From contig NZ_CP011125.1 in NCBI RefSeq assembly GCF_000737325.1, positions 3,968,001 through 4,032,000 on the forward strand: a stretch of DNA of 64,000 nucleotides. The letters are read 5' to 3'. Shown piece after piece: positions 1-64,000 of this stretch. The stretch's first letter is position 1. Each line of letters opens with the position of its first letter. Source of the stretch: Sandaracinus amylolyticus. Its GTDB lineage: Bacteria > Myxococcota_A > Polyangia > Polyangiales > Sandaracinaceae. The notes below the pieces were generated by a model that saw nothing but the letters and a program-made list of their open reading frames with translations, was not told the origin of the DNA and did no database searches. The translations under genes were made by a program, and so were the position numbers.

Positions 1-725
1 AGTCGCTCTCCGCGCTCTCGATCTGCGCGGTGCACCTCTCGCGCATCAGCGAGGAGCTCGTGCTCTGGAGCGCGCAGGAGTTCGCGTTCGTCGAGATGAG
101 CGATCGCTTCACGACCGGCAGCTCGATCATGCCGCAGAAGAAGAACCCCGACATGGCCGAGCTGGTGCGCGGCAAGTCGGGCCGCGTGATCGGCGATCTC
201 GTGTCGCTGCTGGTGCTGATGAAGGGCCTGCCGCTCGCGTACAACCGCGACATGCAGGAGGACAAGCGCCCGGCGTTCGACGCGTTCGACACGATCGACG
301 ACTCGCTCGACGTGCTCGCGGGCGCGCTCGCGACGGCGCGCTTCGAGAGCGAGCGCATGCGCGCGGCGCTGGTCGAGGGGTTCGTCGAGGCGACCGAGAT
401 CGCCGACTGGCTCGCGGCGCGGGGCGTTCCGTTCCGCGAGGCGCACCACGTCGCGGGGCGGCTCGTGAAGCGCTGCGTCGACGCGGGCAAGACGCTCCCG
501 CAGCTCACGCTCGACGAGTACCGCGCCGAGCATCCTTCGTTCGACGAGTCGATCTTCGTCGCCATCGAGGCCGAGACCGCGATCGAGCGCCGCGACGTGC
601 TCGGTGGTCCGGCGCGCAAGCAGGTCTCGTCGCAGATCGCGGCGCTGCGCGAGCGGCTCGTCGCGCGCGGCGTCGACTGGGCGAAGGAGAGCTCGGCGTT
701 GGGCGCGATCGAGGGAGCACGCTGA
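1..725 (+). CDS. argH: Argininosuccinate lyase, C-terminal part (cut by window edge)
   Basis: Last enzyme of arginine synthesis: splits argininosuccinate into arginine and fumarate in the cytoplasm. The reading frame is open from base 3, so the N-terminus lies outside the window; about 240 residues remain. The fumarase/ASL superfamily signature GSSIMPQKKNPD is at bases 120-155; it contains the mobile loop with the catalytic Ser. The C-terminal helical region follows (motifs TEIADWLAARGVPFREAHH). Its stop codon TGA shares one base with the lysA start (TGATG), so the two are probably translated together. Identification is secure from the signature. Confidence 0.95.
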   Translation, partial: SLSALSICAVHLSRISEELVLWSAQEFAFVEMSDRFTTGSSIMPQKKNPDMAELVRGKSGRVIGDLVSLLVLMKGLPLAYNRDMQEDKRPAFDAFDTIDDSLDVLAGALATARFESERMRAALVEGFVEATEIADWLAARGVPFREAHHVAGRLVKRCVDAGKTLPQLTLDEYRAEHPSFDESIFVAIEAETAIERRDVLGGPARKQVSSQIAALRERLVARGVDWAKESSALGAIEGAR

Positions 726-2026
726 TGGGCGCGAAGGGAACGCGCGCCGACGTGCCGCCGAGCGCGCACTTCGTGCACGACGAGGACGAGGGCGAGCTCG
801 CGATCGACGGCATGGGCCTGTCGACGATCGCCGAGGAAGTGGGCACGCCCGCGCACGTCTACTCGGCGAGCGCGATCGAGCGTGCGTACCGCGCGATCGA
901 CGCCTCGCTCGCGCCCGCGAAGCACATGGTCTGCTACGCGATGAAGGCGAACGGGCACCCCGAGATCCTCCGGCTGCTCGCGTCGCTCGGCGCCGGCGCG
1001 GACGTGGTCTCGGGCGGCGAGCTCTACTGGGCGCTCGCCGCGGGGATCCCGCCCGAGCGCATCGTGTTCAGCGGCGTCGGCAAGAGCGACGCGGAGATCG
1101 CGTACGCGCTCGATGCGGGCATCCGCGCGATCCACGTCGAGAGCGAGCCCGAGATCGACGTGATCGAGGCGATCGCGCGCGAGAAGGGCGTCACCGCGCG
1201 CATCGCGCTGAGGGTGAACCCGGACGTCGATCCCGTCACCCACCCGTACATCGCGACCGGGATCCACGGCACGAAGTTCGGGCTCGAGCTCGACGTCGCG
1301 CGTCGACTGCTCCCGCGCATCGTGGAGAGCGACGGGCTCGAGCTCGAGGGCATCGCGTGCCACATCGGATCGCAGATCGGCGGCGCGAAGCCGCTCGAGG
1401 ACGCGGTCGCGATCGTCGCCGCGTTCGCGAAGGAGTGCGCCGAGGCGGGCGCGCCGATCCGCGCGCTCGACGCGGGCGGTGGGTGGCCGATCCACTACGG
1501 CGACGAGGACGCTCCCTACGCGCCGTGGAACGCGTTCGGCGCGGCGATCCGCGCGGGCATCGAGCGCGGCGGCGCGAGCGATCTCGATCTCGAGATCGTG
1601 GTCGAGCCGGGGCGCGCGATGGTGGGCGACGCGGGCGGCATCCTCACGCGCGTGCTCTACGTGAAGGAGCAGGGCACGAAGCGCTTCGTCATCGTCGACG
1701 CGGCGATGACCGAGCTGCTGCGCCCCTCGCTCTACGGCGCGTACCACGCGATCGTCCCGGTGCGGGCGCGCGAGGGCGACGTGACCGCGGCCGACATCGT
1801 CGGGCCGGTGTGCGAGACCGGCGACTTCCTCGCGCTCGATCGCCCGCTGCCGCCGGTGCAGCGCGGCGACCTGCTGCTGATCCGCAGCACGGGCGCGTAC
1901 GGCGCGGCGATGGCGACCCGTTACAACGCGCGCCCGCTGGCGGCGGAAGTGATCGTCGAGGGCGACGCGTACCGCGTGATCCGCGAGCGCGAGCGCGTCG
2001 AGGATCTGTACCCGCGCGGGGCGTGA
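725..2026 (+). CDS. lysA: Diaminopimelate decarboxylase
   Basis: PLP enzyme that decarboxylates meso-diaminopimelate to L-lysine. It has 433 residues, the usual length. The PLP-binding Lys is K74 in YAMKAN. Further family landmarks are CHIGSQI, DAGGGW (glycine loop for the PLP phosphate), EPGRAMVG and the dimer-partner Cys motif GPVCETGD near the C-terminus. The start ATG overlaps the argH stop by one base and is preceded by GAGGGA at 711-716, a fair ribosome site. The pairing with argH suggests an amino-acid biosynthesis operon. The tandem-repeat region begins 31 bases after the stop. Confidence 0.96.
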   Translation: MGAKGTRADVPPSAHFVHDEDEGELAIDGMGLSTIAEEVGTPAHVYSASAIERAYRAIDASLAPAKHMVCYAMKANGHPEILRLLASLGAGADVVSGGELYWALAAGIPPERIVFSGVGKSDAEIAYALDAGIRAIHVESEPEIDVIEAIAREKGVTARIALRVNPDVDPVTHPYIATGIHGTKFGLELDVARRLLPRIVESDGLELEGIACHIGSQIGGAKPLEDAVAIVAAFAKECAEAGAPIRALDAGGGWPIHYGDEDAPYAPWNAFGAAIRAGIERGGASDLDLEIVVEPGRAMVGDAGGILTRVLYVKEQGTKRFVIVDAAMTELLRPSLYGAYHAIVPVRAREGDVTAADIVGPVCETGDFLALDRPLPPVQRGDLLLIRSTGAYGAAMATRYNARPLAAEVIVEGDAYRVIRERERVEDLYPRGA

Positions 2027-2057
2027 CGCGGAGCCCACGGCGTCGCCGCGGCGTGCC

Positions 2058-2393
2058 GTCCTGCGGGAGGACGGAGCGCGGATCGCGCCGCCGCGTGCCG
2101 TCCTGCGGGCGGACGGAGCGCGGATCGCGCCGCCGCGTGCCGTCCTGTGGGAGGGCGAGGTGCGGATCGTGCTGCCGCGTGCCGTCCTGCGGGAGGACGG
2201 GGCGCGGATCTCGGTGCCGCGTGCCGTCCTGCGGGAGGACGGGGCGCGGATCTCGGTGCCGCGCGCCGTCCCGCGGGAGGACGGGGCGCGGATCTCGGTG
2301 CCGCGTGTCGTCCCGCGGGAGGACGGGGCGCGGATCTCGGAGCCGCCGTTCGTCCTGCGGCAGGACGGGGCGCGGCGCGCGCGGTGCGGCTCC
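2058..2393. repeat. 42-bp tandem repeat, 8 units, with palindromic core
   Basis: Eight consecutive units of exactly 42 bases start at 2058, 2100, 2142, 2184, 2226, 2268, 2310 and 2352. Each begins with a hairpin-forming core, typically GTCCTGCGGGAGGAC (arms GTCCT/AGGAC), followed by a GC-rich spacer containing GCGCGGATC. The region fills most of the 2027-2426 gap between convergent lysA and the next gene; I see no other gene there. Since 42 is a multiple of three and the units lack stops, several frames stay open, which produces spurious long reading frames. It could act as a bidirectional terminator or be a neutral minisatellite. Confidence 0.9.
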
Positions 2394-2426
2394 GTCCGCC
2401 CGCTGCGCGCCGCGCTGCATCGATCG

Positions 2427-3089
2427 TCACGTCGCGGGGGTCGGCTCGCTCTTCTTGAGCCGAGGGCGGGTCGCCGGCGCGGGCAGACCGAAGCCGTACT
2501 GGCCGAGCGACTCCTCGCCGAGCTGCGAGATCAGGAAGCCCTTCACGCGCTTGAGCATCTCGCGGGTGTCGGCGCGCTCCTCGTCGAGCGTCTTCGCGCC
2601 GGTCTGTCGATCCGCCGTCGTGCCGCCCTTGGTCTTGTTGATCGCCTTGTGCGCGGCGGCGTGCTCTCCCAGCGCCGCGGGCAGCAGGTCGGGCACGAGC
2701 GCGATCTCTCCGCGCGCCACCGGGTCGGCGAGCGTCGCGGCGAGGTTCTCGAGGCGTCCCTGGTTCTCGCTCTGGTTGGCGCCGACGCCGAGCGCGCCCA
2801 TCGCGTCGATGCGCGGGTCGTCGGGATCGTCGTACGCCGCGAGCACCGCATGCCGCACCCGCACGAGGAGCCGCTCGGTCCTCGCGTAGATGCGCTGGGC
2901 CTCGCCGACCGCGCCGCTCTCCATCGCCCCGGCGCCGCGGCGGCCTCCGAGCGCCGCTTCGTGCTCGGCGATCTGCCGCGGAACGGCGTCGCCCCGCAGC
3001 GGCTCGGGCAGCCGCTCGAGCAGCCCGTTGTCGTGCATCTTGTTGTACGCGATCGCGAGCCTGATCACCGAAGCGTCGGTCCTGGCCAT
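2427..3089 (-). CDS. Uncharacterised helical protein
   Basis: 220-residue soluble protein that I do not recognise. The start at 3089 (MARTDASVIRLAIAYNKM) is chosen because AAGGGGGG lies just upstream; the frame stays open to 3323, but the extra N-terminus is unlikely. The protein is Ala/Glu/Arg-rich and predicted mostly helical, with no signal peptide or membrane segment. Motifs that might help a search: NKTKGGTTADRQTGAKTLDEE and LKRVKGFLISQLGEESLGQYGFGLPAP near the C-terminus. It is transcribed divergently from the multihaem cytochrome (94-base gap) and converges on the 42-bp repeat array. Confidence 0.75.
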   Translation of the reverse strand: MARTDASVIRLAIAYNKMHDNGLLERLPEPLRGDAVPRQIAEHEAALGGRRGAGAMESGAVGEAQRIYARTERLLVRVRHAVLAAYDDPDDPRIDAMGALGVGANQSENQGRLENLAATLADPVARGEIALVPDLLPAALGEHAAAHKAINKTKGGTTADRQTGAKTLDEERADTREMLKRVKGFLISQLGEESLGQYGFGLPAPATRPRLKKSEPTPAT

Positions 3090-3183
3090 CGAGCCCCCCT
3101 TGGTCGCGGCGAGCGTCGCACCGGCGCGCTGGGCGGGGCAAGGTCGGGGTGACGTCGAGATCGATCCGCTATCCTCGACGACC

Positions 3184-4959
3184 GTGCGTCGGACTCTCGT
3201 CGTGCTGATCGTGCTCGCGGTGTCGTCGACCGCGAGCGCGCAGATCTTCCAACCAGGCACGCAGCCCGTGGGCGAGGAGAACGGCATCACGCTGCCGATC
3301 CAGTCGTCGCGCACCTGCCGCATGTGCCACAGCGCGTACGCCGCCGACGACGACTACGAGCCCTACGACTCGTGGCGGGGCTCGATGATGAGCCACGCGG
3401 CGCGTGATCCCGTGGTGCTCGCGGCGCTCGCGATCGCCGAAGAAGACGTGCCCGGCGCGAGCGACTTCTGCCTGCGGTGCCACACGCCGAACGCGTGGCT
3501 CGGCGGGCGCTCTTCGCTCCCCGAGTACCACGCGAGCAACCCGACGTTCCCCGAGCGGCTGCGCCCCGACGACGGCTCGCTGTCGGCGGATCGCGACGGC
3601 ATCGGATGCATGGTCTGCCATCGCATCACCGAGCCGCCCGACGCCGCGATGATCTCGAACGCGCAGCTGCTGCTCGCCGACGGCGAAGCGGGCGAGGCGC
3701 GTCGCGGCCCCTACGAGTACGCCGAGGGAGAGGACCCGCGGCACCCGACGATCCTCGACCCGTACCTGTCGAGCGGTGCGCTCTGCGGCTCGTGCCACGA
3801 CATCCACAACCCGCTGCACGACGGCTTCCGGCTCGAAGACGGCGCGATGCAGCCGACGGGACGTCGCTTCGCGATCGAGCGCACGTACTCGGAGTGGCAG
3901 CACAGCGCGTTCTCGGCGCGCGGCGAGACCTGCCAGAGCTGCCACATGCCCGAGGTCGCGCAGCGCGCGTCGGACGACGTCGCGTTCGACGCGCGACCCG
4001 AGATGAGCCGCCACGATCTCGCGGGCGCGAGCACGTGGCAGGCGCGCGCGATCGCAGCGAGCGTGCGCGAGCACGACGCGGACGCGGCGATGTTCCTCGA
4101 GCGCTCGGCGATGCGCGCGGAGTCGATGCTGCGCGAGGCGGCGACGGTCGAGATCACGTCGAGCGCGCTCGAGGGCGACGTCGCGACCGCGACGGTGCGC
4201 GTGACGAACGAGAGCGGCCACAAGCTGCCCACCGGGTACCCGGAAGGGCGCCGGGTGTGGCTGCAGATCGAGGTCGTCGACGCGACGGGGCGCGTGGTCG
4301 CGGGCTCGGGGCGCTACGACGACGAGACCGCGACGCTCGAGCGCGACGCGCAGCTGCGCACGTACGAGGTGAAGCTCGGCGTGCGCGGCGAAGAGAGCTT
4401 CCACTTCGTGCTCAACGACACGTTGATCGAGGACACGCGCATCCCGCCGGAGGGGTTCGCGCCGCCCGCGGAGATCGACGCAGCGCCGCTCGGTCGTGAC
4501 TACGGCGATGGCGCGGGCGGCTATCGCCACTGGGACGAGGCGAGCTACACGCTCGGCGAGCTCTGCGGCGAGGGCACGCTCACGCTGCGGGCGCGGCTGC
4601 GCATGCAGGCGACGACGCGCGAGTACGTCGAGTTCCTGCGCGACGAAGCGCCGGCGAGCGCGGACCCCGCGCTCGGCGGGCGCAGCTGGGGCCAGGTCGC
4701 GTACGACGCGTGGCGCGAGCACGGCGGCGACGAGCCGTTCGACATGGAGGTCGTCGAGGTGGCGCTGGGCGCGTCGCCGCGCGCGTGCCCGGTGGAGGAG
4801 ATCGACGCCGGCGTGCAGCCGACGATGGACGCGGGCACGACGGACTTCGAAGGCGGGGGAGGGTGCGGCTGCCGCGCGGGCGCGCGAAGCGCTGGGGCGG
4901 GCTGGTGGCTCGCGCTCGCGCCGCTCGTGTGGCTCGTGACGCGCCGAAGAGCGCGATGA
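3184..4959 (+). CDS. Secreted pentahaem cytochrome c with MYXO-CTERM-like tail
   Basis: 591 residues. It starts at a GTG giving VRRTLVVLIVLAVSSTASA, a clear signal peptide cleaved after residue 19. Five CxxCH haem sites are visible: C45-H49, C96-H100, C142-H146, C201-H205 and C250-H254. The spacing and the SMMSH segment resemble cytochrome c554-like multihaem proteins. A beta-rich domain of about 300 residues follows. The C-terminus reads GGCGCRAG, then a hydrophobic helix ending in TRRRAR, the pattern of MYXO-CTERM tails that are cleaved and anchored at the outer surface. Likely role: extracytoplasmic electron transfer. The electron partners are unknown, and no oxidoreductase subunit is adjacent. 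Confidence 0.85.
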   Translation: MRRTLVVLIVLAVSSTASAQIFQPGTQPVGEENGITLPIQSSRTCRMCHSAYAADDDYEPYDSWRGSMMSHAARDPVVLAALAIAEEDVPGASDFCLRCHTPNAWLGGRSSLPEYHASNPTFPERLRPDDGSLSADRDGIGCMVCHRITEPPDAAMISNAQLLLADGEAGEARRGPYEYAEGEDPRHPTILDPYLSSGALCGSCHDIHNPLHDGFRLEDGAMQPTGRRFAIERTYSEWQHSAFSARGETCQSCHMPEVAQRASDDVAFDARPEMSRHDLAGASTWQARAIAASVREHDADAAMFLERSAMRAESMLREAATVEITSSALEGDVATATVRVTNESGHKLPTGYPEGRRVWLQIEVVDATGRVVAGSGRYDDETATLERDAQLRTYEVKLGVRGEESFHFVLNDTLIEDTRIPPEGFAPPAEIDAAPLGRDYGDGAGGYRHWDEASYTLGELCGEGTLTLRARLRMQATTREYVEFLRDEAPASADPALGGRSWGQVAYDAWREHGGDEPFDMEVVEVALGASPRACPVEEIDAGVQPTMDAGTTDFEGGGGCGCRAGARSAGAGWWLALAPLVWLVTRRRAR

Positions 4960-4986
4960 CGCGCGACGAAGCGCTACGCTCCGGCG

Positions 4987-5661
4987 ATGGCTCTCGACCC
5001 GCTCTACCAACCGCGCGCGGTTGCGCCATGGGGCGACTACGGCGCGATCCTGGTGCACGGCATGACGACGCACGCGCCGCGCCGTGCTGACGGTCGCATC
5101 CCACTCGAGCGAACGGGTCCGTTCGTTCCGCCGATCACGTACCCCGGGAACATCCTCGTGAACGACGATGTCCGCGGTGCGCTCGAGCGTTCCGGGCTGA
5201 GTGGTCTGTCCTTCACGCCGGTGCACAAGACACGGATCGTGTGGTCGAGCTGGGAGACGTGGGATCGGACCGCCGAGGATCCCGAGGAGGACCCCGCGCA
5301 CGGCGAGCCCGAGGACTACATCCTCGCCGTGCCGCACGACGAGGAGCTCGCGCGGTCGATGCGGGACCTGCATGCGATCGTGCCGACCGGTCGCGCGCGC
5401 ATCGAGAAGCGCCCACCGCGTCCGATCGACCTCGCCGTCCCGGAGGTCATTGCCATCCCGGTACCAGGGTCAGCGTGGCCGATCCGGATCTGCCAACCCG
5501 AGCGGTGGACGCGCGATTGGCCGGTGCTCGTCGTGACCGAGCACGACGGGAGCGACTTCGCCCTCGCACCACCCTACGAGATCCCGATCCTGAGCGAGCG
5601 CGCCTGCGCAGCGCTCGCGAGCGAGTGGATCGAGTTCGAGCGCTTCGCCCGCGAGGGCTGA
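4987..5661 (+). CDS. Uncharacterised protein, possibly immunity-like
   Basis: 224-residue soluble protein, 27 bases downstream of the cytochrome gene on the same strand. The centre carries a run of conserved-looking motifs (GLSGLSFTPVHK, IVWSSWETWD, EPEDYILAVPHDEEL). This style recalls small myxobacterial and proteobacterial hypothetical proteins sometimes found as polymorphic-toxin immunity proteins, but I cannot place it in a named family. There is no signal peptide or membrane segment. Its codon use is slightly less GC-extreme than its neighbours, a weak hint of transfer. No toxin gene is adjacent. Confidence 0.7.
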   Translation: MALDPLYQPRAVAPWGDYGAILVHGMTTHAPRRADGRIPLERTGPFVPPITYPGNILVNDDVRGALERSGLSGLSFTPVHKTRIVWSSWETWDRTAEDPEEDPAHGEPEDYILAVPHDEELARSMRDLHAIVPTGRARIEKRPPRPIDLAVPEVIAIPVPGSAWPIRICQPERWTRDWPVLVVTEHDGSDFALAPPYEIPILSERACAALASEWIEFERFAREG

Positions 5662-5674
5662 TCACGACGCGGCC

Positions 5675-5738
5675 CGCAGGCGAGACACGTGCGCGTGCAC
5701 GTGCTCGTCCCGCGTGCCTCGTCCACGTGCCGCCTGCG
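5675..5738. terminator. Long imperfect hairpin between convergent genes
   Basis: Left arm CGCAGGCG (5675-5682) plus CACGTG (5686-5691) pairs with CACGTG (5724-5729) plus CGCCTGCG (5731-5738). It lies between the stop of the 224-residue gene (+) and carA (-), where a bidirectional transcription end is expected. There is no T-run, as is common in such GC-rich genomes, so the termination function is inferred. Confidence 0.6.
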
Positions 5739-5755
5739 CGTGCTCGGCCGTGCTC

Positions 5756-6877
5756 TCAGCGCTTCGCGCTATCCATCCGCGACACGAACCGCTTGAACAG
5801 GTACCGCGCATCGTGCGGTCCCGCGCTCGCCTCGGGGTGGTACTGCACCGAGAACGCCCCGCTGTCGCGGTGCTCGAGGCCCATGCACGTGCCGTCGTTC
5901 AGGTGCACGTGGGTCACGTCGCACTTGCCCGCGAGCGACTCCGCGTCGACCGCGAACCCGTGGTTCTGCGTCGTGATCTCCACGCGGCCCGTCGCGAGAT
6001 CCTTCACCGGGTGGTTCAGCCCGCGGTGGCCGAACTTCATCTTGTAGGTCTTCCCGCCCAGCGCGAGCGCGAGCATCTGGTGCCCGAGGCAGATCCCGAA
6101 GAGCGGCTTCTGCCCGACGAGCTCGCGCACCGTCTCGATCCCGTGCGCGACCGCCGCCGGGTCTCCGGGGCCGTTCGAGATGAACACGCCGTCGGGATCG
6201 TGCGCGAGGATGTCCTTCGCGCTCGTCGTCGCGGGCACGACCGTCACGCGGCACCCGTGGTCCACGAGGCAGCGCAGGATGTTCTTCTTCACGCCGAAGT
6301 CGACCGCGACCACGTGCCGCGTCGGCTCGCCCTCGGGCACGTGCCACACGCCTGCGCCCTCGGCCCAGACGTACGGCTCGCGCGTCGTCACCGCGCCCGT
6401 GAGGTCCTGACCCGCCATCGAGGGCGCGGCCTTCGCCTTCGCGACGAGCGCCTCGGGCGAGCTCGTCCCGATCACCGCCGCCTGCGCGCCGTGGTCGCGG
6501 ATGTGCCGCGTGAGCGCGCGCGTGTCGACGCGGTCGATCGCGACCACGCCGTGGCGCCGGAGGTACGCGTCGAGCGTCTCCTGGCTGCGCCAGTTGCTCG
6601 CCATCGGCGAGAGCTCGTGCATCACGAACCCCGCGACCCACGGCTTGCCGGCCTCGTCGTCCTCGGTCGTCGCGCCGGTGTTCCCGATCTCCGGCGCCGT
6701 CATCACGACGATCTGTCCGCAGTACGAGGGATCCGTGAGGACCTCCTGGTACCCGGTCATGCCCGTCGTGAACACGACCTCACCGGTCGTCTCGCCGTCG
6801 GCGCCTGCCGCACATCCCTCGAAGACCGTCCCGTCCGCCAGCGCGATCCAGGCCTTCCGCGCGTTCCGCCGCGTCAT
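5756..6877 (-). CDS. carA: Carbamoyl-phosphate synthase, small (glutaminase) subunit
   Basis: 373 residues. It hydrolyses glutamine and passes ammonia to CarB to make carbamoyl phosphate for pyrimidines and arginine. The N-terminal CarA domain starts at [14 protein letters not shown]. The class I glutamine amidotransferase domain has the nucleophile Cys in GICLGHQ, and the His/Glu pair in QYHPEAS. The start at 6877 ([10 protein letters not shown]) gives a 4-bp ATGA overlap with the end of pyrC, implying coupled translation in a pyrC-carA operon. carB is not in the window. Confidence 0.95.
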
Positions 6878-8193
6878 CGCTCGAACACCACCTCTCCGGC
6901 CGCGATCGTCATCGCGCACGCACCCCGCAGCTCCTTGCCGAGCCACGGAGAATTCAGGGATTTCGATCGTAGCGTCTCGCGCCCGACCGTCCACCGCGTC
7001 TCGGGGTCGATCACCGTCACGTCCGCTCGCTCACCGACGCGCAGCGAGCCTCCGCGGATCCCCGACACTCGGGCAGGTCCGCTCGTGAGCGCCTCGACGA
7101 AGCGCGTCGCCGAGAGCGCACCGCGGTGCACCAGCCCGAGCAGCAGCGGGATCGTGGTCTCCAGCCCGATCATCCCCGGCGATGCGGCCGCGAGCTCGCA
7201 GTCCTTCTCGAGCGAGCTGTGCGGTGCGTGATCCGTCGCGACGCAGTCGATGGTCCCGTCGCGCAGCGCTTCGACCATCGCCTCGACGTCCTCGGCCTCG
7301 CGCAGCGGCGGGTTCACCTTGCACGCCGTGCGGTACCCGAGGAGCTCGTGATCCGTGAGCAGGAGGTGATGCGGCGTCACCTCGCACGACACGCGCTGCC
7401 CGCGCGCCTTCGCCTCGCGGATCAGCGCGACCGCGCCCTTCGTCGAGACGTGCGCCACGTGGTAGCGCGCCTTGGCTCGCTGGTTCAGCACGAGGTCGCG
7501 CGCGACGATGACGTCCTCCGCCTCGCGCGGCCATCCGCGGAGCCCGAGCTTCGTCGAAATGGCACCTTCGTGCATCTGCGCGCCCGCCGTGAGGTGGTGG
7601 TCCTCGCAGTGCTGCGAGACGAGCAGGTCGAAGGTCGCGGCGTACTCGAGCGCGCGGCGCATGACGGCCGCGTTCATCACGCAGAGGCCGTCGTCGCTCA
7701 CGCCCACCGCGCCGGCGTCCTTCATGTCCGCCATCTCGGTGAGCTGCTCGCCCTTGCTGCCCAGCGTGATCGCGCCGAACGGGAAGAGGCGCGGGCCGCC
7801 TGCTTCCTTCGCGCGGGCGACCATCTGCTCGGTGATCGCGCGGTTGTCGTTCACCGGCTTGGTGTTCGGCATCGCGCACACCGCAGTGAAGCCACCCGCG
7901 GCCGCGGCGCGCAGGCCCGACGCGATGTCTTCCTTGTACTCCTGGCCGGGCTCGCGGAAGTGCACGTGCAGATCGATGAACCCGGGGACGACCCAGCGTC
8001 CCCGCGCGTCGATCCGACGCACTGCAGCGCCCTCGATCCCTCGGGCGGCATCGCGGCCGACCCGAGTGACCTTGCCACCCTCGAGCACCACGTCGGCTTC
8101 GCCGTCGTGACCCGTGCTCGGGTCGATCACCCGGCCTCCCGCCAGGACGATCACGTCCGCCTTCCCGCTCACTCGCTCGCTCGGGGACGTCAT
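6874..8193 (-). CDS. pyrC: Dihydroorotase
   Basis: About 439 residues. It catalyses the reversible cyclisation of carbamoyl-aspartate to dihydroorotate, the third step of pyrimidine synthesis. Zinc-binding HVH is in [17 protein letters not shown]; later His ligands are in SQHCEDHHL and HVAHVST, and the catalytic Asp is in ATDHAPHS. Together these mark a class I dihydroorotase. The start at 8193 ([10 protein letters not shown]) is preferred because it precedes the amidohydrolase beta-sandwich; an alternative start at 8232 would add 13 residues. Neither has a strong ribosome site. It is translationally coupled to carA. Confidence 0.93.
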
Positions 8194-8268
8194 ACGGTGC
8201 GCGCGCTTAGTGGAGCGCCGCCCCCGCGTCAAGACGGGACGCGCGTGCGATCCCTTGGTCGCCTCGAC

Positions 8269-8304
8269 GATCGCGCGTGATTCACGGGCGGATCACGCGC
8301 GATC
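8269..8304 (-). terminator. Perfect 13-bp-arm hairpin after the small gene
   Basis: GATCGCGCGTGAT (8269-8281) and ATCACGCGCGATC (8292-8304) form a perfect 13-bp stem with a 10-base loop. It lies 11 bases beyond the stop of the minus-strand gene 8316-8591 and upstream of pyrC, so it probably ends the small transcript and insulates pyrC. There is no U-tract, so factor-dependent termination or an RNA-stability role is also possible. Confidence 0.7.
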
Positions 8305-8315
8305 CCGTCCCGCGC

Positions 8316-8591
8316 TCAGCCGACGTCGCGGAAGTCGTCGGCGCTCTCGTCGACCGAGTCGTCCGCCGCGCCGATCACGCCGACCGACGACTGCGCCGGC
8401 TCGCCGCGCTTGACAGGCGCGCCCGTCTTCACGTCCGCCGCGCGCGACTTCATCGACTGCACCTTGCGGCACAACGACGCGAAATCCTTGCTCCGCACCG
8501 CCATGTTCGGCGTGCCGCCGCGAAGGAGGGTCGTGAGGATGAAATCCATGACCTGGATCTCGCCTTCCGAGAACGAGTTGCTGATGCGCAT
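8316..8591 (-). CDS. Small conserved-looking protein
   Basis: 91 residues starting MRISNSFSEGEIQVM. The N-terminal half (DFILTTLLRGGTPNMAVRSK, then FASLCRKVQSMK) looks compact and basic. The C-terminal half is an acidic, low-complexity tail ending DDSVDESADDFRDVG. There is no signal peptide or membrane segment. The style suggests a small regulatory or adaptor protein of myxobacteria, but I do not recognise a family. A TTG at 8627 would extend it by 12 residues. It is followed by a strong hairpin and is divergent from the CPBP gene. Confidence 0.7.
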   Translation of the reverse strand: MRISNSFSEGEIQVMDFILTTLLRGGTPNMAVRSKDFASLCRKVQSMKSRAADVKTGAPVKRGEPAQSSVGVIGAADDSVDESADDFRDVG

Positions 8592-8693
8592 GGGAAGCGA
8601 TCTACGCGAGGATCGCGCACGAGACAAGCACTGACACGCAACGTATTTTCACCGATGGTCACGTCACGTCGAGAATAGCGATTGATCCATACG

Positions 8694-8709
8694 GGATCAC
8701 TCGTGATCC
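8694..8709. promoter_or_regulatory. Palindrome in divergent intergenic region
   Basis: GGATCAC (8694-8700) and GTGATCC (8703-8709), separated by two bases, form a perfect 16-bp inverted repeat. They lie in the relatively AT-rich 8592-8869 region between two divergent genes. It could be an operator for either gene; no cognate regulator is adjacent. Confidence 0.35.
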
Positions 8710-8869
8710 GGCGAACGAAGAAATTCGCTGTCCGCGTTCGTGGACGCGCGAATTCGGCCGTTTCCGTCGCGGTCGAGCAGCGCGCGGGATCGCGGGCGGC
8801 ACCCTCAGATCGCGGCAACGGCCGTACAGAATCGTGCCAATCGCCTCGCCGGCTGGGTACGATGACGGC

Positions 8870-10153
8870 GTGTCGCGCGCGATCTCCTCGGCGCTGGTGG
8901 TCGCTTCGGTCGCGCTCGTGATCGCGCTCGGGGCCGCGTTCGCGCGGGTGAGCGGGCTCGAGGCGCGCGAGCTCGAGGCGGTCGGCGCGTGGACGGCGGG
9001 AGGATCGTCGCGCCTGCTCGAGACGCGTCTGCTGCGCGGCGACGACGCGACCTTCGAGCTCTGCGCGCGCGACCCGATGGACGCGCTGCGGTGGAGCGGC
9101 GCCGGGCGCATCGCCGTCGTGCGCAGCGATCGCGCCGAGGAGATGTTCGGCCTCGCGATCGATCCCGCACTGCTCGAAGGCGTCGCGCGCTCGGAGCAGG
9201 GCGCCTGCGTGGTGTTCGCGCGCGTGCGCGAGCTGGCGATCGACGAGGACGCGGTGCCGGTCGCGATCGACCTCGCGCGCGAGCCGGGGATCGACGGGAT
9301 CGAAGTGCGCGCGCGGGTGCTCGCGCGGAGCCCGCTCGGCCAGGGGGATCTCGGCATCGTGCTCGGCGCGCTGGCGATCGCGATCGCGCTCGTCCTGTTG
9401 ATGAGCGCGCGCGCGCCCGTCGAGGCCCACGACGCCGCGCCGCGCGGCGCACTGCGCGCGGCGCTCGGGGTCGCGGTGGTGCTCGCGACCGGGGTCGTCA
9501 TCGGCGCGTTCGGGTCTGGAGGACCGACTGCAGGGCTGCTCGGCGGGCTCGCCCTCGCCGCCACCGAGATCGCGGTGGCGTACGCGCTGGTGCGTCCGAG
9601 CGTCGACGGCGCGCGCACCGCCGCGCTCGGTCTCGTGCGCGCTCCGCACGCGCCGGCGTGGGTCGGCGACCCGCCGCGCGCCCGACGCCTCGCGCTGCCG
9701 TTCAACGTCGCCTGGCTCGTGCTCGCGCCGGTCGCGGGGGTCGTGCTCTCGCTGGTCGCGCGGGTGGCGCTCGCGCTCGTTCCGTCGACCGGAGAGGCGC
9801 CGGTCGAGGCGTTCGTCAGCTGGCCGAGCGGGATGCTCTCGTTCGCGGCGCTCGCGGTGGTCGCGCCGATCGCGGAGGAAGTGTTCTTCCGTGGCCTCGT
9901 CTACGGCGCGCTGCGCGGCCCGGGCGGCGCGCGTCGCGAGCTCGTCGCGATCGCGGGCGCGTGGCTGCTCTTCGCCATCGCGCATGCCCCGCAGGACTGG
10001 GGGAACTGGGGCGGCTTCGTCTCGGTGCTCGTCGCCGGGCTCGGCTTCACCCTGATGCGCGCGGCGAGCGGCTCGACGCTCGTGCCGTGCGTGGCGCACC
10101 TCGTCTACAACGGGCTGCTCGCGGCGGGAGCGCTCGCCGTGGGGGCGACCTGA
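8870..10153 (+). CDS. CPBP-family intramembrane metalloprotease
   Basis: About 427 residues. An N-terminal helix at the start leads into an extracytoplasmic-looking region of about 130 residues, then six or more hydrophobic segments. The CPBP/Abi signature is present: EEVFFRG (EExxxR) in the second half, then HAPQDWG, then HLVYNG, which together carry the catalytic Glu and His residues. This family cleaves or processes membrane substrates, and some members modify prenylated proteins or bacteriocins. The GTG at 8870 sits directly before the first helix; GTG 8834 is an alternative. The gene for a 123-residue membrane protein follows after 19 bases, probably in the same operon. Confidence 0.85.
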   Translation: MSRAISSALVVASVALVIALGAAFARVSGLEARELEAVGAWTAGGSSRLLETRLLRGDDATFELCARDPMDALRWSGAGRIAVVRSDRAEEMFGLAIDPALLEGVARSEQGACVVFARVRELAIDEDAVPVAIDLAREPGIDGIEVRARVLARSPLGQGDLGIVLGALAIAIALVLLMSARAPVEAHDAAPRGALRAALGVAVVLATGVVIGAFGSGGPTAGLLGGLALAATEIAVAYALVRPSVDGARTAALGLVRAPHAPAWVGDPPRARRLALPFNVAWLVLAPVAGVVLSLVARVALALVPSTGEAPVEAFVSWPSGMLSFAALAVVAPIAEEVFFRGLVYGALRGPGGARRELVAIAGAWLLFAIAHAPQDWGNWGGFVSVLVAGLGFTLMRAASGSTLVPCVAHLVYNGLLAAGALAVGAT

Positions 10154-10172
10154 CGCTAGAGAAGCGCTCGCG

Positions 10173-10544
10173 ATGCCGCTCTTCCCGATCGAGCTGCTGC
10201 TCGTGCTCCGGTTCGTGAAGCTGATCGCGGTCGCGGCGCTCGCCGCGGGGACGGTCGGCGCGTTCGTGCCGCTCGCGCTGGAGGACCGACAGCGCTTCGC
10301 CTACGCGGTCGCCGGCCCGGGCTTCGGCGCGGTGTGGATCGCCGGGTGGGCGATGGCGTTCGGCGGCGGCGTGTCGCTCGTCGCTCCGTGGATCGTCGGG
10401 GCGGCGACCGCGTCGCTCCTCTCGATCAACGTCGTGCTCTGGGCGGTCGGGAAAGACGGTCGCCGCAGCGCCCGCGCCGGGATGACTGCGTGCGGTCTGC
10501 TCGCCGTCTGCCTCGCGCTCATGGTCTGGAAACCGACCTTCTGA
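10173..10544 (+). CDS. Small four-helix membrane protein
   Basis: 123 residues with four hydrophobic segments (near 7-32, 42-65, 70-90 and 100-118) separated by short charged loops. It has no recognisable catalytic motif. It starts 19 bases after the CPBP protease gene and is likely co-transcribed, so it could be a substrate or partner, but this is only positional inference. Confidence 0.75.
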   Translation: MPLFPIELLLVLRFVKLIAVAALAAGTVGAFVPLALEDRQRFAYAVAGPGFGAVWIAGWAMAFGGGVSLVAPWIVGAATASLLSINVVLWAVGKDGRRSARAGMTACGLLAVCLALMVWKPTF

Positions 10545-10667
10545 GCGCGGGGGGCCGACGGTCGGCGGACGCTCCACACGCAACCTCACACGCGCGCGCC
10601 GCGCTCACCTAGCGGGACAATCTCCCCGCGCTCGTCGGGTCCGCGTTGACGCGCTCGGTCCATTGTG

Positions 10668-16437
<5,770 letters not shown>

Positions 16438-16543
16438 GTAGGGGCCTCCGGGGAAAGATGCGTGCGAGGAGCGTCGGATCGTCGTGGATGGATCCGCTCG
16501 GTGTCAACGATGACGGTCTGAACGCACCTCGCCGAAGGACTCA

Positions 16544-17710
16544 GTGAGCTTCTTCCGACGCCTCTTCGACACGCGCGCACGCCAAGCCCTCGACGCCGAG
16601 GTGCAGGGCGACTTGCGCAAGGCGGCGTACCTGTGGGTCGACATGGGCGACCCGGGGAAGGCCGCGGAGCTGATGACGCGGCTCGGCGAGCAGGCGAAGA
16701 ACGTCGAGGAGAAGGTGCAGGCGTGGGTCGACGCGCTGCGCTTCATGCCGCCGGATCGCGAGGACGGCCGTCGTGACCTCGAGGCGCGCATCGGCGTCGC
16801 GGTGCTCGAGTCGGCGCGCGAGCGCGGCGCGGTGAGCGCGGACGCGAAGCGCAAGCTCGTCGACGCGGCCGAGCGGCTCGAGCGCGCGGAGAAGTGGGTC
16901 GACGCGGCGGACTGCTACGAGCTGCTCGGGCGGGGCGAGGACCTCGCGCGATGTCTCGAGCACGCCGGCGAGATCGAGCGGCTCGAGAAGGTGCTCGAGA
17001 CGACGCACGCGAAGGAGCAGCGCGACGCGCGGCTGCGCCGGCTGGTCTCGGAGCAGGAGATGGCGACGCGCGTCGGCGCGCGCGACGTCGCGCGTCGTGC
17101 GCTGCGCGAAGCGACGCTGCTCGCGCCGAGCGATCCGTCGATCGCGGAGATGCTGCGCCGCATCGAGGAGAAGTGGCCGCGCGGGCGCCGGCTGCGCCTC
17201 GACGTCGGCGGTGCGCGCGTCGGGCTCGTGGGCTCGCTGCCCGCGGTGATCGGGCGCAGCGACGCCGACGTCGTGGTGCGCGGCGGCTCGGTGTCGCGGC
17301 GTCACTGCGAGATCGCGCGGCGCGGCGAGGCGGTCGTGGTGCGCGACCTCGGGAGCCGAAACGGCACGTTGATCGCGGGCGTGCCCGTCGCGGGCGAGAT
17401 CGCGCTCTCGGGCCCGACCGAGGTGGGGCTCGGCGACGACGTGTCGCTGCGCGTGAGCCCGGGCGCGCAGGGGATCGCGATCGACGTGGTGCGTGGTCTC
17501 GATCGCGGTGAGCGTGTCGTCGCGGGCGAGGCCGAGCTGCGCGTCGCGGGGCTGCAGGCGACGTTCGTGTTCGTCGACGATCGCGCCGTGATGCAGCCCG
17601 ATCCCGGCGTGAGCGTCGTGCTCGGCGCGCAGAACGTCGCCGCGGGCGTCGACCTGCTCCACGGCGACGTGATCACGGTCGGCGGGGTGCGCGTCGAGGT
17701 GCTCGCGTGA
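16544..17710 (+). CDS. FHA-domain protein with helical repeat N-terminus
   Basis: 388 residues, GTG start with GAAGGA at 16534-16539. The first 200 residues are charged and helical, TPR-like (for example YLWVDMGDPGKAAELMTRLG and CYELLGRGEDLARCLEHAG). A forkhead-associated domain follows: GRS with R238 for phosphothreonine binding, SRRHCE and SRNGT. The last 90 residues may hold a second, degenerate FHA-like fold. Role: a phosphopeptide-reading adaptor, most likely for the kinase encoded next, whose GTG start overlaps this stop by 4 bases. Confidence 0.88.
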   Translation: MSFFRRLFDTRARQALDAEVQGDLRKAAYLWVDMGDPGKAAELMTRLGEQAKNVEEKVQAWVDALRFMPPDREDGRRDLEARIGVAVLESARERGAVSADAKRKLVDAAERLERAEKWVDAADCYELLGRGEDLARCLEHAGEIERLEKVLETTHAKEQRDARLRRLVSEQEMATRVGARDVARRALREATLLAPSDPSIAEMLRRIEEKWPRGRRLRLDVGGARVGLVGSLPAVIGRSDADVVVRGGSVSRRHCEIARRGEAVVVRDLGSRNGTLIAGVPVAGEIALSGPTEVGLGDDVSLRVSPGAQGIAIDVVRGLDRGERVVAGEAELRVAGLQATFVFVDDRAVMQPDPGVSVVLGAQNVAAGVDLLHGDVITVGGVRVEVLA

Positions 17711-18981
17711 GCGTGTGGCGCCGGATGCGCGGGTGGTTCGTCGCGGACGAGCCGGTGGTCGAGCCCGAGCACGAAGCCCCGGTGGTCGCGAGCACGCCGC
17801 CGCCCGAGACCGAAGATCCGTTCGAGCGCGAGGCCGCGAAGCTCGTCGCGCTCGCGCAGCGCACGGCCGAGCCGGGCACCGACGATCAGGCGATCGCGAT
17901 CGAGGCGTTCGAGCGGCTCTGTGACGCCGGGCGCGAGGTCGTCGCGATCGATCTCGCGCGGCGCGTGCTCGCGAGCGGCGGGATGAGCGATCTGCGCTGT
18001 CGTGTCGCCGAGCGGCTCGACGCGCGTGGTGACGAGAGCACCGCGTGGGAGGTGCTCGCGCCGATGCTGCGCGAGCCCGACGCGCCGCTCGACGGATGGA
18101 TGCTCGCTGCCGAGATCGCGGAGCGACGCGGCGACGCGCGCGGCGCGCTCTCCCTCTACGAGCGCATCGTGGCGCGCGATCTCGACTATCCGCGCGCGAG
18201 AGAGCGCGTCGCGCGGCTGCGCGAGAAGCAGGCGATGCCGCGCCGCGACGAGGGCGCGACGCTGATGGCCGACGGCGCGCTCGCGCGCGGCCGCTACAAG
18301 CTCCTGCGCGAGCTCGGCCGAGGCGGCGCGGGCACGGTGTTCCTCGCCGACGACACGCAGCTCGCGCGTCCCGTCGCGCTCAAGGTCTATCACCGCCGCG
18401 GGCGCGCCGATCGCGAGCGCTTGTTGCTCGAGGCGCGCATGGCGTCGTCGCTCGAGCACCCGGGCGTGATCCGCGTGCTCGACGTCGACGAGACGCTCGG
18501 CGCGATCGCGATGGAGAACCTCGAGCTCGGCTCGATCCGGACCTGGCTCGGCAAGGGCGCGATCCGCGGCGAGCTGGTGCTGCCGTGGGTCGAGAGCGCC
18601 ATCGACGCGCTGCGGTACGTGCACGCGCGCGGCGTCGTGCACCGCGACCTGAAGCCCTCGAACCTCTTGCTGCGCACGATGGGTCGTGTGGTGCTCACCG
18701 ACTTCGGCACGGCGCAGCGCACCGGGGACGCGGGCGCGTCGCCGCACGGGCTCGCGGAGGGCACGCTCGCGTACATGCCGCCCGAGCAGCGCGCCGGCGC
18801 GCCCGCGCACTTCGCGATGGACGTCTACGCGCTCGGCGCGACGGTGCGCGAGATCTGCGGCCAGCTCGATGCGCCGCCGCCCGATGCGCTCGTCGCGATC
18901 GCGACGGAGTGCGTGCGGCCCGATCCCGCTGCGCGTCCTTCGCTCGACGCGCTCGCCGCGGTCGTGCGCGAGCTGCGATGA
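17707..18981 (+). CDS. Ser/Thr protein kinase with TPR-like N-terminus
   Basis: 424 residues. A soluble N-terminal region of about 190 residues has helical repeats. The Hanks-type kinase domain follows: glycine loop LGRGGAGTVF, ATP-binding K226 in VALKVY, alpha-C Glu in LLLEARM, HRDLKPSN with H312 and D314, DFGTAQ, and PPEQ in place of APE. All catalytic residues are present, so the kinase is probably active. There is no transmembrane segment, unlike many PASTA kinases. It overlaps the FHA gene (GTGA) and the acyltransferase gene (ATGA), so the three products are likely made together and may form one signalling unit. Confidence 0.93.
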   Translation: MSVWRRMRGWFVADEPVVEPEHEAPVVASTPPPETEDPFEREAAKLVALAQRTAEPGTDDQAIAIEAFERLCDAGREVVAIDLARRVLASGGMSDLRCRVAERLDARGDESTAWEVLAPMLREPDAPLDGWMLAAEIAERRGDARGALSLYERIVARDLDYPRARERVARLREKQAMPRRDEGATLMADGALARGRYKLLRELGRGGAGTVFLADDTQLARPVALKVYHRRGRADRERLLLEARMASSLEHPGVIRVLDVDETLGAIAMENLELGSIRTWLGKGAIRGELVLPWVESAIDALRYVHARGVVHRDLKPSNLLLRTMGRVVLTDFGTAQRTGDAGASPHGLAEGTLAYMPPEQRAGAPAHFAMDVYALGATVREICGQLDAPPPDALVAIATECVRPDPAARPSLDALAAVVRELR

Positions 18982-20081
18982 GCGTCACCGACGTCGCTCC
19001 GTCGACGGAGCGGAAGGCTGCGCCGCGCGCGCACTTCGTCGATCTGCTGCGGCTCGTGATGAGCGTGCAGATGATCCAGGGGCACGTGATCGACGCGCTG
19101 CTCGCGGACGCGTGGCGCGGCGGGCGCGGCTTCGAGATCTGGACCTGGGTGCGCGGCCTGACCGCGGTCGGGTTCATGACCGCGGCGGGTGTGTCGTTCC
19201 ATCTCTCGAGCCTGGCGCGCTGGGAGACCTATCGCGCGGATCGCGCGGCGCGCGCCCGGCGCGTGAGGCGCGCCGCGATGCTGATCGCGATCGGGTACCT
19301 GCTGCACGCGCCCGCGGGCGTGCTGAGCGGCGACCCCGAGCTCGCGCGGCGCGCGATCGACGAGGCGATGATCGTCGACGTGCTGCAGTGCATCGGCGTC
19401 ACGATGCTCCTGCTCGAGGCGATGTGCGCGCTCGCGCGGCGCGCCTCGCACGTGGTGATCGCGAGCGGTGCGCTCGCGGTGGCAGCGATCGCGCTCGCGC
19501 CGCTCGCGGCGCGGGTGGAGTGCGAGGGCAGCGCGCTGCGCCTCGTGTGCAACTACGTCTCGCGGAGCGGCGGCTCGCTCTTCCCGCTCTCGCCGTGGAG
19601 CGGGTTCGTGCTCGCGGGCGTCGTGCTCGGCGCGATCGCGCTGCCCGACGGCGCGCGCACGTCGGGCGCGCGCGCCGGGGTGAGGCTGGTGATCGCCGCG
19701 GCGGTGATCGCGGTGGTGTCGGTGGTCGTCGACGCGCTGATCGCGCGGCCCAGCGATGCGCTGCTCTACTCGGCGTCGCCTGGGTTCTCACTGGTGCGCC
19801 TCGCGGCGGTCGCGATGGTCGCGGCGGTGCTCGCGATCGCCAGCGCGCGCGTGGTCGCGCTGCCGCGCGCGCTGCGCACGATCGCCAGCGAGACGCTCTT
19901 CCTCTACGTCTCGCACCTGCTGGCGCTCTACGTCGCGGGGATCGGGCTCGCGCGCGTGATCGGCCCGACGCTCTCGCTCGGCGCGGCGATCGCGGTCGCG
20001 GTCGCGATGATCGCCCTGTGCGCGCTCGGCGCGCTGGCGTGGGCGAGCGCGAAGAAGCGGCGCCATCCCTCGCGCGGGTGA
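18978..20081 (+). CDS. Polytopic membrane acyltransferase (HGSNAT/DUF1624-like)
   Basis: 367 residues, starting MSVTDVAPSTERKAAP, with about ten hydrophobic segments. The first membrane region RAHFVDLLRLVMSVQMIQGH resembles the start of heparan-alpha-glucosaminide acetyltransferase-like and acyltransferase-3 proteins, which move acyl groups across or at the membrane onto sugars. The exact family is uncertain. It overlaps the kinase gene by ATGA. Coupling of an envelope acyltransferase to a kinase/FHA pair suggests phospho-control of envelope modification (inference). Confidence 0.75.
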   Translation: MSVTDVAPSTERKAAPRAHFVDLLRLVMSVQMIQGHVIDALLADAWRGGRGFEIWTWVRGLTAVGFMTAAGVSFHLSSLARWETYRADRAARARRVRRAAMLIAIGYLLHAPAGVLSGDPELARRAIDEAMIVDVLQCIGVTMLLLEAMCALARRASHVVIASGALAVAAIALAPLAARVECEGSALRLVCNYVSRSGGSLFPLSPWSGFVLAGVVLGAIALPDGARTSGARAGVRLVIAAAVIAVVSVVVDALIARPSDALLYSASPGFSLVRLAAVAMVAAVLAIASARVVALPRALRTIASETLFLYVSHLLALYVAGIGLARVIGPTLSLGAAIAVAVAMIALCALGALAWASAKKRRHPSRG

Positions 20082-20121
20082 TCTTCCCGCGCGCGGAGGC
20101 GTCACGTATGTTCGCCGACCG

Positions 20122-20625
20122 ATGCGCAGCCTGCCGATCCTCGAAGCGACGCCGCAGTGGGCGCTCCTCGGCGCGCCGCGCCTCGTCGTGTCGGTCTGGC
20201 GCGCGCACGTGACGGTGTCGGCCGTCGCGGCGATCGAGCGCGCAGTGGAGGACGTGCTCCGCGAGAGCTCGGATCGGAAGTACGCGTCGATCACCGTGAT
20301 CGAGAAGACGGTCTCGATGTCGTTCGACGACACCGCGCGCCAGGCCTCGGCGAACCTGATGAAGCGCTTCGGCGCGAGCCACTGCGCGCACGGGTACCTC
20401 GTCGACGGCGACGGGTTCCTCCCCGCGGCGGTGCGCACCGCCACCGCGGGCCTCGCGCTGATGACGCGCGCGCCGTACCCGACGCGCGTGTTCTCGAAGG
20501 GCGGCGAGCTCGTCGAGTGGATCGCGCCGATCGCGACGCTGTCGCGCGACGACGTGCTGCGCGCGATCGCGCAGGCGCGCGCCGCGACGGGCAGCGCCGC
20601 GCCCGCGCTGAGCCGCGCGTGGTGA
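20122..20625 (+). CDS. Uncharacterised alpha/beta protein
   Basis: 167 residues starting MRSLPILEATPQWALLGAPR. The first 90 residues alternate beta and alpha (LVVSVWRAHVTVSAV, KYASITVIEKTVSMSF), with an Ala/Gly-rich region after. Segments such as LMKRFGASHCAHGYLVDGDGF may be diagnostic. There is no signal peptide. Possibly one of the large paralogous myxobacterial STAS-like or sensory small proteins, but I do not recognise it with any confidence. It lies 40 bases after the acyltransferase gene on the same strand. Confidence 0.7.
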   Translation: MRSLPILEATPQWALLGAPRLVVSVWRAHVTVSAVAAIERAVEDVLRESSDRKYASITVIEKTVSMSFDDTARQASANLMKRFGASHCAHGYLVDGDGFLPAAVRTATAGLALMTRAPYPTRVFSKGGELVEWIAPIATLSRDDVLRAIAQARAATGSAAPALSRAW

Positions 20626-20720
20626 TCGACGCGAGCGCGCATTGACGTGCTCGCGCCGCGAGCGCTCTACTCGTCGCGCGCGCCATCCGTGGGGGCCGGC
20701 GCGCACAAGGGGAGAAGCTC

Positions 20721-21491
20721 ATGGCGGGGATCAGTGACTCCGGTCAGCCGGACGACGTGCGCATCCATCTCGAGGTCGTGGCCGGCGCGGACGCGACGCT
20801 CGCCACGCCGCCCGACGGCGTGACCGAGACCGAGGCGCAGCGGCGCACGCGCGAGTCGGTGCGGCTGCCAGCGGCGCTGCGGGCGCGGCTCGACGCCGTG
20901 CTCGCCGAGGTTCGCGTGCAGGTGCCGGGGGTGTCGGCGTCGGAGCTGGTGAAGCTCGAGGCGACGCGCGCGGGGCGCGACGCGCTCGCGGCGGGAGTCC
21001 GCGCGCTGGCGCGCGTGGACTCGCACCTCCAGTCGCGCGCCGGGGAGCGCAACCCCGCGGTGGCCCGCGCGTACGGAGTTCATGGCGTGAACCCCGACAC
21101 GTTCGGCGGCGTGCTGCGCGCGCTGGGGCTCTCCGCGGCCGAAGACGCGCGGCTCGCGGCGCTGCCGGAGGCCGCGCCCGAGCGCGAGCTGCTCTTCACG
21201 CCGGTGGTCTCCGAGGCGGTGCAGAGCGCGCTCGCGAGCATGAACGCGGTGATCGGTGCGACCACGACGTCGCGCGCCGATCTCTCTCGCGCGGTGTCGC
21301 TGAAGGAGACCACGCTGCGCGAGGCGCGCGCGGTGCTCGCCGCGACCCGCGAGCACCTCTACGCGAACCTCCCCGACGGCAAGCGGGATCACGACCTGCG
21401 CGACTACGGCTTCCGCCCGCTCACGACCGAGCGGCGTCGCAAGCGTGACGACGACACCGATCCCGGCGTGGAGCCGCCGACCGAGCGCTGA
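20721..21491 (+). CDS. Uncharacterised helical protein
   Basis: 256 residues, with a good ribosome site AAGGGGAG before the ATG. Mostly helical and charged, with a basic C-terminus (TTERRRKRDDD). It contains ALASMNAVIGATTTSRADLS and YGVHGVNPDTFGGVLRALGLS. There is no signal peptide or membrane segment. It may bind a nucleic acid or act as a structural protein; I do not recognise a family. A 21-bp repeat array begins 117 bases after the stop. Confidence 0.72.
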   Translation: MAGISDSGQPDDVRIHLEVVAGADATLATPPDGVTETEAQRRTRESVRLPAALRARLDAVLAEVRVQVPGVSASELVKLEATRAGRDALAAGVRALARVDSHLQSRAGERNPAVARAYGVHGVNPDTFGGVLRALGLSAAEDARLAALPEAAPERELLFTPVVSEAVQSALASMNAVIGATTTSRADLSRAVSLKETTLREARAVLAATREHLYANLPDGKRDHDLRDYGFRPLTTERRRKRDDDTDPGVEPPTER

Positions 21492-21607
21492 GCACCGACA
21501 CGCGAGGCGACGCCGCGGTGACCGAGGTGGTCGCCGCGGCGTCCGCGCACCTCGCGAGACGAGCGCGCGAGACGCACGGAGCGCCGATCGGAGTGGGGGA
21601 GGGCGCG

Positions 21608-21853
21608 GAGGACGTCGCCGCGCTCGCGGAGCAGGTCGCGCGGTCGGTGGAGGACGTCGCCGCCCGCGTGGAGGACGTCGCGGCGCACGTGGAGGACGTC
21701 GCGGGCCACGTGGCGGAAGCCGCGGCCCGCGTGGAGCAAGTCGCGGCCCGCGTGGAAGAAGTCGCGGCGCGCGTGGAGGAAGCCGCGGGACGCGCGGAGG
21801 AAGCTCCGGGACCGGCGCAGGAAGCTTCGGAGTGGACGGAGGAAGTCCAGGGG
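21608..21853. repeat. 21-bp tandem repeat, about 12 units
   Basis: Units of exactly 21 bases with consensus GAGGACGTCGCGGCCCGCGTG run from 21608. Changes in later units keep the period. In the plus frame that opens at GTG 21518 each unit encodes a heptad of the type VEDVAAR, as in a coiled coil, but that frame runs on to 22477 through the antisense of a convincing gene, so I do not annotate a protein. The 21492-21906 region between the convergent genes otherwise holds nothing I can identify. Confidence 0.85.
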
Positions 21854-21906
21854 GTCGGATTCACGACGGTTTTTGTCGTGTCCTCGGACGCGGAGGGCGC
21901 GACGCC

Positions 21907-24513
21907 TCAGCGCGTCGTGGTGCTGCGTCGCCGGAGCAGCAGCGCGAGGGCCGCGAGCATCGCGAGGAGCGTGCAGGGTCCGCCATCGCCCGACGCGCGC
22001 GACACCGCGCACCCGGCGCTGCCGGCGCTCGCGACGACGCCACCGTCGGGCTCCGACGTCGGCGCGCCGGCGTCCGGCGGCTCGACGACCGACGCGTCCA
22101 CGTCGGGCATCGTGCCGGCGTCGGCCATCGTGCCGGCGTCGGCCGGCCCGGCATCCGGCAGGGCGAGCCCACCGTCGCAGTCGCGGATCACGAGATCGGG
22201 GCACGTGCTCGACGTCCCGTCGCACATCTCGGGCGCGTCGCACGCGCCCACCGCGTCGCGGCAGACCGCGCCGGCCTCCGCGACGGCGCAGCGCCCGTCG
22301 AGCCCGCACGCCTCGCAGGCTCCGTCGCACGCGCGCTCGCAGCAGATCCCGCCGCTGCACGCGCCGCTCGCGCAGTCCGCGTCGGTCGTGCACGCGGCGC
22401 CCATCGAGTCGTCGACGAAGAGGCGCGCGCGCACGCGCACCGGCGCCTCCGCGAGCGCCGACGTCTGGCGCGTGTAGGCGACGAGCGTTCGTCCGGGCTC
22501 CGCGGAGTCGAGCGCCAGGAGCGGCAGCGGCGCGCCGCTCAGCTCTCCGCCGATTCGGAGATCGACGTCGCTCACGACGTCGATCACCGGACCCATCGCG
22601 CCGTCGACGGAGACCGACCGGAGGTGCACGCTCACGCGCGTCGTGCCGTCGGGCGCGGCAGCGTGGAGCGTCGACCAGCCGACGACGAAGCGCGCACCGT
22701 CGAACGTCACGGCGGTCGTCGCGGTCGTGGTCGGGAGCGTCGCGACGACGTCACCGCCGAGATCGAGCACCTCGCCGGCGGGCGTGATCCGCGCCGCGCG
22801 GAGCACGGCGGTGCCGCCGGAGAGCGTGTCGCGCCACACCGCCAGGTACGTGTCGCGCCCGAACGCCAAGCGCGCGTCCGCTCCGACGAAGTCGCGGACG
22901 AGGAAGCCGGTCGGCGCGTCCAGGGGAGAGCCGTCCTCGGCGAGCCGCATCGCCTTCAGCCGCGAGTTGCCTTCGCGCGTCAGCAGGAGCCACTGCGCGC
23001 CGTCCCACGCGACGTCGAGCGCGGAGACGTTGCCGCCGCGCAGGACGCGTGGCGCGTCGTCGATGCGCTGGCCGATCGCGTCGAGCCGCTGCACGCGGAG
23101 CTCGTTGTACGTCGCCCATGCGACGAGGTAGTGCGTTCCGTTCCAAGCGATCGCCGCGCCGTTCGCGCTCCCAACGATCGCGAGCGGTCCGAACGTGGGC
23201 ACGCCGGCGTCGTCCAGCAGGAAGAAGTCGACGCCCGAGCTGCGGTGGGCCAGCAGCCCGTACGCTCCGTCGCCGCGCGCCAACCACGCGCGCGCGCTGC
23301 CGTACGTCGTGAGGCCCGTCGTCGTCGCCATCGCTGCCGGCGTCGCGCCGCGGATCACGGCTGCGCCGATCGAGCCGTCGTCGCGGCCGTGCTGACCGAA
23401 GAGGACGAGGTGCCCCGTCGTGTCGTGCGCCAGGGCGAGCGGGGCTCCGTGGACGCGCGCGCCCGACGGCTGGGGGAAGGGCACGCCCTCGCCGACCTGC
23501 AGCGTGGCTCCGTCGAACGTGACCGTGTGGAGCTCGGCGCCGTACGCGGCGAGCGCGGTGCACCGACGAGGTGCAGCACAGTGCGCCGCCTGGAACGAGC
23601 CGCTCGTCGCTGCGCTCACGATCGTGTCGTCGGCGCTCCACCAGCGCGGCGTGCCCAGGAGCAAGCACCCACCGGCTCCGTCGCAGGTGATCCTCGACGC
23701 ACGCAATTGGGCGCTCGCGACGGGCGTGATCGTGCCGTCGTACGCCACGCGCCACCGTCGGGGCGGGGGGCTGATCAGCGAGCCCTCGGCCACGACGTAG
23801 TCCACGCCGGTGTTCGCGAGGAGGTTCACGTAGCCGGTCGCTTCCCCGAGCTCGATGGGTGCGCCGATGGGGGCCCCCTCGATGGTCAGGCGCTGCAGGG
23901 ACGTCGTGGACTGGGCGGTGCGCGCCAGGAGGCACCCCGACGCATGGCAATCGAGCAACGGATCGCCGTCCGGGAGCGTGACTCGCGTGCCGGGTGGTCC
24001 CGCCAGCGGCAACGGCACCACGAAGAGTCCGCCGACGCCGCTGCCCCACTGGCGCCACGCGATGAGGTAGCCCGTCGCCGTGCGCGCGATCTGCGGCTCG
24101 TAGTACGTGTTCGCGGTCGCGGAGAGCACGAGGGGAGCGCTGTCGACCGAGGTTCCATCGGTCCGGAAGCGGACGGCCAGCACGCCGCGCGAGGTGTCCC
24201 GCGCGACCAGCACGCACGCGCCCGACTGGCAGACGAGGCGCCCGGTCGCGAGCGGCAGGAGCACGTCGGGCGTGTGCACGAGCGCGTGGTCGGCGGAGAG
24301 GACCGCGAACCGGCTGGTCCCGGGGGGCGACGTGCGGTCCGTGTAGACGATCACCGTCTCGGTGCCGTCCCCGGCGAACGTGACGACGCTGGCGTGCAGC
24401 GGCTCCGATTCCGGCAGGACGATCGACTGCTCGCCCTCGAGCCGTTGTGCGCTCACGCGGGGTGCGAACAGAGACAACGCGAGCGTGGCGAAGACGACTG
24501 GTAGGACGCGCAT
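21907..24513 (-). CDS. Large secreted repeat protein with Cys-rich segment and MYXO-CTERM-like tail
   Basis: 868 residues. The start at 24513 gives the signal peptide MRVLPVVFATLALSLFAPRVSA, cleaved before QRLEGE. The body of about 640 residues has repeated beta-rich stretches with WxxxYLVAW-like motifs (for example TGYLIAWRQWG, NGTHYLVAWATY, RDTYLAVWRD), suggesting a beta-propeller. A Cys-rich segment follows (TTDADCASGACSGGICCERA onward, about 14 Cys), then an Asp/Ala/Pro linker, SAGCAVS, a hydrophobic helix and RRRSTTTR. This layout is typical of surface-anchored myxobacterial proteins. The function is unknown, possibly adhesion or carbohydrate binding. Confidence 0.87.
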   Translation of the reverse strand: MRVLPVVFATLALSLFAPRVSAQRLEGEQSIVLPESEPLHASVVTFAGDGTETVIVYTDRTSPPGTSRFAVLSADHALVHTPDVLLPLATGRLVCQSGACVLVARDTSRGVLAVRFRTDGTSVDSAPLVLSATANTYYEPQIARTATGYLIAWRQWGSGVGGLFVVPLPLAGPPGTRVTLPDGDPLLDCHASGCLLARTAQSTTSLQRLTIEGAPIGAPIELGEATGYVNLLANTGVDYVVAEGSLISPPPRRWRVAYDGTITPVASAQLRASRITCDGAGGCLLLGTPRWWSADDTIVSAATSGSFQAAHCAAPRRCTALAAYGAELHTVTFDGATLQVGEGVPFPQPSGARVHGAPLALAHDTTGHLVLFGQHGRDDGSIGAAVIRGATPAAMATTTGLTTYGSARAWLARGDGAYGLLAHRSSGVDFFLLDDAGVPTFGPLAIVGSANGAAIAWNGTHYLVAWATYNELRVQRLDAIGQRIDDAPRVLRGGNVSALDVAWDGAQWLLLTREGNSRLKAMRLAEDGSPLDAPTGFLVRDFVGADARLAFGRDTYLAVWRDTLSGGTAVLRAARITPAGEVLDLGGDVVATLPTTTATTAVTFDGARFVVGWSTLHAAAPDGTTRVSVHLRSVSVDGAMGPVIDVVSDVDLRIGGELSGAPLPLLALDSAEPGRTLVAYTRQTSALAEAPVRVRARLFVDDSMGAACTTDADCASGACSGGICCERACDGACEACGLDGRCAVAEAGAVCRDAVGACDAPEMCDGTSSTCPDLVIRDCDGGLALPDAGPADAGTMADAGTMPDVDASVVEPPDAGAPTSEPDGGVVASAGSAGCAVSRASGDGGPCTLLAMLAALALLLRRRSTTTR

Positions 24514-24552
24514 CGGGATAGCCTCGAGCGCGGACGCTAGCACGGCGCGAAA

Positions 24553-25212
24553 TCAGCGCGCGAGCAGCATTCCGTCGAGGTGCAGATCGAGCAGCGCGCG
24601 CGTCGCGCGGTCGAGATCCGCGCCTTCGCGGCGCTCGAGCGAGAGCTCGACGATCTGCTTCACCGCGCCGATCACCGACCACGACACGAAGTCGACGTCG
24701 AGCACGCGCATCAGGCCGAGCGCCTGCGCGTTCTGCAGCGACACCGCGAGCCACGCGTGGAGCTGCCCGTAGAACGCCGCCAGCTTGCGATCGACCTCGT
24801 CGTCGAGCCCCGGCGCGCTGCGCAGCACGAGCCGCGTGAGCTCGGGGTGCTGGTGGAACGTCGCGAGCACGCGCCGGACGATCACGAGCAGCTGCTCGCG
24901 CAGCGGCGCCGCGTCGACGCGCGTGTCGACTCCGTCGACCGACGCGCGGATGCGCTCGAGGAGCTGATCGAGCAGCTCGTGGAAGATGGCGTTCTTGCTC
25001 TCGAAGTAGAGGTAGAACGTGCCGCGCGCGATCCCCGCGGCCTCGATGAGATCGCTGATGCGCGTCGCGTGGTAGCCCTTCTCGCTGAACACGCGGAGGC
25101 TCGCGTCGAGCACGGCACGACGGCGGGACTCGCGCATCGCCGCGGCGCGCGTGCTGCGTCCGTCGTGCGGCGGCTCGTCGTGAGCACCGTCGCGGCGCGC
25201 CGGCGCGCTCAT
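24553..25212 (-). CDS. TetR-family regulator, last gene of the lipid operon
   Basis: 219 residues. The helix-turn-helix is near residues 26-72 (RAVLDASLRVFSEKGYHATR, then AAGIARGTFYLYFESKNAIF). The C-terminal ligand domain resembles those of fatty-acid-responsive TetR proteins, but this is not specific. The start ATG at 25212 overlaps the end of the acyltransferase gene by ATGA, making it the eleventh and last gene of the operon. It probably binds the inverted repeat at 36487-36509 upstream of the operon and reports on an acyl intermediate (inference). Confidence 0.93.
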   Translation of the reverse strand: MSAPARRDGAHDEPPHDGRSTRAAAMRESRRRAVLDASLRVFSEKGYHATRISDLIEAAGIARGTFYLYFESKNAIFHELLDQLLERIRASVDGVDTRVDAAPLREQLLVIVRRVLATFHQHPELTRLVLRSAPGLDDEVDRKLAAFYGQLHAWLAVSLQNAQALGLMRVLDVDFVSWSVIGAVKQIVELSLERREGADLDRATRALLDLHLDGMLLAR

Positions 25213-26024
25213 CCGGGCCATCCCTTCGCGCGCCAGTAGTCGTCGATGTGCTTCGACATCTGCGCGTGCACGCGATCCACGAGCTGCGGCACCTCGTCGT
25301 CGCTCATGCCAGCGGTCTCGATCGGCGCATCGACGTGCACCGTGAGCTCGTGCCCCGGCCGGATCATCAGGCTCCCCTTGCGCATCAGCTCGTACGCGCC
25401 GGTCACCGTCACCGGCACCACCGGCATCTCGAGATCGCGCGCGAGGAAGAACACGCCCTTGCGGAAGGGACCGAGCCGTCCGGTCGTGGTGCGATGGCCC
25501 TCGGGGAACGTGAGGATCGCGTGCCCGTCCTTGAGCGCCTCGCGCATGTTCGCGAGCACCTCGGGCGTCTGTCCCTTCACGCCGGGCTTCACCGCGATGC
25601 CGCCGCGGATGCGCATCATCGGGCCGTAGACCGGGTACTTGAAGTGCGACTCCAGCTCGAGCCCGCGCTTGTAGTGCGGCGTCGCGTTGTGCATGAGCAC
25701 GAAGTCGAAGTGGTTCGTGTGGTTGTGCACGAAGACGCACGGGCGCTTGGGATCGACGTCGGGGTGCACGTGCGCGCGCCACTTCGATCCGGTGAGCCGG
25801 ATGACCCAGTCGGCGTACCAGCGCTGGTAGGCGAGCGAGCGATCGAGCCCGAGCGTCGCGCACGTGAGCACCATGCCGGCCGACGCGGGCACGAAGTACG
25901 TGAGGCCCGCGGCCCAGAGCGCGGCGGACTTCGCGTAGTCGGCGAGCGAGGGCGAGCGCAGCGACGCGGAAGGGACGGGCGGCACGTCGCGGGTGCCGCT
26001 CTCCTCGGTGCGCACCGCGCTCAT
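25209..26024 (-). CDS. PlsC-family lysophospholipid acyltransferase
   Basis: 271 residues. The catalytic NHX4D motif appears as NHTNHFD, and FPEGHRTTTG is the acceptor-binding block. One N-terminal hydrophobic segment (AALWAAGLTYFVPASAGMVL) places it at the membrane. It transfers an acyl chain from a CoA or ACP thioester to a glycerol-phosphate-type acceptor. It overlaps its neighbours by 4 bases on both sides (lipid kinase upstream, TetR downstream). In this operon it is the obvious step for attaching the modified acyl chain. Confidence 0.93.
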   Translation of the reverse strand: MSAVRTEESGTRDVPPVPSASLRSPSLADYAKSAALWAAGLTYFVPASAGMVLTCATLGLDRSLAYQRWYADWVIRLTGSKWRAHVHPDVDPKRPCVFVHNHTNHFDFVLMHNATPHYKRGLELESHFKYPVYGPMMRIRGGIAVKPGVKGQTPEVLANMREALKDGHAILTFPEGHRTTTGRLGPFRKGVFFLARDLEMPVVPVTVTGAYELMRKGSLMIRPGHELTVHVDAPIETAGMSDDEVPQLVDRVHAQMSKHIDDYWRAKGWPG

Positions 26025-26917
26025 GCGATCACCCGCAGCGCGCCGGGCACGACCTCGATCGAGCGGAGGCGCAGCGGCAGCACCTCGCCGTCGATCATCG
26101 TGTCGACCTCGTGATCGAGCTCGAGCTCGACGCGCTTGGCGCGCGCCTCCTCGACGCCCTCCTTCTGCACGTGGCGCCCCGCGAAGATGCTGGGGAACGC
26201 CGACACGAACGAGAGGCGCGAGCGCGGCCCGATGCGGATCACGTCGAGCATGCCGTCGGAGACCTCGGCGTTGGGCGCCATGCGCATCGTGCCCGCGGTG
26301 CAGCGGCTGTTGCAGAACGAGAGGAGGATCGCGGGGCGCGCGTCGAGCGCGCCGCCGTCGATGCGCAGCGGGAACGTCGGCGAGCGCAGGCCGATCGCGG
26401 TGCGCAGCACGGCGACGACGTAGCCCGCGGCGCCGAGGTGCTTGTAGCGGCGGTTCGTGAGCGCGCCGACGTCCGCGCTGAAGCCGACGCCGACGATGTT
26501 GATCGAGTGGAGCACGCCGCGCGCGTGATCGATGCGCAGCACGTCGCAGGGGTGCTCCTCCGCGCGGAGGATCGCGGCCATCGCGGCCTCGGCGCCCTCG
26601 ATGCCGAAGTCGCGGAGGAACGAGTTGCCGGTGCCGAGCGGCAGCATCGCGACCGTGGGGGGCTCGCCGCCTTCGCGACGCGGGAAGAGCCCGTTGAGGA
26701 TCTCGAACGTGGTGCCGTCGCCGCCGACCGCGAGGAAGTGGGTGCGCCCGCTCGCGGCGGCGTCGCGCGCGAGCGTGGTCGCGTGCCCGGGCGACTCGGT
26801 GCGCACCACGTCGATCGTCATGCCGCCGCGCCGCAGCGTCTCGAGGGCCTCGTCGGCGCGCTCGCCGCAGCGCCCACCGCCCGCCGCCGGGTTCACGATC
26901 GCCAACCACTTCGTCAC
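26021..26917 (-). CDS. Diacylglycerol/lipid kinase family protein
   Basis: 298 residues, GTG start overlapping the preceding stop. The DAGK catalytic domain begins KWLAIVNPAAGGG, has the nucleotide loop GGDGTTFEILNG and LPLGTGNSFLRDFGIEG, and the C-terminal domain with GEVLPLRLRSIEVVPG. Members phosphorylate diacylglycerol, sphingoid bases or other lipid alcohols. A lipid alcohol made by the operon's reductase is a plausible substrate (inference). Confidence 0.92.
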   Translation of the reverse strand: MTKWLAIVNPAAGGGRCGERADEALETLRRGGMTIDVVRTESPGHATTLARDAAASGRTHFLAVGGDGTTFEILNGLFPRREGGEPPTVAMLPLGTGNSFLRDFGIEGAEAAMAAILRAEEHPCDVLRIDHARGVLHSINIVGVGFSADVGALTNRRYKHLGAAGYVVAVLRTAIGLRSPTFPLRIDGGALDARPAILLSFCNSRCTAGTMRMAPNAEVSDGMLDVIRIGPRSRLSFVSAFPSIFAGRHVQKEGVEEARAKRVELELDHEVDTMIDGEVLPLRLRSIEVVPGALRVIA

Positions 26918-28653
26918 GACAGGCCTCCGATCACTGCAGCGCTCGCGCGCTCGAGCGCGACGAGCTGCTCGGGGCGCGCGCCCGCGCGCAGCTGCTCCGC
27001 GAGCGCCTCGCGCTTCACCTTCATCGACGCGGTGCGCGGGAACGACTCGCTCCACGCGAGCACCGCGTGCACGCGCTTGTGCTCGGGGAGCTTGCGGTTG
27101 CGCGCGGTGATCTCGCGCTCGGCGTCGCGCAGCGCGCCCTTGGTGCGCACCACCGCGATCAGCTGCTCCTCGGTGAGCGCGTGTCCTCCGGCGATGGCGT
27201 GGCGCGGCCACACGTAGCCCGAGGCGAACACCGCGAGCTCCTCGCACGCGACGCCCTCGAACGCCGACTCGACGTCCTCGGGGTACACGTTCTTGCCGCC
27301 CGCGGTCACGATCATGTTCTTGCTGCGACCGACGAGGTGCAGGTGCCCGCTCGCGTCGAGCCATCCGAGATCGCCGGTACGCAGCCAGCCGTCCTCGGTG
27401 ATCGTGCGCGCGGTGAGCTCGGCGTCGTTCCAGTACTCGCGCATCACGGTGCGCCCGCGGATCCACACCTCGCCGACGCCGTCGTCGCTCGGCGCGTGCA
27501 CGCGCACCTCGACGCCGTGCACCGCGCGGCCGACCGAGTCGGCGCGGAAGGGGCGCAGATCGTTGACCGTCGCGACGGTGCAGCACTCGGTGAGGCCGTA
27601 GCCGATCACCACCGGGATCCCGAGCTCGTAGAAGCGCTCGGCGCGGCGGCGATCGACGAACGCGCCGCCGCAGAAGAGCAGCTCGAGCGAGCCGCCGAGC
27701 TGCTCGTGCACGCCGCCGAGGAGCGAGCGGCTGAGCGACACGTCGGGCTTGGCGCGGGTGAGCTCCGCGTTGGCGCGCGAGATGAGCCCGAGGGCCGCGC
27801 GCTGCCACGCGGGGCGCTTGTCGATCTTCTCGTCGATCGCGCGCTCGAACGCGGCGAGCAGGAGCGGCACGAGCGCCATGTGCGTGATGCGGTGCTCGCG
27901 CATCGTCGACACGAGGAACTCGGGGCGCAGCGTGCGCTGGTGCACGACGGTCGAGCCGCACGCGAACGGACCGAGGAACCCGACCATGAAGTCGATCGCG
28001 TGGTTCGTCGGAAGCACCGAGAACGTCTTGTGCCCCGGGCGCATCGGGAAGAGGCGCATGAGCGCGCCGAGCTGCTCGAGGTACGCGTCGTGGGTGAGCA
28101 CGCAGCCCTTGGGGCGCCCGCCGGTGCCCGACGAGTAGACGATGCTCGCGGCGTCGCCGCGGGTGCGCGGCTCGACGGGCGGCGCGACGACGTCGTCGGG
28201 CAGATCCTCCCAGCGCGTCGCGGCCGTGCTCGCGTCGGGCGCCTCGGAGACCAGCACGTCGATCGCGGGCAGGTCCTTCATGCGCCGCAGGAGCGGGTGC
28301 TCGGTGATCAGCGCGCGCGCGCCCGCGTGGCGGAGGAGCGCGACCTGCTCCTCGCCCGAGAGCTTGTAGTCGAGCGGGACCATCACCGCGCCGCGCGCGA
28401 AGAGCGCGATCGCCGCGATGGGCCAGCGCGCCTGGTTGCTCATCACGATGGCGACGCGATCACCGGGACCGACGCCGCGATCCGCGAGCCAGCGCGTGAC
28501 CGGCGTGACCTCGCGGCGCACGTCGAGGTACGTGAGGCGCTTCTTCTCGGCGCGCCGATCGACCTCGATCAGCGCGGTCTCGCTCTTCCACTGCACGAGC
28601 GCGTCGTGCAGCAGCGCGCCGAGCGAGTCGTAGCCTTCGGGCGGGATCATCAT
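26914..28653 (-). CDS. AMP-dependent acyl-CoA/acyl-ACP ligase (second of two)
   Basis: 579 residues. The ANL superfamily P-loop is IVYSSGTGGRPKG, followed by YGLTECCTVATV, WLRTGDLGWLDASGHLHLVGR, the hinge motif KNMIVTAGGKNVYPEDVE and the C-terminal Lys in RTASMKVKREAL. It activates a carboxylic acid, most likely a fatty acid, as an adenylate and passes it to CoA or a carrier. The gene for a free-standing ACP lies 6 bases upstream, so loading onto that ACP is possible. The start may be ATG 28653 or 28650. Confidence 0.92.
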   Translation of the reverse strand: MMIPPEGYDSLGALLHDALVQWKSETALIEVDRRAEKKRLTYLDVRREVTPVTRWLADRGVGPGDRVAIVMSNQARWPIAAIALFARGAVMVPLDYKLSGEEQVALLRHAGARALITEHPLLRRMKDLPAIDVLVSEAPDASTAATRWEDLPDDVVAPPVEPRTRGDAASIVYSSGTGGRPKGCVLTHDAYLEQLGALMRLFPMRPGHKTFSVLPTNHAIDFMVGFLGPFACGSTVVHQRTLRPEFLVSTMREHRITHMALVPLLLAAFERAIDEKIDKRPAWQRAALGLISRANAELTRAKPDVSLSRSLLGGVHEQLGGSLELLFCGGAFVDRRRAERFYELGIPVVIGYGLTECCTVATVNDLRPFRADSVGRAVHGVEVRVHAPSDDGVGEVWIRGRTVMREYWNDAELTARTITEDGWLRTGDLGWLDASGHLHLVGRSKNMIVTAGGKNVYPEDVESAFEGVACEELAVFASGYVWPRHAIAGGHALTEEQLIAVVRTKGALRDAEREITARNRKLPEHKRVHAVLAWSESFPRTASMKVKREALAEQLRAGARPEQLVALERASAAVIGGLS

Positions 28654-28659
28654 CGCGGC

Positions 28660-28902
28660 TCAGACCCTCCGCGCGATCACGGTCGCGAGCTCTTCGAACG
28701 TGCGCACGTCCTGCACCTCGTAGTCGGGGATCTCGATGGCGAAGCGCTCCTCGAGCGCGGTGACGAGCGACATCGCCTCGACGCTGTCGATGCCGAGCGC
28801 GTCGAAGAGATCGTCGGCGGGGCGCAGCTCGCTCGCGCGCTTTCCGAAGCGCTCGGCGGCGAGGGTCATCAGGCGCGGCAGCACGTCGTTGGCGGTGCTC
28901 AT
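28660..28902 (-). CDS. Free-standing acyl carrier protein
   Basis: 80 residues, acidic, four-helix ACP. The phosphopantetheine Ser is in LGIDSVEAMSLV (GIDS motif). The start at 28902 (MSTANDVLPRLM) overlaps the crotonase stop by ATGA. It sits between the crotonase and the second AMP ligase, which makes it a likely pathway-specific carrier for the operon rather than the housekeeping AcpP. Confidence 0.94.
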   Translation of the reverse strand: MSTANDVLPRLMTLAAERFGKRASELRPADDLFDALGIDSVEAMSLVTALEERFAIEIPDYEVQDVRTFEELATVIARRV

Positions 28903-29738
28903 GCGGGGTCCTGCTGTTCGGACGAGGGAGGCGCGGGGAGGTAGGGCATCGCCGAGGTGTCGGCGTCGAAGCGCGCGAGCGCCTTCGCGACCACCGGGCC
29001 GGCGAAGAGCTCGCAGAACACGTCCTTCTCGCGGGCGAGGCGGTCCTTCGGGATCGGCTTGAGGAAAGCCTTGGCGACCTTCGTCGTCGGGCCGTCGAAG
29101 CGGCACGCCTGCTGCGCGACGCGGTGCGCGACCGAGAGGTGCTCGCCCGGCGCGACGAGCTGCGAGACGAGGCCGATCGCCTGCGCGCGCGCCGCGCCGA
29201 GGCTGCGCCCCGTCAGGAGGAGATCACGGATGATCGCGTTGCCGAGATCGCGCTCGAGGCGCGGGATTCCGCCGAAGCCGGGGATCAAGCCGAGCCGCAG
29301 CTCGGGGAAGCAGAATCGCGCGGTCTTGTCGGCGACGATCAGATCGCACGTGAGCGCGAGCTCGAACCCACCGCCGAAGCAGACGCCGTGCACGGCGGCG
29401 ATCGTCGTGATCGGCGCGGCATCGATCGCGTCGAACGCGGCGTGGATGCGATCGAGGAAGCGACGCACCTCGCGCACCCGCGCCTCGACGGGCTCGCTCG
29501 CGCGCGCGGCGTTCTCGCGATGGAGCTCGCGGAGATCGGCGCCGGCGCAGAAGCCGCGCTTCACCGCGCTCGTGATCACCATCGCGCGCACGCCCGGCGC
29601 GTGCGCGGCCTCGGCGACGCGCTCGACCTCGCTCAGCATGACGAGCCCGATCTCGTTGCAGGGCTCGCGATGGAGCCGCACCTCGAGCACGCCGCCGTGC
29701 CCGAGGTCGAACGAGAGCTGCGTTCCGTCGTAGCGCAC
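28899..29738 (-). CDS. Enoyl-CoA hydratase/isomerase (crotonase) family protein
   Basis: 279 residues, GTG start at 29738 preceded by GAGGAA. The crotonase fold shows GFCAGADLREL (oxyanion hole) and VHGVCFGGGFELALTCDLIVA, then LGLIPGFGGIPRL. The Glu in PELRLGLIPG fits one hydratase catalytic position; the other, normally in the GGGxE segment, is E of GGGFELAL. It probably hydrates or isomerises an acyl-CoA or acyl-ACP double bond. It lies between the ligase gene (17-base gap) and the ACP gene (4-base overlap). Confidence 0.92.
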   Translation of the reverse strand: MRYDGTQLSFDLGHGGVLEVRLHREPCNEIGLVMLSEVERVAEAAHAPGVRAMVITSAVKRGFCAGADLRELHRENAARASEPVEARVREVRRFLDRIHAAFDAIDAAPITTIAAVHGVCFGGGFELALTCDLIVADKTARFCFPELRLGLIPGFGGIPRLERDLGNAIIRDLLLTGRSLGAARAQAIGLVSQLVAPGEHLSVAHRVAQQACRFDGPTTKVAKAFLKPIPKDRLAREKDVFCELFAGPVVAKALARFDADTSAMPYLPAPPSSEQQDPA

Positions 29739-29755
29739 GATGTTCCTCGAAGCCG

Positions 29756-31414
29756 TCAGGCGTAGAGCGCGTCGATCTCGCGCGCGAAGTGCGCCTCGAT
29801 CTCGTGGCGCCGGAGCTTCTGGTTGGCGGTGAGCATCCCGCTCTCGATCGTGAGCGGGTCGTCGTGCACGTGGACCTTCCGGATGCGGCGGTAGTGCGGC
29901 AGCGCCTCGTTGACCTCGTCGATCGCACGATCGATCGCCGCGCGATCTCCGGTCCCCGCGAGCAGCGCGACGAGGTACGGGCGACCGTGCCCGATCACGA
30001 CCGCGTGCGACGCGCTGGGCACGCGCTCCATGATCATCTGCTCGATCGGCTCGGGCGCGACGTTGTGCCCCGAGCTCGGCACGAGGATGTTCTTCACTCG
30101 CCCGATGATCCGCAGCAGACCGCGAGTGTCGATCGTCGCCTGATCGCCGGTGCGGAACCAGCCGTCGTCGGTGAACGCATCGCGCGTCGCGGTGTCGCGG
30201 CGGAAGTAGCCGCGGAACACGTTGGGCCCGCGGATCTGCAGCTCGCCGTGATCGCCGAGCCGCACGTCGCAGCCCGCGATCGGATGACCGACGCGCCCGG
30301 GGACGACTCCGTCGACGCGATCGATCGACACGATCGCGGTGGTCTCGGTGAGCCCGTAGACCTGGTAGACCGGGATGCCGACGAGGTCCGAGAACCACGC
30401 CTGGGTCTCCTCGGCGAGCGGCGCGGAGCCGCATATCAGCCCGGTGATCTGGTGGCCGATCTGCTCGCGGATCTTCGGGAAGAGCGCGCTCTTCGCCGCG
30501 GCGAGCAGCGCGCGATCGCGCTTGCGAGCGATGCCCGCGCGCTCGCGACGGAACGCCTCGATGGCGCGCTCGTAGAGCATGCGCACCGGGAGCGGGCGCT
30601 CGGCGAGCTTCTTCTCGACGCCGGCGCGCACGCGCTCGAGCAGCGCGGGCACGTTGAGGAAGTACTCGGGCGCCGCGACGCGCAGCTCGCGCGCGAGGTC
30701 GTCGAGGCTCGTCGACAGGAACAAGCCGTTCGCGCGGAAGAGGCACGCCCAGAGCACCATGCGCGAGCCCGCGAAGCAGAAGGGCAGGTAGTGGAAGACG
30801 CGATCGCGCCCGCCGCTCGTGCCCGTCAGCTCGCGCAGCTTCGCGTCGAGCACCGGCAGCATGTGCTCGACGTTCGCGACGCTCGTCATCACGCCCTTGG
30901 GCTCGCCGCTGGAGCCCGACGTGTAGATGATCGTGACGACGTCGCTCGCCTCGACGCGCCGCGCGGGCTCGAGCGCGCTCGGCGGGTGGCCTGCGAAGAG
31001 CGCGTCGAGCTGGATCATCGGCGCAGGCGGCGCGTGCGCGGCGATCGCGTCCGCGAGCGGCGCGCCGTCGACGATCACGACGCGCGGATCGCAGTCGCGC
31101 ATCATCGCGACGAGCTCGCTCGCGGCCTGGCGCGCGTACATCGGCACGCACGTCGCGCCCTCGGCGAGGATCGCGACGTCGCACGCGACCCAGCGCGCCG
31201 AGTTCGGCGCGACGAGCACCACGCGATCACCCGGCTTCACACCGGCTGCGCGCAGCGCGTGGCGCGCCTGCTCGATCATCTCGCGCAGGCGTCCGCCGCG
31301 CGTCGGCACGAGGCGCTCCTTGCCCGGCGCGAGCCCGGTGCAGAACACCTCGGTGACGAACGCGCGATCGGGATGCTCGCTCAGGTTCGCGAGGAAGACG
31401 TCCACGAAGCTCAT
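29756..31414 (-). CDS. Long-chain acyl-CoA synthetase-like AMP ligase (first of two)
   Basis: 552 residues. P-loop TIIYTSGSSGEPKG, then VYQVYGLTETTAIVSI, GWFRTGDQATIDTRGLLRIIGR, hinge KNILVPSSGHNVAPEPIE and C-terminal LTANQKLRR. The overall layout is that of FACL/FadD15-type long-chain ligases. It makes the acyl-AMP and acyl thioester that feed the crotonase and reductases. The start at 31414 overlaps the pyruvyl-transferase stop by ATGA. Two distinct ligases in one operon imply two acid substrates or separate CoA and ACP loading. Confidence 0.93.
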   Translation of the reverse strand: MSFVDVFLANLSEHPDRAFVTEVFCTGLAPGKERLVPTRGGRLREMIEQARHALRAAGVKPGDRVVLVAPNSARWVACDVAILAEGATCVPMYARQAASELVAMMRDCDPRVVIVDGAPLADAIAAHAPPAPMIQLDALFAGHPPSALEPARRVEASDVVTIIYTSGSSGEPKGVMTSVANVEHMLPVLDAKLRELTGTSGGRDRVFHYLPFCFAGSRMVLWACLFRANGLFLSTSLDDLARELRVAAPEYFLNVPALLERVRAGVEKKLAERPLPVRMLYERAIEAFRRERAGIARKRDRALLAAAKSALFPKIREQIGHQITGLICGSAPLAEETQAWFSDLVGIPVYQVYGLTETTAIVSIDRVDGVVPGRVGHPIAGCDVRLGDHGELQIRGPNVFRGYFRRDTATRDAFTDDGWFRTGDQATIDTRGLLRIIGRVKNILVPSSGHNVAPEPIEQMIMERVPSASHAVVIGHGRPYLVALLAGTGDRAAIDRAIDEVNEALPHYRRIRKVHVHDDPLTIESGMLTANQKLRRHEIEAHFAREIDALYA

Positions 31415-32964
31415 GCCTGGAGCTCTCCCAGCTCGGCCGCGCGCCAGCGCTCGAGGATCAGCCGCTGCCGCGCCGCGAGCGGCGGCAGGTGTGCGATCGG
31501 ATCGCCGTCGCCGCCGGTCTCGCTCGATCCGAGGTGCCTCGCGAACGGGAAGCGCGGGTGGTGCGCGCGGACGTGATCGACGAGGTGCACGCCCATCTCG
31601 CCCTGGCGCACGAGGTTGCGCGCGACGCTGCGCTCGATCGCGACGCGCGACGCGTCCGGGTCCGACCACGCGCGGTGCATCGCCTCGAAGAGCCGCTCGT
31701 CGAGCGCCTCGTCGTCGACGTTGAGCAGCAGATCGCGCTGGCCGCGATCGCGCATGAGGTTGCGGATGCGCTCGTCCATCGTGACGCCCACGCTCGGCAC
31801 CGCGGCCGGCATCGAGCACACGAGCGCGTGGTAGCGCGACGAGACGATGAGCGACGCGCGCCGCAGCACCGCGACGATCTCGCGGTACTCGTGCTCGTCG
31901 GAGACGAACATCGCGGGCTTGCCGCGGCGCGCGAGCTTCTCCTGCAGCGCCTCGCACGCTCTGCGATCGAGCGCCTCCATCCCGACGATCACCGGGAACA
32001 CGTCGTGCGCGCGCCGGAAGTCGTCGAGCGCGCCCGCGAGGCCCGCGATGTAGCGATCGAAGCGCGCGTCGACGTCGGGCCCGCTCTCGTGGAAGTAGAT
32101 CGACTCGAAGTGGCTCTTCTCGTACGCGCCGGTCAGCCCGTGCACCGCGGCGCGCAGCGGATCCGGCTTCACCGGCCACCAGAACGGATGGATCGGGCAC
32201 ACCACGACGACGGGCTTCTTCTCGTCCCATCCCGCGCGCCGCAGCAGCTTCTCCGCGAGCTCGTCGGGCGCGCCTTCGTAGGTCCACGCGGTGTCGGTGC
32301 CGACGCGCGTCGGCACGCCGAGCCGCTCGAGGATCGCGCTCGACTCGTCGTTGCGCGTGAGCACCAGCGCGCGCTCCCCGAGGGTGCGGCGGATCATGTC
32401 CTCGAGCGACGCGTCCATCGCGCCCGCCTCGCCGCCGTAGCCGACCGCGATCTTCTCCTCCGCGACCGCGAGGCCGAGCGCGCCCGCCATCATCGTCGTC
32501 AGCGCGCTCGCGAACTTGCTCTTGAACATCGAGCCTTCGCACGCGATCACGCCGTGCTGCGCGCGCACCTGATCGAAGAGGAACTTCGGGAAGATCTGCG
32601 GGACGTGGACCTGCTTGACCGTCTTGAAGTACCCGCGGGTCTTGCTGGGATCGATCGTGAGGATCGAGAGGTCGCAGTGCTCGTCGCCGAAGAGGTGGCG
32701 GAACTGCCGCACCATCTCCTCGACGCGCACGTCGGCGCCGGTGTTGCGCGTGCCGACGTAGCCCGCGAAGAGCAGCTTGATCGGCTCGCCCGGACGCCAG
32801 CGCGGCGACGGATCGGTCTCGTGCCGCTCGCGCGCGGTCTCGACGAGACCTTCCATCGTCAGCTGCAGCAGGCGATCGGGATCGAGCGCCTCCTTCGTGC
32901 GCTTCGCCGCCGTCTTCGCGGCCTTGCCCGCGAGCTGCGCGAGGAGCTTGCCGGTCAGGCCCAT
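31411..32964 (-). CDS. Polysaccharide pyruvyl transferase family protein
   Basis: 517 residues. The family (CsaB, WcaK, PssM) transfers pyruvyl from phosphoenolpyruvate to sugars. Visible motifs: FAGYVGTRNTGADVRVEEMV at the N-terminus (donor-site glycine loop), GYGGEAGAMD, and SSRYHALVCSMPAAVPSVGV near the C-terminus, the family's most conserved block. The N-terminal 50 residues are basic and helical. Its presence inside a lipid operon is unusual and suggests a pyruvylated head group or sugar (inference). It overlaps the SDR gene by 10 bases and the ligase gene by 4. Confidence 0.88.
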   Translation of the reverse strand: MGLTGKLLAQLAGKAAKTAAKRTKEALDPDRLLQLTMEGLVETARERHETDPSPRWRPGEPIKLLFAGYVGTRNTGADVRVEEMVRQFRHLFGDEHCDLSILTIDPSKTRGYFKTVKQVHVPQIFPKFLFDQVRAQHGVIACEGSMFKSKFASALTTMMAGALGLAVAEEKIAVGYGGEAGAMDASLEDMIRRTLGERALVLTRNDESSAILERLGVPTRVGTDTAWTYEGAPDELAEKLLRRAGWDEKKPVVVVCPIHPFWWPVKPDPLRAAVHGLTGAYEKSHFESIYFHESGPDVDARFDRYIAGLAGALDDFRRAHDVFPVIVGMEALDRRACEALQEKLARRGKPAMFVSDEHEYREIVAVLRRASLIVSSRYHALVCSMPAAVPSVGVTMDERIRNLMRDRGQRDLLLNVDDEALDERLFEAMHRAWSDPDASRVAIERSVARNLVRQGEMGVHLVDHVRAHHPRFPFARHLGSSETGGDGDPIAHLPPLAARQRLILERWRAAELGELQA

Positions 32965-34121
32965 GCGCCCGCTCCGTTCTTCGTGCCGTGCTCGACGCTC
33001 GGCGCCGCAGGCAACGCGACGTACGGGAACGTGTAGTCGTGCTCCTTCGCCCAGCGATAGAGCCCCGCGCAGTACTCGGTGAACGGCACCGGCGTCTCGC
33101 CGAGCTCCTCGCACACGCGATCGTTCACGAAGACCGTGTCGAACGTGATGTACGGCATGAACACCTTGAACAGCGAGCCGACGAGCGACGCCTGCGAGCG
33201 AGGCAGCCCCGCCATGCCGTTCATGAGCGACGCGAACGGCTTCTCGAGGCGCGGCGCGAAGCGCGCGGGACGACGCCCGGCGATCTTCTCGGTGAGCACC
33301 GCGTCGATCTCGGCCGCGCGCTTCGACGCGCGACCGCTCGAGAGGTGATAGCAGTCGTAGCGCGGCGACTCCTTCACGTGGATGTCGGCGATCGCGCGGC
33401 CGACGTAGTCGGCGTTCACGATGTCGACCCGCGCGTCGGCGCGCATCGGCACGAAGGGCGCGTCGATCAGCAGGCACGTCGCGCGCACCATGTCGAACTG
33501 CGTGGTGCGCGGATGGCGCGAGTCGCCCATCACGATCGACGGGCGGAAGAACGTCTTGGGCACGTCGGGAAGGAGCTCGCGGACCATGTGCTCGCAGAAC
33601 TTCTTCGTGCGCCCGTAGGGGTCGTAGTCGCTGCGGTTCCAGTCGATCGACGCGTCCTCGGTCACGTCCTCGCGATCACGGTGGCCGCACACCGCGACCG
33701 TCGACACGTGGCTGAACCGGCGCAGCCCACCGCGCGCGCTCGCGACGTCGCGCGCGAGCTGGATCACGTTGAGCGTGCCGCGCAGGTTCGAGTTGAGGCA
33801 CGCCTTCTCGCTCTTCCGATTGAGCGAGGCCGCGATGTGCAGCACCGAGTCGACCGATTGGGTCACGCGGCGGCGCTCGTCGCCGGTGATGCCGAGCCCC
33901 GGCATCGTGAGGTCGCCCGACACGAAGTCGATGCGCTCGAGCGCGGCGCGGAAGCTCGCCGCGTCCATGTGGAGCTGGAGGCCGTTCCACAGCTTCGCGA
34001 CCGACTCGTCGCGCGACTTGCCGCGCACCATGAGCAGCAGCCGATCGTCGTGCTGCTCGAGCAGGCGCGTCACGACGTACGAGCCGAGATAGCCCGTGCC
34101 GCCCGTTACGAAGATCGTCAT
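32955..34121 (-). CDS. Extended SDR / thioester-reductase-like protein
   Basis: 388 residues. Rossmann glycine motif TGGTGYLGSYV at the N-terminus. SDR catalytic Tyr and Lys in PYGRTKKFCEH, and STVAVCG supplies the catalytic Ser/Thr. It resembles NAD_binding_4 proteins (thioester and fatty-acyl reductases) and NAD-dependent epimerases. The C-terminal 130 residues are less typical (HDYTFPYVALPAAPS). It may reduce an acyl thioester or a keto group. It overlaps both neighbours. Confidence 0.85.
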   Translation of the reverse strand: MTIFVTGGTGYLGSYVVTRLLEQHDDRLLLMVRGKSRDESVAKLWNGLQLHMDAASFRAALERIDFVSGDLTMPGLGITGDERRRVTQSVDSVLHIAASLNRKSEKACLNSNLRGTLNVIQLARDVASARGGLRRFSHVSTVAVCGHRDREDVTEDASIDWNRSDYDPYGRTKKFCEHMVRELLPDVPKTFFRPSIVMGDSRHPRTTQFDMVRATCLLIDAPFVPMRADARVDIVNADYVGRAIADIHVKESPRYDCYHLSSGRASKRAAEIDAVLTEKIAGRRPARFAPRLEKPFASLMNGMAGLPRSQASLVGSLFKVFMPYITFDTVFVNDRVCEELGETPVPFTEYCAGLYRWAKEHDYTFPYVALPAAPSVEHGTKNGAGAWA

Positions 34122-35800
34122 TCCGCTTCCTCTCCCATCGCGACCATCGCGGACGGCGCGCCCACCGGGCGCACCGCTTCGCGCGCCACGAGCTCGCGCA
34201 GCGCGGGCGTGATCACGCACGCCGGATCTTCGGGCGCGCGCTCGCCCTTCAAGAGCGGCAGCGACCACGTGTCGAGCCCGGGGATCTGCACCTCGAGCCA
34301 GTAGCGACGCCAGTCGATCGTGTGCACGTCGAAGCCGAAGAGCGCGCGATCCTCGTCGCCCAACATCGCGCTCGCTTCGCGCACCGTGTCGGTGCGGAAC
34401 ACGAGATCGTCGTCCCACACGAACGGCTGATAGACGCGCAGCATCTGCTCGACCTGGCCGATCGTGCGCGACGTGTTGCCCAGCGACTTCGCGGCGCGCT
34501 GCGCGCGCTTCGCGAGGCCCTCGCCGAACCGCTCGCGCAGCGACGAGGGCAGGTAGTGCTCGGGATCGAACGAGACGAGCGCGTCGCGCAGCGCGCGCGT
34601 CGCCTTGCGCGCGGTGGGCAGCACGAGGTCGTCGCTCGCCGAGCGCGACGCGAGCACGCTCTCGAGGTGCGCGAGCACGAAGCGCTCGAAGGGATCGTCG
34701 CTCTTCGCGTACTGGCGCCGGCGCGCGAGCGTCGAGAGATCGAGCGCGCGACCGAGCGTGAGCGGGTTGTGATCCGACGACGCGAGCTGCCACACGCCGC
34801 GCACCCCGCGCCCGGCGCGCTCACGCAGCGCGTGGACGAGCGCGAGCGTCGTGCCGCGCGCGACGCTGTCGACGGGCACCACGTCGAAGTGGTGCTTCGG
34901 CGCGAACGGCATGCGGCGGTGCGGCGTCCCCACGAGCCACACCAGCGGGCCCGAGGTGTTCATGCCCTCGTTCCATCCGGAGAACGGCGTCTCGTGCGCG
35001 CACTCGACGATCGAGGGGCGCACGATCGTGATCGCGACACTGCTGCTCGGATCATCGGTCTCGCGGATCGCGAGCAGGTGCTCGGAGAGGCCCTTCGTGT
35101 ACGTGTAGAGGTTCGGCCAGCCGAGCGCGAGCGCGCGGCGCGTGCCCGCGTCGATGCGCTCGCGCCGCGCCGCCGCGGGATCGTCCTTGTCGAGGCGCGC
35201 GTCGATCGCCGCGCACACCGAGTCGATCGCGAGCAGCTCGCCCTCGGGATCGAAGCGCGTCCCGTTCGGCGCGATGCCCGCGACGAGCTCCTCGGGCACC
35301 ACGCGCGAGCCCTGACCCGCGACGAAGCACGTGCTCATGTGCACGAGCCGCTTGCCGCGGGTGCGCGCCGCGAGATCCGCCGCGTGCTGCGCGCCGCGCA
35401 CGTTCACCGCGACGCCGTCGCGCGGGTCGGGCACGAAGTCGGTGAGCCCCGCGATGTGCACGATCGCGTCGAGGCGCGGCAGGAGATCCTCGAGCACACG
35501 CTCGTCGATGCCGAGCATCGGACGGCGCGCGTCGCCCGAGACGACCTCGATGCGCGACGCGAGGAACGCGCCGAAGCCCTCGCCGTGACGCTCCCGCAGC
35601 GGGCGGAAGCACGGCGAGCGCTCGAAGAGGCGCTGCACGCGCGACGCCGCGCTCTGGCCGCGCTTGCCACGCGCGAGCAGCACGATGCGTCCGATCTCGG
35701 GCGCGCGCTCGAGCAGGAACGCGACCCACACCTTCGCGACGAAGCCGGTCACGCCGGTGACCAGCACCTGCTTGCCGCGGAGCTCCTCACGAATGCTCAT
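34118..35800 (-). CDS. Fatty acyl-CoA reductase-like protein (NAD_binding_4)
   Basis: 560 residues. N-terminal reductase domain: LVTGVTGFVAKVWVAFLLE (glycine motif with Ala at the last Gly), VHIAGLTDF, NVRGAQHAADLA, MSTCFVAG, and the catalytic LYTYTKGLSEHLL (YxxxK). This matches alcohol-forming fatty acyl reductases of the male-sterility type. The C-terminal 200 residues (ARRRQYAKSDDPFERFVLAH, then DWRRYWLEVQIPG) are outside the common fold. It probably reduces fatty acyl thioesters to alcohols or aldehydes with NADPH. ATGA overlaps on both sides. Confidence 0.88.
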   Translation of the reverse strand: MSIREELRGKQVLVTGVTGFVAKVWVAFLLERAPEIGRIVLLARGKRGQSAASRVQRLFERSPCFRPLRERHGEGFGAFLASRIEVVSGDARRPMLGIDERVLEDLLPRLDAIVHIAGLTDFVPDPRDGVAVNVRGAQHAADLAARTRGKRLVHMSTCFVAGQGSRVVPEELVAGIAPNGTRFDPEGELLAIDSVCAAIDARLDKDDPAAARRERIDAGTRRALALGWPNLYTYTKGLSEHLLAIRETDDPSSSVAITIVRPSIVECAHETPFSGWNEGMNTSGPLVWLVGTPHRRMPFAPKHHFDVVPVDSVARGTTLALVHALRERAGRGVRGVWQLASSDHNPLTLGRALDLSTLARRRQYAKSDDPFERFVLAHLESVLASRSASDDLVLPTARKATRALRDALVSFDPEHYLPSSLRERFGEGLAKRAQRAAKSLGNTSRTIGQVEQMLRVYQPFVWDDDLVFRTDTVREASAMLGDEDRALFGFDVHTIDWRRYWLEVQIPGLDTWSLPLLKGERAPEDPACVITPALRELVAREAVRPVGAPSAMVAMGEEAE

Positions 35801-36465
35801 CGCGTCTCCTCTTCGCGCACGCTGCGCACCACGGGCCAGTCGAGATCGCGCGCGACGCGCGCCAGCTCGCGATCGGGATCGACCGCGCAGGGAAGGCCGA
35901 CGAGCGAGAGCAGCACGCCGTCGCTGCGCGACGTGCCGTACCCGCACGAGCGCGCGAGATCGATCTCGTGACGCGCCGCGAGCTCGCGCAGCCGCTTGGG
36001 ATCGATCTCGGGGCCGACGACGGGCTCGCGCAGCACACCGGTCGCCTCGGCGCCGTCCATCTCGAGCGCGTTCGCGATCACGAGCTCGAACCCGAGCGCG
36101 TCCGCGACCGGCTGGACGATCGCGTCGATCGACTCGCTGATCAGCACGAGCACGCGGCCGCTCGCGCGCGCCTCGTCGACGAGCCGCCGCGCGTCGGGCT
36201 TGATCGACGGCAGCACGCGATCGCGCGCGTAGTCGTCGCCGAGCACGACGAGGCGGTCCTCGCTGAAGCCGCGCAGGGTCGACCACGCGACGTGGCGAGT
36301 GATCGCGGGATCGCGCTGGGCCATCGCCGCCGAGAGCGCGACGCCGCCGATGCCGAAGAGCCGCCGACGCACGCTGGGCGCGTTCGACGCGAGCCACAAC
36401 GCGCCGGCCCACGCCGGGGAGTCCGAGAGCGCACCCTCGAGCCGGAAGAACGCTGCCGTTCGCAC
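35797..36465 (-). CDS. HAD-IB-like protein with degraded catalytic motifs
   Basis: 222 residues from GTG 36465. The fold and spacing match HAD-IB phosphatases related to phosphoserine phosphatase: AAFFRLEGAL occupies motif I, VLISESIDAIVQPVADALGF motif II, and CGYGTSRSDGVLLSLVGLP motif IV. Motif I should be DxDxT; here the nucleophile Asp is Arg, the second Asp is Glu and the Thr is Ala. The first Asp of the GDSxxD motif is Thr. It is therefore probably not a phosphatase but a pseudoenzyme with a binding or scaffold role. First gene of the operon; the frame is open upstream to 37044, but that part is repeat DNA. Confidence 0.85.
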   Translation of the reverse strand: MRTAAFFRLEGALSDSPAWAGALWLASNAPSVRRRLFGIGGVALSAAMAQRDPAITRHVAWSTLRGFSEDRLVVLGDDYARDRVLPSIKPDARRLVDEARASGRVLVLISESIDAIVQPVADALGFELVIANALEMDGAEATGVLREPVVGPEIDPKRLRELAARHEIDLARSCGYGTSRSDGVLLSLVGLPCAVDPDRELARVARDLDWPVVRSVREEETR

Positions 36466-36486
36466 GGCCGGGTGCTTAGCAAAACT

Positions 36487-36509
36487 AGACTGACGTGTCA
36501 GTACAGTCT
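36487..36509. promoter_or_regulatory. Nested inverted repeat, candidate TetR operator of the lipid operon
   Basis: ACTGAC and GTCAGT separated by GT (36489-36502) form a tight palindrome. An outer pair AGACTG (36487-36492) and CAGTCT (36504-36509) surrounds it. It lies 22 bases upstream of the first gene (GTG 36465), in the only AT-rich patch of the region (TAGCAAAACTAG at 36477-36488). This is where the operon promoter should be. The size and symmetry suit a TetR dimer, and the operon ends with a TetR gene. The regulator-site pairing is inferred. Confidence 0.55.
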
Positions 36510-36516
36510 TTCTGCC

Positions 36517-36720
36517 GTCTGTCTTCGGGGACCCTCGGACCGTTCTTTTTCGCCGCGCGGCGAGCTCCGGGGAACCCTCGAACGTGGCTCGGTCGAGCGA
36601 TGAGCTCGGAGGAACCCTCGGAGGGTCGTTCGGTCGAGCGGTGAGCTCCGCGGAACCGTCGGACGGTTCTTCGGTCGAGCGGTGAGCTCTTGGGAACCTC
36701 GGAGGGTCGCTTCCGTTCCC
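36517..36720. repeat. About 41-bp tandem repeats with partly palindromic core, 5 degenerate units
   Basis: Units beginning GAGCTC start at 36562, 36602, 36643 and 36684 (periods 40, 41, 41), preceded by a degenerate fifth copy from about 36517. The typical unit is GAGCTC-N4-GGAACCCTCGGAGGGTCG followed by TTCGGTCGAGCGGT. Two neighbouring units carry perfect hairpin cores differing by a mirrored change: ACCCTC-G-GAGGGT (36614-36626) and AACCGTC-G-GACGGTT (36654-36668). The stretch between this array and 36847 is degenerate related sequence with no gene. Confidence 0.8.
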
Positions 36721-36846
36721 GTGGCGGAACGATCGAATGCTTGGTTGGTTCCTCCGTTCCAGGAACGCAACGAAAACGAACGTCGGTCGTCGCATCGTTC
36801 CCGTCCTGCAACGTGAGGCCCCGTCGAAGGTTCGATCGTTGCGCGC

Positions 36847-37003
36847 GTGGAACGATCGAGCCCTCGCTGGCTTCCTCGACGTTGCGGGCGCGTCGCGCGA
36901 ACCCTCGATGGCTTCCTCGACGTCGCGGGCGCATCGCGCGAACCCTCGATGGGTCCCTCCACGTTGCGGGCGCATCGCGCGAACCCTCGAGGCCTCCTCC
37001 CGC
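36847..37003. repeat. 41-bp tandem repeats, 3 full units plus one partial
   Basis: Units starting GTTGCGGGCGC or GTCGCGGGCGC lie at 36881, 36922 and 36963 (period 41). Each holds CGCGCGAACCCTCGA, after a partial copy from 36847. The CGAACCCTCG element is shared with the array at 36517-36720, so both may descend from one repeat family. The array lies between the lipid operon and the divergent flavoprotein gene and contains no credible gene on either strand. Confidence 0.8.
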
Positions 37004-37057
37004 GGCGCGCGCGCGGTTTGACCAGGCCTGGAGCCCGCGGACATCTTCGCCCCGCGA

Positions 37058-38317
37058 ATGGGACGACCTCAGCGCATCGCGATCCTCGGCGCGGGCCCCG
37101 GCGGCACCGCGACCGCCCTCGAGCTGATCGCGGCGGGCGTCGATCCCGGCGATCTCGTGCTGATCGACAAGGCGCGCTTTCCGCGCCCGAAGCTGTGCGG
37201 CGGCGGGATCACGGTGCGCGGCACCGAGTGGATCGCGCGGGTGCTCGGCGCGCGGCCCGAGGGCGGCGGGACCACGAACGGCCTCGAGTTCCGCTGCGAG
37301 CTCGGCGCCTTCGAGGTGCGCGAGCGCGGGCCGCAGTGGGTGTTCGATCGCGGCGAGCTCGATCTCGCGCTGCTCGAGGCGTGTCGCGCGCGCGGCGTCG
37401 AGGTGCGCGAGGAGACGAACGTGACGGCGCTCGAGCCCGCGCCGTCGGGCTGGCGGGTGCGCAGCGGGAGCACGACCGAGACGTTCGAGTGGGTCGTCGG
37501 CGCGGATGGCGCGAACGGCTTGTCGCGCCGCGCGAGCGGGCTGCGCGGCGGGATCACCGGGCGCCTCGTCGAGGCGGTGTTCGAGCCGGTGTCGGCGGAC
37601 ACGAAGCCGGGCACGCTGATCTTCGACTTCGATCCGATCCTCGACGGCATCCCCGGGTACGCGTGGGTCTTCCCGTTCCCCGATCCGGCGCGGCGCGACG
37701 GGCTCTTCAAGATCGGCGTGATGGACGGGCGTGGAGTGGTCGCGGGCGACGTGCTGCGGCGCTGGACCGAGGACTACGCGGCGCGCCTCGGGTACCGGCT
37801 CGTCGACTCGAAGATCCACGGCTGGCCCGAGCGCTACTTCGACGCGGGCGTGCAGGGGCATCGCCCCGGGCTCGTGCTGGTGGGCGAGGCGCTCGGGATC
37901 GACGCGCTGCTCGGCGAGGGGATCGCGCCGTCGCTCGAGATCGCGAGCTACGCCGCGTCGCGCCTGCGCCGCGCGCTCGACGATCGCAGCGCGACGATCG
38001 CGGGGTACGAGACGGGGTTCCTCGCGACCGCCGAGGGCCGCAACCTGTGGTTCCAGGCGCGCCTCGCCGATCGGCTGTACGGGCGGCACCCGCATCGCTG
38101 GCTGCGCGTGCTCTTCGGGATGCCGTACCTCCGCGCGCTCGCGGGCAGCGGGCGCGAGGCGTACGGGCGGCTCGCGCAGCACGTGCCCGCGCTGTGCGCG
38201 CGCTACGTGCTCGAGATCGCGCGGCGAGGCGCGCCCAGCGCGGCGCCGATCACGCGCGCCGCGCGACCGGCTGGGACGTCGCGCACCGCGTTCGCAGAAT
38301 CGCGCGACGTGCAGTAG
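37058..38317 (+). CDS. Geranylgeranyl-reductase-family FAD oxidoreductase
   Basis: 419 residues. FAD-binding GAGPGG at 11-16. The geranylgeranyl reductase signature region PRPKLCGGGI near 46-55 supplies the conserved Cys and Gly. Further motifs are VVGADGANGLSRR (second FAD motif) and LVGEALGIDALLGEGIAPSLE. The family reduces double bonds of isoprenoid chains in quinones, chlorophyll or archaeal-type lipids, and related members are halogenases or hydroxylases. The N-terminal signature and the lack of a membrane segment favour the GGR type. It is divergent from the lipid operon, so isoprenoid lipid saturation is a possible link. Confidence 0.88.
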   Translation: MGRPQRIAILGAGPGGTATALELIAAGVDPGDLVLIDKARFPRPKLCGGGITVRGTEWIARVLGARPEGGGTTNGLEFRCELGAFEVRERGPQWVFDRGELDLALLEACRARGVEVREETNVTALEPAPSGWRVRSGSTTETFEWVVGADGANGLSRRASGLRGGITGRLVEAVFEPVSADTKPGTLIFDFDPILDGIPGYAWVFPFPDPARRDGLFKIGVMDGRGVVAGDVLRRWTEDYAARLGYRLVDSKIHGWPERYFDAGVQGHRPGLVLVGEALGIDALLGEGIAPSLEIASYAASRLRRALDDRSATIAGYETGFLATAEGRNLWFQARLADRLYGRHPHRWLRVLFGMPYLRALAGSGREAYGRLAQHVPALCARYVLEIARRGAPSAAPITRAARPAGTSRTAFAESRDVQ

Positions 38318-38331
38318 CATGCGCGCCGAAA

Positions 38332-39267
38332 ATGCGAGGAAGGTCCAGCATCCGAATCGCGCCGATGGGCCTCGTCTGTGCCCTGGCGCTCTTGTCGATC
38401 GGCGCGAGCTGCAGCGGCGCGCGCAACGGTGAGACGAGCGGCGAGGGCTCCGGCTCGGGGTCCGGCGAGGCGCAGCAGCAAGGCGGCTCGCGCGCGCCGA
38501 GCGGCCCGCGCGTCGAGCGGCTCGAGGCGGTCGACCTCGGGGATCTGACGGCGGCCGAGCGCCGCGTGTGGGTCGACCTCGTGAACGCGCTGCTCTCGCC
38601 GTGCGGCGAGCCGGTGAGCGTCGCGCGCTGCGCCGACGAGGGCCGCGCGTGCCGCACGTGCGTGCCGGCGGCGCGCTACGTGTCGCGGCTGATCGCGGAG
38701 GGCTACGAGCGCTCGGAGATCGAGGAGCTCTACGAGCTTCGCTACGGGCGCGACACCGCGGTCGAGGTGCAGAGCGAGGGCTTCCCGATGCGCGGCGCGC
38801 CGATGGCGCCGGTGACGATCGTCGAGTTCAGCGACTTCGAGTGCCCGTACTGCGGTCGCGCGCACCCGCTGCTCGCGGAGCTGCTGCGCGACTTCGAGGG
38901 CCAGGTGAAGGTCGTGTTCCGCAACTACCCGCTGAGCGGTCATCCGCGCGCGATGCCGGCGGCGCGCGCCGCGGTGGCCGCGGGGCAGCAGGGGAAGTTC
39001 TGGGAGATGGCGGACCTGCTCTTCGAGCACCAGCGCGCGCTCGAGGACGAGGATCTCGAGCGCTACGCGCAGCAGCTCGGGCTCGACATGGAGCGCTTCC
39101 ACGCGGACCTGCACTCGCCCGAGACGCAGGCCGCGATCGAGCGCGATCGCGAGGAGGGGCGGCGGCTCAACGTCGAGGGCACGCCGACGTTCTTCGTGAA
39201 CGGGCGTCGCTTCCGTGAGCCGCCGACGTCGCTGCCGGCGTACGTGCGCGAGGAGCTCGATCAGTGA
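38332..39267 (+). CDS. DsbA-like thioredoxin-fold exported protein
   Basis: 311 residues. The N-terminal signal LVCALALLSIGASC has a near-lipobox ending at C27, followed by a Gly/Ser linker. An extra domain at 70-140 has four Cys (C91, C100, C107, C110) and resembles a CcmH/CcmE-like helical module. The thioredoxin_4/DsbA domain has CPYC at 171-174 and cis-Pro GTPTFFVNG. Likely role: an oxidase or isomerase for disulfides of periplasmic proteins. It is followed by a TlpA-like gene with a GTGA overlap, so the pair works together. The start ATG 38332 lies 15 bases after the flavoprotein stop. Confidence 0.88.
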   Translation: MRGRSSIRIAPMGLVCALALLSIGASCSGARNGETSGEGSGSGSGEAQQQGGSRAPSGPRVERLEAVDLGDLTAAERRVWVDLVNALLSPCGEPVSVARCADEGRACRTCVPAARYVSRLIAEGYERSEIEELYELRYGRDTAVEVQSEGFPMRGAPMAPVTIVEFSDFECPYCGRAHPLLAELLRDFEGQVKVVFRNYPLSGHPRAMPAARAAVAAGQQGKFWEMADLLFEHQRALEDEDLERYAQQLGLDMERFHADLHSPETQAAIERDREEGRRLNVEGTPTFFVNGRRFREPPTSLPAYVREELDQ

Positions 39268-39803
39268 ATCGGGCCACGCTCGGGTCGTCGAAGCGGGCCA
39301 TGAGCCGCGCCGTCGCCGTCGTCCTCGCGCTGTTCGCTCTCACGATCGCGGCGAGCGCGATGGCGCTCGACCCCGGGGCGCGCGCGCCCGAGCTGGGGAT
39401 GCGCGACCTCCAGGGGAACCAGGTGACGATCGCGAGCCTGCGCGGGCGCGTGGTGGTCGTCGACTTCTGGGCGTCGTGGTGCGAGCCGTGCGCGGACTCG
39501 ATGCCGGTCTACCAGCGGCTGTACAACCAGTACCGCGAGCGCGGCCTGACGATCATCGGGATCTCGCAGGACCAGCGGGTCGACAACGCGCGGCAGTTCG
39601 CGAGCCGTCACCGCCTGTCGTTCCCGGTGGTGTTCGACGAGGGGCACGCGATCGCGAATCGCTACCGCCCGGCGCGCATGCCGACGTCGTTCGTGATCGA
39701 CCGCGGCGGCATCGTGCGGCACGTGCACGCCGGGTATCGCAGCGGCGATGCGGACCGCCTCGAGCGCGAGATCGTCGCGCTGCTCGGACAGCCGGCGCGC
39801 TGA
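39264..39803 (+). CDS. TlpA/ResA-like thiol-disulfide oxidoreductase
   Basis: 179 residues. The signal region SRAVAVVLALFALTIAASAMA leads into a thioredoxin-like domain (ELGMRDLQGNQVTIASLRGR). The active site WCEPC covers W72-C76, and cis-Pro is in ARMPTSFVID. ResA/TlpA-like proteins reduce apocytochrome c or other periplasmic thiols. The start is GTG 39264 overlapping the DsbA-like gene; ATG 39300 is an internal alternative. The pair may serve the multihaem cytochrome or other exported Cys-rich proteins seen in the window. Confidence 0.9.
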   Translation: MNRATLGSSKRAMSRAVAVVLALFALTIAASAMALDPGARAPELGMRDLQGNQVTIASLRGRVVVVDFWASWCEPCADSMPVYQRLYNQYRERGLTIIGISQDQRVDNARQFASRHRLSFPVVFDEGHAIANRYRPARMPTSFVIDRGGIVRHVHAGYRSGDADRLEREIVALLGQPAR

Positions 39804-39805
39804 GC

Positions 39806-41728
39806 TCAGCGGGGCGGGCGCTCGGAGAGGCGCGACTGGTGCAGGAACTCGCCGAGCTTCTCGGCGACGTATCCGAGCACGTTCGCGTCGCCCTTGCCGA
39901 ACTGCGCCTGCTCCTCGCGGTTGAGCAGCTGGACGACGGCCTGGAGGCGACCCTGGTGGAACACCGGGACGATCGCCATCGTGCGAGCCTCGAGCCCGAC
40001 GCGGCCGTCGACGGCGGCGTCGAAGCGCGGCTCGCTCGCGACCTGCTCGAAGAGGGTCGGCCGCGCGTAGTCGTTCGCGGTCGCGCCGATGAGCCCCGCG
40101 CCGAGCGGGATGGCCTCGCCCTTGCGCTCGTCGGCGCCGGGGCCGCGGAGCGCGACGAAGCGCAGCTCGTCACTGTTGATGTCGTAGAGGCAGACGCTCG
40201 CGGCCTCGCTCGGGACGAGGTCCGCGAGGAGGTTCAGCACGAAGTCGGCGCCCTCGAGCGGCGTGCCGAGGAAGAAGAGGTCCTGGAGCGCCTCGAATGC
40301 CTGGCTCAGACGGTCGTCGGGGGCCGGCGTGGTGGTGCGCGGGCGCGCAGCCGGCGCGGCGACGCTGGGCACCGGGGCTGCGGGCGGGATCGCGGGCTCG
40401 CTCGGACGCGCGAAGGCGGCGGGCGGCTCGGAAGGCGCGCGGGCGACGGGCGGTGCGGCCGGAGGCTGCGACATCGGGCGCGAGAGCGCGGCGGGCGGCT
40501 GCGACGGGGTCGCGGGGGCGGGTCGCTGCACCTCGGGCTCGCCGCGCCAGTCCTTCCACTGGAGGACGACGAGGGGAGGGCTCTGCGGGCGACCTTCCCA
40601 GCGGTGATCGAAGACCGCGATGTTGACGAGCTTGCCCTTCGGGCGGCTCTCGAGCTCCTCGCGCAGCTGCGCGAAGCGACGGCGCACGATCATCTCGGCG
40701 TCGTCGGGCGAGGTCCCGGCGTCGACCACGAACGTGCGCTCGCGATACGTGAGCGGCGTTTCCGCCGTCGGCTCGCCGTCGCGCGCGTAGAGCAGCTCGG
40801 CGCCGTCGGGCGGCGGCTGCGACGCCCGCGCCGGAGGCGGCGCCGACGGGGGACGCGCGACGGCCGCGGTCGCTGCCTGCGGCGCGGCGGCGGGCTGGGG
40901 TGCAGCGGTGGGCTGGGGTGCAGCGGTGGGCTGCTGGGACACGGGCTCGGGCGCTGCGGGCTGGGGTGCCGCCGCGGGCTCGGGCGCCGCAGGCGGGGGT
41001 GCAGCTGCGGGCTGCGGTGCCGGCTTCGCCGTGAGCTCTCCCGCGCCGGGCAGGTAGGCCACCGTGTGCTTCGGCGACTTCTTCTTGAGCGGCTCGGCCG
41101 TGGCCGCGGCGCTGGGCGGCGCGATCGGCGCCGATGCCACGGGCGTCGGCGCAGCAGCGGGCGGGGCCACTGCCGGCGAGGTCACTGCCGGCGAGGTCAC
41201 TGCCGGCGGGGCCACTGCCGGCGAAGCCACTGCCGGCGCGACGGCGGGCGCGTAGGCGACGGTCTGGTTCGGACGGAACGGTGCTTCCGGGGCGCTCACG
41301 GCCGCGGGCGCCGGCACCGAAGCGGGCTTGGGCGCCGCCGCCGACCGCGCCGCGGCCGGTGCGGCGGGTGCGGGCGCCGCCGGTGACGCGAGGGGAGAGG
41401 GCATGTACGCGACGGTCTGCTTCGACGCCTTCTTCGGCTTCGCGAGCTCCACCGGGGCGGGCGACGGCGTGGCTGCGATCGGCGCAGCGGCCGCTTCCTC
41501 CGTCGGAGCGAGCGCGTACTGACGCCGCGAGACCGCGTCGAGGATCGTGACCTTGCCATCCGGTGCCACGGCACAGCTCGCGCCGGGCGGCACGCCACCC
41601 TTCTCGCCGATCTGGCCGCGCGCCCGCGTCAGCGCGGTCATCCAATCGCCCGCCTCGACGACGACCTCGTGGAGCGAAGCGGAGCTCCCGAGCCCCGTCA
41701 CCACGAGCTTCCAACGTCGCTGCGTCAA
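39806..41728 (-). CDS. GAF-domain protein with long Pro/Ala-rich linker
   Basis: 640 residues from a TTG start (41728) supported by GAGGGGG at 41742-41736. The N-terminal 90 residues (RRWKLVVTGLGSSASLHEVV and following) form a small alpha/beta domain. From about 95 to 290 it is a Pro/Ala/Val-rich linker with repeats (PAVAPPAVTSPAV). A second folded block, around VDAGTSPDDAEMIVRRRFAQ, is followed by another Pro-rich linker. The C-terminal 160 residues are a GAF domain (VPSEAASVCLYDINSDELRF to HQGRLQAVVQLLNREE). Likely cytoplasmic sensor or organiser of a signalling complex; the ligand is unknown. Its 3' end meets the convergent TlpA-like gene. Confidence 0.85.
   Translation of the reverse strand: MTQRRWKLVVTGLGSSASLHEVVVEAGDWMTALTRARGQIGEKGGVPPGASCAVAPDGKVTILDAVSRRQYALAPTEEAAAAPIAATPSPAPVELAKPKKASKQTVAYMPSPLASPAAPAPAAPAAARSAAAPKPASVPAPAAVSAPEAPFRPNQTVAYAPAVAPAVASPAVAPPAVTSPAVTSPAVAPPAAAPTPVASAPIAPPSAAATAEPLKKKSPKHTVAYLPGAGELTAKPAPQPAAAPPPAAPEPAAAPQPAAPEPVSQQPTAAPQPTAAPQPAAAPQAATAAVARPPSAPPPARASQPPPDGAELLYARDGEPTAETPLTYRERTFVVDAGTSPDDAEMIVRRRFAQLREELESRPKGKLVNIAVFDHRWEGRPQSPPLVVLQWKDWRGEPEVQRPAPATPSQPPAALSRPMSQPPAAPPVARAPSEPPAAFARPSEPAIPPAAPVPSVAAPAARPRTTTPAPDDRLSQAFEALQDLFFLGTPLEGADFVLNLLADLVPSEAASVCLYDINSDELRFVALRGPGADERKGEAIPLGAGLIGATANDYARPTLFEQVASEPRFDAAVDGRVGLEARTMAIVPVFHQGRLQAVVQLLNREEQAQFGKGDANVLGYVAEKLGEFLHQSRLSERPPR
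41166..41240. repeat. 15-bp tandem repeat within the GAF-protein gene
   Basis: Five units of GCCACTGCCGGCGAG-type sequence start at 41166, 41181, 41196, 41211 and 41226. On the coding (minus) strand they give pentapeptides of the PAVAS/PAVTS kind, part of the flexible linker. Slippage at this array would change linker length in steps of five residues without breaking the frame. Confidence 0.85.
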
Positions 41729-41801
41729 CCCGGCACCCCCTCGTGGGAGCCTGGATGTAACAACCGTGGCTCCAGCCGGTCAAGCCGCGTGGCTGTTCCG
41801 A

Positions 41802-41830
41802 TTGCAAACTCGCGGGCCTGGCGGTAGATG
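41802..41830 (+). promoter_or_regulatory. Weak candidate promoter before the response regulator
   Basis: TTGCAA (41802-41807), a 17-base spacer and TAGATG (41825-41830) make a partial sigma-70-like match, 47 bases before the ATG of the regulator gene. Only about seven of twelve consensus positions fit, so the call rests mainly on location. Confidence 0.25.
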
Positions 41831-41877
41831 ACGCACTGCAGCGCGACCCCTGCAGCCGGTGCCGGCGAGGTGCGTTC

Positions 41878-42558
41878 ATGTGGATTCTGGTCGTGGGCAG
41901 TCCCCAGCTCATCGAGCGGAGCGAGGGCGGCCTGGCAGTGCTCCGAGAGCTCGGATGTCGAGTCCGAGCGGCGGATCTCTGGGAGCCACTGGAGCACGAC
42001 GAGGTGCTCGGGAAGGATCCCCCCGCAGCCGTCCTCGTGGAGGTGCTGGATCAGGTCGAGGCCGGGCGGGCCGCGCTGGGCCGCCTGCGCGCCGCGCCGC
42101 CGCTCGCCGAGGTCCCCATCCTCGCCGCGGTGACCGTACCGGCGCTCCAGCGGCTGGACCCCAGCGACACGTTCGACGACATCGTCCTCGTCCCGTACCT
42201 CCCGGTCGAGCTCTACGTGCGCATCCGGCGCGCGGAGTGGCGCCGGAGCGAGTACTCCGACTCGGAGCGTCTCAAGCTCGGCCCGCTGGTGATCGATCGC
42301 GCGGCGCACGAGGTCCTGGTCGACGGCCGGCTGATCCAACTGACGCACCAGGAGTTCGCGCTGCTCGAGTTCCTCGCGCGACACCGCGGCCGCGTCTTCT
42401 CGCGCCAGCAGCTGCTCGAGCGCGTGTGGGGCGTCGACTACTACGGCGGCTCGCGCACCGTCGACATCCACGTCCGCCGCCTGCGCATGAAGCTCGCGAG
42501 CGCCGCGAAGCCGATCGAGACCGTGCGCGGGGTCGGCTACAAGATGAAGGCCCCGTGA
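41878..42558 (+). CDS. OmpR-type DNA-binding regulator with non-phosphorylatable receiver
   Basis: 226 residues. The first 115 residues have receiver-like alternation, but the acidic triad is lost: WILVVGSPQL replaces the usual DD pair, and E55 (VLVEV) sits where the phospho-acceptor Asp belongs. The C-terminal winged helix is intact (LTHQEFALLEFLARHRGRVF, VWGVDYYGGSRTVDIHVRRL, RGVGYKM), as in OmpR/PhoB. It may act without phosphorylation or with Glu as a permanent mimic. GAGGTG precedes the start. The stop overlaps the pdxA GTG start, so it heads a regulator-pdxA-uvrA run. Confidence 0.9.
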   Translation: MWILVVGSPQLIERSEGGLAVLRELGCRVRAADLWEPLEHDEVLGKDPPAAVLVEVLDQVEAGRAALGRLRAAPPLAEVPILAAVTVPALQRLDPSDTFDDIVLVPYLPVELYVRIRRAEWRRSEYSDSERLKLGPLVIDRAAHEVLVDGRLIQLTHQEFALLEFLARHRGRVFSRQQLLERVWGVDYYGGSRTVDIHVRRLRMKLASAAKPIETVRGVGYKMKAP

Positions 42559-43538
42559 CGCTCGCGTTCGCGACGGGCGATCCCGCGGGCGTCGGGCCGG
42601 CGGTCTCGGCCGTCGCAGCGCTCGAGATCGCGCGCGAGGGCGAAGCCGTGCTCGTGCTCGGCGACGCCACGCAGCTCGCGGCGCGGCTCCCCGGCGTGCG
42701 CGTGGTGCCGCACGCCGTGGCCCTCGCGCCGGGCGAGATCGCGATCGTCGACACCGGGCGCGTCGATCCTGCGGCGATCGCGAAGCACTCGCCGTCGCGC
42801 GAGGTCGGCGCCGCGCAGCTGCGCGCGCTCGATGCGGCGACGCGCGCGGTCCGCGACGGCCACGCGCGCGCGCTCGTGACCGCGCCGACGAGCAAGGAAG
42901 CCGTCACGATGTCCGGCACGCCTTTCGTCGGGCAGACCGAGCACCTCGCGCGCGGCGCCGGGCTGCGCGACGACGAGGTCACGATGCTGTTCCTCGGTCC
43001 GCGGCTGCGCCTCGCGCTCGTGACCACGCACCTCGCGGTGCGCGACGTGCCGCGGGAGATCACGAAGGAGCGCGTCGAGCGCGCGACGGTGCACCTCGGC
43101 GAGGCGCTCGCGCGGCTCGGGCGCCCGCACGGCGCGAAGGTCGCGGTGGCCGCGCTGAACCCGCACGCAGGCGAGAGCGGCATGTTCGGCGACGAGGAAG
43201 CGCGCGTCATCGCGCCCGCCGTCGATGCGGCGCGCACGAGGGAGCCGTACGCATCGGGGCGTCTCTCGCTGATCGGGATCGTGCCCGCCGAGACCGCGCT
43301 GCGACGCGCGGCAGAGGGCGCGATCGACGGCGTGGTCGCGATGATGCACGACCAGGCGACGATCGCGTCGAAGCTGCTCGACTGGGGCGCCGCCGTGAAC
43401 GTCACGTGGGGGCTGCCCTTCGTGCGCGCGAGCGTCGATCACGGGGTCGCCTACGACGCGGCGGCGCGCGACGAGGCCGATGCCGCGGGCATGATCGCGG
43501 CGGCGCGTTGCGCGCGCGTGCTCGCGGGGAGCCCGTGA
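42555..43538 (+). CDS. pdxA: 4-hydroxythreonine-4-phosphate dehydrogenase
   Basis: 327 residues. It oxidises and decarboxylates 4-phosphohydroxy-threonine in the DXP-dependent vitamin B6 pathway. Family motifs: ATGDPAGVGP at the N-terminus, TAPTSKEAV, FVGQTEHLA, the metal-ligand His in TTHLAVRDV, LNPHAGE and MMHDQA. The GTG start overlaps the regulator stop (GTGA), and its own stop overlaps the uvrA GTG. No pdxJ is in the window. Confidence 0.95.
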   Translation: MTLAFATGDPAGVGPAVSAVAALEIAREGEAVLVLGDATQLAARLPGVRVVPHAVALAPGEIAIVDTGRVDPAAIAKHSPSREVGAAQLRALDAATRAVRDGHARALVTAPTSKEAVTMSGTPFVGQTEHLARGAGLRDDEVTMLFLGPRLRLALVTTHLAVRDVPREITKERVERATVHLGEALARLGRPHGAKVAVAALNPHAGESGMFGDEEARVIAPAVDAARTREPYASGRLSLIGIVPAETALRRAAEGAIDGVVAMMHDQATIASKLLDWGAAVNVTWGLPFVRASVDHGVAYDAAARDEADAAGMIAAARCARVLAGSP

Positions 43539-46330
43539 GCGAGAAGGACGCGATCGTCGTTCGCGGCGCGCGGATGCACAACCTGCGCGACGTCGACGTC
43601 GACGTGCCGCGCGGCGCGCTCACGGTCGTCACCGGGCCGAGCGGATCGGGCAAGTCGTCGCTCGCGTTCGACACGATCTACGCGGAGGCGCAGCGACGCT
43701 ACGTCGAGTCGCTGCAGACCTATGCGCGACAGTTCCTCGAGCAGCTGCCGAAGCCCGACGTCGACGTGATCGAGGGGCTCTCGCCGGCGATCGCGGTTCG
43801 CCAGGAAGTGCCCGCGCGCAACCCGCGATCGACGGTCGGCACGGTCACCGAGATCCACGACTTCGTGCGCGTGCTCTACGCGCGCGTCGGTCAGCCGCAC
43901 TGTCCGATCTGCGGTCGTCCGGTGAGCGCGTGGACGGTTCCCGAGATGGTCGATCGCACGCTCGCGCTGGGTGAAGGCGCGCGCGTGGTGGTGCAGGCGC
44001 CGATCGCGCGCGGCGTGGTCGGCGATCTCGCGGGCGAGCTCGCGAGGTTGCGCAAGGACGGCTTCGTGCGCGTCGTGATCGACGGCGCGGTGCGCGATCT
44101 CGGCGAGACGATCTCGCTCGACGCGAAGGTCGCGCACGACCTCGACGTGCAGGTCGATCGCGTGGTCGTGAAGGACGGAGTGCGGCAGCGCCTGTCCGAC
44201 TCGATCGAGCTCGGGTTGCGGCTCGGCGGCGGCATCGTGCGCGTGGTGCCGCAGGACGGCGAGCCGATGCTGTTCACCGAGCGCCACGCGTGCCCGGTGC
44301 ATCTCGTGCTCTTGCCGCCCATCGCGCCGCGCACGTTCTCGTGGAACTCGCCCGAGGGCGCGTGCCCGACGTGCGGAGGTCTCGGTGAGCTCGAGCGCTT
44401 CGACGAAGCGCGCGTCGTGCCGGATCCGTCGAAGACGATCGCGGAGGGCGCGATCGTGGCGTGGGGCGCGCCGCGCGAGAAGGCCTATCGCGATCGCGTG
44501 AGCGCGCTGAAGAAGGCGGGGATCGACGTCGACGCGCCGTGGAGCGCGCTCTCCGCCGAGATGCGCGACGCGGTGCTGAACGGGCTCGTCGCGTCGAAGA
44601 AGAAGATCGAGGGCGTGCTCGCGTCGCTCGAGCGACAGTGGGTCGAGCTCGATGCGCGTCGCGGCGAGGACGACGACGAAGCGCTCGAAGGAGTCGCGGA
44701 GGAGCTCGCGAAGTTCCGTGCGCGCGGGACGTGCCCGACGTGCGGCGGCGCGCGGCTTCGCCCCGAGGCGCTCGGCGTGACGGTGGGTGGGCTCTCGATC
44801 CGCGCGCTCGAGGCGCTCTCGATCGACGACGCACGCGCGCACGTCGACGCGCTGACGCTCGAAGGGCGACAGGCCGAGGTCGCCGAGCCGCTGCTGCGCG
44901 AGGTGCGATCGCGGCTGCGGTTCCTCGCGGACGTGGGCGTCGGCTATCTGTCGCTCGATCGATCCGCGGGCACGCTCTCGAGCGGCGAGGCGCAGCGCAT
45001 CCGCCTCGCGACGCGCATCGGGCACGCGCTGGTCGGCGTGCTCTACGTGCTCGACGAGCCTTCGATCGGCCTGCATCCGCGGGACACGGGGCGCTTGATC
45101 GAGACCATCCGTCGCCTTCGCGATCGCGGCAGCACGGTGCTGGTGGTCGAGCACGATCTCGACGTCGTGCGCGCCGCCGATCGTGTGATCGACATGGGCC
45201 CGGGCGCGGGCACCGAGGGCGGACGTGTGATCGCGGTCGGCACGCCCGACGAGATCGCGCGCGACGAGCAGTCGCTGACGGGCGCGTTCCTCGCGCGGAA
45301 GCGACGCGTGGGCCGCGCGCGCAAGACGCCGCGGGCGCCGCGCGGATGGATCACGATCCGCGGCGCGACGCTGCACAACCTCGTCGGCGTCGACGCGCGC
45401 GTGCCGGTCGGCGTGCTCACCGCGGTCACGGGCGTGAGCGGCGCGGGCAAGTCGTCGCTCGTCGTCGGCACGCTGCTCGAGGCCGCGCGACAGGTGATCA
45501 ACGGTGCGCGCGGCGAGACGGTGCGCGCGAAGGTCGAGGGGCTCGACGCGTTCGATCGTGTGATCGCGATCGACGATCGTCCGATCGGTCGCACGCCGCG
45601 CTCGAACCCCGCGACGTACTCGGGGATCTTCGGCCCGCTGCGCGAGCTCTTCGCGTCGCTGCCCGAGGCGCGCGCGCGTGGCTGGGACGCGGGGCGCTTC
45701 AGCTTCAACCAGAAGGGCGGGCGCTGCGAGACGTGCAAGGGCGAGGGCGTCGTCCGGATCGACATGCAGTTCCTCCCGGACGTGCTCGCGACGTGCGAGG
45801 TGTGCGGCGGGCGTCGCTACGATCGCGAGACGCTCGACGTGAAGTGGCGCGGGCTGTCGATCGCCGACGTGCTCGACCTGACGGTGAGCGAGGCGCGCGA
45901 TCTGCTCGGCGCGGTGCCCGCGATCCGCGATCGGCTGGACGCGATCGCGTCGGTGGGGCTCGGCTATCTCACGCTCGGACAGAGCGCGACGACGCTCTCC
46001 GGTGGCGAAGCGCAGCGCCTCGCGCTCGCGCGCGAGCTCGCACGACGCGCGACGGGGCGCACGCTCTACGTGCTCGACGAGCCGACGACCGGGCTGCACC
46101 TCGCGGACGTCGACGTGCTGATCGGCGTGCTCGAGGATCTCGTCGAGCAGGGCAACACGGTCGTGCTCATCGAGCACGCGCTCGAGGTGGTCGCGGCCGC
46201 GGACTGGGTGATCGATCTCGGTCCCGAGGGCGGGCCGGGCGGTGGTCGCGTCGTCGTCGCGGGCACGCCCGACGAGATCACGAACGCGCCCGCGTCGCAC
46301 ACCGGACGGCTGCTGCGCGAGCGCGCGTGA
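43535..46330 (+). CDS. uvrA: UvrABC excinuclease ATPase subunit A
   Basis: 931 residues. It recognises bulky DNA damage and loads UvrB in nucleotide excision repair. Two ABC ATPase halves: Walker A GPSGSGKSS near residue 34 and GVSGAGKSS near 633; signature LSSGEAQRIRLA in the first half and LSGGEAQRLALA in the second. Zinc modules with CPTCGGLG, CPTCGGAR, CETCKGEG and CEVCGGRR are intact, as in canonical UvrA; UvrB-binding sequences follow the first Walker A. It starts at GTG overlapping pdxA. The stop abuts the moeA stop with no gap. Confidence 0.95.
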   Translation: MSEKDAIVVRGARMHNLRDVDVDVPRGALTVVTGPSGSGKSSLAFDTIYAEAQRRYVESLQTYARQFLEQLPKPDVDVIEGLSPAIAVRQEVPARNPRSTVGTVTEIHDFVRVLYARVGQPHCPICGRPVSAWTVPEMVDRTLALGEGARVVVQAPIARGVVGDLAGELARLRKDGFVRVVIDGAVRDLGETISLDAKVAHDLDVQVDRVVVKDGVRQRLSDSIELGLRLGGGIVRVVPQDGEPMLFTERHACPVHLVLLPPIAPRTFSWNSPEGACPTCGGLGELERFDEARVVPDPSKTIAEGAIVAWGAPREKAYRDRVSALKKAGIDVDAPWSALSAEMRDAVLNGLVASKKKIEGVLASLERQWVELDARRGEDDDEALEGVAEELAKFRARGTCPTCGGARLRPEALGVTVGGLSIRALEALSIDDARAHVDALTLEGRQAEVAEPLLREVRSRLRFLADVGVGYLSLDRSAGTLSSGEAQRIRLATRIGHALVGVLYVLDEPSIGLHPRDTGRLIETIRRLRDRGSTVLVVEHDLDVVRAADRVIDMGPGAGTEGGRVIAVGTPDEIARDEQSLTGAFLARKRRVGRARKTPRAPRGWITIRGATLHNLVGVDARVPVGVLTAVTGVSGAGKSSLVVGTLLEAARQVINGARGETVRAKVEGLDAFDRVIAIDDRPIGRTPRSNPATYSGIFGPLRELFASLPEARARGWDAGRFSFNQKGGRCETCKGEGVVRIDMQFLPDVLATCEVCGGRRYDRETLDVKWRGLSIADVLDLTVSEARDLLGAVPAIRDRLDAIASVGLGYLTLGQSATTLSGGEAQRLALARELARRATGRTLYVLDEPTTGLHLADVDVLIGVLEDLVEQGNTVVLIEHALEVVAAADWVIDLGPEGGPGGGRVVVAGTPDEITNAPASHTGRLLRERA

Positions 46331-47563
46331 TCACGCGAACGGGCTCGCGTCCGACGCGTCGCGCAGCAGCATCGCGCGCAGGCGCGCGCCCTGCTCGATC
46401 GTGCCGACGTCGGCGGGCAGGATCAGCAGCGCGTCCACGTTCGCGATCGACTGCGTCGACCCCGAGCCCTGCTTCGCCCCGATCGACGCGATCGCGCGCC
46501 CATCACGCCACTCGAGCCGCGCGCGGGCGAGCTCCACGCGACCGGTCGAGCGTCGATGCGCGTGCCCGAGCTCGACGTCGATCACGCGACGGAACGGGCG
46601 CGGATCGCCCATCATCCGGCGCAACGCGGGTCGCACGAAGAGCTCGAACGTGACCCACGCGCTCACCGGGTTGCCGGGCAGTCCGAACACCGGCGTCGTG
46701 GCTGCGAGCCCGAACGTGAGCGGCTTGCCGGGCTTCATCGCGACCTTCCAGAAGCGCGCCTCCACGCCCGCGGCGGCGAGCGCGAGGTGCACGAGATCGT
46801 GATCGCCGACCGACACGCCGCCGCACACCACGAGCGCGTCGGCGCGCAGCCCTTCACGAACGCGTGCGGTGAGCGCCTCGAGCTCGTCGGGCGCGCGCGG
46901 GATGCGGATCGCGACGCCGCCTGCCTCGCGCACGGCGGCCGCGATCGTCGGCCCGTTCGAGTCGAAGATCGAGCCCGGGCGCGCGGGCTCACCGGGGTCG
47001 CGCAGCTCGTCACCGTTGACCAGCACCGCGACGCGCGGCGCGCGCAGCACGTCGACGCTCGTCACGCCCTGGCTCGCGAGCAGCGCGGTCTCACCCGCGC
47101 CGATTCTGGCACCGAGTGCCAGAATCTCCGCGCCGACCGCGAGGTCCTCTCCCCGCGCGCGCACGTGCGCGCCGGGCGCAGGCACACGGCGGAAGCGCAC
47201 GGCGCCGTCATACGCGTCGACGTCCTCCTGCATGACCACCGCGTCGGCGCCCTCGGGCACGGGCGCACCGGTGAAGATGCGCATCGTGGTGCGCGCCGTG
47301 ATCGCCTCGGGCCATTCGCCGCCCGCGCGTGACTCGCCGCGCGGTTCGAGCGCGATCGGCGCGGCATCGCTCGCGCTCGCGAGATCGGCGGTGCGCACCG
47401 CCCAGCCGTCCATCGCGCTCGCGTCGAAGGGCGGCGCGTCGTGGCGCGCGAAGACGGGCGCGGCGAGCACCCGACCGAGCGCATCGTCGAGCGAGACGCG
47501 CTCGGCGCCGAGCGTCGGGATCGAAGCGAGGATCGACTCGAGCGCGTCTGCGATGGAGAGCAC
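46331..47563 (-). CDS. moeA: Molybdopterin molybdenumtransferase
   Basis: 410 residues, GTG start. It inserts molybdate into adenylylated molybdopterin. Motifs: FDASAMDGWAVR and IFTGAPVPEGADAVVMQED in the N-terminal part, VSVGDHDLV, KPGKPLTFG and FGLPGNPVSAWVTF. It has domains I-IV of the MoeA/gephyrin type. The gene converges with uvrA (adjacent stop codons), and the mltD stop lies 9 bases upstream of its start, so moeA probably belongs to the mltD transcript. Confidence 0.95.
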   Translation of the reverse strand: MLSIADALESILASIPTLGAERVSLDDALGRVLAAPVFARHDAPPFDASAMDGWAVRTADLASASDAAPIALEPRGESRAGGEWPEAITARTTMRIFTGAPVPEGADAVVMQEDVDAYDGAVRFRRVPAPGAHVRARGEDLAVGAEILALGARIGAGETALLASQGVTSVDVLRAPRVAVLVNGDELRDPGEPARPGSIFDSNGPTIAAAVREAGGVAIRIPRAPDELEALTARVREGLRADALVVCGGVSVGDHDLVHLALAAAGVEARFWKVAMKPGKPLTFGLAATTPVFGLPGNPVSAWVTFELFVRPALRRMMGDPRPFRRVIDVELGHAHRRSTGRVELARARLEWRDGRAIASIGAKQGSGSTQSIANVDALLILPADVGTIEQGARLRAMLLRDASDASPFA

Positions 47564-47572
47564 GCGCGGAGT

Positions 47573-49513
47573 CTAGCCCGCGGGATCGGGCTCCGCGGAC
47601 GCTTCGATCTCGGCGTCGGGCGCTTCGGCCTCGGGCTCCTGCGCTTCGGTCTCTTCGGCCTCGGCCTCTTCGGTCTCCGCGTGGGGCTCGGCGCGCGCCA
47701 CGACGGGCTCGCTCGAGATCTGATCGCGCATCTCCGCGGGCACGCGCCCCGGCTCGCAGTACACGACGAGCTCCTGCCCGACGCGCAGCGTCGCCTCGCG
47801 CGCGATCTGGTTGATGCGCGCCATCGATCCCGTCGAGAGCCCGAAGCGCTCCGCGATCTCCGAGAGCGTGTCGCCGGTGCGCACGCGATAGCGGAGCCGC
47901 ACGCGCCCGTCCTGGCGCACGTGGTGCTCGTAGAACTCTTCGCTCCCGATCACGATCGTTCGCACCTCTTCGGCGCTCATCACGATCGCGCGACCGAGGT
48001 CGATGCGCGTCGGCACGAAGAGCTGCAGGAACATGCCCTCCTGCAGCGCAGCGCGCGGATCGATCGCGTTCCACTGCCGCACTTCGTCGAGCGTCACGCC
48101 GAAGAAGCGCGCGATCTCGCGCAGCTGATCGCTGCGCTGCACGCGATAGAACACGCGCCGTCGATCGGCGTACTCGAACGTGCCCGGCGGGATCGCGATC
48201 ACCGGCGGCTCGCTCGCGCGCTCGCTCGCGCGCACCGTGGTGGCGGGCACCACGATCGCGAGCCCGACGCCGACGCGATCCTCCTCCGCGAGCTCGTTCA
48301 TCTCGCGCAGCTCGCGCTCGGTCACGCCGTGGCGCCGCGCGATCGTCGCGAGGTCCTCGCCGAAGCGCACGACGTAGCTGCGCTCGACGGGATCGCTCGG
48401 ACGGATGCGCGCCCACGCGCGCTCGAACGCGCTGCGGGTTCCGCCCGGGATGCGCACCGCGACGCGCTCGCTGCCCGGCGGACAGCGGTCGCGACGAAAC
48501 GCGGGGTTCAGGCGATGCATCTCCTCGACGGTCGTGCCCGCGGCGCGCGCGATCGGCCCGAGCGAAGTCCCACCGGGCACCTCGACCACGTCGATCGCGA
48601 TCGGATCTTCGCGCACGATGTCGCCGACCCCGAAGCGCTCGGGGTTCCGCCCCACGATCGCGCACGCCATCACCTTCGCGACGTAGAGCGACGTCTCGAA
48701 GGGCAGGGCGGCCTCGAGGTGCGAGAGCTCCCAGTAGTCGTTCGTGTCGTACTTCCGGATCGATCGCAGCAGCGCGCCGTAGCCCATGTTGTACGCGGCG
48801 AACGCGAGCTCCCACGTGCCGAAGCGACGCTGCAGCGCGCCGAGATAACGCGCGCCCGCGCCCGTCGACGCCTCGGGATCCATGCGCATGTCGACCCAGT
48901 GATCCTGGGTGAGCCCGTACTCCGCGCCGGTGCGCGACACGAACTGCCAGAGCCCGACCGCGCCCGCGCCCGAGCGCGCGCGCGGATCGAAGCCGCTCTC
49001 GATCATCGCGACGTAGATCAGATCCTCGGGCAGGCCCTGCTCGCGCAGCGTGCGACGGATCGTCGGCCCGAAGCGATCGAGCCGACGCATCCAGCTCCGG
49101 ATGAGCTGCTGTCCGCGCGGGTCGTCGCGGAAGAACTCGAGGTAGCGGATCACGCGCTCGTCCCAGCGCACCGGGATGTCCGGCAGCGTGAGCCCTTCGA
49201 GCCACGAGAGATCGCGCGCGCGACCGGTCGCGCCCGTGTCGACGCCGGCGATCGGCGCGTCGCTCGTCAGCGCGTCGGGCACGCTCAGCCGCACGGGGCG
49301 CGGCATCTGCGGCGTGATCTCCACGATCGCCTGGTCGCGCCCGAAGATCTCGAGCTCGGCGAGGCGCAGCGCGCGCAGCTCGGGCGACTCCTCGCCCTCG
49401 ACGCCGGGGATCGCCTCCTCCGCTGGCTCCGCCTCCTGCGCTCGCGCGCGCGCCGACCACAGCGGAGCGCCCGCGAGCGCGAGCAGGCACACGAGTCCGA
49501 GGGCCCGTCGCAT
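47573..49513 (-). CDS. LysM-containing lytic murein transglycosylase (MltD-like)
   Basis: 646 residues. Signal peptide MRRALGLVCLLALAGAPLWS, with ARARA before the cleavage. SLT domain with catalytic E172 in YVAMIESGFDP, GLWQFVSRTGAEYGL and AFAAYNMGYG. Three LysM-type modules follow: around SYVVRFGEDLATIARRHGVT, VFYRVQRSDQLREIARFFGV and YRVRTGDTLSEIAERFGLS. The tail is an acidic Glu/Ala repeat. It cleaves peptidoglycan glycans with 1,6-anhydro products and remodels the wall. The start at 49513 is chosen for the signal peptide. The gene is divergent from the SUKH gene. Confidence 0.92.
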   Translation of the reverse strand: MRRALGLVCLLALAGAPLWSARARAQEAEPAEEAIPGVEGEESPELRALRLAELEIFGRDQAIVEITPQMPRPVRLSVPDALTSDAPIAGVDTGATGRARDLSWLEGLTLPDIPVRWDERVIRYLEFFRDDPRGQQLIRSWMRRLDRFGPTIRRTLREQGLPEDLIYVAMIESGFDPRARSGAGAVGLWQFVSRTGAEYGLTQDHWVDMRMDPEASTGAGARYLGALQRRFGTWELAFAAYNMGYGALLRSIRKYDTNDYWELSHLEAALPFETSLYVAKVMACAIVGRNPERFGVGDIVREDPIAIDVVEVPGGTSLGPIARAAGTTVEEMHRLNPAFRRDRCPPGSERVAVRIPGGTRSAFERAWARIRPSDPVERSYVVRFGEDLATIARRHGVTERELREMNELAEEDRVGVGLAIVVPATTVRASERASEPPVIAIPPGTFEYADRRRVFYRVQRSDQLREIARFFGVTLDEVRQWNAIDPRAALQEGMFLQLFVPTRIDLGRAIVMSAEEVRTIVIGSEEFYEHHVRQDGRVRLRYRVRTGDTLSEIAERFGLSTGSMARINQIAREATLRVGQELVVYCEPGRVPAEMRDQISSEPVVARAEPHAETEEAEAEETEAQEPEAEAPDAEIEASAEPDPAG

Positions 49514-49624
49514 CGCGGCCGATGCTAGCGCGCACCGTCCGGAGACGGCCAGAAAGTGCGCTCGTGTGCGACACGCGATGACGCGCGCCAGGGATGCCGG
49601 GCCGCCGTAGTAGACTCGCGCGCC

Positions 49625-50755
49625 ATGCATCGGGGAGTGCGAGAGTTCGTGCGCTGGATGGAGGATCACCGCGAGCAGACGGGGCTCGCGCTGCAGCCGC
49701 CCGCGCAGGCGCGAGACATCCAAGCCATCGAGCACCACGTGGGCTCGCCGCTCCCCGCGGACCTCCGGCTCGTGCTCGGTCGCTTCAACGGCGCGGTCAC
49801 GCCCGCGGGCACGCTGCTCACCGCGGCGCCCGGGCCCGGCGCGACGATCGAGGCCGCGCTCAAGGAGGTCGCGTCGCAGCGCGCCGCGTCGTTCCTCGAT
49901 CCCGATCTGCTGCTGCCCTTCCATCGCACCGAGCACGGCACCGTGCTCGCGTTCGATCGCAGCGCCGCGCCGGTCGCGGACACGTGGCCGATCGTCGACT
50001 ACGACCCCGACAGCGGCGAGGTGCGGCTCGTCCATCGCACGTTCGATGGTTGGTGCCGGCTCTGCGTGAACGAGTGGACGACCGAGAGCGGCACGCCGTT
50101 CGATCTCGACAAGTACCTGCGGCAGGGCCAGCGGCACGTGGAGATCGAGCCCGACGTGTCGATCGCGCACGTGACGGTCGGGCATGCGCTCCGTCGTGCG
50201 GGTCGTCCCGAGGAGGCGCTCGCGTCGTACCTGCGCGGCGCGCGCTGCGTGCCCGCGATCCCGTGGGCCGACTGGGAGGCGCTGAAGATCGCGTCGATCC
50301 TGGGCGACCTCGACGCGATCGCGGAGAGCGGAGGGCGCCTCGCGAAGCGCACGCCCGAGCAGGTCTGGGAGCAGCGCGGGACGACGCCTTCGCGCGTCGC
50401 GTACGTCATCGCGCGCGCGCTCCCGACGGTGCCGGAAGGCAAGCAGCGCGAGTCGCTGATGCGCGCGCTCGACAACCTCGAGCCGCAGTCGCGTGACCCC
50501 GAGGATCGCAGCGCGCGCGACGCGATCCTCGCAGCGGCGCGGAGCGGCGAGATCCTGATACCGCAGCCGTGGCCCGCGCAGGAGACCGCGATCCCCACGC
50601 AGGCCGACGTCGATGCGTGGTGGGCTGCGATGGTCGCGGGCTACCAGTCGGGCCAGCTGCGCGACGACGACCTCGTGCTCGATCCGACGTACGACGCGCT
50701 GCGCGCGACGCACTCGATCGCGGATCTGCTCCGCATCCGTCGCGACTTCGGCTGA
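49625..50755 (+). CDS. SMI1/KNR4 (SUKH) domain protein with TPR-like tail
   Basis: 376 residues. N-terminal SUKH fold: DIQAIEHHVGSPLPADLRLVLGRFNGAV, the classic start with polar residues before LPADLR, then PDLLLPFHRTEHGTVLAFDR. Middle TPR-like segment HVTVGHALRRAGRPEEALASYLRGAR. Bacterial SUKH proteins often act as immunity proteins against nuclease or deaminase toxins, but many are housekeeping scaffolds. No toxin is adjacent. The start at 49625 (MHRGVREFVRW) is preferred; the frame opens further upstream. Confidence 0.82.
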   Translation: MHRGVREFVRWMEDHREQTGLALQPPAQARDIQAIEHHVGSPLPADLRLVLGRFNGAVTPAGTLLTAAPGPGATIEAALKEVASQRAASFLDPDLLLPFHRTEHGTVLAFDRSAAPVADTWPIVDYDPDSGEVRLVHRTFDGWCRLCVNEWTTESGTPFDLDKYLRQGQRHVEIEPDVSIAHVTVGHALRRAGRPEEALASYLRGARCVPAIPWADWEALKIASILGDLDAIAESGGRLAKRTPEQVWEQRGTTPSRVAYVIARALPTVPEGKQRESLMRALDNLEPQSRDPEDRSARDAILAAARSGEILIPQPWPAQETAIPTQADVDAWWAAMVAGYQSGQLRDDDLVLDPTYDALRATHSIADLLRIRRDFG

Positions 50756-50759
50756 TCGC

Positions 50760-51119
50760 TCAGAAGACGCGGTGCAGCACCGCTTCCACGCCCGTGCCGA
50801 TCACCGACGTGATCAGCGCGGCGAGGAACGCGGTGCTCGCCTTGTCGATCGACAGGCGCTTGCTGAGCTTGTCGGTCGCGAGCAGCAGGATCGTCGCGAC
50901 GACGAGCCGCGTGAGGAACGAGAGCAGGAAGCCGATGCCCAGCGTTCCGATCCCGATCGCCGTGTAGAGCACCCAGCCGAGGAAGAAGCTGAGCGTGCCG
51001 AACACGGCGGACACGACCAGATGGCTCCCGACGCCGCCCTTGATCTTGAAGCCCGGCAGCAGCAGCGAGGCGACCCAGAACGACAGCGTCAGCGCCACCC
51101 ACGAGATGATCAGGCTCAT
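50760..51119 (-). CDS. Phage-holin-superfamily IV small membrane protein
   Basis: 119 residues with four hydrophobic segments (about 3-21, 31-50, 56-82 and 93-114). The sequence style (SLIISWVALTLSFWVASLLL, PGFKIKGGVGSHLVVSAVFG) matches the four-TMS holin superfamily IV/Mycobacterial_4TMS group. Such chromosomal copies are usually not phage-derived; the role is unknown, perhaps envelope stability. It converges with the SUKH gene, four bases apart. Confidence 0.85.
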   Translation of the reverse strand: MSLIISWVALTLSFWVASLLLPGFKIKGGVGSHLVVSAVFGTLSFFLGWVLYTAIGIGTLGIGFLLSFLTRLVVATILLLATDKLSKRLSIDKASTAFLAALITSVIGTGVEAVLHRVF

Positions 51120-51160
51120 GAGGTGTTAAATGCGCGGCCTGCCCAGCGTATGCCAGGCGC

Positions 51161-51907
51161 CTATCCGACGACACGCGCGACCACGACGGTCACGTTGTCG
51201 TGCGCGCCCGCCGCGAGCGCGGCCTCGACGAGCCGCTCGGTCAGCGTCTCCGCGGGCTCGACGAGCACCCAGCGCGCGAGCTGCTCGTCCTCGAGCACGT
51301 CGGTGAGCCCGTCGCTCGCGATCACGAACACGTCGCCGACCTCCGCGCGCTCGATGCGCAGGTCGGGACGCGAGTCGCCGGGCACGCCGAGCGCGCGCGT
51401 GATCACGTGCTGGAAGCTGCACTGATGGCGCGGCGGCAGCGACATGCGCCCCGCGGCCTCCATCTCCGCGTAGAGCGAGTGATCGCGCGTCATCGCCTCG
51501 AAGATCCCGCCGCGCATCCGGTACACGCGGCTGTCGCCGACGTGCGCGATGAGCGCGTGATCCTGCTGGAGCACCACCGACGCGATGGTCGATCCCATCT
51601 GCGCGAGGAGGCCGACCTTCTTCCGACAGATCTCGCGGTGCGCGATGCGCAGCGCGAGGTCCATCCGTCCGCGCGCGAGCGCGTGATCGTCGGTCGCGTC
51701 CTCGAGCCCGAGCCCGCCGTCGGGCGCCATGCGCGCGAAGTACTTGCGCAACGTGTCGACGGCCGTGCGTGACGCGACCTCGCCGCCCTCGTAGCCGCCC
51801 ATCCCGTCCGCGACGACGTAGAGGCCTGCTGCGTCGTCTGCGCAGAACGCGTCTTCGTTGTTCTCGCGGCGACCGACGTGGGTGCTGGCCTGGCTGATGA
51901 CGCGCAT
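51161..51907 (-). CDS. PP2C-family Ser/Thr protein phosphatase
   Basis: 248 residues from MRVISQASTHVGRRENNEDA. Metal ligands and signature blocks: ENNEDAF, VADGMGGYEGG, GSTIASVVL, HVGDSRVYR, TRDHSL, SDGLTDVL and HDNVTVVV. All are intact, so it is active Mn/Mg-dependent phosphatase. It reverses Ser/Thr kinase signalling. The start at 51907 suits the family; the frame continues upstream. The FHA-GGDEF gene is upstream on the same strand but 489 bases away, so it is probably a separate transcript. Confidence 0.94.
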   Translation of the reverse strand: MRVISQASTHVGRRENNEDAFCADDAAGLYVVADGMGGYEGGEVASRTAVDTLRKYFARMAPDGGLGLEDATDDHALARGRMDLALRIAHREICRKKVGLLAQMGSTIASVVLQQDHALIAHVGDSRVYRMRGGIFEAMTRDHSLYAEMEAAGRMSLPPRHQCSFQHVITRALGVPGDSRPDLRIERAEVGDVFVIASDGLTDVLEDEQLARWVLVEPAETLTERLVEAALAAGAHDNVTVVVARVVG

Positions 51908-52240
51908 GGGCTCTGAGGCCACATCTAGCGACAGACGTGCCACGTCACCAGAGGGCGGTCCGCGCTTCGGAGCCCGCGCTTCTCGCGCCCGCAATTCCGG
52001 CGCCCTCGTGGGAGCGTGTGCCACAACGCGCAGCGCCGACACGATTGCAGGAGCGAATCGGAGCCTTTCGACCCCGGAATGCCGGCCAGCGCGGCAGCCC
52101 CTGGAACACGGACACCCCTACGGGCGATGCGCCGCCGCGCGACCAGCAGCGTTCACGCACGTGTGCGCGCCCGTTCGCGCCCGCGCTCATCGCGCTCGGT
52201 GACGCGAGCTCACCCCCGCGCGCGCCGAGGCCGAGGTCGA

Positions 52241-52343
52241 CGGAACGTTCGGCGCCGCGCAGCGCGCGCCCCGCAAGCGGGTAAGGACCCGCGGACGTTC
52301 GGCGCCGCGCATCGCGCGCCCCGGCAAGCGGGTTGAGGACCCG
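52241..52343. repeat. Direct repeat of about 51 bp in a 489-bp intergenic region
   Basis: Two near-identical copies, each with GAACGTTCGGCGCCGCGC or GGACGTTCGGCGCCGCGC, then GCGCGCCCC-GCAAGCGGGT and GAGGACCCG-like ends, at about 52241-52290 and 52291-52343. They sit in the 51908-52396 gap between the PP2C and FHA-GGDEF genes, which both read minus. Apart from this repeat and the hairpin at 52365 I see no gene in that gap. Confidence 0.75.
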
Positions 52344-52364
52344 CGCGCGGCCCGGGGGTCGACA

Positions 52365-52383
52365 GGGGGGCGCGCAGCCCCCC
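52365..52383 (-). terminator. GC hairpin after the FHA-GGDEF gene
   Basis: GGGGGGC (52365-52371) and GCCCCCC (52377-52383) form a perfect 7-bp stem with a 5-base loop, 13 bases beyond the GGDEF stop. There is no U-run. The position supports a terminator for the minus-strand transcript. Confidence 0.6.
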
Positions 52384-52396
52384 GGGGCAACGCAGC

Positions 52397-53284
52397 TCAG
52401 ATGCAGACGCGGTTGCGTCCGCTGCGCTTCGCTTCGTAGAGCTTCTCGTCGGCGGCCTTGAGGAACGCGGTCACGTCCATCTCCGGCGCGAGCTCCGCCG
52501 CGCCGAGCGAGACGGTCACCGGGATCACCTCGTTCTCGAACGTGAAGCGACGCTCCTGCACGCGACGACGCAGGTCTTCCGCGATCGCCCCCGCGCCCGG
52601 CACCGGCGTCTCGGGAAGCAGCGCGCAGAACTCCTCGCCGCCGTAGCGCGCGAAGATGTCGTCGGGGCGCAGCCGGCTCTTCACGAGCGTCGCGAGCTCC
52701 TTGAGCACGTAGTCGCCCGCGAGGTGGCCGTAGGTGTCGTTGATCTTCTTGAAGTGATCGATGTCGAACATCACGGCCGAGAGCGGCCGTGCGTGCCGAC
52801 GCGAGCGCGGGATCTCTCGCTCGAGCGTCTCGAGCAGATAGCGCTTGTTGTGCGCGCCGGTCAGCCCGTCGACGATCGTCATCCGATAGATCGTCTCGTG
52901 GTACTGGGCCTCGACGTCGGCGCCGCTCAGGTACTTCATGATCGTGTCGCCGATCTTCACCTGGTCGCCACGACGCAGCTGGTACTCCTTGACCAGGTCG
53001 TCGTTGACGTAGGTGCCGTTCGTCGAGTCGAGATCGACGACGTACCACGACGTGTTCCGGCGCTCGATGCGGCAGTGGCGACGCGAGACGGAGTCGTTGT
53101 CGAGGACGACGACGTTCTCCTGTCCGCGGCCGATCGTCAGCGTGTCTCGCTCGAGGACGTAGCGCTTACCGAACTGGCGCGCGTCGCTCGAGTAGATGAC
53201 GACGAGACAATCGTTGCCCGCTCGACTCCCGATCTTGAGCTCTTCGAGCGGCGTGACGCGCGTCTTGATGTCGGAGTCCTGCAC
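52397..53284 (-). CDS. FHA-domain diguanylate cyclase
   Basis: 295 residues. N-terminal FHA domain (about 41-118): GR at 52-53, SRRH at 67-70, and STNG at 87-90 for phosphothreonine binding. C-terminal GGDEF domain with active-site GGEEF (215-219), FDIDHFKKINDTYGH for metal binding, and an inhibitory RxxD (206-209) five residues upstream. It should make cyclic di-GMP in response to a phosphorylated partner, and should be feedback inhibited. Myxobacteria use this FHA-GGDEF layout to link kinases to c-di-GMP. Confidence 0.94.
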   Translation of the reverse strand: MQDSDIKTRVTPLEELKIGSRAGNDCLVVIYSSDARQFGKRYVLERDTLTIGRGQENVVVLDNDSVSRRHCRIERRNTSWYVVDLDSTNGTYVNDDLVKEYQLRRGDQVKIGDTIMKYLSGADVEAQYHETIYRMTIVDGLTGAHNKRYLLETLEREIPRSRRHARPLSAVMFDIDHFKKINDTYGHLAGDYVLKELATLVKSRLRPDDIFARYGGEEFCALLPETPVPGAGAIAEDLRRRVQERRFTFENEVIPVTVSLGAAELAPEMDVTAFLKAADEKLYEAKRSGRNRVCI

Positions 53285-53321
53285 GATGCGCCCTGACGAC
53301 CCCTGCAGTTCGAGACCCCTT

Positions 53322-53343
53322 CGGCTCCGTTCCTTTGGAGCCG
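53322..53343. promoter_or_regulatory. Hairpin in the leader of the FHA-GGDEF gene
   Basis: CGGCTCC (53322-53328) and GGAGCCG (53337-53343) form a perfect 7-bp stem with an 8-base loop, 37 bases upstream of the cyclase start. It might be an RNA leader structure or an operator in the divergent 161-bp region shared with the deoxynucleoside kinase gene. The function is unproven. Confidence 0.4.
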
Positions 53344-53445
53344 CGTCGCTCTCGGGCCCACGCCGGGACCCCGCGACATGGATTGAGACTACGGGACTTT
53401 CCTCCGTGGCGTCAATCGCGGGAAGGGCGTGCTAGCGTCACCCGC

Positions 53446-54084
53446 GTGGGTGGTCAGGTCCTGCTCGCGGTGGCGGGCAACGTCGGCTCGGGCAAGACGA
53501 CGCTCACCCACCGGCTCGTGTCGCGGCTCGGCTTCGTGGGGCTCTTCGAGAGCACCGAGGCCAACCCGTATCTCGCCGACTTCTACGGCGACATGCGGCG
53601 ATATGCGCTGCCCGCTCAACTGCGTTTCCTCGCCCAACGAGTCATCGACACGCGCCGTGTGATCGACGAGGGCGCGAGCGCCATCTGGGATCGCACGCCG
53701 TGGGAGGACGCCGACATCTTCGCGGCGAACCTGCATTCACGCGGCGCGATGGACGATCGCGACTTCGAGACGTATCGGATGCTCGCGTCGCAGCTCCTCG
53801 CCGATGTGCGTCCGCCGGACCTGTTGGTCTACCTGCAGCGCTCGGTGGCGAGCTGTCGCGACAACATCGCACGACGTGGCCGCGATTACGAGGATTCGAT
53901 CCCGATCTCGTATCTCGAAGACCTGAGTCTCAGGTACGATGCGTTCTTCGAATCGTGGGACCGTTCTCGGAAGCTGTTGGTCCGCGCAGAGGACTACGAT
54001 TTTCTCCGCGACGGCTCGCATCTCAGCGAGCTGGTCGGTCGCATCGCGGAGAGTCTGCCTCAGCGCTTCTTGTCGTTCGGCTGA
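53446..54084 (+). CDS. Deoxynucleoside kinase
   Basis: 212 residues from a GTG (VGGQVLLAVAGNVGSGKTTL). P-loop GNVGSGKT at 11-18. Other dNK motifs are WDRTPWEDADIF (the family's DRS-like region), VYLQRSVASCRDNIARRGRD (LID) and YLEDLSLRYDAFF. It phosphorylates deoxynucleosides in salvage. GNVGSGKTT and YLQRS match the dNK/dGK superfamily, and dAdo/dGuo specificity is possible. The 3' end overlaps the next gene by CTGA if the non-canonical start there is used. Confidence 0.9.
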   Translation: MGGQVLLAVAGNVGSGKTTLTHRLVSRLGFVGLFESTEANPYLADFYGDMRRYALPAQLRFLAQRVIDTRRVIDEGASAIWDRTPWEDADIFAANLHSRGAMDDRDFETYRMLASQLLADVRPPDLLVYLQRSVASCRDNIARRGRDYEDSIPISYLEDLSLRYDAFFESWDRSRKLLVRAEDYDFLRDGSHLSELVGRIAESLPQRFLSFG

Positions 54085-55619
54085 TCACCGGCGCGCTCGC
54101 CGCGATCCTCACCAGCTGCGGCGCGAGCCCGGCGCGGGTGATGGACGTGCGGAACGTCGCGCCGATCGCGCTGCGCGGCTCCGTGATGTTCGAGGCGCGG
54201 ACGCCGACGCCGCGCGGGCTCTCGAACGAGCTCGAGCTGCGCCCGTCGCGAGGCATCGTCGTCCGCGTGCTCGATCGCGACGGCCGCGCGCTGGTGCAGA
54301 CGCGCACGACGCCGGATGGTCGCTTCGAGGTGCAGGCGCCGGGCAACGCGGCGCTCGTCGAGGTCCGCGCGCAGACCGCGGAGGACGAGGTCACCGTCAC
54401 GCGTGATGCGCAGGGCGCGCAGATCCACGCGGTGCGCGTGCCGGCGTCGGCGAGCGAGATCACGATCGTCGCGCGCGATCACGAGGGCTCGTTCGCGGGC
54501 GCGCTGCACCTGCTCGACACGATGCATCGCGGCATCGAGACCGTGCGCGCGTGGTCGGGCCGCGCGCTGCCGCCGGTCTATGCGTACTGGGATCGCGGCG
54601 TCACGCGCGAGTGGAGCTACTACCGCGGTGAGCGTCCCGAGGGATCGGGACGCTTCTGCGTCGAGCTGCTCGGCGGTGATCCGGGCGCGCAGGCGACGAG
54701 CGACACGGACGAGCACGACGAAGCGATCGTGCTGCACGAGCTCGGTCACTTCGTGATGGATCGGCTCACGGGCGACTCCTCGGTGGGCGGTCAGCACCCG
54801 CGTGGTGCGCTGATCGATCCCGGGCTCGCGTGGGAAGAGGGGCGCGCGACGTGGTTCGCGACCGCGGTGCTCGGCGCGCCGGCGTATCGCGACACGATCG
54901 GGCTCGCGCCGCACGGGCGCATGCGCGTCGACGAGAGCCTCGAGACGCCGATGGGCCCGCGCGGCATGGGCTCGGAGACGAGCGTCGCGGGCGTGCTGTG
55001 GGATCTCGCCGATGGCGACGGGACGCTGCCCGACGACGACGCGGATGGGATCGCGCTCGGCGCGGCGCCGCTGCTCCAGGCGATGATCGAGATCGCGCGC
55101 GTCGACGGAGCGTTCCCGTCGCTGCCGACGTTCCTGCGTTACCTCGTCGCGAGCGGGCGCGTGCCCGAGAGCGGCGTGCGCACGATGCTCGCGCGCACGG
55201 GTGAGCCGCCGTCGGTGCTGCCCGAGGGCGACATCGCGCCGTGGCCGCTCGATCTGCGCGCGGGCGAAGCGGCGCAGGGCAAGATCGACGGGCTCACGCA
55301 GCCAGCCCCGAGCGGCGGCGCGAACCGCCCCGACACCGGCTTCGATGCGATCCGCGCGTACCGCGTGCGCGTCGAGCGCCGCTCGATGCTCTCGGTGCGC
55401 CTCGTGATCCGCGGCAGCGGTGGCGACGCGGATCGCACGGATCTCGATCTCGAGCTGCGCGATGCGCGCGCCCGCGTGCTCGATGCAGCGCGCGGTCGCG
55501 CGTCGAGCGAAGCCGTCGGGCGCGTCGTGGAGCCGGGCTGGTACGTCGTGTACGTGCGCGACGGCGGCCGCGGCAACCGCGCCGACTACGAGCTGCACGT
55601 GACGACCTCTCCGCGCTGA
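54081..55619 (+). CDS. Metallopeptidase-like lipoprotein with C-terminal beta domain (start uncertain)
   Basis: The frame LITGALAAILTSCG, in which LTSC is a lipobox, directly follows the deoxynucleoside kinase, so a lipoprotein is likely. The only start codon giving this signal is CTG 54081, inside a CTGA overlap with the kinase stop; GTG 54138 or ATG 54141 would lose the signal. The body has an Ig-like part (LRGSVMFEARTP to RVPASASEITIVAR) and a zincin motif HELGHF, with GLAWEEGRATWF possibly supplying the third ligand. The last 95 residues resemble a pre-peptidase C-terminal beta domain. Likely outer-membrane protease; the substrate is unknown. Confidence 0.75.
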   Translation: MITGALAAILTSCGASPARVMDVRNVAPIALRGSVMFEARTPTPRGLSNELELRPSRGIVVRVLDRDGRALVQTRTTPDGRFEVQAPGNAALVEVRAQTAEDEVTVTRDAQGAQIHAVRVPASASEITIVARDHEGSFAGALHLLDTMHRGIETVRAWSGRALPPVYAYWDRGVTREWSYYRGERPEGSGRFCVELLGGDPGAQATSDTDEHDEAIVLHELGHFVMDRLTGDSSVGGQHPRGALIDPGLAWEEGRATWFATAVLGAPAYRDTIGLAPHGRMRVDESLETPMGPRGMGSETSVAGVLWDLADGDGTLPDDDADGIALGAAPLLQAMIEIARVDGAFPSLPTFLRYLVASGRVPESGVRTMLARTGEPPSVLPEGDIAPWPLDLRAGEAAQGKIDGLTQPAPSGGANRPDTGFDAIRAYRVRVERRSMLSVRLVIRGSGGDADRTDLDLELRDARARVLDAARGRASSEAVGRVVEPGWYVVYVRDGGRGNRADYELHVTTSPR

Positions 55620-55621
55620 GC

Positions 55622-55655
55622 GCTACGAAATCCGTAGCGCTACGAAATTCGTAGC
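55622..55655. repeat. Two tandem small hairpins
   Basis: GCTACGAAATCCGTAGC (55622-55638) is followed directly by GCTACGAAATTCGTAGC (55639-55655). Each folds on GCTACG/CGTAGC arms. They differ at one base, so they look like a duplication. They lie just past the metallopeptidase stop and are less GC-rich than their surroundings. Confidence 0.8.
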
Positions 55656-55664
55656 AAGAGGATC

Positions 55665-55737
55665 AACCGCAGAGAGCCGCAGAGATGAGAAGAGGGCTCT
55701 TCTCCGATCTCTGCGGCTCTCTGCGTTCTCTGCGGTT
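55665..55737. terminator. Large cruciform between convergent genes
   Basis: The left arm AACCGCAGAGAGCCGCAGAG (55665-55684, then AT) pairs with ATCTCTGCGGCTCTCTGCG (55707-55725), with a second TCTCTGCGGTT copy ending at 55737. An inner palindrome GAGAAGAGGGCTCTTCTC (55687-55704) forms the top of the stem. Such CTCTGCGG-rich inverted repeats between convergent genes suggest a bidirectional terminator or a dispersed repeat element. The 55620-55838 gap otherwise holds no gene. Confidence 0.75.
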
Positions 55738-55838
55738 GAATTTCCTCTGAAGAGACCAGGAGGAACAGGAGAGGGGGAAACCGACGTGGTCTTCCCAACC
55801 CTCCTGCCTTCGTTAAGAAAGGCTCTCCTGAAGGCTCG

Positions 55839-57332
<1,494 letters not shown>

Positions 57333-57543
57333 CGACTACGAGCCCGAGGAGCGGCGGCCCTCGTCACGCGCACGTCGTCCGTGGGAGAGGCGTGCGCGGG
57401 AGAAAGGCCTCGTGGACCTCGGGTGACGGATCTTGCCCGAGAAGGAACTGGGTGGACAGATCGATCGCGTGGGGCCGCTGGTGTAGGTCGCGTGGGGCGG
57501 GGGTGTCAACGCTGCATCTCACGTCTCGTGCGAGGAAACACTC

Positions 57544-58164
57544 GTGAGCCGCCGACGCATCACCGGTGCGCTGATCGCGTACGCCGCGACGATCGTCGTG
57601 GCGCTCGGCCTCGGGGTCGCGCTCGGGCGACCGATGATCGCGAGACATCCGTCGGCGATCCTCGACCTCGGCGGCGCGGCGAGCATCGTGTCGATGGGCC
57701 TCGGTCTGGTGATCGCCGTGATCACGATCACGTCGACGCGCTCGCTGCTCGCGCGGACGCGCTGGGCGCGCGCGCTGCGCACCGAGCTCAAGACGTTGCT
57801 CGAGGGCGCGAGCGGCGCGCAGCTCGTGCTGCTGGGCGTGGCGAGCGGGGTGGCGGAAGAGCTGCTCTTCCGTGGGGCGCTGCAGCCGTGGCTCGGCTAC
57901 GTCGGGACGTCGATCGGCTTCGGGCTCCTGCACGTGGCGCCGCGCCGCGAGCTCCTGCCGTGGACCGTGTGGGCGGTCGTGATGGGCTTCGTGCTCGGCG
58001 GGGTGTTCGAGCTGACCGGCGCGCTCGAAGGGCCGATCGTCGCGCACGTGCTGATCAACGTCGTGAACCTGCGCGTCATCGCGCGGCACGACGCGCGGCT
58101 CGACCCGGGTGATGGCCGGCTCGAGCCGCCGAAGCTCGTGTCGCGCGTACGTCGCGAGCGCTGA
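57544..58164 (+). CDS. CPBP-family intramembrane metalloprotease (short form)
   Basis: 206 residues, GTG start with GAGGAAA just upstream. Six hydrophobic segments. CPBP signature EELLFRG, then LLHVAPRRELLPW, then HVLINVVNL carry the catalytic Glu, Arg and His. This is a second, shorter CPBP protein in the window. The 57333-57543 gap before it holds no gene; the following lipoprotein gene converges, 12 bases away. Confidence 0.88.
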   Translation: MSRRRITGALIAYAATIVVALGLGVALGRPMIARHPSAILDLGGAASIVSMGLGLVIAVITITSTRSLLARTRWARALRTELKTLLEGASGAQLVLLGVASGVAEELLFRGALQPWLGYVGTSIGFGLLHVAPRRELLPWTVWAVVMGFVLGGVFELTGALEGPIVAHVLINVVNLRVIARHDARLDPGDGRLEPPKLVSRVRRER

Positions 58165-58176
58165 ACGTCGCGCCGC

Positions 58177-59139
58177 TCAGCGCACCCGGATCTGCACGCT
58201 GTAGTTTTCGCAGCTGCCGCCGAACGTGCTCGACGTGACGCGCACGAAGAGCGCGCCGCTGTCGTTCGAGCTGAGGAAGCGATCGCAGTCGGTGTCGAGC
58301 GTCACGGTCTCGCTCGCCGTGCCCGCAGCGTCCGAGGTGCATCCGCGGCCGACCATGTTGTCCGCGGTCCCCGCGGTGCACGTCGTGAGGTCGGGATCCG
58401 AGCCGCAGTCGTAATAGGCCGCGAGGCGGTAGTCGCTGCCCGCGGGGATGTCGTCGAGCGTGACCGTGATCACCGCGTTGTCGGTGTTGCTGTCGGTGAT
58501 CTCGTAGCGGAACCAGTCCTCGTCGCGATCGTCGTCGAGGTTGACCATCGTGATCGCGAAGTCGGGATCGTCGGAGTCGGCGTAGGTGCCGCGGCTCGAC
58601 ACGGTGGTGTGCGACTCGTTCGGCTCGCTGGCGTCGGGCGCGCACGCGCAGCGGCCGTCGATGCACGAGCCGCCCGCGCCGCAGGTGCCGCAGTCGAGCG
58701 GCGTGCCGCAGCCGTCGTCGGGCGCGCCGCACATCGCGCCCATCTCCTCGCACGTGCGCGCCACGCAGACGCACGCATCGCCGTCGCGATGGAACGGGGG
58801 CGTGCACTCGAAGTCGCACCCGCCGGCGGCGTTGCAGATCGTCGTGCCCATGCCGGGCGGCGCGGGGCACGCCTCGCCGCAGCCGAGACGACAGCCGTTC
58901 GCGGGCTCGTTCGGCAGGTCGTCGATGCACCCGCCGCCGCACGCGTGCTGGCCCTCGCCGCAGGTGCCGGTCGACGCGTCGCGCCGCGTGGTGCCGCCGT
59001 CCTCGCGCGGTCCGGAGTCGACGGTCGTCGGGCCGCCGTCGGCGTCGCCTCCGCCTCCGCCGCCTCCTCCTCCCGACGCGCAGGCCGTGACGTTCGTGAC
59101 GAGGAGCGCGGCGACGAGGATCAACGGCAAGCGATGCAT
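58177..59139 (-). CDS. Cys-rich lipoprotein
   Basis: 320 residues. The start at 59139 has GGAGG nine bases upstream and gives a lipoprotein signal MHRLPLILVAALLVTNVTAC, the last Cys being the lipid site. A run of Gly and then Asp/Gly-rich linker follow. A Cys-rich block of about 24 Cys (CGEGQHACGGGCIDDLPNEP onward) precedes a beta domain of about 110 residues (DFAITMVNLDDDRDEDWFRY) resembling pre-peptidase C-terminal domains. No catalytic motif is visible. Typical myxobacterial outer-membrane protein of unknown role. Confidence 0.85.
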   Translation of the reverse strand: MHRLPLILVAALLVTNVTACASGGGGGGGGGDADGGPTTVDSGPREDGGTTRRDASTGTCGEGQHACGGGCIDDLPNEPANGCRLGCGEACPAPPGMGTTICNAAGGCDFECTPPFHRDGDACVCVARTCEEMGAMCGAPDDGCGTPLDCGTCGAGGSCIDGRCACAPDASEPNESHTTVSSRGTYADSDDPDFAITMVNLDDDRDEDWFRYEITDSNTDNAVITVTLDDIPAGSDYRLAAYYDCGSDPDLTTCTAGTADNMVGRGCTSDAAGTASETVTLDTDCDRFLSSNDSGALFVRVTSSTFGGSCENYSVQIRVR

Positions 59140-59218
59140 CGAGCGGGACCTCCGAGGAAGAGTCGGATCGTCCACGTTCGCCGGATCGGCCGCAAGTGGC
59201 GGCCGCACGCGCCAGTGC

Positions 59219-59260
59219 TTGACGACGAAAGTGACCACGGTCATAAATGACTCGGGTCAT
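59219..59260 (+). promoter_or_regulatory. TetR promoter with two overlapping TGAC-N4-GTCA operators
   Basis: A promoter with TTGACG (59219-59224), 17-base spacer and CATAAA (59242-59247) matches sigma-70 in about nine of twelve positions. Two inverted repeats, TGACCACGGTCA (59232-59243) and TGACTCGGGTCA (59248-59259), lie over the -10 element and the probable start point. Their centres are 16 bases apart. Immediately downstream is a TetR gene, so this looks like autoregulation. Confidence 0.6.
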
Positions 59261-60011
59261 GAATCGCGACGAGCACGACGGAGCGGGGCTCCGCGAGCGC
59301 AAGAAGGCGGAGAAGGAAGCGGCGATCCGCGAGGCCGCGGCCGCGCTCTTCAAGGAGCGCGGCTTCGACGCGACGACGACGCAGGCCGTCGCGGAGCGCG
59401 CCGGCATCGCGAAGGGGACGGTGTTCCTCTACGCGCCGACGAAGGTCGATCTCGTCGCGATGGTCTTCCAGGACCGCATCCGTCGCACGTCCGCGCAGGC
59501 GCTCGGGCTGCAGACGGAGGGCGGTCTCATCGCCGAGCTCGACGCGATCTTCGGGCGCTTCTTCGCGATGTACGCGAAGGATCCGGAGCTCGCGCGCATC
59601 TTCGTGAAGGAGCTCGCGTTCGCGTCCGACGGCGCGCGGCGCGCGCGCGAGGAGATCGACGCCGCGTTCGTCGGCGCGCTGGCGGAGCGCATCGAGCAGC
59701 ACAAGCAGGCGGGCGCGGTGCGCGCGGACGCGCCGTCGATGCTCGCGGCGGTGACGGTGTTCGGCCTCTACATCCTCGCGCTGATGGGGTGGCTCGGTGG
59801 GTCGCTGCCGAGCGTCGACGCGGCGCGCGCGCACCTGCGCGCGTCGCTCGAGCTCTTGGTGCGCGGCCTCGCAGAGGAGGGTGGATCGTGCAAGCAGCAG
59901 CAGGAACGGTCGTCTACGAAGGAACGCTCTCGCTCCGCGAAGCGCGGAAGAAGTACTTCGACGCGTGGGGCTTCGGCGACGGCGGGTACGAAGCGACGTG
60001 GGTCGAGCTGA
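59259..60011 (+). CDS. TetR-family regulator
   Basis: About 250 residues from ATG 59259 (MNRDEHDG); an alternative ATG 59247 would overlap the operators. HTH: ERKKAEKEAAIREAAAALFK, then AERAGIAKGTVFLYAPTKVD. The C-terminal domain is DAIFGRFFAMYAKDPELAR to LELLVRGLAEEGG. The last 40 residues (Ser/Arg/Lys-rich) overlap the next gene by 124 bases and look unlike a normal TetR end, so translation may simply continue past the folded domain. If transcription starts near 59254 the leader is only a few bases. It is divergent from the lipoprotein gene and probably controls it and the Coq4-like gene. Confidence 0.88.
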   Translation: MNRDEHDGAGLRERKKAEKEAAIREAAAALFKERGFDATTTQAVAERAGIAKGTVFLYAPTKVDLVAMVFQDRIRRTSAQALGLQTEGGLIAELDAIFGRFFAMYAKDPELARIFVKELAFASDGARRAREEIDAAFVGALAERIEQHKQAGAVRADAPSMLAAVTVFGLYILALMGWLGGSLPSVDAARAHLRASLELLVRGLAEEGGSCKQQQERSSTKERSRSAKRGRSTSTRGASATAGTKRRGSS

Positions 60012-60463
60012 AGAAGATCGCGGGCGTCCCGATCGGCTTTCCGAACAGCGATGCGCGGCGGCGCGCGGTGAAGCTCCACGACCTGCACCACGTGCTCACC
60101 GGGTACGCGGCGGACTGGACCGGTGAGTCGGAGATCGCGGCGTGGGAGATCGGCGCGGGATGCGGTGGGCACCTCGCGGCGTGGGTGCTGAACCTCTTCG
60201 CGATGCAGTACGGCGTGTTCATCGCGCCGCGCGCGGTGCTCGCCGCGTTCGCGCGGGGGCGACGGAGCCAGAGCCTCTATGCGGCGAGCGAGCTCGACGA
60301 GCGGATGCTCGAGGAGCGCGTCGAGGATGCGCGGAAGCGGCTCGGGCTCGATCGCGAGATCGAGCCCGGAGTGGCGGACGTGGCGCGGCTCGCGGCGTGG
60401 TGGGTCGCGGGGCTGGCGCTGTGGGCGTGGCCGATCGTGCTCGTGAGCGCGCTCGTGTGGTAG
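59888..60463 (+). CDS. Coq4-like protein
   Basis: 191 residues, GTG start with AGGAGG at 59875-59880, seven bases ahead. It contains the Coq4 metal motif HDLHHVLTGYAADWTGESE, which follows the HDxxHx11E pattern. Coq4 proteins support ubiquinone synthesis in mitochondria and some bacteria. Myxobacteria usually make menaquinone, so the role may differ. A C-terminal hydrophobic segment (WWVAGLALWAWPIVLVSALVW) suggests membrane association. Starts inside the TetR gene. Confidence 0.8.
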   Translation: MQAAAGTVVYEGTLSLREARKKYFDAWGFGDGGYEATWVELKKIAGVPIGFPNSDARRRAVKLHDLHHVLTGYAADWTGESEIAAWEIGAGCGGHLAAWVLNLFAMQYGVFIAPRAVLAAFARGRRSQSLYAASELDERMLEERVEDARKRLGLDREIEPGVADVARLAAWWVAGLALWAWPIVLVSALVW

Positions 60464-60478
60464 CGAGAAGGTTGGTGC

Positions 60479-62203
60479 TCAAACGATGTCGAGCGGATAC
60501 CCGCGGTCCTCGTACGCGCGGGTCGCGATGCTCTTGAGCAGCTCGTCGCTGTCGCGCTCCATCTCGCCGAGACGATCCGCGAGGCGCTTCTCGGCGATCA
60601 CCGCGAAGCCCTGACACAGCTCGATCTCGCGGCGCGCGCCTTCCTCGCCGCGCGCCTCGATCGCGCGCGTCGTGCGCGAGAGCGTCGCCGCCATCGCGTA
60701 GAGATCGATCGCGACCTCGGCGATGCGCTTCTGCACGAACTGCTTCTCCGCGATGTCCTTGCCGTGCTTGCGCAGCACGCGCTCGGTCGCCGCGGCGAGC
60801 GCGGCGGTCTGCTGCTCGAAGAGCACGGTCTCGCGCGCGAGCACCGGGTGCGCGCGGCTGAGGCGCTCGCGGCCGATCACGCTGCGGGCGCGCTGGATCA
60901 CGTACTCGCTGAGCGGGCCGAAGCCCTTGATCGGCTCGCGCATCGCGCGCGCGACCTCCGCGAGCTGCCGCCCCGGGCCCTGCATGCCGGCGAGCGCGAT
61001 GAACGCGCGCAGGATCTCGTTCGTGCCCTCGAAGATCATGTTGATGCGCGAGTCGCGCATCAGGCGCTCGTACGGGTACTCGACCATGTACCCGATGCCC
61101 GCGGCGATCTGCAGCGTCTCGTTCACGACGTTCCACAGCGTCTCGCTGCCGAACACCTTGCAGATCGCGCTCTCGACCGAGTAGTCGGCGACCTTCGCGT
61201 CGACGAGCCCGGTCGTCAGGTAGGTCATCGACTCGAGCGCGTAGGTCTCGCAGACCATCCGCGCGATCTTCTCCTTGATCATCCCGAAGTCGCCGATGCT
61301 GCGGCCGAACGCCTTGCGCTCGTTCACGCGCTCGGTCGCCATGTCGATCAGGCGCTTGCTCGCGCCGACGCAGCCCGCCGCGAGGCCGAGGCGCCCGTTG
61401 TTGAGCACCTCCATCGCGACCTTGAAGCCGCGCCCCGCCTCGCCGATCACGTTGCCCGCCGGCACGCGCACGTCGTCGAAGAAGATCTCGGTCGTCGACG
61501 AGCCGCGGATGCCCATCTTCTCTTCGTTCGGGCCGTTCTTCACGCCGTGCGCGCGCTCGACGATCAGCGCGGTGATCTTCGGCTTCGCGCTCGGATCGAG
61601 CTCGGTGGTGCGCGCGAACACGGTGAACACGTCGGCGAAGCCGCCGTTCGTGATCCAGATCTTCGAGCCGTTGAGCACGTAGTGCTCGCCGTCGGGCGAG
61701 AGCTCCGCGCGCGTCGTGATGCTCGCCGCGTCGCTGCCCGCGCCGGGCTCGGTGAGCGCGAACGCGGCGACCTGCTCGCCGCTCGCGAGGCGCGGCAGGT
61801 ACTTGCGCTTCTGCGCCTCGGTGCCGAGCAGCACGATCGCCTTGCAGCCGATCGACTGGTGGGCGCCCATCGTGACCGCGAGCGACGCGTCGTACGCCGC
61901 GACCTCCTGCATCACGCGCGCATAGGACGTCGTGCTGAGGCCGAGGCCGCCGTACTCCTCGGGGATCGACAGGCCGAAGAGCCCGAGCTCCTTCATGCCC
62001 GCGAGCACCTCCTCGGGGATCGTGTGCTCCTTGTCGATCTTCTTGGAGTCGACGCGCGTCTCGCAGAACTTCTGCACGTTGTCGAGCATCAGCGAGAGGT
62101 TCTCGCGCTCGTCGGCCTTGAGCTCCGGATACGGGAAGACGAGGTCCTGCTCGATCACCCCGCCGAAGAGCGACTTCATGAAGCTGCGATCAGTGGTGGT
62201 CAT
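60479..62203 (-). CDS. Acyl-CoA dehydrogenase
   Basis: 574 residues, close to the size of the VLCAD/ACAD9-type enzymes with a C-terminal extension. It oxidises acyl-CoA to trans-2-enoyl-CoA with FAD. Motifs: FALTEPGAGSDAASI (FAD/substrate), WITNGG, and the catalytic-base region MIFEGTNEILR. It starts at MTTTDRSFMKSLFGGVI, overlapping the end of the membrane HD gene by 14 bases. The order suggests co-transcription from the HD gene upstream. Confidence 0.95.
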   Translation of the reverse strand: MTTTDRSFMKSLFGGVIEQDLVFPYPELKADERENLSLMLDNVQKFCETRVDSKKIDKEHTIPEEVLAGMKELGLFGLSIPEEYGGLGLSTTSYARVMQEVAAYDASLAVTMGAHQSIGCKAIVLLGTEAQKRKYLPRLASGEQVAAFALTEPGAGSDAASITTRAELSPDGEHYVLNGSKIWITNGGFADVFTVFARTTELDPSAKPKITALIVERAHGVKNGPNEEKMGIRGSSTTEIFFDDVRVPAGNVIGEAGRGFKVAMEVLNNGRLGLAAGCVGASKRLIDMATERVNERKAFGRSIGDFGMIKEKIARMVCETYALESMTYLTTGLVDAKVADYSVESAICKVFGSETLWNVVNETLQIAAGIGYMVEYPYERLMRDSRINMIFEGTNEILRAFIALAGMQGPGRQLAEVARAMREPIKGFGPLSEYVIQRARSVIGRERLSRAHPVLARETVLFEQQTAALAAATERVLRKHGKDIAEKQFVQKRIAEVAIDLYAMAATLSRTTRAIEARGEEGARREIELCQGFAVIAEKRLADRLGEMERDSDELLKSIATRAYEDRGYPLDIV

Positions 62204-63950
62204 GGTCGTCGTGATCCTCGGGTGCGTTGTCGGTCGGGCGCGTCTCGCTCTCGGGGGTGGCGTCGGCCTCGCGCTCCTCGGCCTCGGCGCGCGCGCGCAC
62301 GACTTCTTCCTCGGTGGCCGCGCCGGGGATGGGGAGCTGCTTCTCGCCCTTGTCCTTCCGGTCCTGCCACGGATAGCGAATGCGCGAGTGGTGCACGTTG
62401 CAGAGCGTGTCGACGAGCTGCGTCGTCAGTGTGCGCAGGTCCGCGAGCGTGAGCCCCGACTCGTCGAGCTGACCCTGGCGCAGCTTCACGAAGACGATGC
62501 GCTGCACCATCTCCTCGAACTTGTCGCGCTCCGGCGGGTCGATCGTGCGCGACGCGGCCTCGATGGAGTCGACGAGCATGAGGATCGCCGTCTCCTTCGT
62601 CCGCGGGCGCATGCCGGGATAGCGGAAGAACGACTCGTCGCGGCCCTTCGGGTTCCCGGCCTCGAGCGTCTTGTGCCAGAAGAACTCGATCACGCTCGTG
62701 CCGTGGTGGGTGTACGCGAACTCCACGACGGGCTCGGGCACGCCGCCGCGGCGCAGGATGTTCGTGCCCTCGACGACGTGCGCCATGATCGCGTCGGCGC
62801 TCACGTCGGGCTCGTATTGCGCGTGCGGCGTCTGCTCGCCGCGCGTGAGGTTCTCGACGAAGAGCTTCGGCTGAATCGTCTTGCCGAGGTCGTGGTAGTA
62901 GGCGCCGACGCGCGTGAGCAGCGCGTCGCCGCCGATCGCGTTCGCGGCGGCCTCCGCGAGGTTCGCCATCGCGCGCGCGTGCTCCCACGAGCCCGGCGCT
63001 TCCTTCGCCATCTTGCGGAGCAGCGGCTGATCGAGATCCGAGAGCTCGAGCAAGCGCTGTCGCGACACCGCGCCGAGCGCGCGCCACGAGAGCGGATGGA
63101 ACCCGACCGCGACGATGCCGGCGAGCGGGCCCGACGCGAGCGCGCCGAGGAAGTCGGAGCGCAGCGGCTGCGCGAGCTCCGCGTCGAGATCGAACTCGCC
63201 GACGAAGAGCACGCGCGCGGCCGCGAAGAGCGCAGCGCCCGCGATGCCGCCGGCGACGCCCGCGGGCAGCATCGTCCACGTCTTCTTGCGATCGCGCACG
63301 AGCAGCACCGGGCTCATGCCGCACGCGAGGAAGACCACCGCGGCGATGGGATCGAAGTCCGCCATCGACGCGACGACGCAGCTCGCGACGAGCGCGATCA
63401 TGAACGCAGTGCGGCGATCGAGATACACGCGCACCCACAGCGAGAGCGCGCCGATCGGGACGAGCGTCGTCGCTGCGTCCGTGAGCAGGAAATAGAGCTT
63501 CGCGTACGAGACGAGCAGCAGCGTGATGCCGAGCAGACCGAGCTGCGTGCGCATCAGCGCGCCGCGCCCCGGGCTCAGCATGCGCAGCCACGTCGCGGCG
63601 AGGAGGCCGAGGAAGAAGTAGACCGCGAAGAGCCCGAGGATCTCGTCGGCGCGCGGCGGGCGGCGCGCTTCCTCGTACGACGTCACGAGCGCTGCGGTGA
63701 CCGGATCCTCGACGATCTCACCGCGCGCGACGCGGGGTGCGATCATGCGGATCGGACGGACGTGGCCGTCCTCGGTCGCGTGGATGCGCGTGGGCGCGAG
63801 GCGCAGCGTGACTGGAGCAGGCTCGCCCGGGACCACGCGGAGCGGCTCCACGAAGACCTCGATGCGCGCGAACATCGTGACGAGCGTCGCGAAGACCAGC
63901 GCGAGCACGATCGACGAGGTCCAGCCGGCGACGACGCGCGTGCGGAGCAT
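62190..63950 (-). CDS. Membrane HD phosphodiesterase (7TMR-HD, PgpH-like)
   Basis: 586 residues. It begins with one membrane helix (IVLALVFATLVTMFARIEVF), then a short extracytoplasmic domain and about six more helices. The cytoplasmic HD domain has H-D in GAYYHDLGKT and other HD-domain His (HHGTSVIEFFW). This matches PgpH/YqfF, which degrades c-di-AMP. The C-terminus ends in an Asp/His-rich tail (EDHDDHDHH) that may bind metal. It is last in the window; the 63951-64000 sequence holds nothing identifiable. Confidence 0.9.
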   Translation of the reverse strand: MLRTRVVAGWTSSIVLALVFATLVTMFARIEVFVEPLRVVPGEPAPVTLRLAPTRIHATEDGHVRPIRMIAPRVARGEIVEDPVTAALVTSYEEARRPPRADEILGLFAVYFFLGLLAATWLRMLSPGRGALMRTQLGLLGITLLLVSYAKLYFLLTDAATTLVPIGALSLWVRVYLDRRTAFMIALVASCVVASMADFDPIAAVVFLACGMSPVLLVRDRKKTWTMLPAGVAGGIAGAALFAAARVLFVGEFDLDAELAQPLRSDFLGALASGPLAGIVAVGFHPLSWRALGAVSRQRLLELSDLDQPLLRKMAKEAPGSWEHARAMANLAEAAANAIGGDALLTRVGAYYHDLGKTIQPKLFVENLTRGEQTPHAQYEPDVSADAIMAHVVEGTNILRRGGVPEPVVEFAYTHHGTSVIEFFWHKTLEAGNPKGRDESFFRYPGMRPRTKETAILMLVDSIEAASRTIDPPERDKFEEMVQRIVFVKLRQGQLDESGLTLADLRTLTTQLVDTLCNVHHSRIRYPWQDRKDKGEKQLPIPGAATEEEVVRARAEAEEREADATPESETRPTDNAPEDHDDHDHH

Positions 63951-64000
63951 CGCGTGCGGAGGGTAGCAGGTCTCGCGTGCGCGATGTCACGCGTGTGTGT

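Follow-up and report, generated by a model that had tools for sequence, protein, structure and literature searches.

The window, a 64,000-nucleotide stretch of the Sandaracinus amylolyticus genome (10,327,335 bases in a single contig), carries eleven open reading frames, designated A to K, that are arranged head to tail along the minus strand between positions 24553 and 36465, with A starting at 36465 and K ending at 24553. Eight of the ten gene junctions overlap, seven of them by 4 bp (ATGA or GTGA) and the C/D junction by 10 bp; E and F are separated by 17 bp, and G and H by 6 bp. This agrees with the original prediction, made from the sequence alone, which had described eleven minus-strand genes joined mostly by 4-bp overlaps. 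The gene order is HAD, fatty acyl reductase (FAR), SDR, pyruvyl-transferase-family protein (PPT), AMP ligase 1, crotonase, ACP, AMP ligase 2, YegS-type kinase, PlsC and TetR, and the features are as follows.

36489..36502, minus strand: candidate TetR operator, ACTGACACGTCAGT, some 24 bp in front of the start codon of A, the first gene
35797..36465, minus strand: A, HAD-IB-fold pseudo-phosphatase, ElbB homologue, 222 aa (PF12710, E 8e-18; motif I R8-L-E10-G)
34118..35800, minus strand: B, FAR (NAD_binding_4 + Sterile), homologue of the ElbD FAR domain, 560 aa (PF07993, E 1e-47)
32955..34121, minus strand: C, extended SDR of the thioester-reductase/male-sterility type, 388 aa (PF07993, E 7e-41)
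31411..32964, minus strand: D, PS_pyruv_trans-family GT-B protein (PPT), 517 aa (PF04230, 47 bits, cut-off 25.3)
29756..31414, minus strand: E, AMP-forming ligase 1, 552 aa (PF00501, E 3e-61; PF23562)
28899..29738, minus strand: F, crotonase/enoyl-CoA hydratase family, 279 aa (PF00378, E 2e-37)
28660..28902, minus strand: G, acyl carrier protein, 80 aa (PF00550, E 2e-13; GIDSVEA)
26914..28653, minus strand: H, AMP-forming ligase 2, homologue of the ElbD ACS domain, 579 aa (PF00501, E 2e-70)
26021..26917, minus strand: I, YegS/DgkB-type lipid kinase, 298 aa (PF00781, PF19279; TIGR00147, 133 bits, above cut-off)
25209..26024, minus strand: J, PlsC-type acyltransferase, homologue of the ElbD AT domain, 271 aa (PF01553, E 2e-22; NHX4D and FPEG motifs)
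24553..25212, minus strand: K, TetR-family regulator, last gene, 219 aa (PF00440, E 4e-17)

A repeat of the CGAGGGTTCGCGCGA type occurs in several near-identical copies in the intergenic region upstream of the operon (36520-37000), and a divergent gene for an FAD-dependent oxidoreductase (FAD_binding_3, E 6e-10) lies at 37058-38317 on the plus strand.

Pfam backs all eleven of the family assignments made previously, with the exception that the 'HAD-like' protein A has lost its catalytic aspartates and is catalytically degenerate, which had gone unnoticed. As had also been predicted, there is no ketosynthase: no Pfam family of that kind is matched in any of the ten biosynthetic proteins A to J. 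Among the other enzymes, the SDR contains YxxxK and scores 112 bits with TIGR01746, below its cut-off, and the crotonase keeps both catalytic Glu positions in conserved columns (GGGxEL, FPELRLG). The IDS of the ACP is invariant across its aligned relatives, and GGDGT is conserved in the kinase.

The catalytic DxD motif I of HAD phosphatases is absent from gene A, and Arg8, Glu10 and Gly11 are invariant in 14 of 14 aligned HADs. The motif I Arg is present in every HAD listed from an operon with a PPT, whereas ElbB-type HADs have D-x-D-G; variant forms of the motif occur at two loci (FRLEH at L067 and RVDG at L117). An AF2 model of A (pLDDT 93.9) matches HAD phosphatases, with 3fvv as the best PDB match. 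In 20 loci, nearly all of them acidobacterial, the HAD and FAR are encoded in one uninterrupted frame. We infer that the pseudo-HAD probably acts as a structural or regulatory partner of the FAR.

A search of the phylum Myxococcota with the FAR (B) gave two kinds of protein, stand-alone FARs and FARs contained within frames of about 1300–2260 aa. The loci fetched for 14 of the stand-alone FARs, from 14 Myxococcota genomes, have the same operon in the same order, though incomplete where a contig or the retrieved sequence stops, and 4-bp overlaps are again frequent. A PPT-profile scan of the contigs of 84,980 genomes, from which prevalence outside the Myxococcota is taken, gave 285 relatives. 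The best 80 of the 285 comprise Sandaracinaceae, Nannocystis, Paraliomyxa, other Myxococcota, Acidobacteriota and single MAGs with other labels. Most of these 80 loci preserve the gene order over the length that their contig covers. The recurrence of the order in most of the 80 loci and in the 14 Myxococcota genomes, two sets that overlap in part, is far beyond chance; conservation in other myxobacteria had been suggested as a check, and it extends to the Acidobacteriota. The PPT was found in 34 of 284 sampled Myxococcota genomes, and the closest named relative at the window locus in the FAR tree is an uncultured Sandaracinus. Literature searches for this gene combination among open-licence papers returned nothing relevant, in keeping with the earlier statement that it matches no named pathway.

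The operon is not invariant. Ligase 1 is present in 46 of 68 loci and missing in the other 22, and some related loci carry insertions. In place of ligase 1, an amidohydrolase is encoded at locus L048 (11385-12794), and at L046 (7111-9599) one is accompanied by an alanine-racemase-like/D-serine-dehydratase-like gene. Several source labels merit caution: two MAGs with the operon (L089, L123) are titled Klebsiella pneumoniae, titles that look wrong, and the L123 locus is apparently the same as one in the Myxococcota genome G044; an Acidimicrobiia MAG (L114) groups with acidobacteria in the FAR tree and may be misbinned.

The 14-base candidate operator, which the original prediction had not picked up, is the sole match to ACTGACNNGTCAGT in the 10.33-Mb genome, and the chance expectation is 0.04 per window with one mismatch. 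The core of the operator, CTGACNNGTCAG, precedes the HAD gene in every one of the 24 distinct loci with TetR, and it is missing from all 12 complete loci without TetR; six more loci with the core end, or were cut, before the expected TetR position. We propose that it is a putative binding site for the operon's own TetR. Because the operator co-varies with TetR and is the single site in the genome, one TetR-controlled promoter in front of the operon appears to be the best reading. The original view of a coupled, apparently single-promoter operon for a specialised lipid, with a private ACP and a conserved order, is supported.

In Myxococcus xanthus, the elb operon comprises elbA (SDR), elbB (HAD), elbC ('unknown function'), elbD (FAR-ACS-ACP-AT) and elbE (SDR), and ether lipids require ElbD (PMC9131029). 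The original prediction had set the window operon apart from elb for want of a 'PKS-like' multifunctional protein. ElbD is indeed multifunctional, but 'PKS-like' is inexact for a FAR-ACS-ACP-acyltransferase (PMC9131029), and the separation does not stand, as each ElbD domain has a gene of its own here and the FAR and ligase 2 group with ElbD in trees. We compared the operon with three fused loci of the form HAD – ElbC-like – FAR/AMP/ACP/PlsC – SDR, which stand in for the M. xanthus sequence and are called elb by their architecture. A is 33–34% identical to ElbB (E 1e-33 to 7e-39), B and H are 29–33% identical to ElbD, and J is 26–27% identical to the ElbD AT domains (E 5e-11 to 2e-13). The ACP (G) has a weak match to one ElbD (E 7e-4), and the SDR (C) matches ElbE-like proteins weakly (E 1e-3 to 3e-7). 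Judged by homology, the separate genes B and H are the counterparts of the FAR and ACS domains of ElbD, and G and J probably those of its ACP and AT domains.

Trees were built for the FARs and the ligases. The split FARs form one clade (SH-aLRT 98) that is joined to the ElbD FARs (SH-aLRT 99), the latter not being recovered as a single clade; FAR proteins of about 840–960 aa, which we take from their size to be of the MXAN_1674-1676 type, fall outside the ElbD/split clade. A further arrangement unlike ElbD is found in a 1572-aa frame (L150, 1936-6651) with a FAR match at residues 687-961. The two ligases of the operon and the ElbD ligases each form one clade (AMP2 100, AMP1 100, ElbD 98); AMP2 joins ElbD with SH-aLRT 86, weaker than the FAR grouping, and AMP1 stands apart from both.

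The two forms seldom share a genome. Of 141 genomes sampled in the FAR search and counted by hand, 19 have the split form, 42 the fused form and one (G030, loci L043 and L060) both, as compared to 5.7 expected (P(X≤1) = 0.007, in a test that ignores shared ancestry). No ElbD-like FAR protein was found elsewhere in the window genome, or in 12 further split-operon genomes, and S. amylolyticus was scored as lacking a VEPE/AEPE cluster in a survey (PMC12766979). A Lar_N protein is absent among the eleven operon proteins by Pfam, and an ElbC query gave no match in the 80 fetched PPT loci. The ElbC-like protein of fused elb loci (L056, 4814-6409; L060, 12747-14351) is LarA-like (Lar_N, PF09861, E 6e-37) and matches the nickel-pincer LarA-like structure 9q2u (E 2e-33). 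The operon is a real, widely conserved and apparently undescribed variant of ElbD-based lipid synthesis.

The membership of D in PF04230 is clear from its score and from conserved PEP-site Arg and His residues. R204, R377, H379 and R399 are invariant in 81 distinct sequences and align with PEP-site motifs of CsaB-like proteins; the correspondence to CsaB was drawn by motif via these proteins. In Paenibacillus alvei CsaB, mutagenesis showed R148, H308 and K328 to be critical to PEP binding, and R306 is a predicted contact (PMC10435577). The known enzymes of the family form ketals on sugars and work on lipid-linked saccharides (PMC6801904). An AF2 model of D (pLDDT 87.9) has a GT-B fold, and VIA-align placed UDP-GlcNAc 2-epimerases and glycosyltransferases first, with Pvg1p absent among the matches listed; the PPT profile matched no PDB sequence at E ≤ 1. 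In two loci (L108 and L113) the PPT and ligase 1 are encoded in one frame. A second pyruvyl transferase, closer to CsaB, is also encoded in the window genome (G000:C1:2303825-2304754, L163; 180 bits, below cut-off).

We favor, with moderate confidence, the interpretation that the operon is dedicated to synthesis of an ether-type glycerolipid from one regulated promoter, using a split version of the ElbD machinery. This is suggested by the domain-by-domain homology to ElbD and ElbB together with the FAR and ligase groupings (99 and 86), by the near-exclusive distribution of split and fused forms and the requirement for ElbD in M. xanthus ether lipid synthesis, by the HAD–FAR and PPT–ligase 1 fusions and a gene order conserved over phyla, and by the co-variation of TetR with an operator at a single genomic site. 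Against it, identity to ElbD is 29–33% for FAR and AMP2 and 26–27% for PlsC, the ligase grouping is only 86, ElbC lacks a counterpart, the SDR is only weakly ElbE-like, one genome has both systems, and the count of split and fused genomes takes no account of phylogeny. From the protein families, we infer that ligase 2 (H) would load a fatty acid onto the private ACP (G) and that the FAR (B), helped by the pseudo-HAD (A), would reduce the acyl chain to a fatty alcohol. This alcohol would be joined to a C3 unit to give an alkylglycerol, which the kinase (I) would phosphorylate and PlsC (J) would acylate to an ether-type phospholipid precursor. TetR (K) would repress until released by a lipid intermediate or a stress signal. 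A search for the CarF desaturase gave no match in the window genome, and none in the control genomes either.

A more detailed, though rather doubtful, version of the ether-lipid interpretation is that the lipid backbone derives from PEP and not from glycerol phosphate: the PPT would move the enolpyruvyl group of PEP to the fatty alcohol to give a 2-alkoxyacrylate, ligase 1 would activate its carboxylate, the crotonase would hydrate the alkoxyacryloyl thioester to a 2-O-alkylglyceryl thioester, and the SDR would reduce this to 2-O-alkylglycerol for phosphorylation by the kinase and acylation by PlsC. Every biosynthetic gene is then given a step, consistent with the invariant PEP-site positions, the PPT–ligase 1 frames, the retained crotonase Glu residues, the thioester-reductase-like SDR and, by Pfam, the absence of sugar-polymer genes from the operon. 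We know of no natural route in which a pyruvyl-transferase-family enzyme makes an ether bond from PEP and a fatty alcohol; the scheme is hypothetical, 22 of the 68 loci lack ligase 1, and the epimerases that head the structural neighbors of the PPT mean that the fold alone leaves the donor unfixed. The ketals formed on sugars by characterized PF04230 enzymes also speak against it. Another reading is an elb-like ether lipid with a pyruvylated head group, in which the PPT would be an ordinary ketal pyruvyltransferase whose acceptor is a diol or sugar of the lipid, and ligase 1 would supply a second acyl chain. The family membership of D and the lipid-linked saccharide substrates of known PPTs are in line with such a head group, but we consider it unlikely, given that the operon has no glycosyltransferase besides the GT-B-fold PPT itself and that the crotonase and SDR are left without clear roles.

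It is also conceivable, if rather unlikely, that the ElbD-related enzymes make a specialised lipid of a non-ether type, such as a fatty-alcohol ester or a modified acyl chain. FAR, ligase, ACP and acyltransferase would be enough to make esters, the product does not follow from homology, and ElbD carriers without detected ether lipids are reported (PMC11868695); however, the near-exclusive distribution with ElbD counts against a non-ether lipid, and the YegS-type lipid kinase points to a glycerolipid. Crotonases and acyl ligases are known from both housekeeping fatty-acid degradation and DSF-type signaling, but either function is highly improbable here: thiolase and acyl-CoA dehydrogenase were not found among the eleven proteins, an RpfF-type model is absent among the best 25 NCBIfam matches listed, and the operon has an ACP of its own as well as reductases, a kinase, PlsC and TetR. 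We rejected the beta-oxidation and DSF readings on this gene content.

Bacterial ether lipids include some from acidobacteria that serve as climate proxies, and the known gene markers (Ger, ElbD, Agps) leave some producers unexplained. A widespread split-domain operon may escape ElbD or BGC screens, and it offers a new marker and a testable enzyme set, whose members, being separate proteins, should lend themselves to assay more readily than multidomain ElbD.

Three known systems bear comparison. The ketal pyruvyltransferases CsaB, WcfO and Pvg1p share with D the PF04230 family, the PEP-site Arg/His positions and a GT-B-type fold, but the operon has no polysaccharide context, D scores far below the CsaB cut-off, and the D group has invariant GYxGxRNTGAD and CEGSM motifs. 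The MXAN_1674-1676 type (AGPS and FAR-acyltransferase) has a FAR and an acyltransferase in common with the operon, but its AGPS is not in the operon. Among the closest is the elb operon of Myxococcus (elbA-E; VEPE/AEPE, MIBiG BGC0000871), which likewise has an upstream HAD, a FAR and acyl ligase of shared origin, an ACP, a PlsC-type AT and a nearby SDR, and which also occurs in both Myxococcota and Acidobacteriota. The operon is elb-like in part but is not an elb cluster, since three tested features fail: ElbD is one polypeptide and its parts are here four genes, the D-x-D-G of the ElbB HAD is R-x-E-G, and the LarA-like ElbC has no counterpart. Relative to elb, the operon adds the PPT, ligase 1, the crotonase, the lipid kinase, TetR and its candidate operator.
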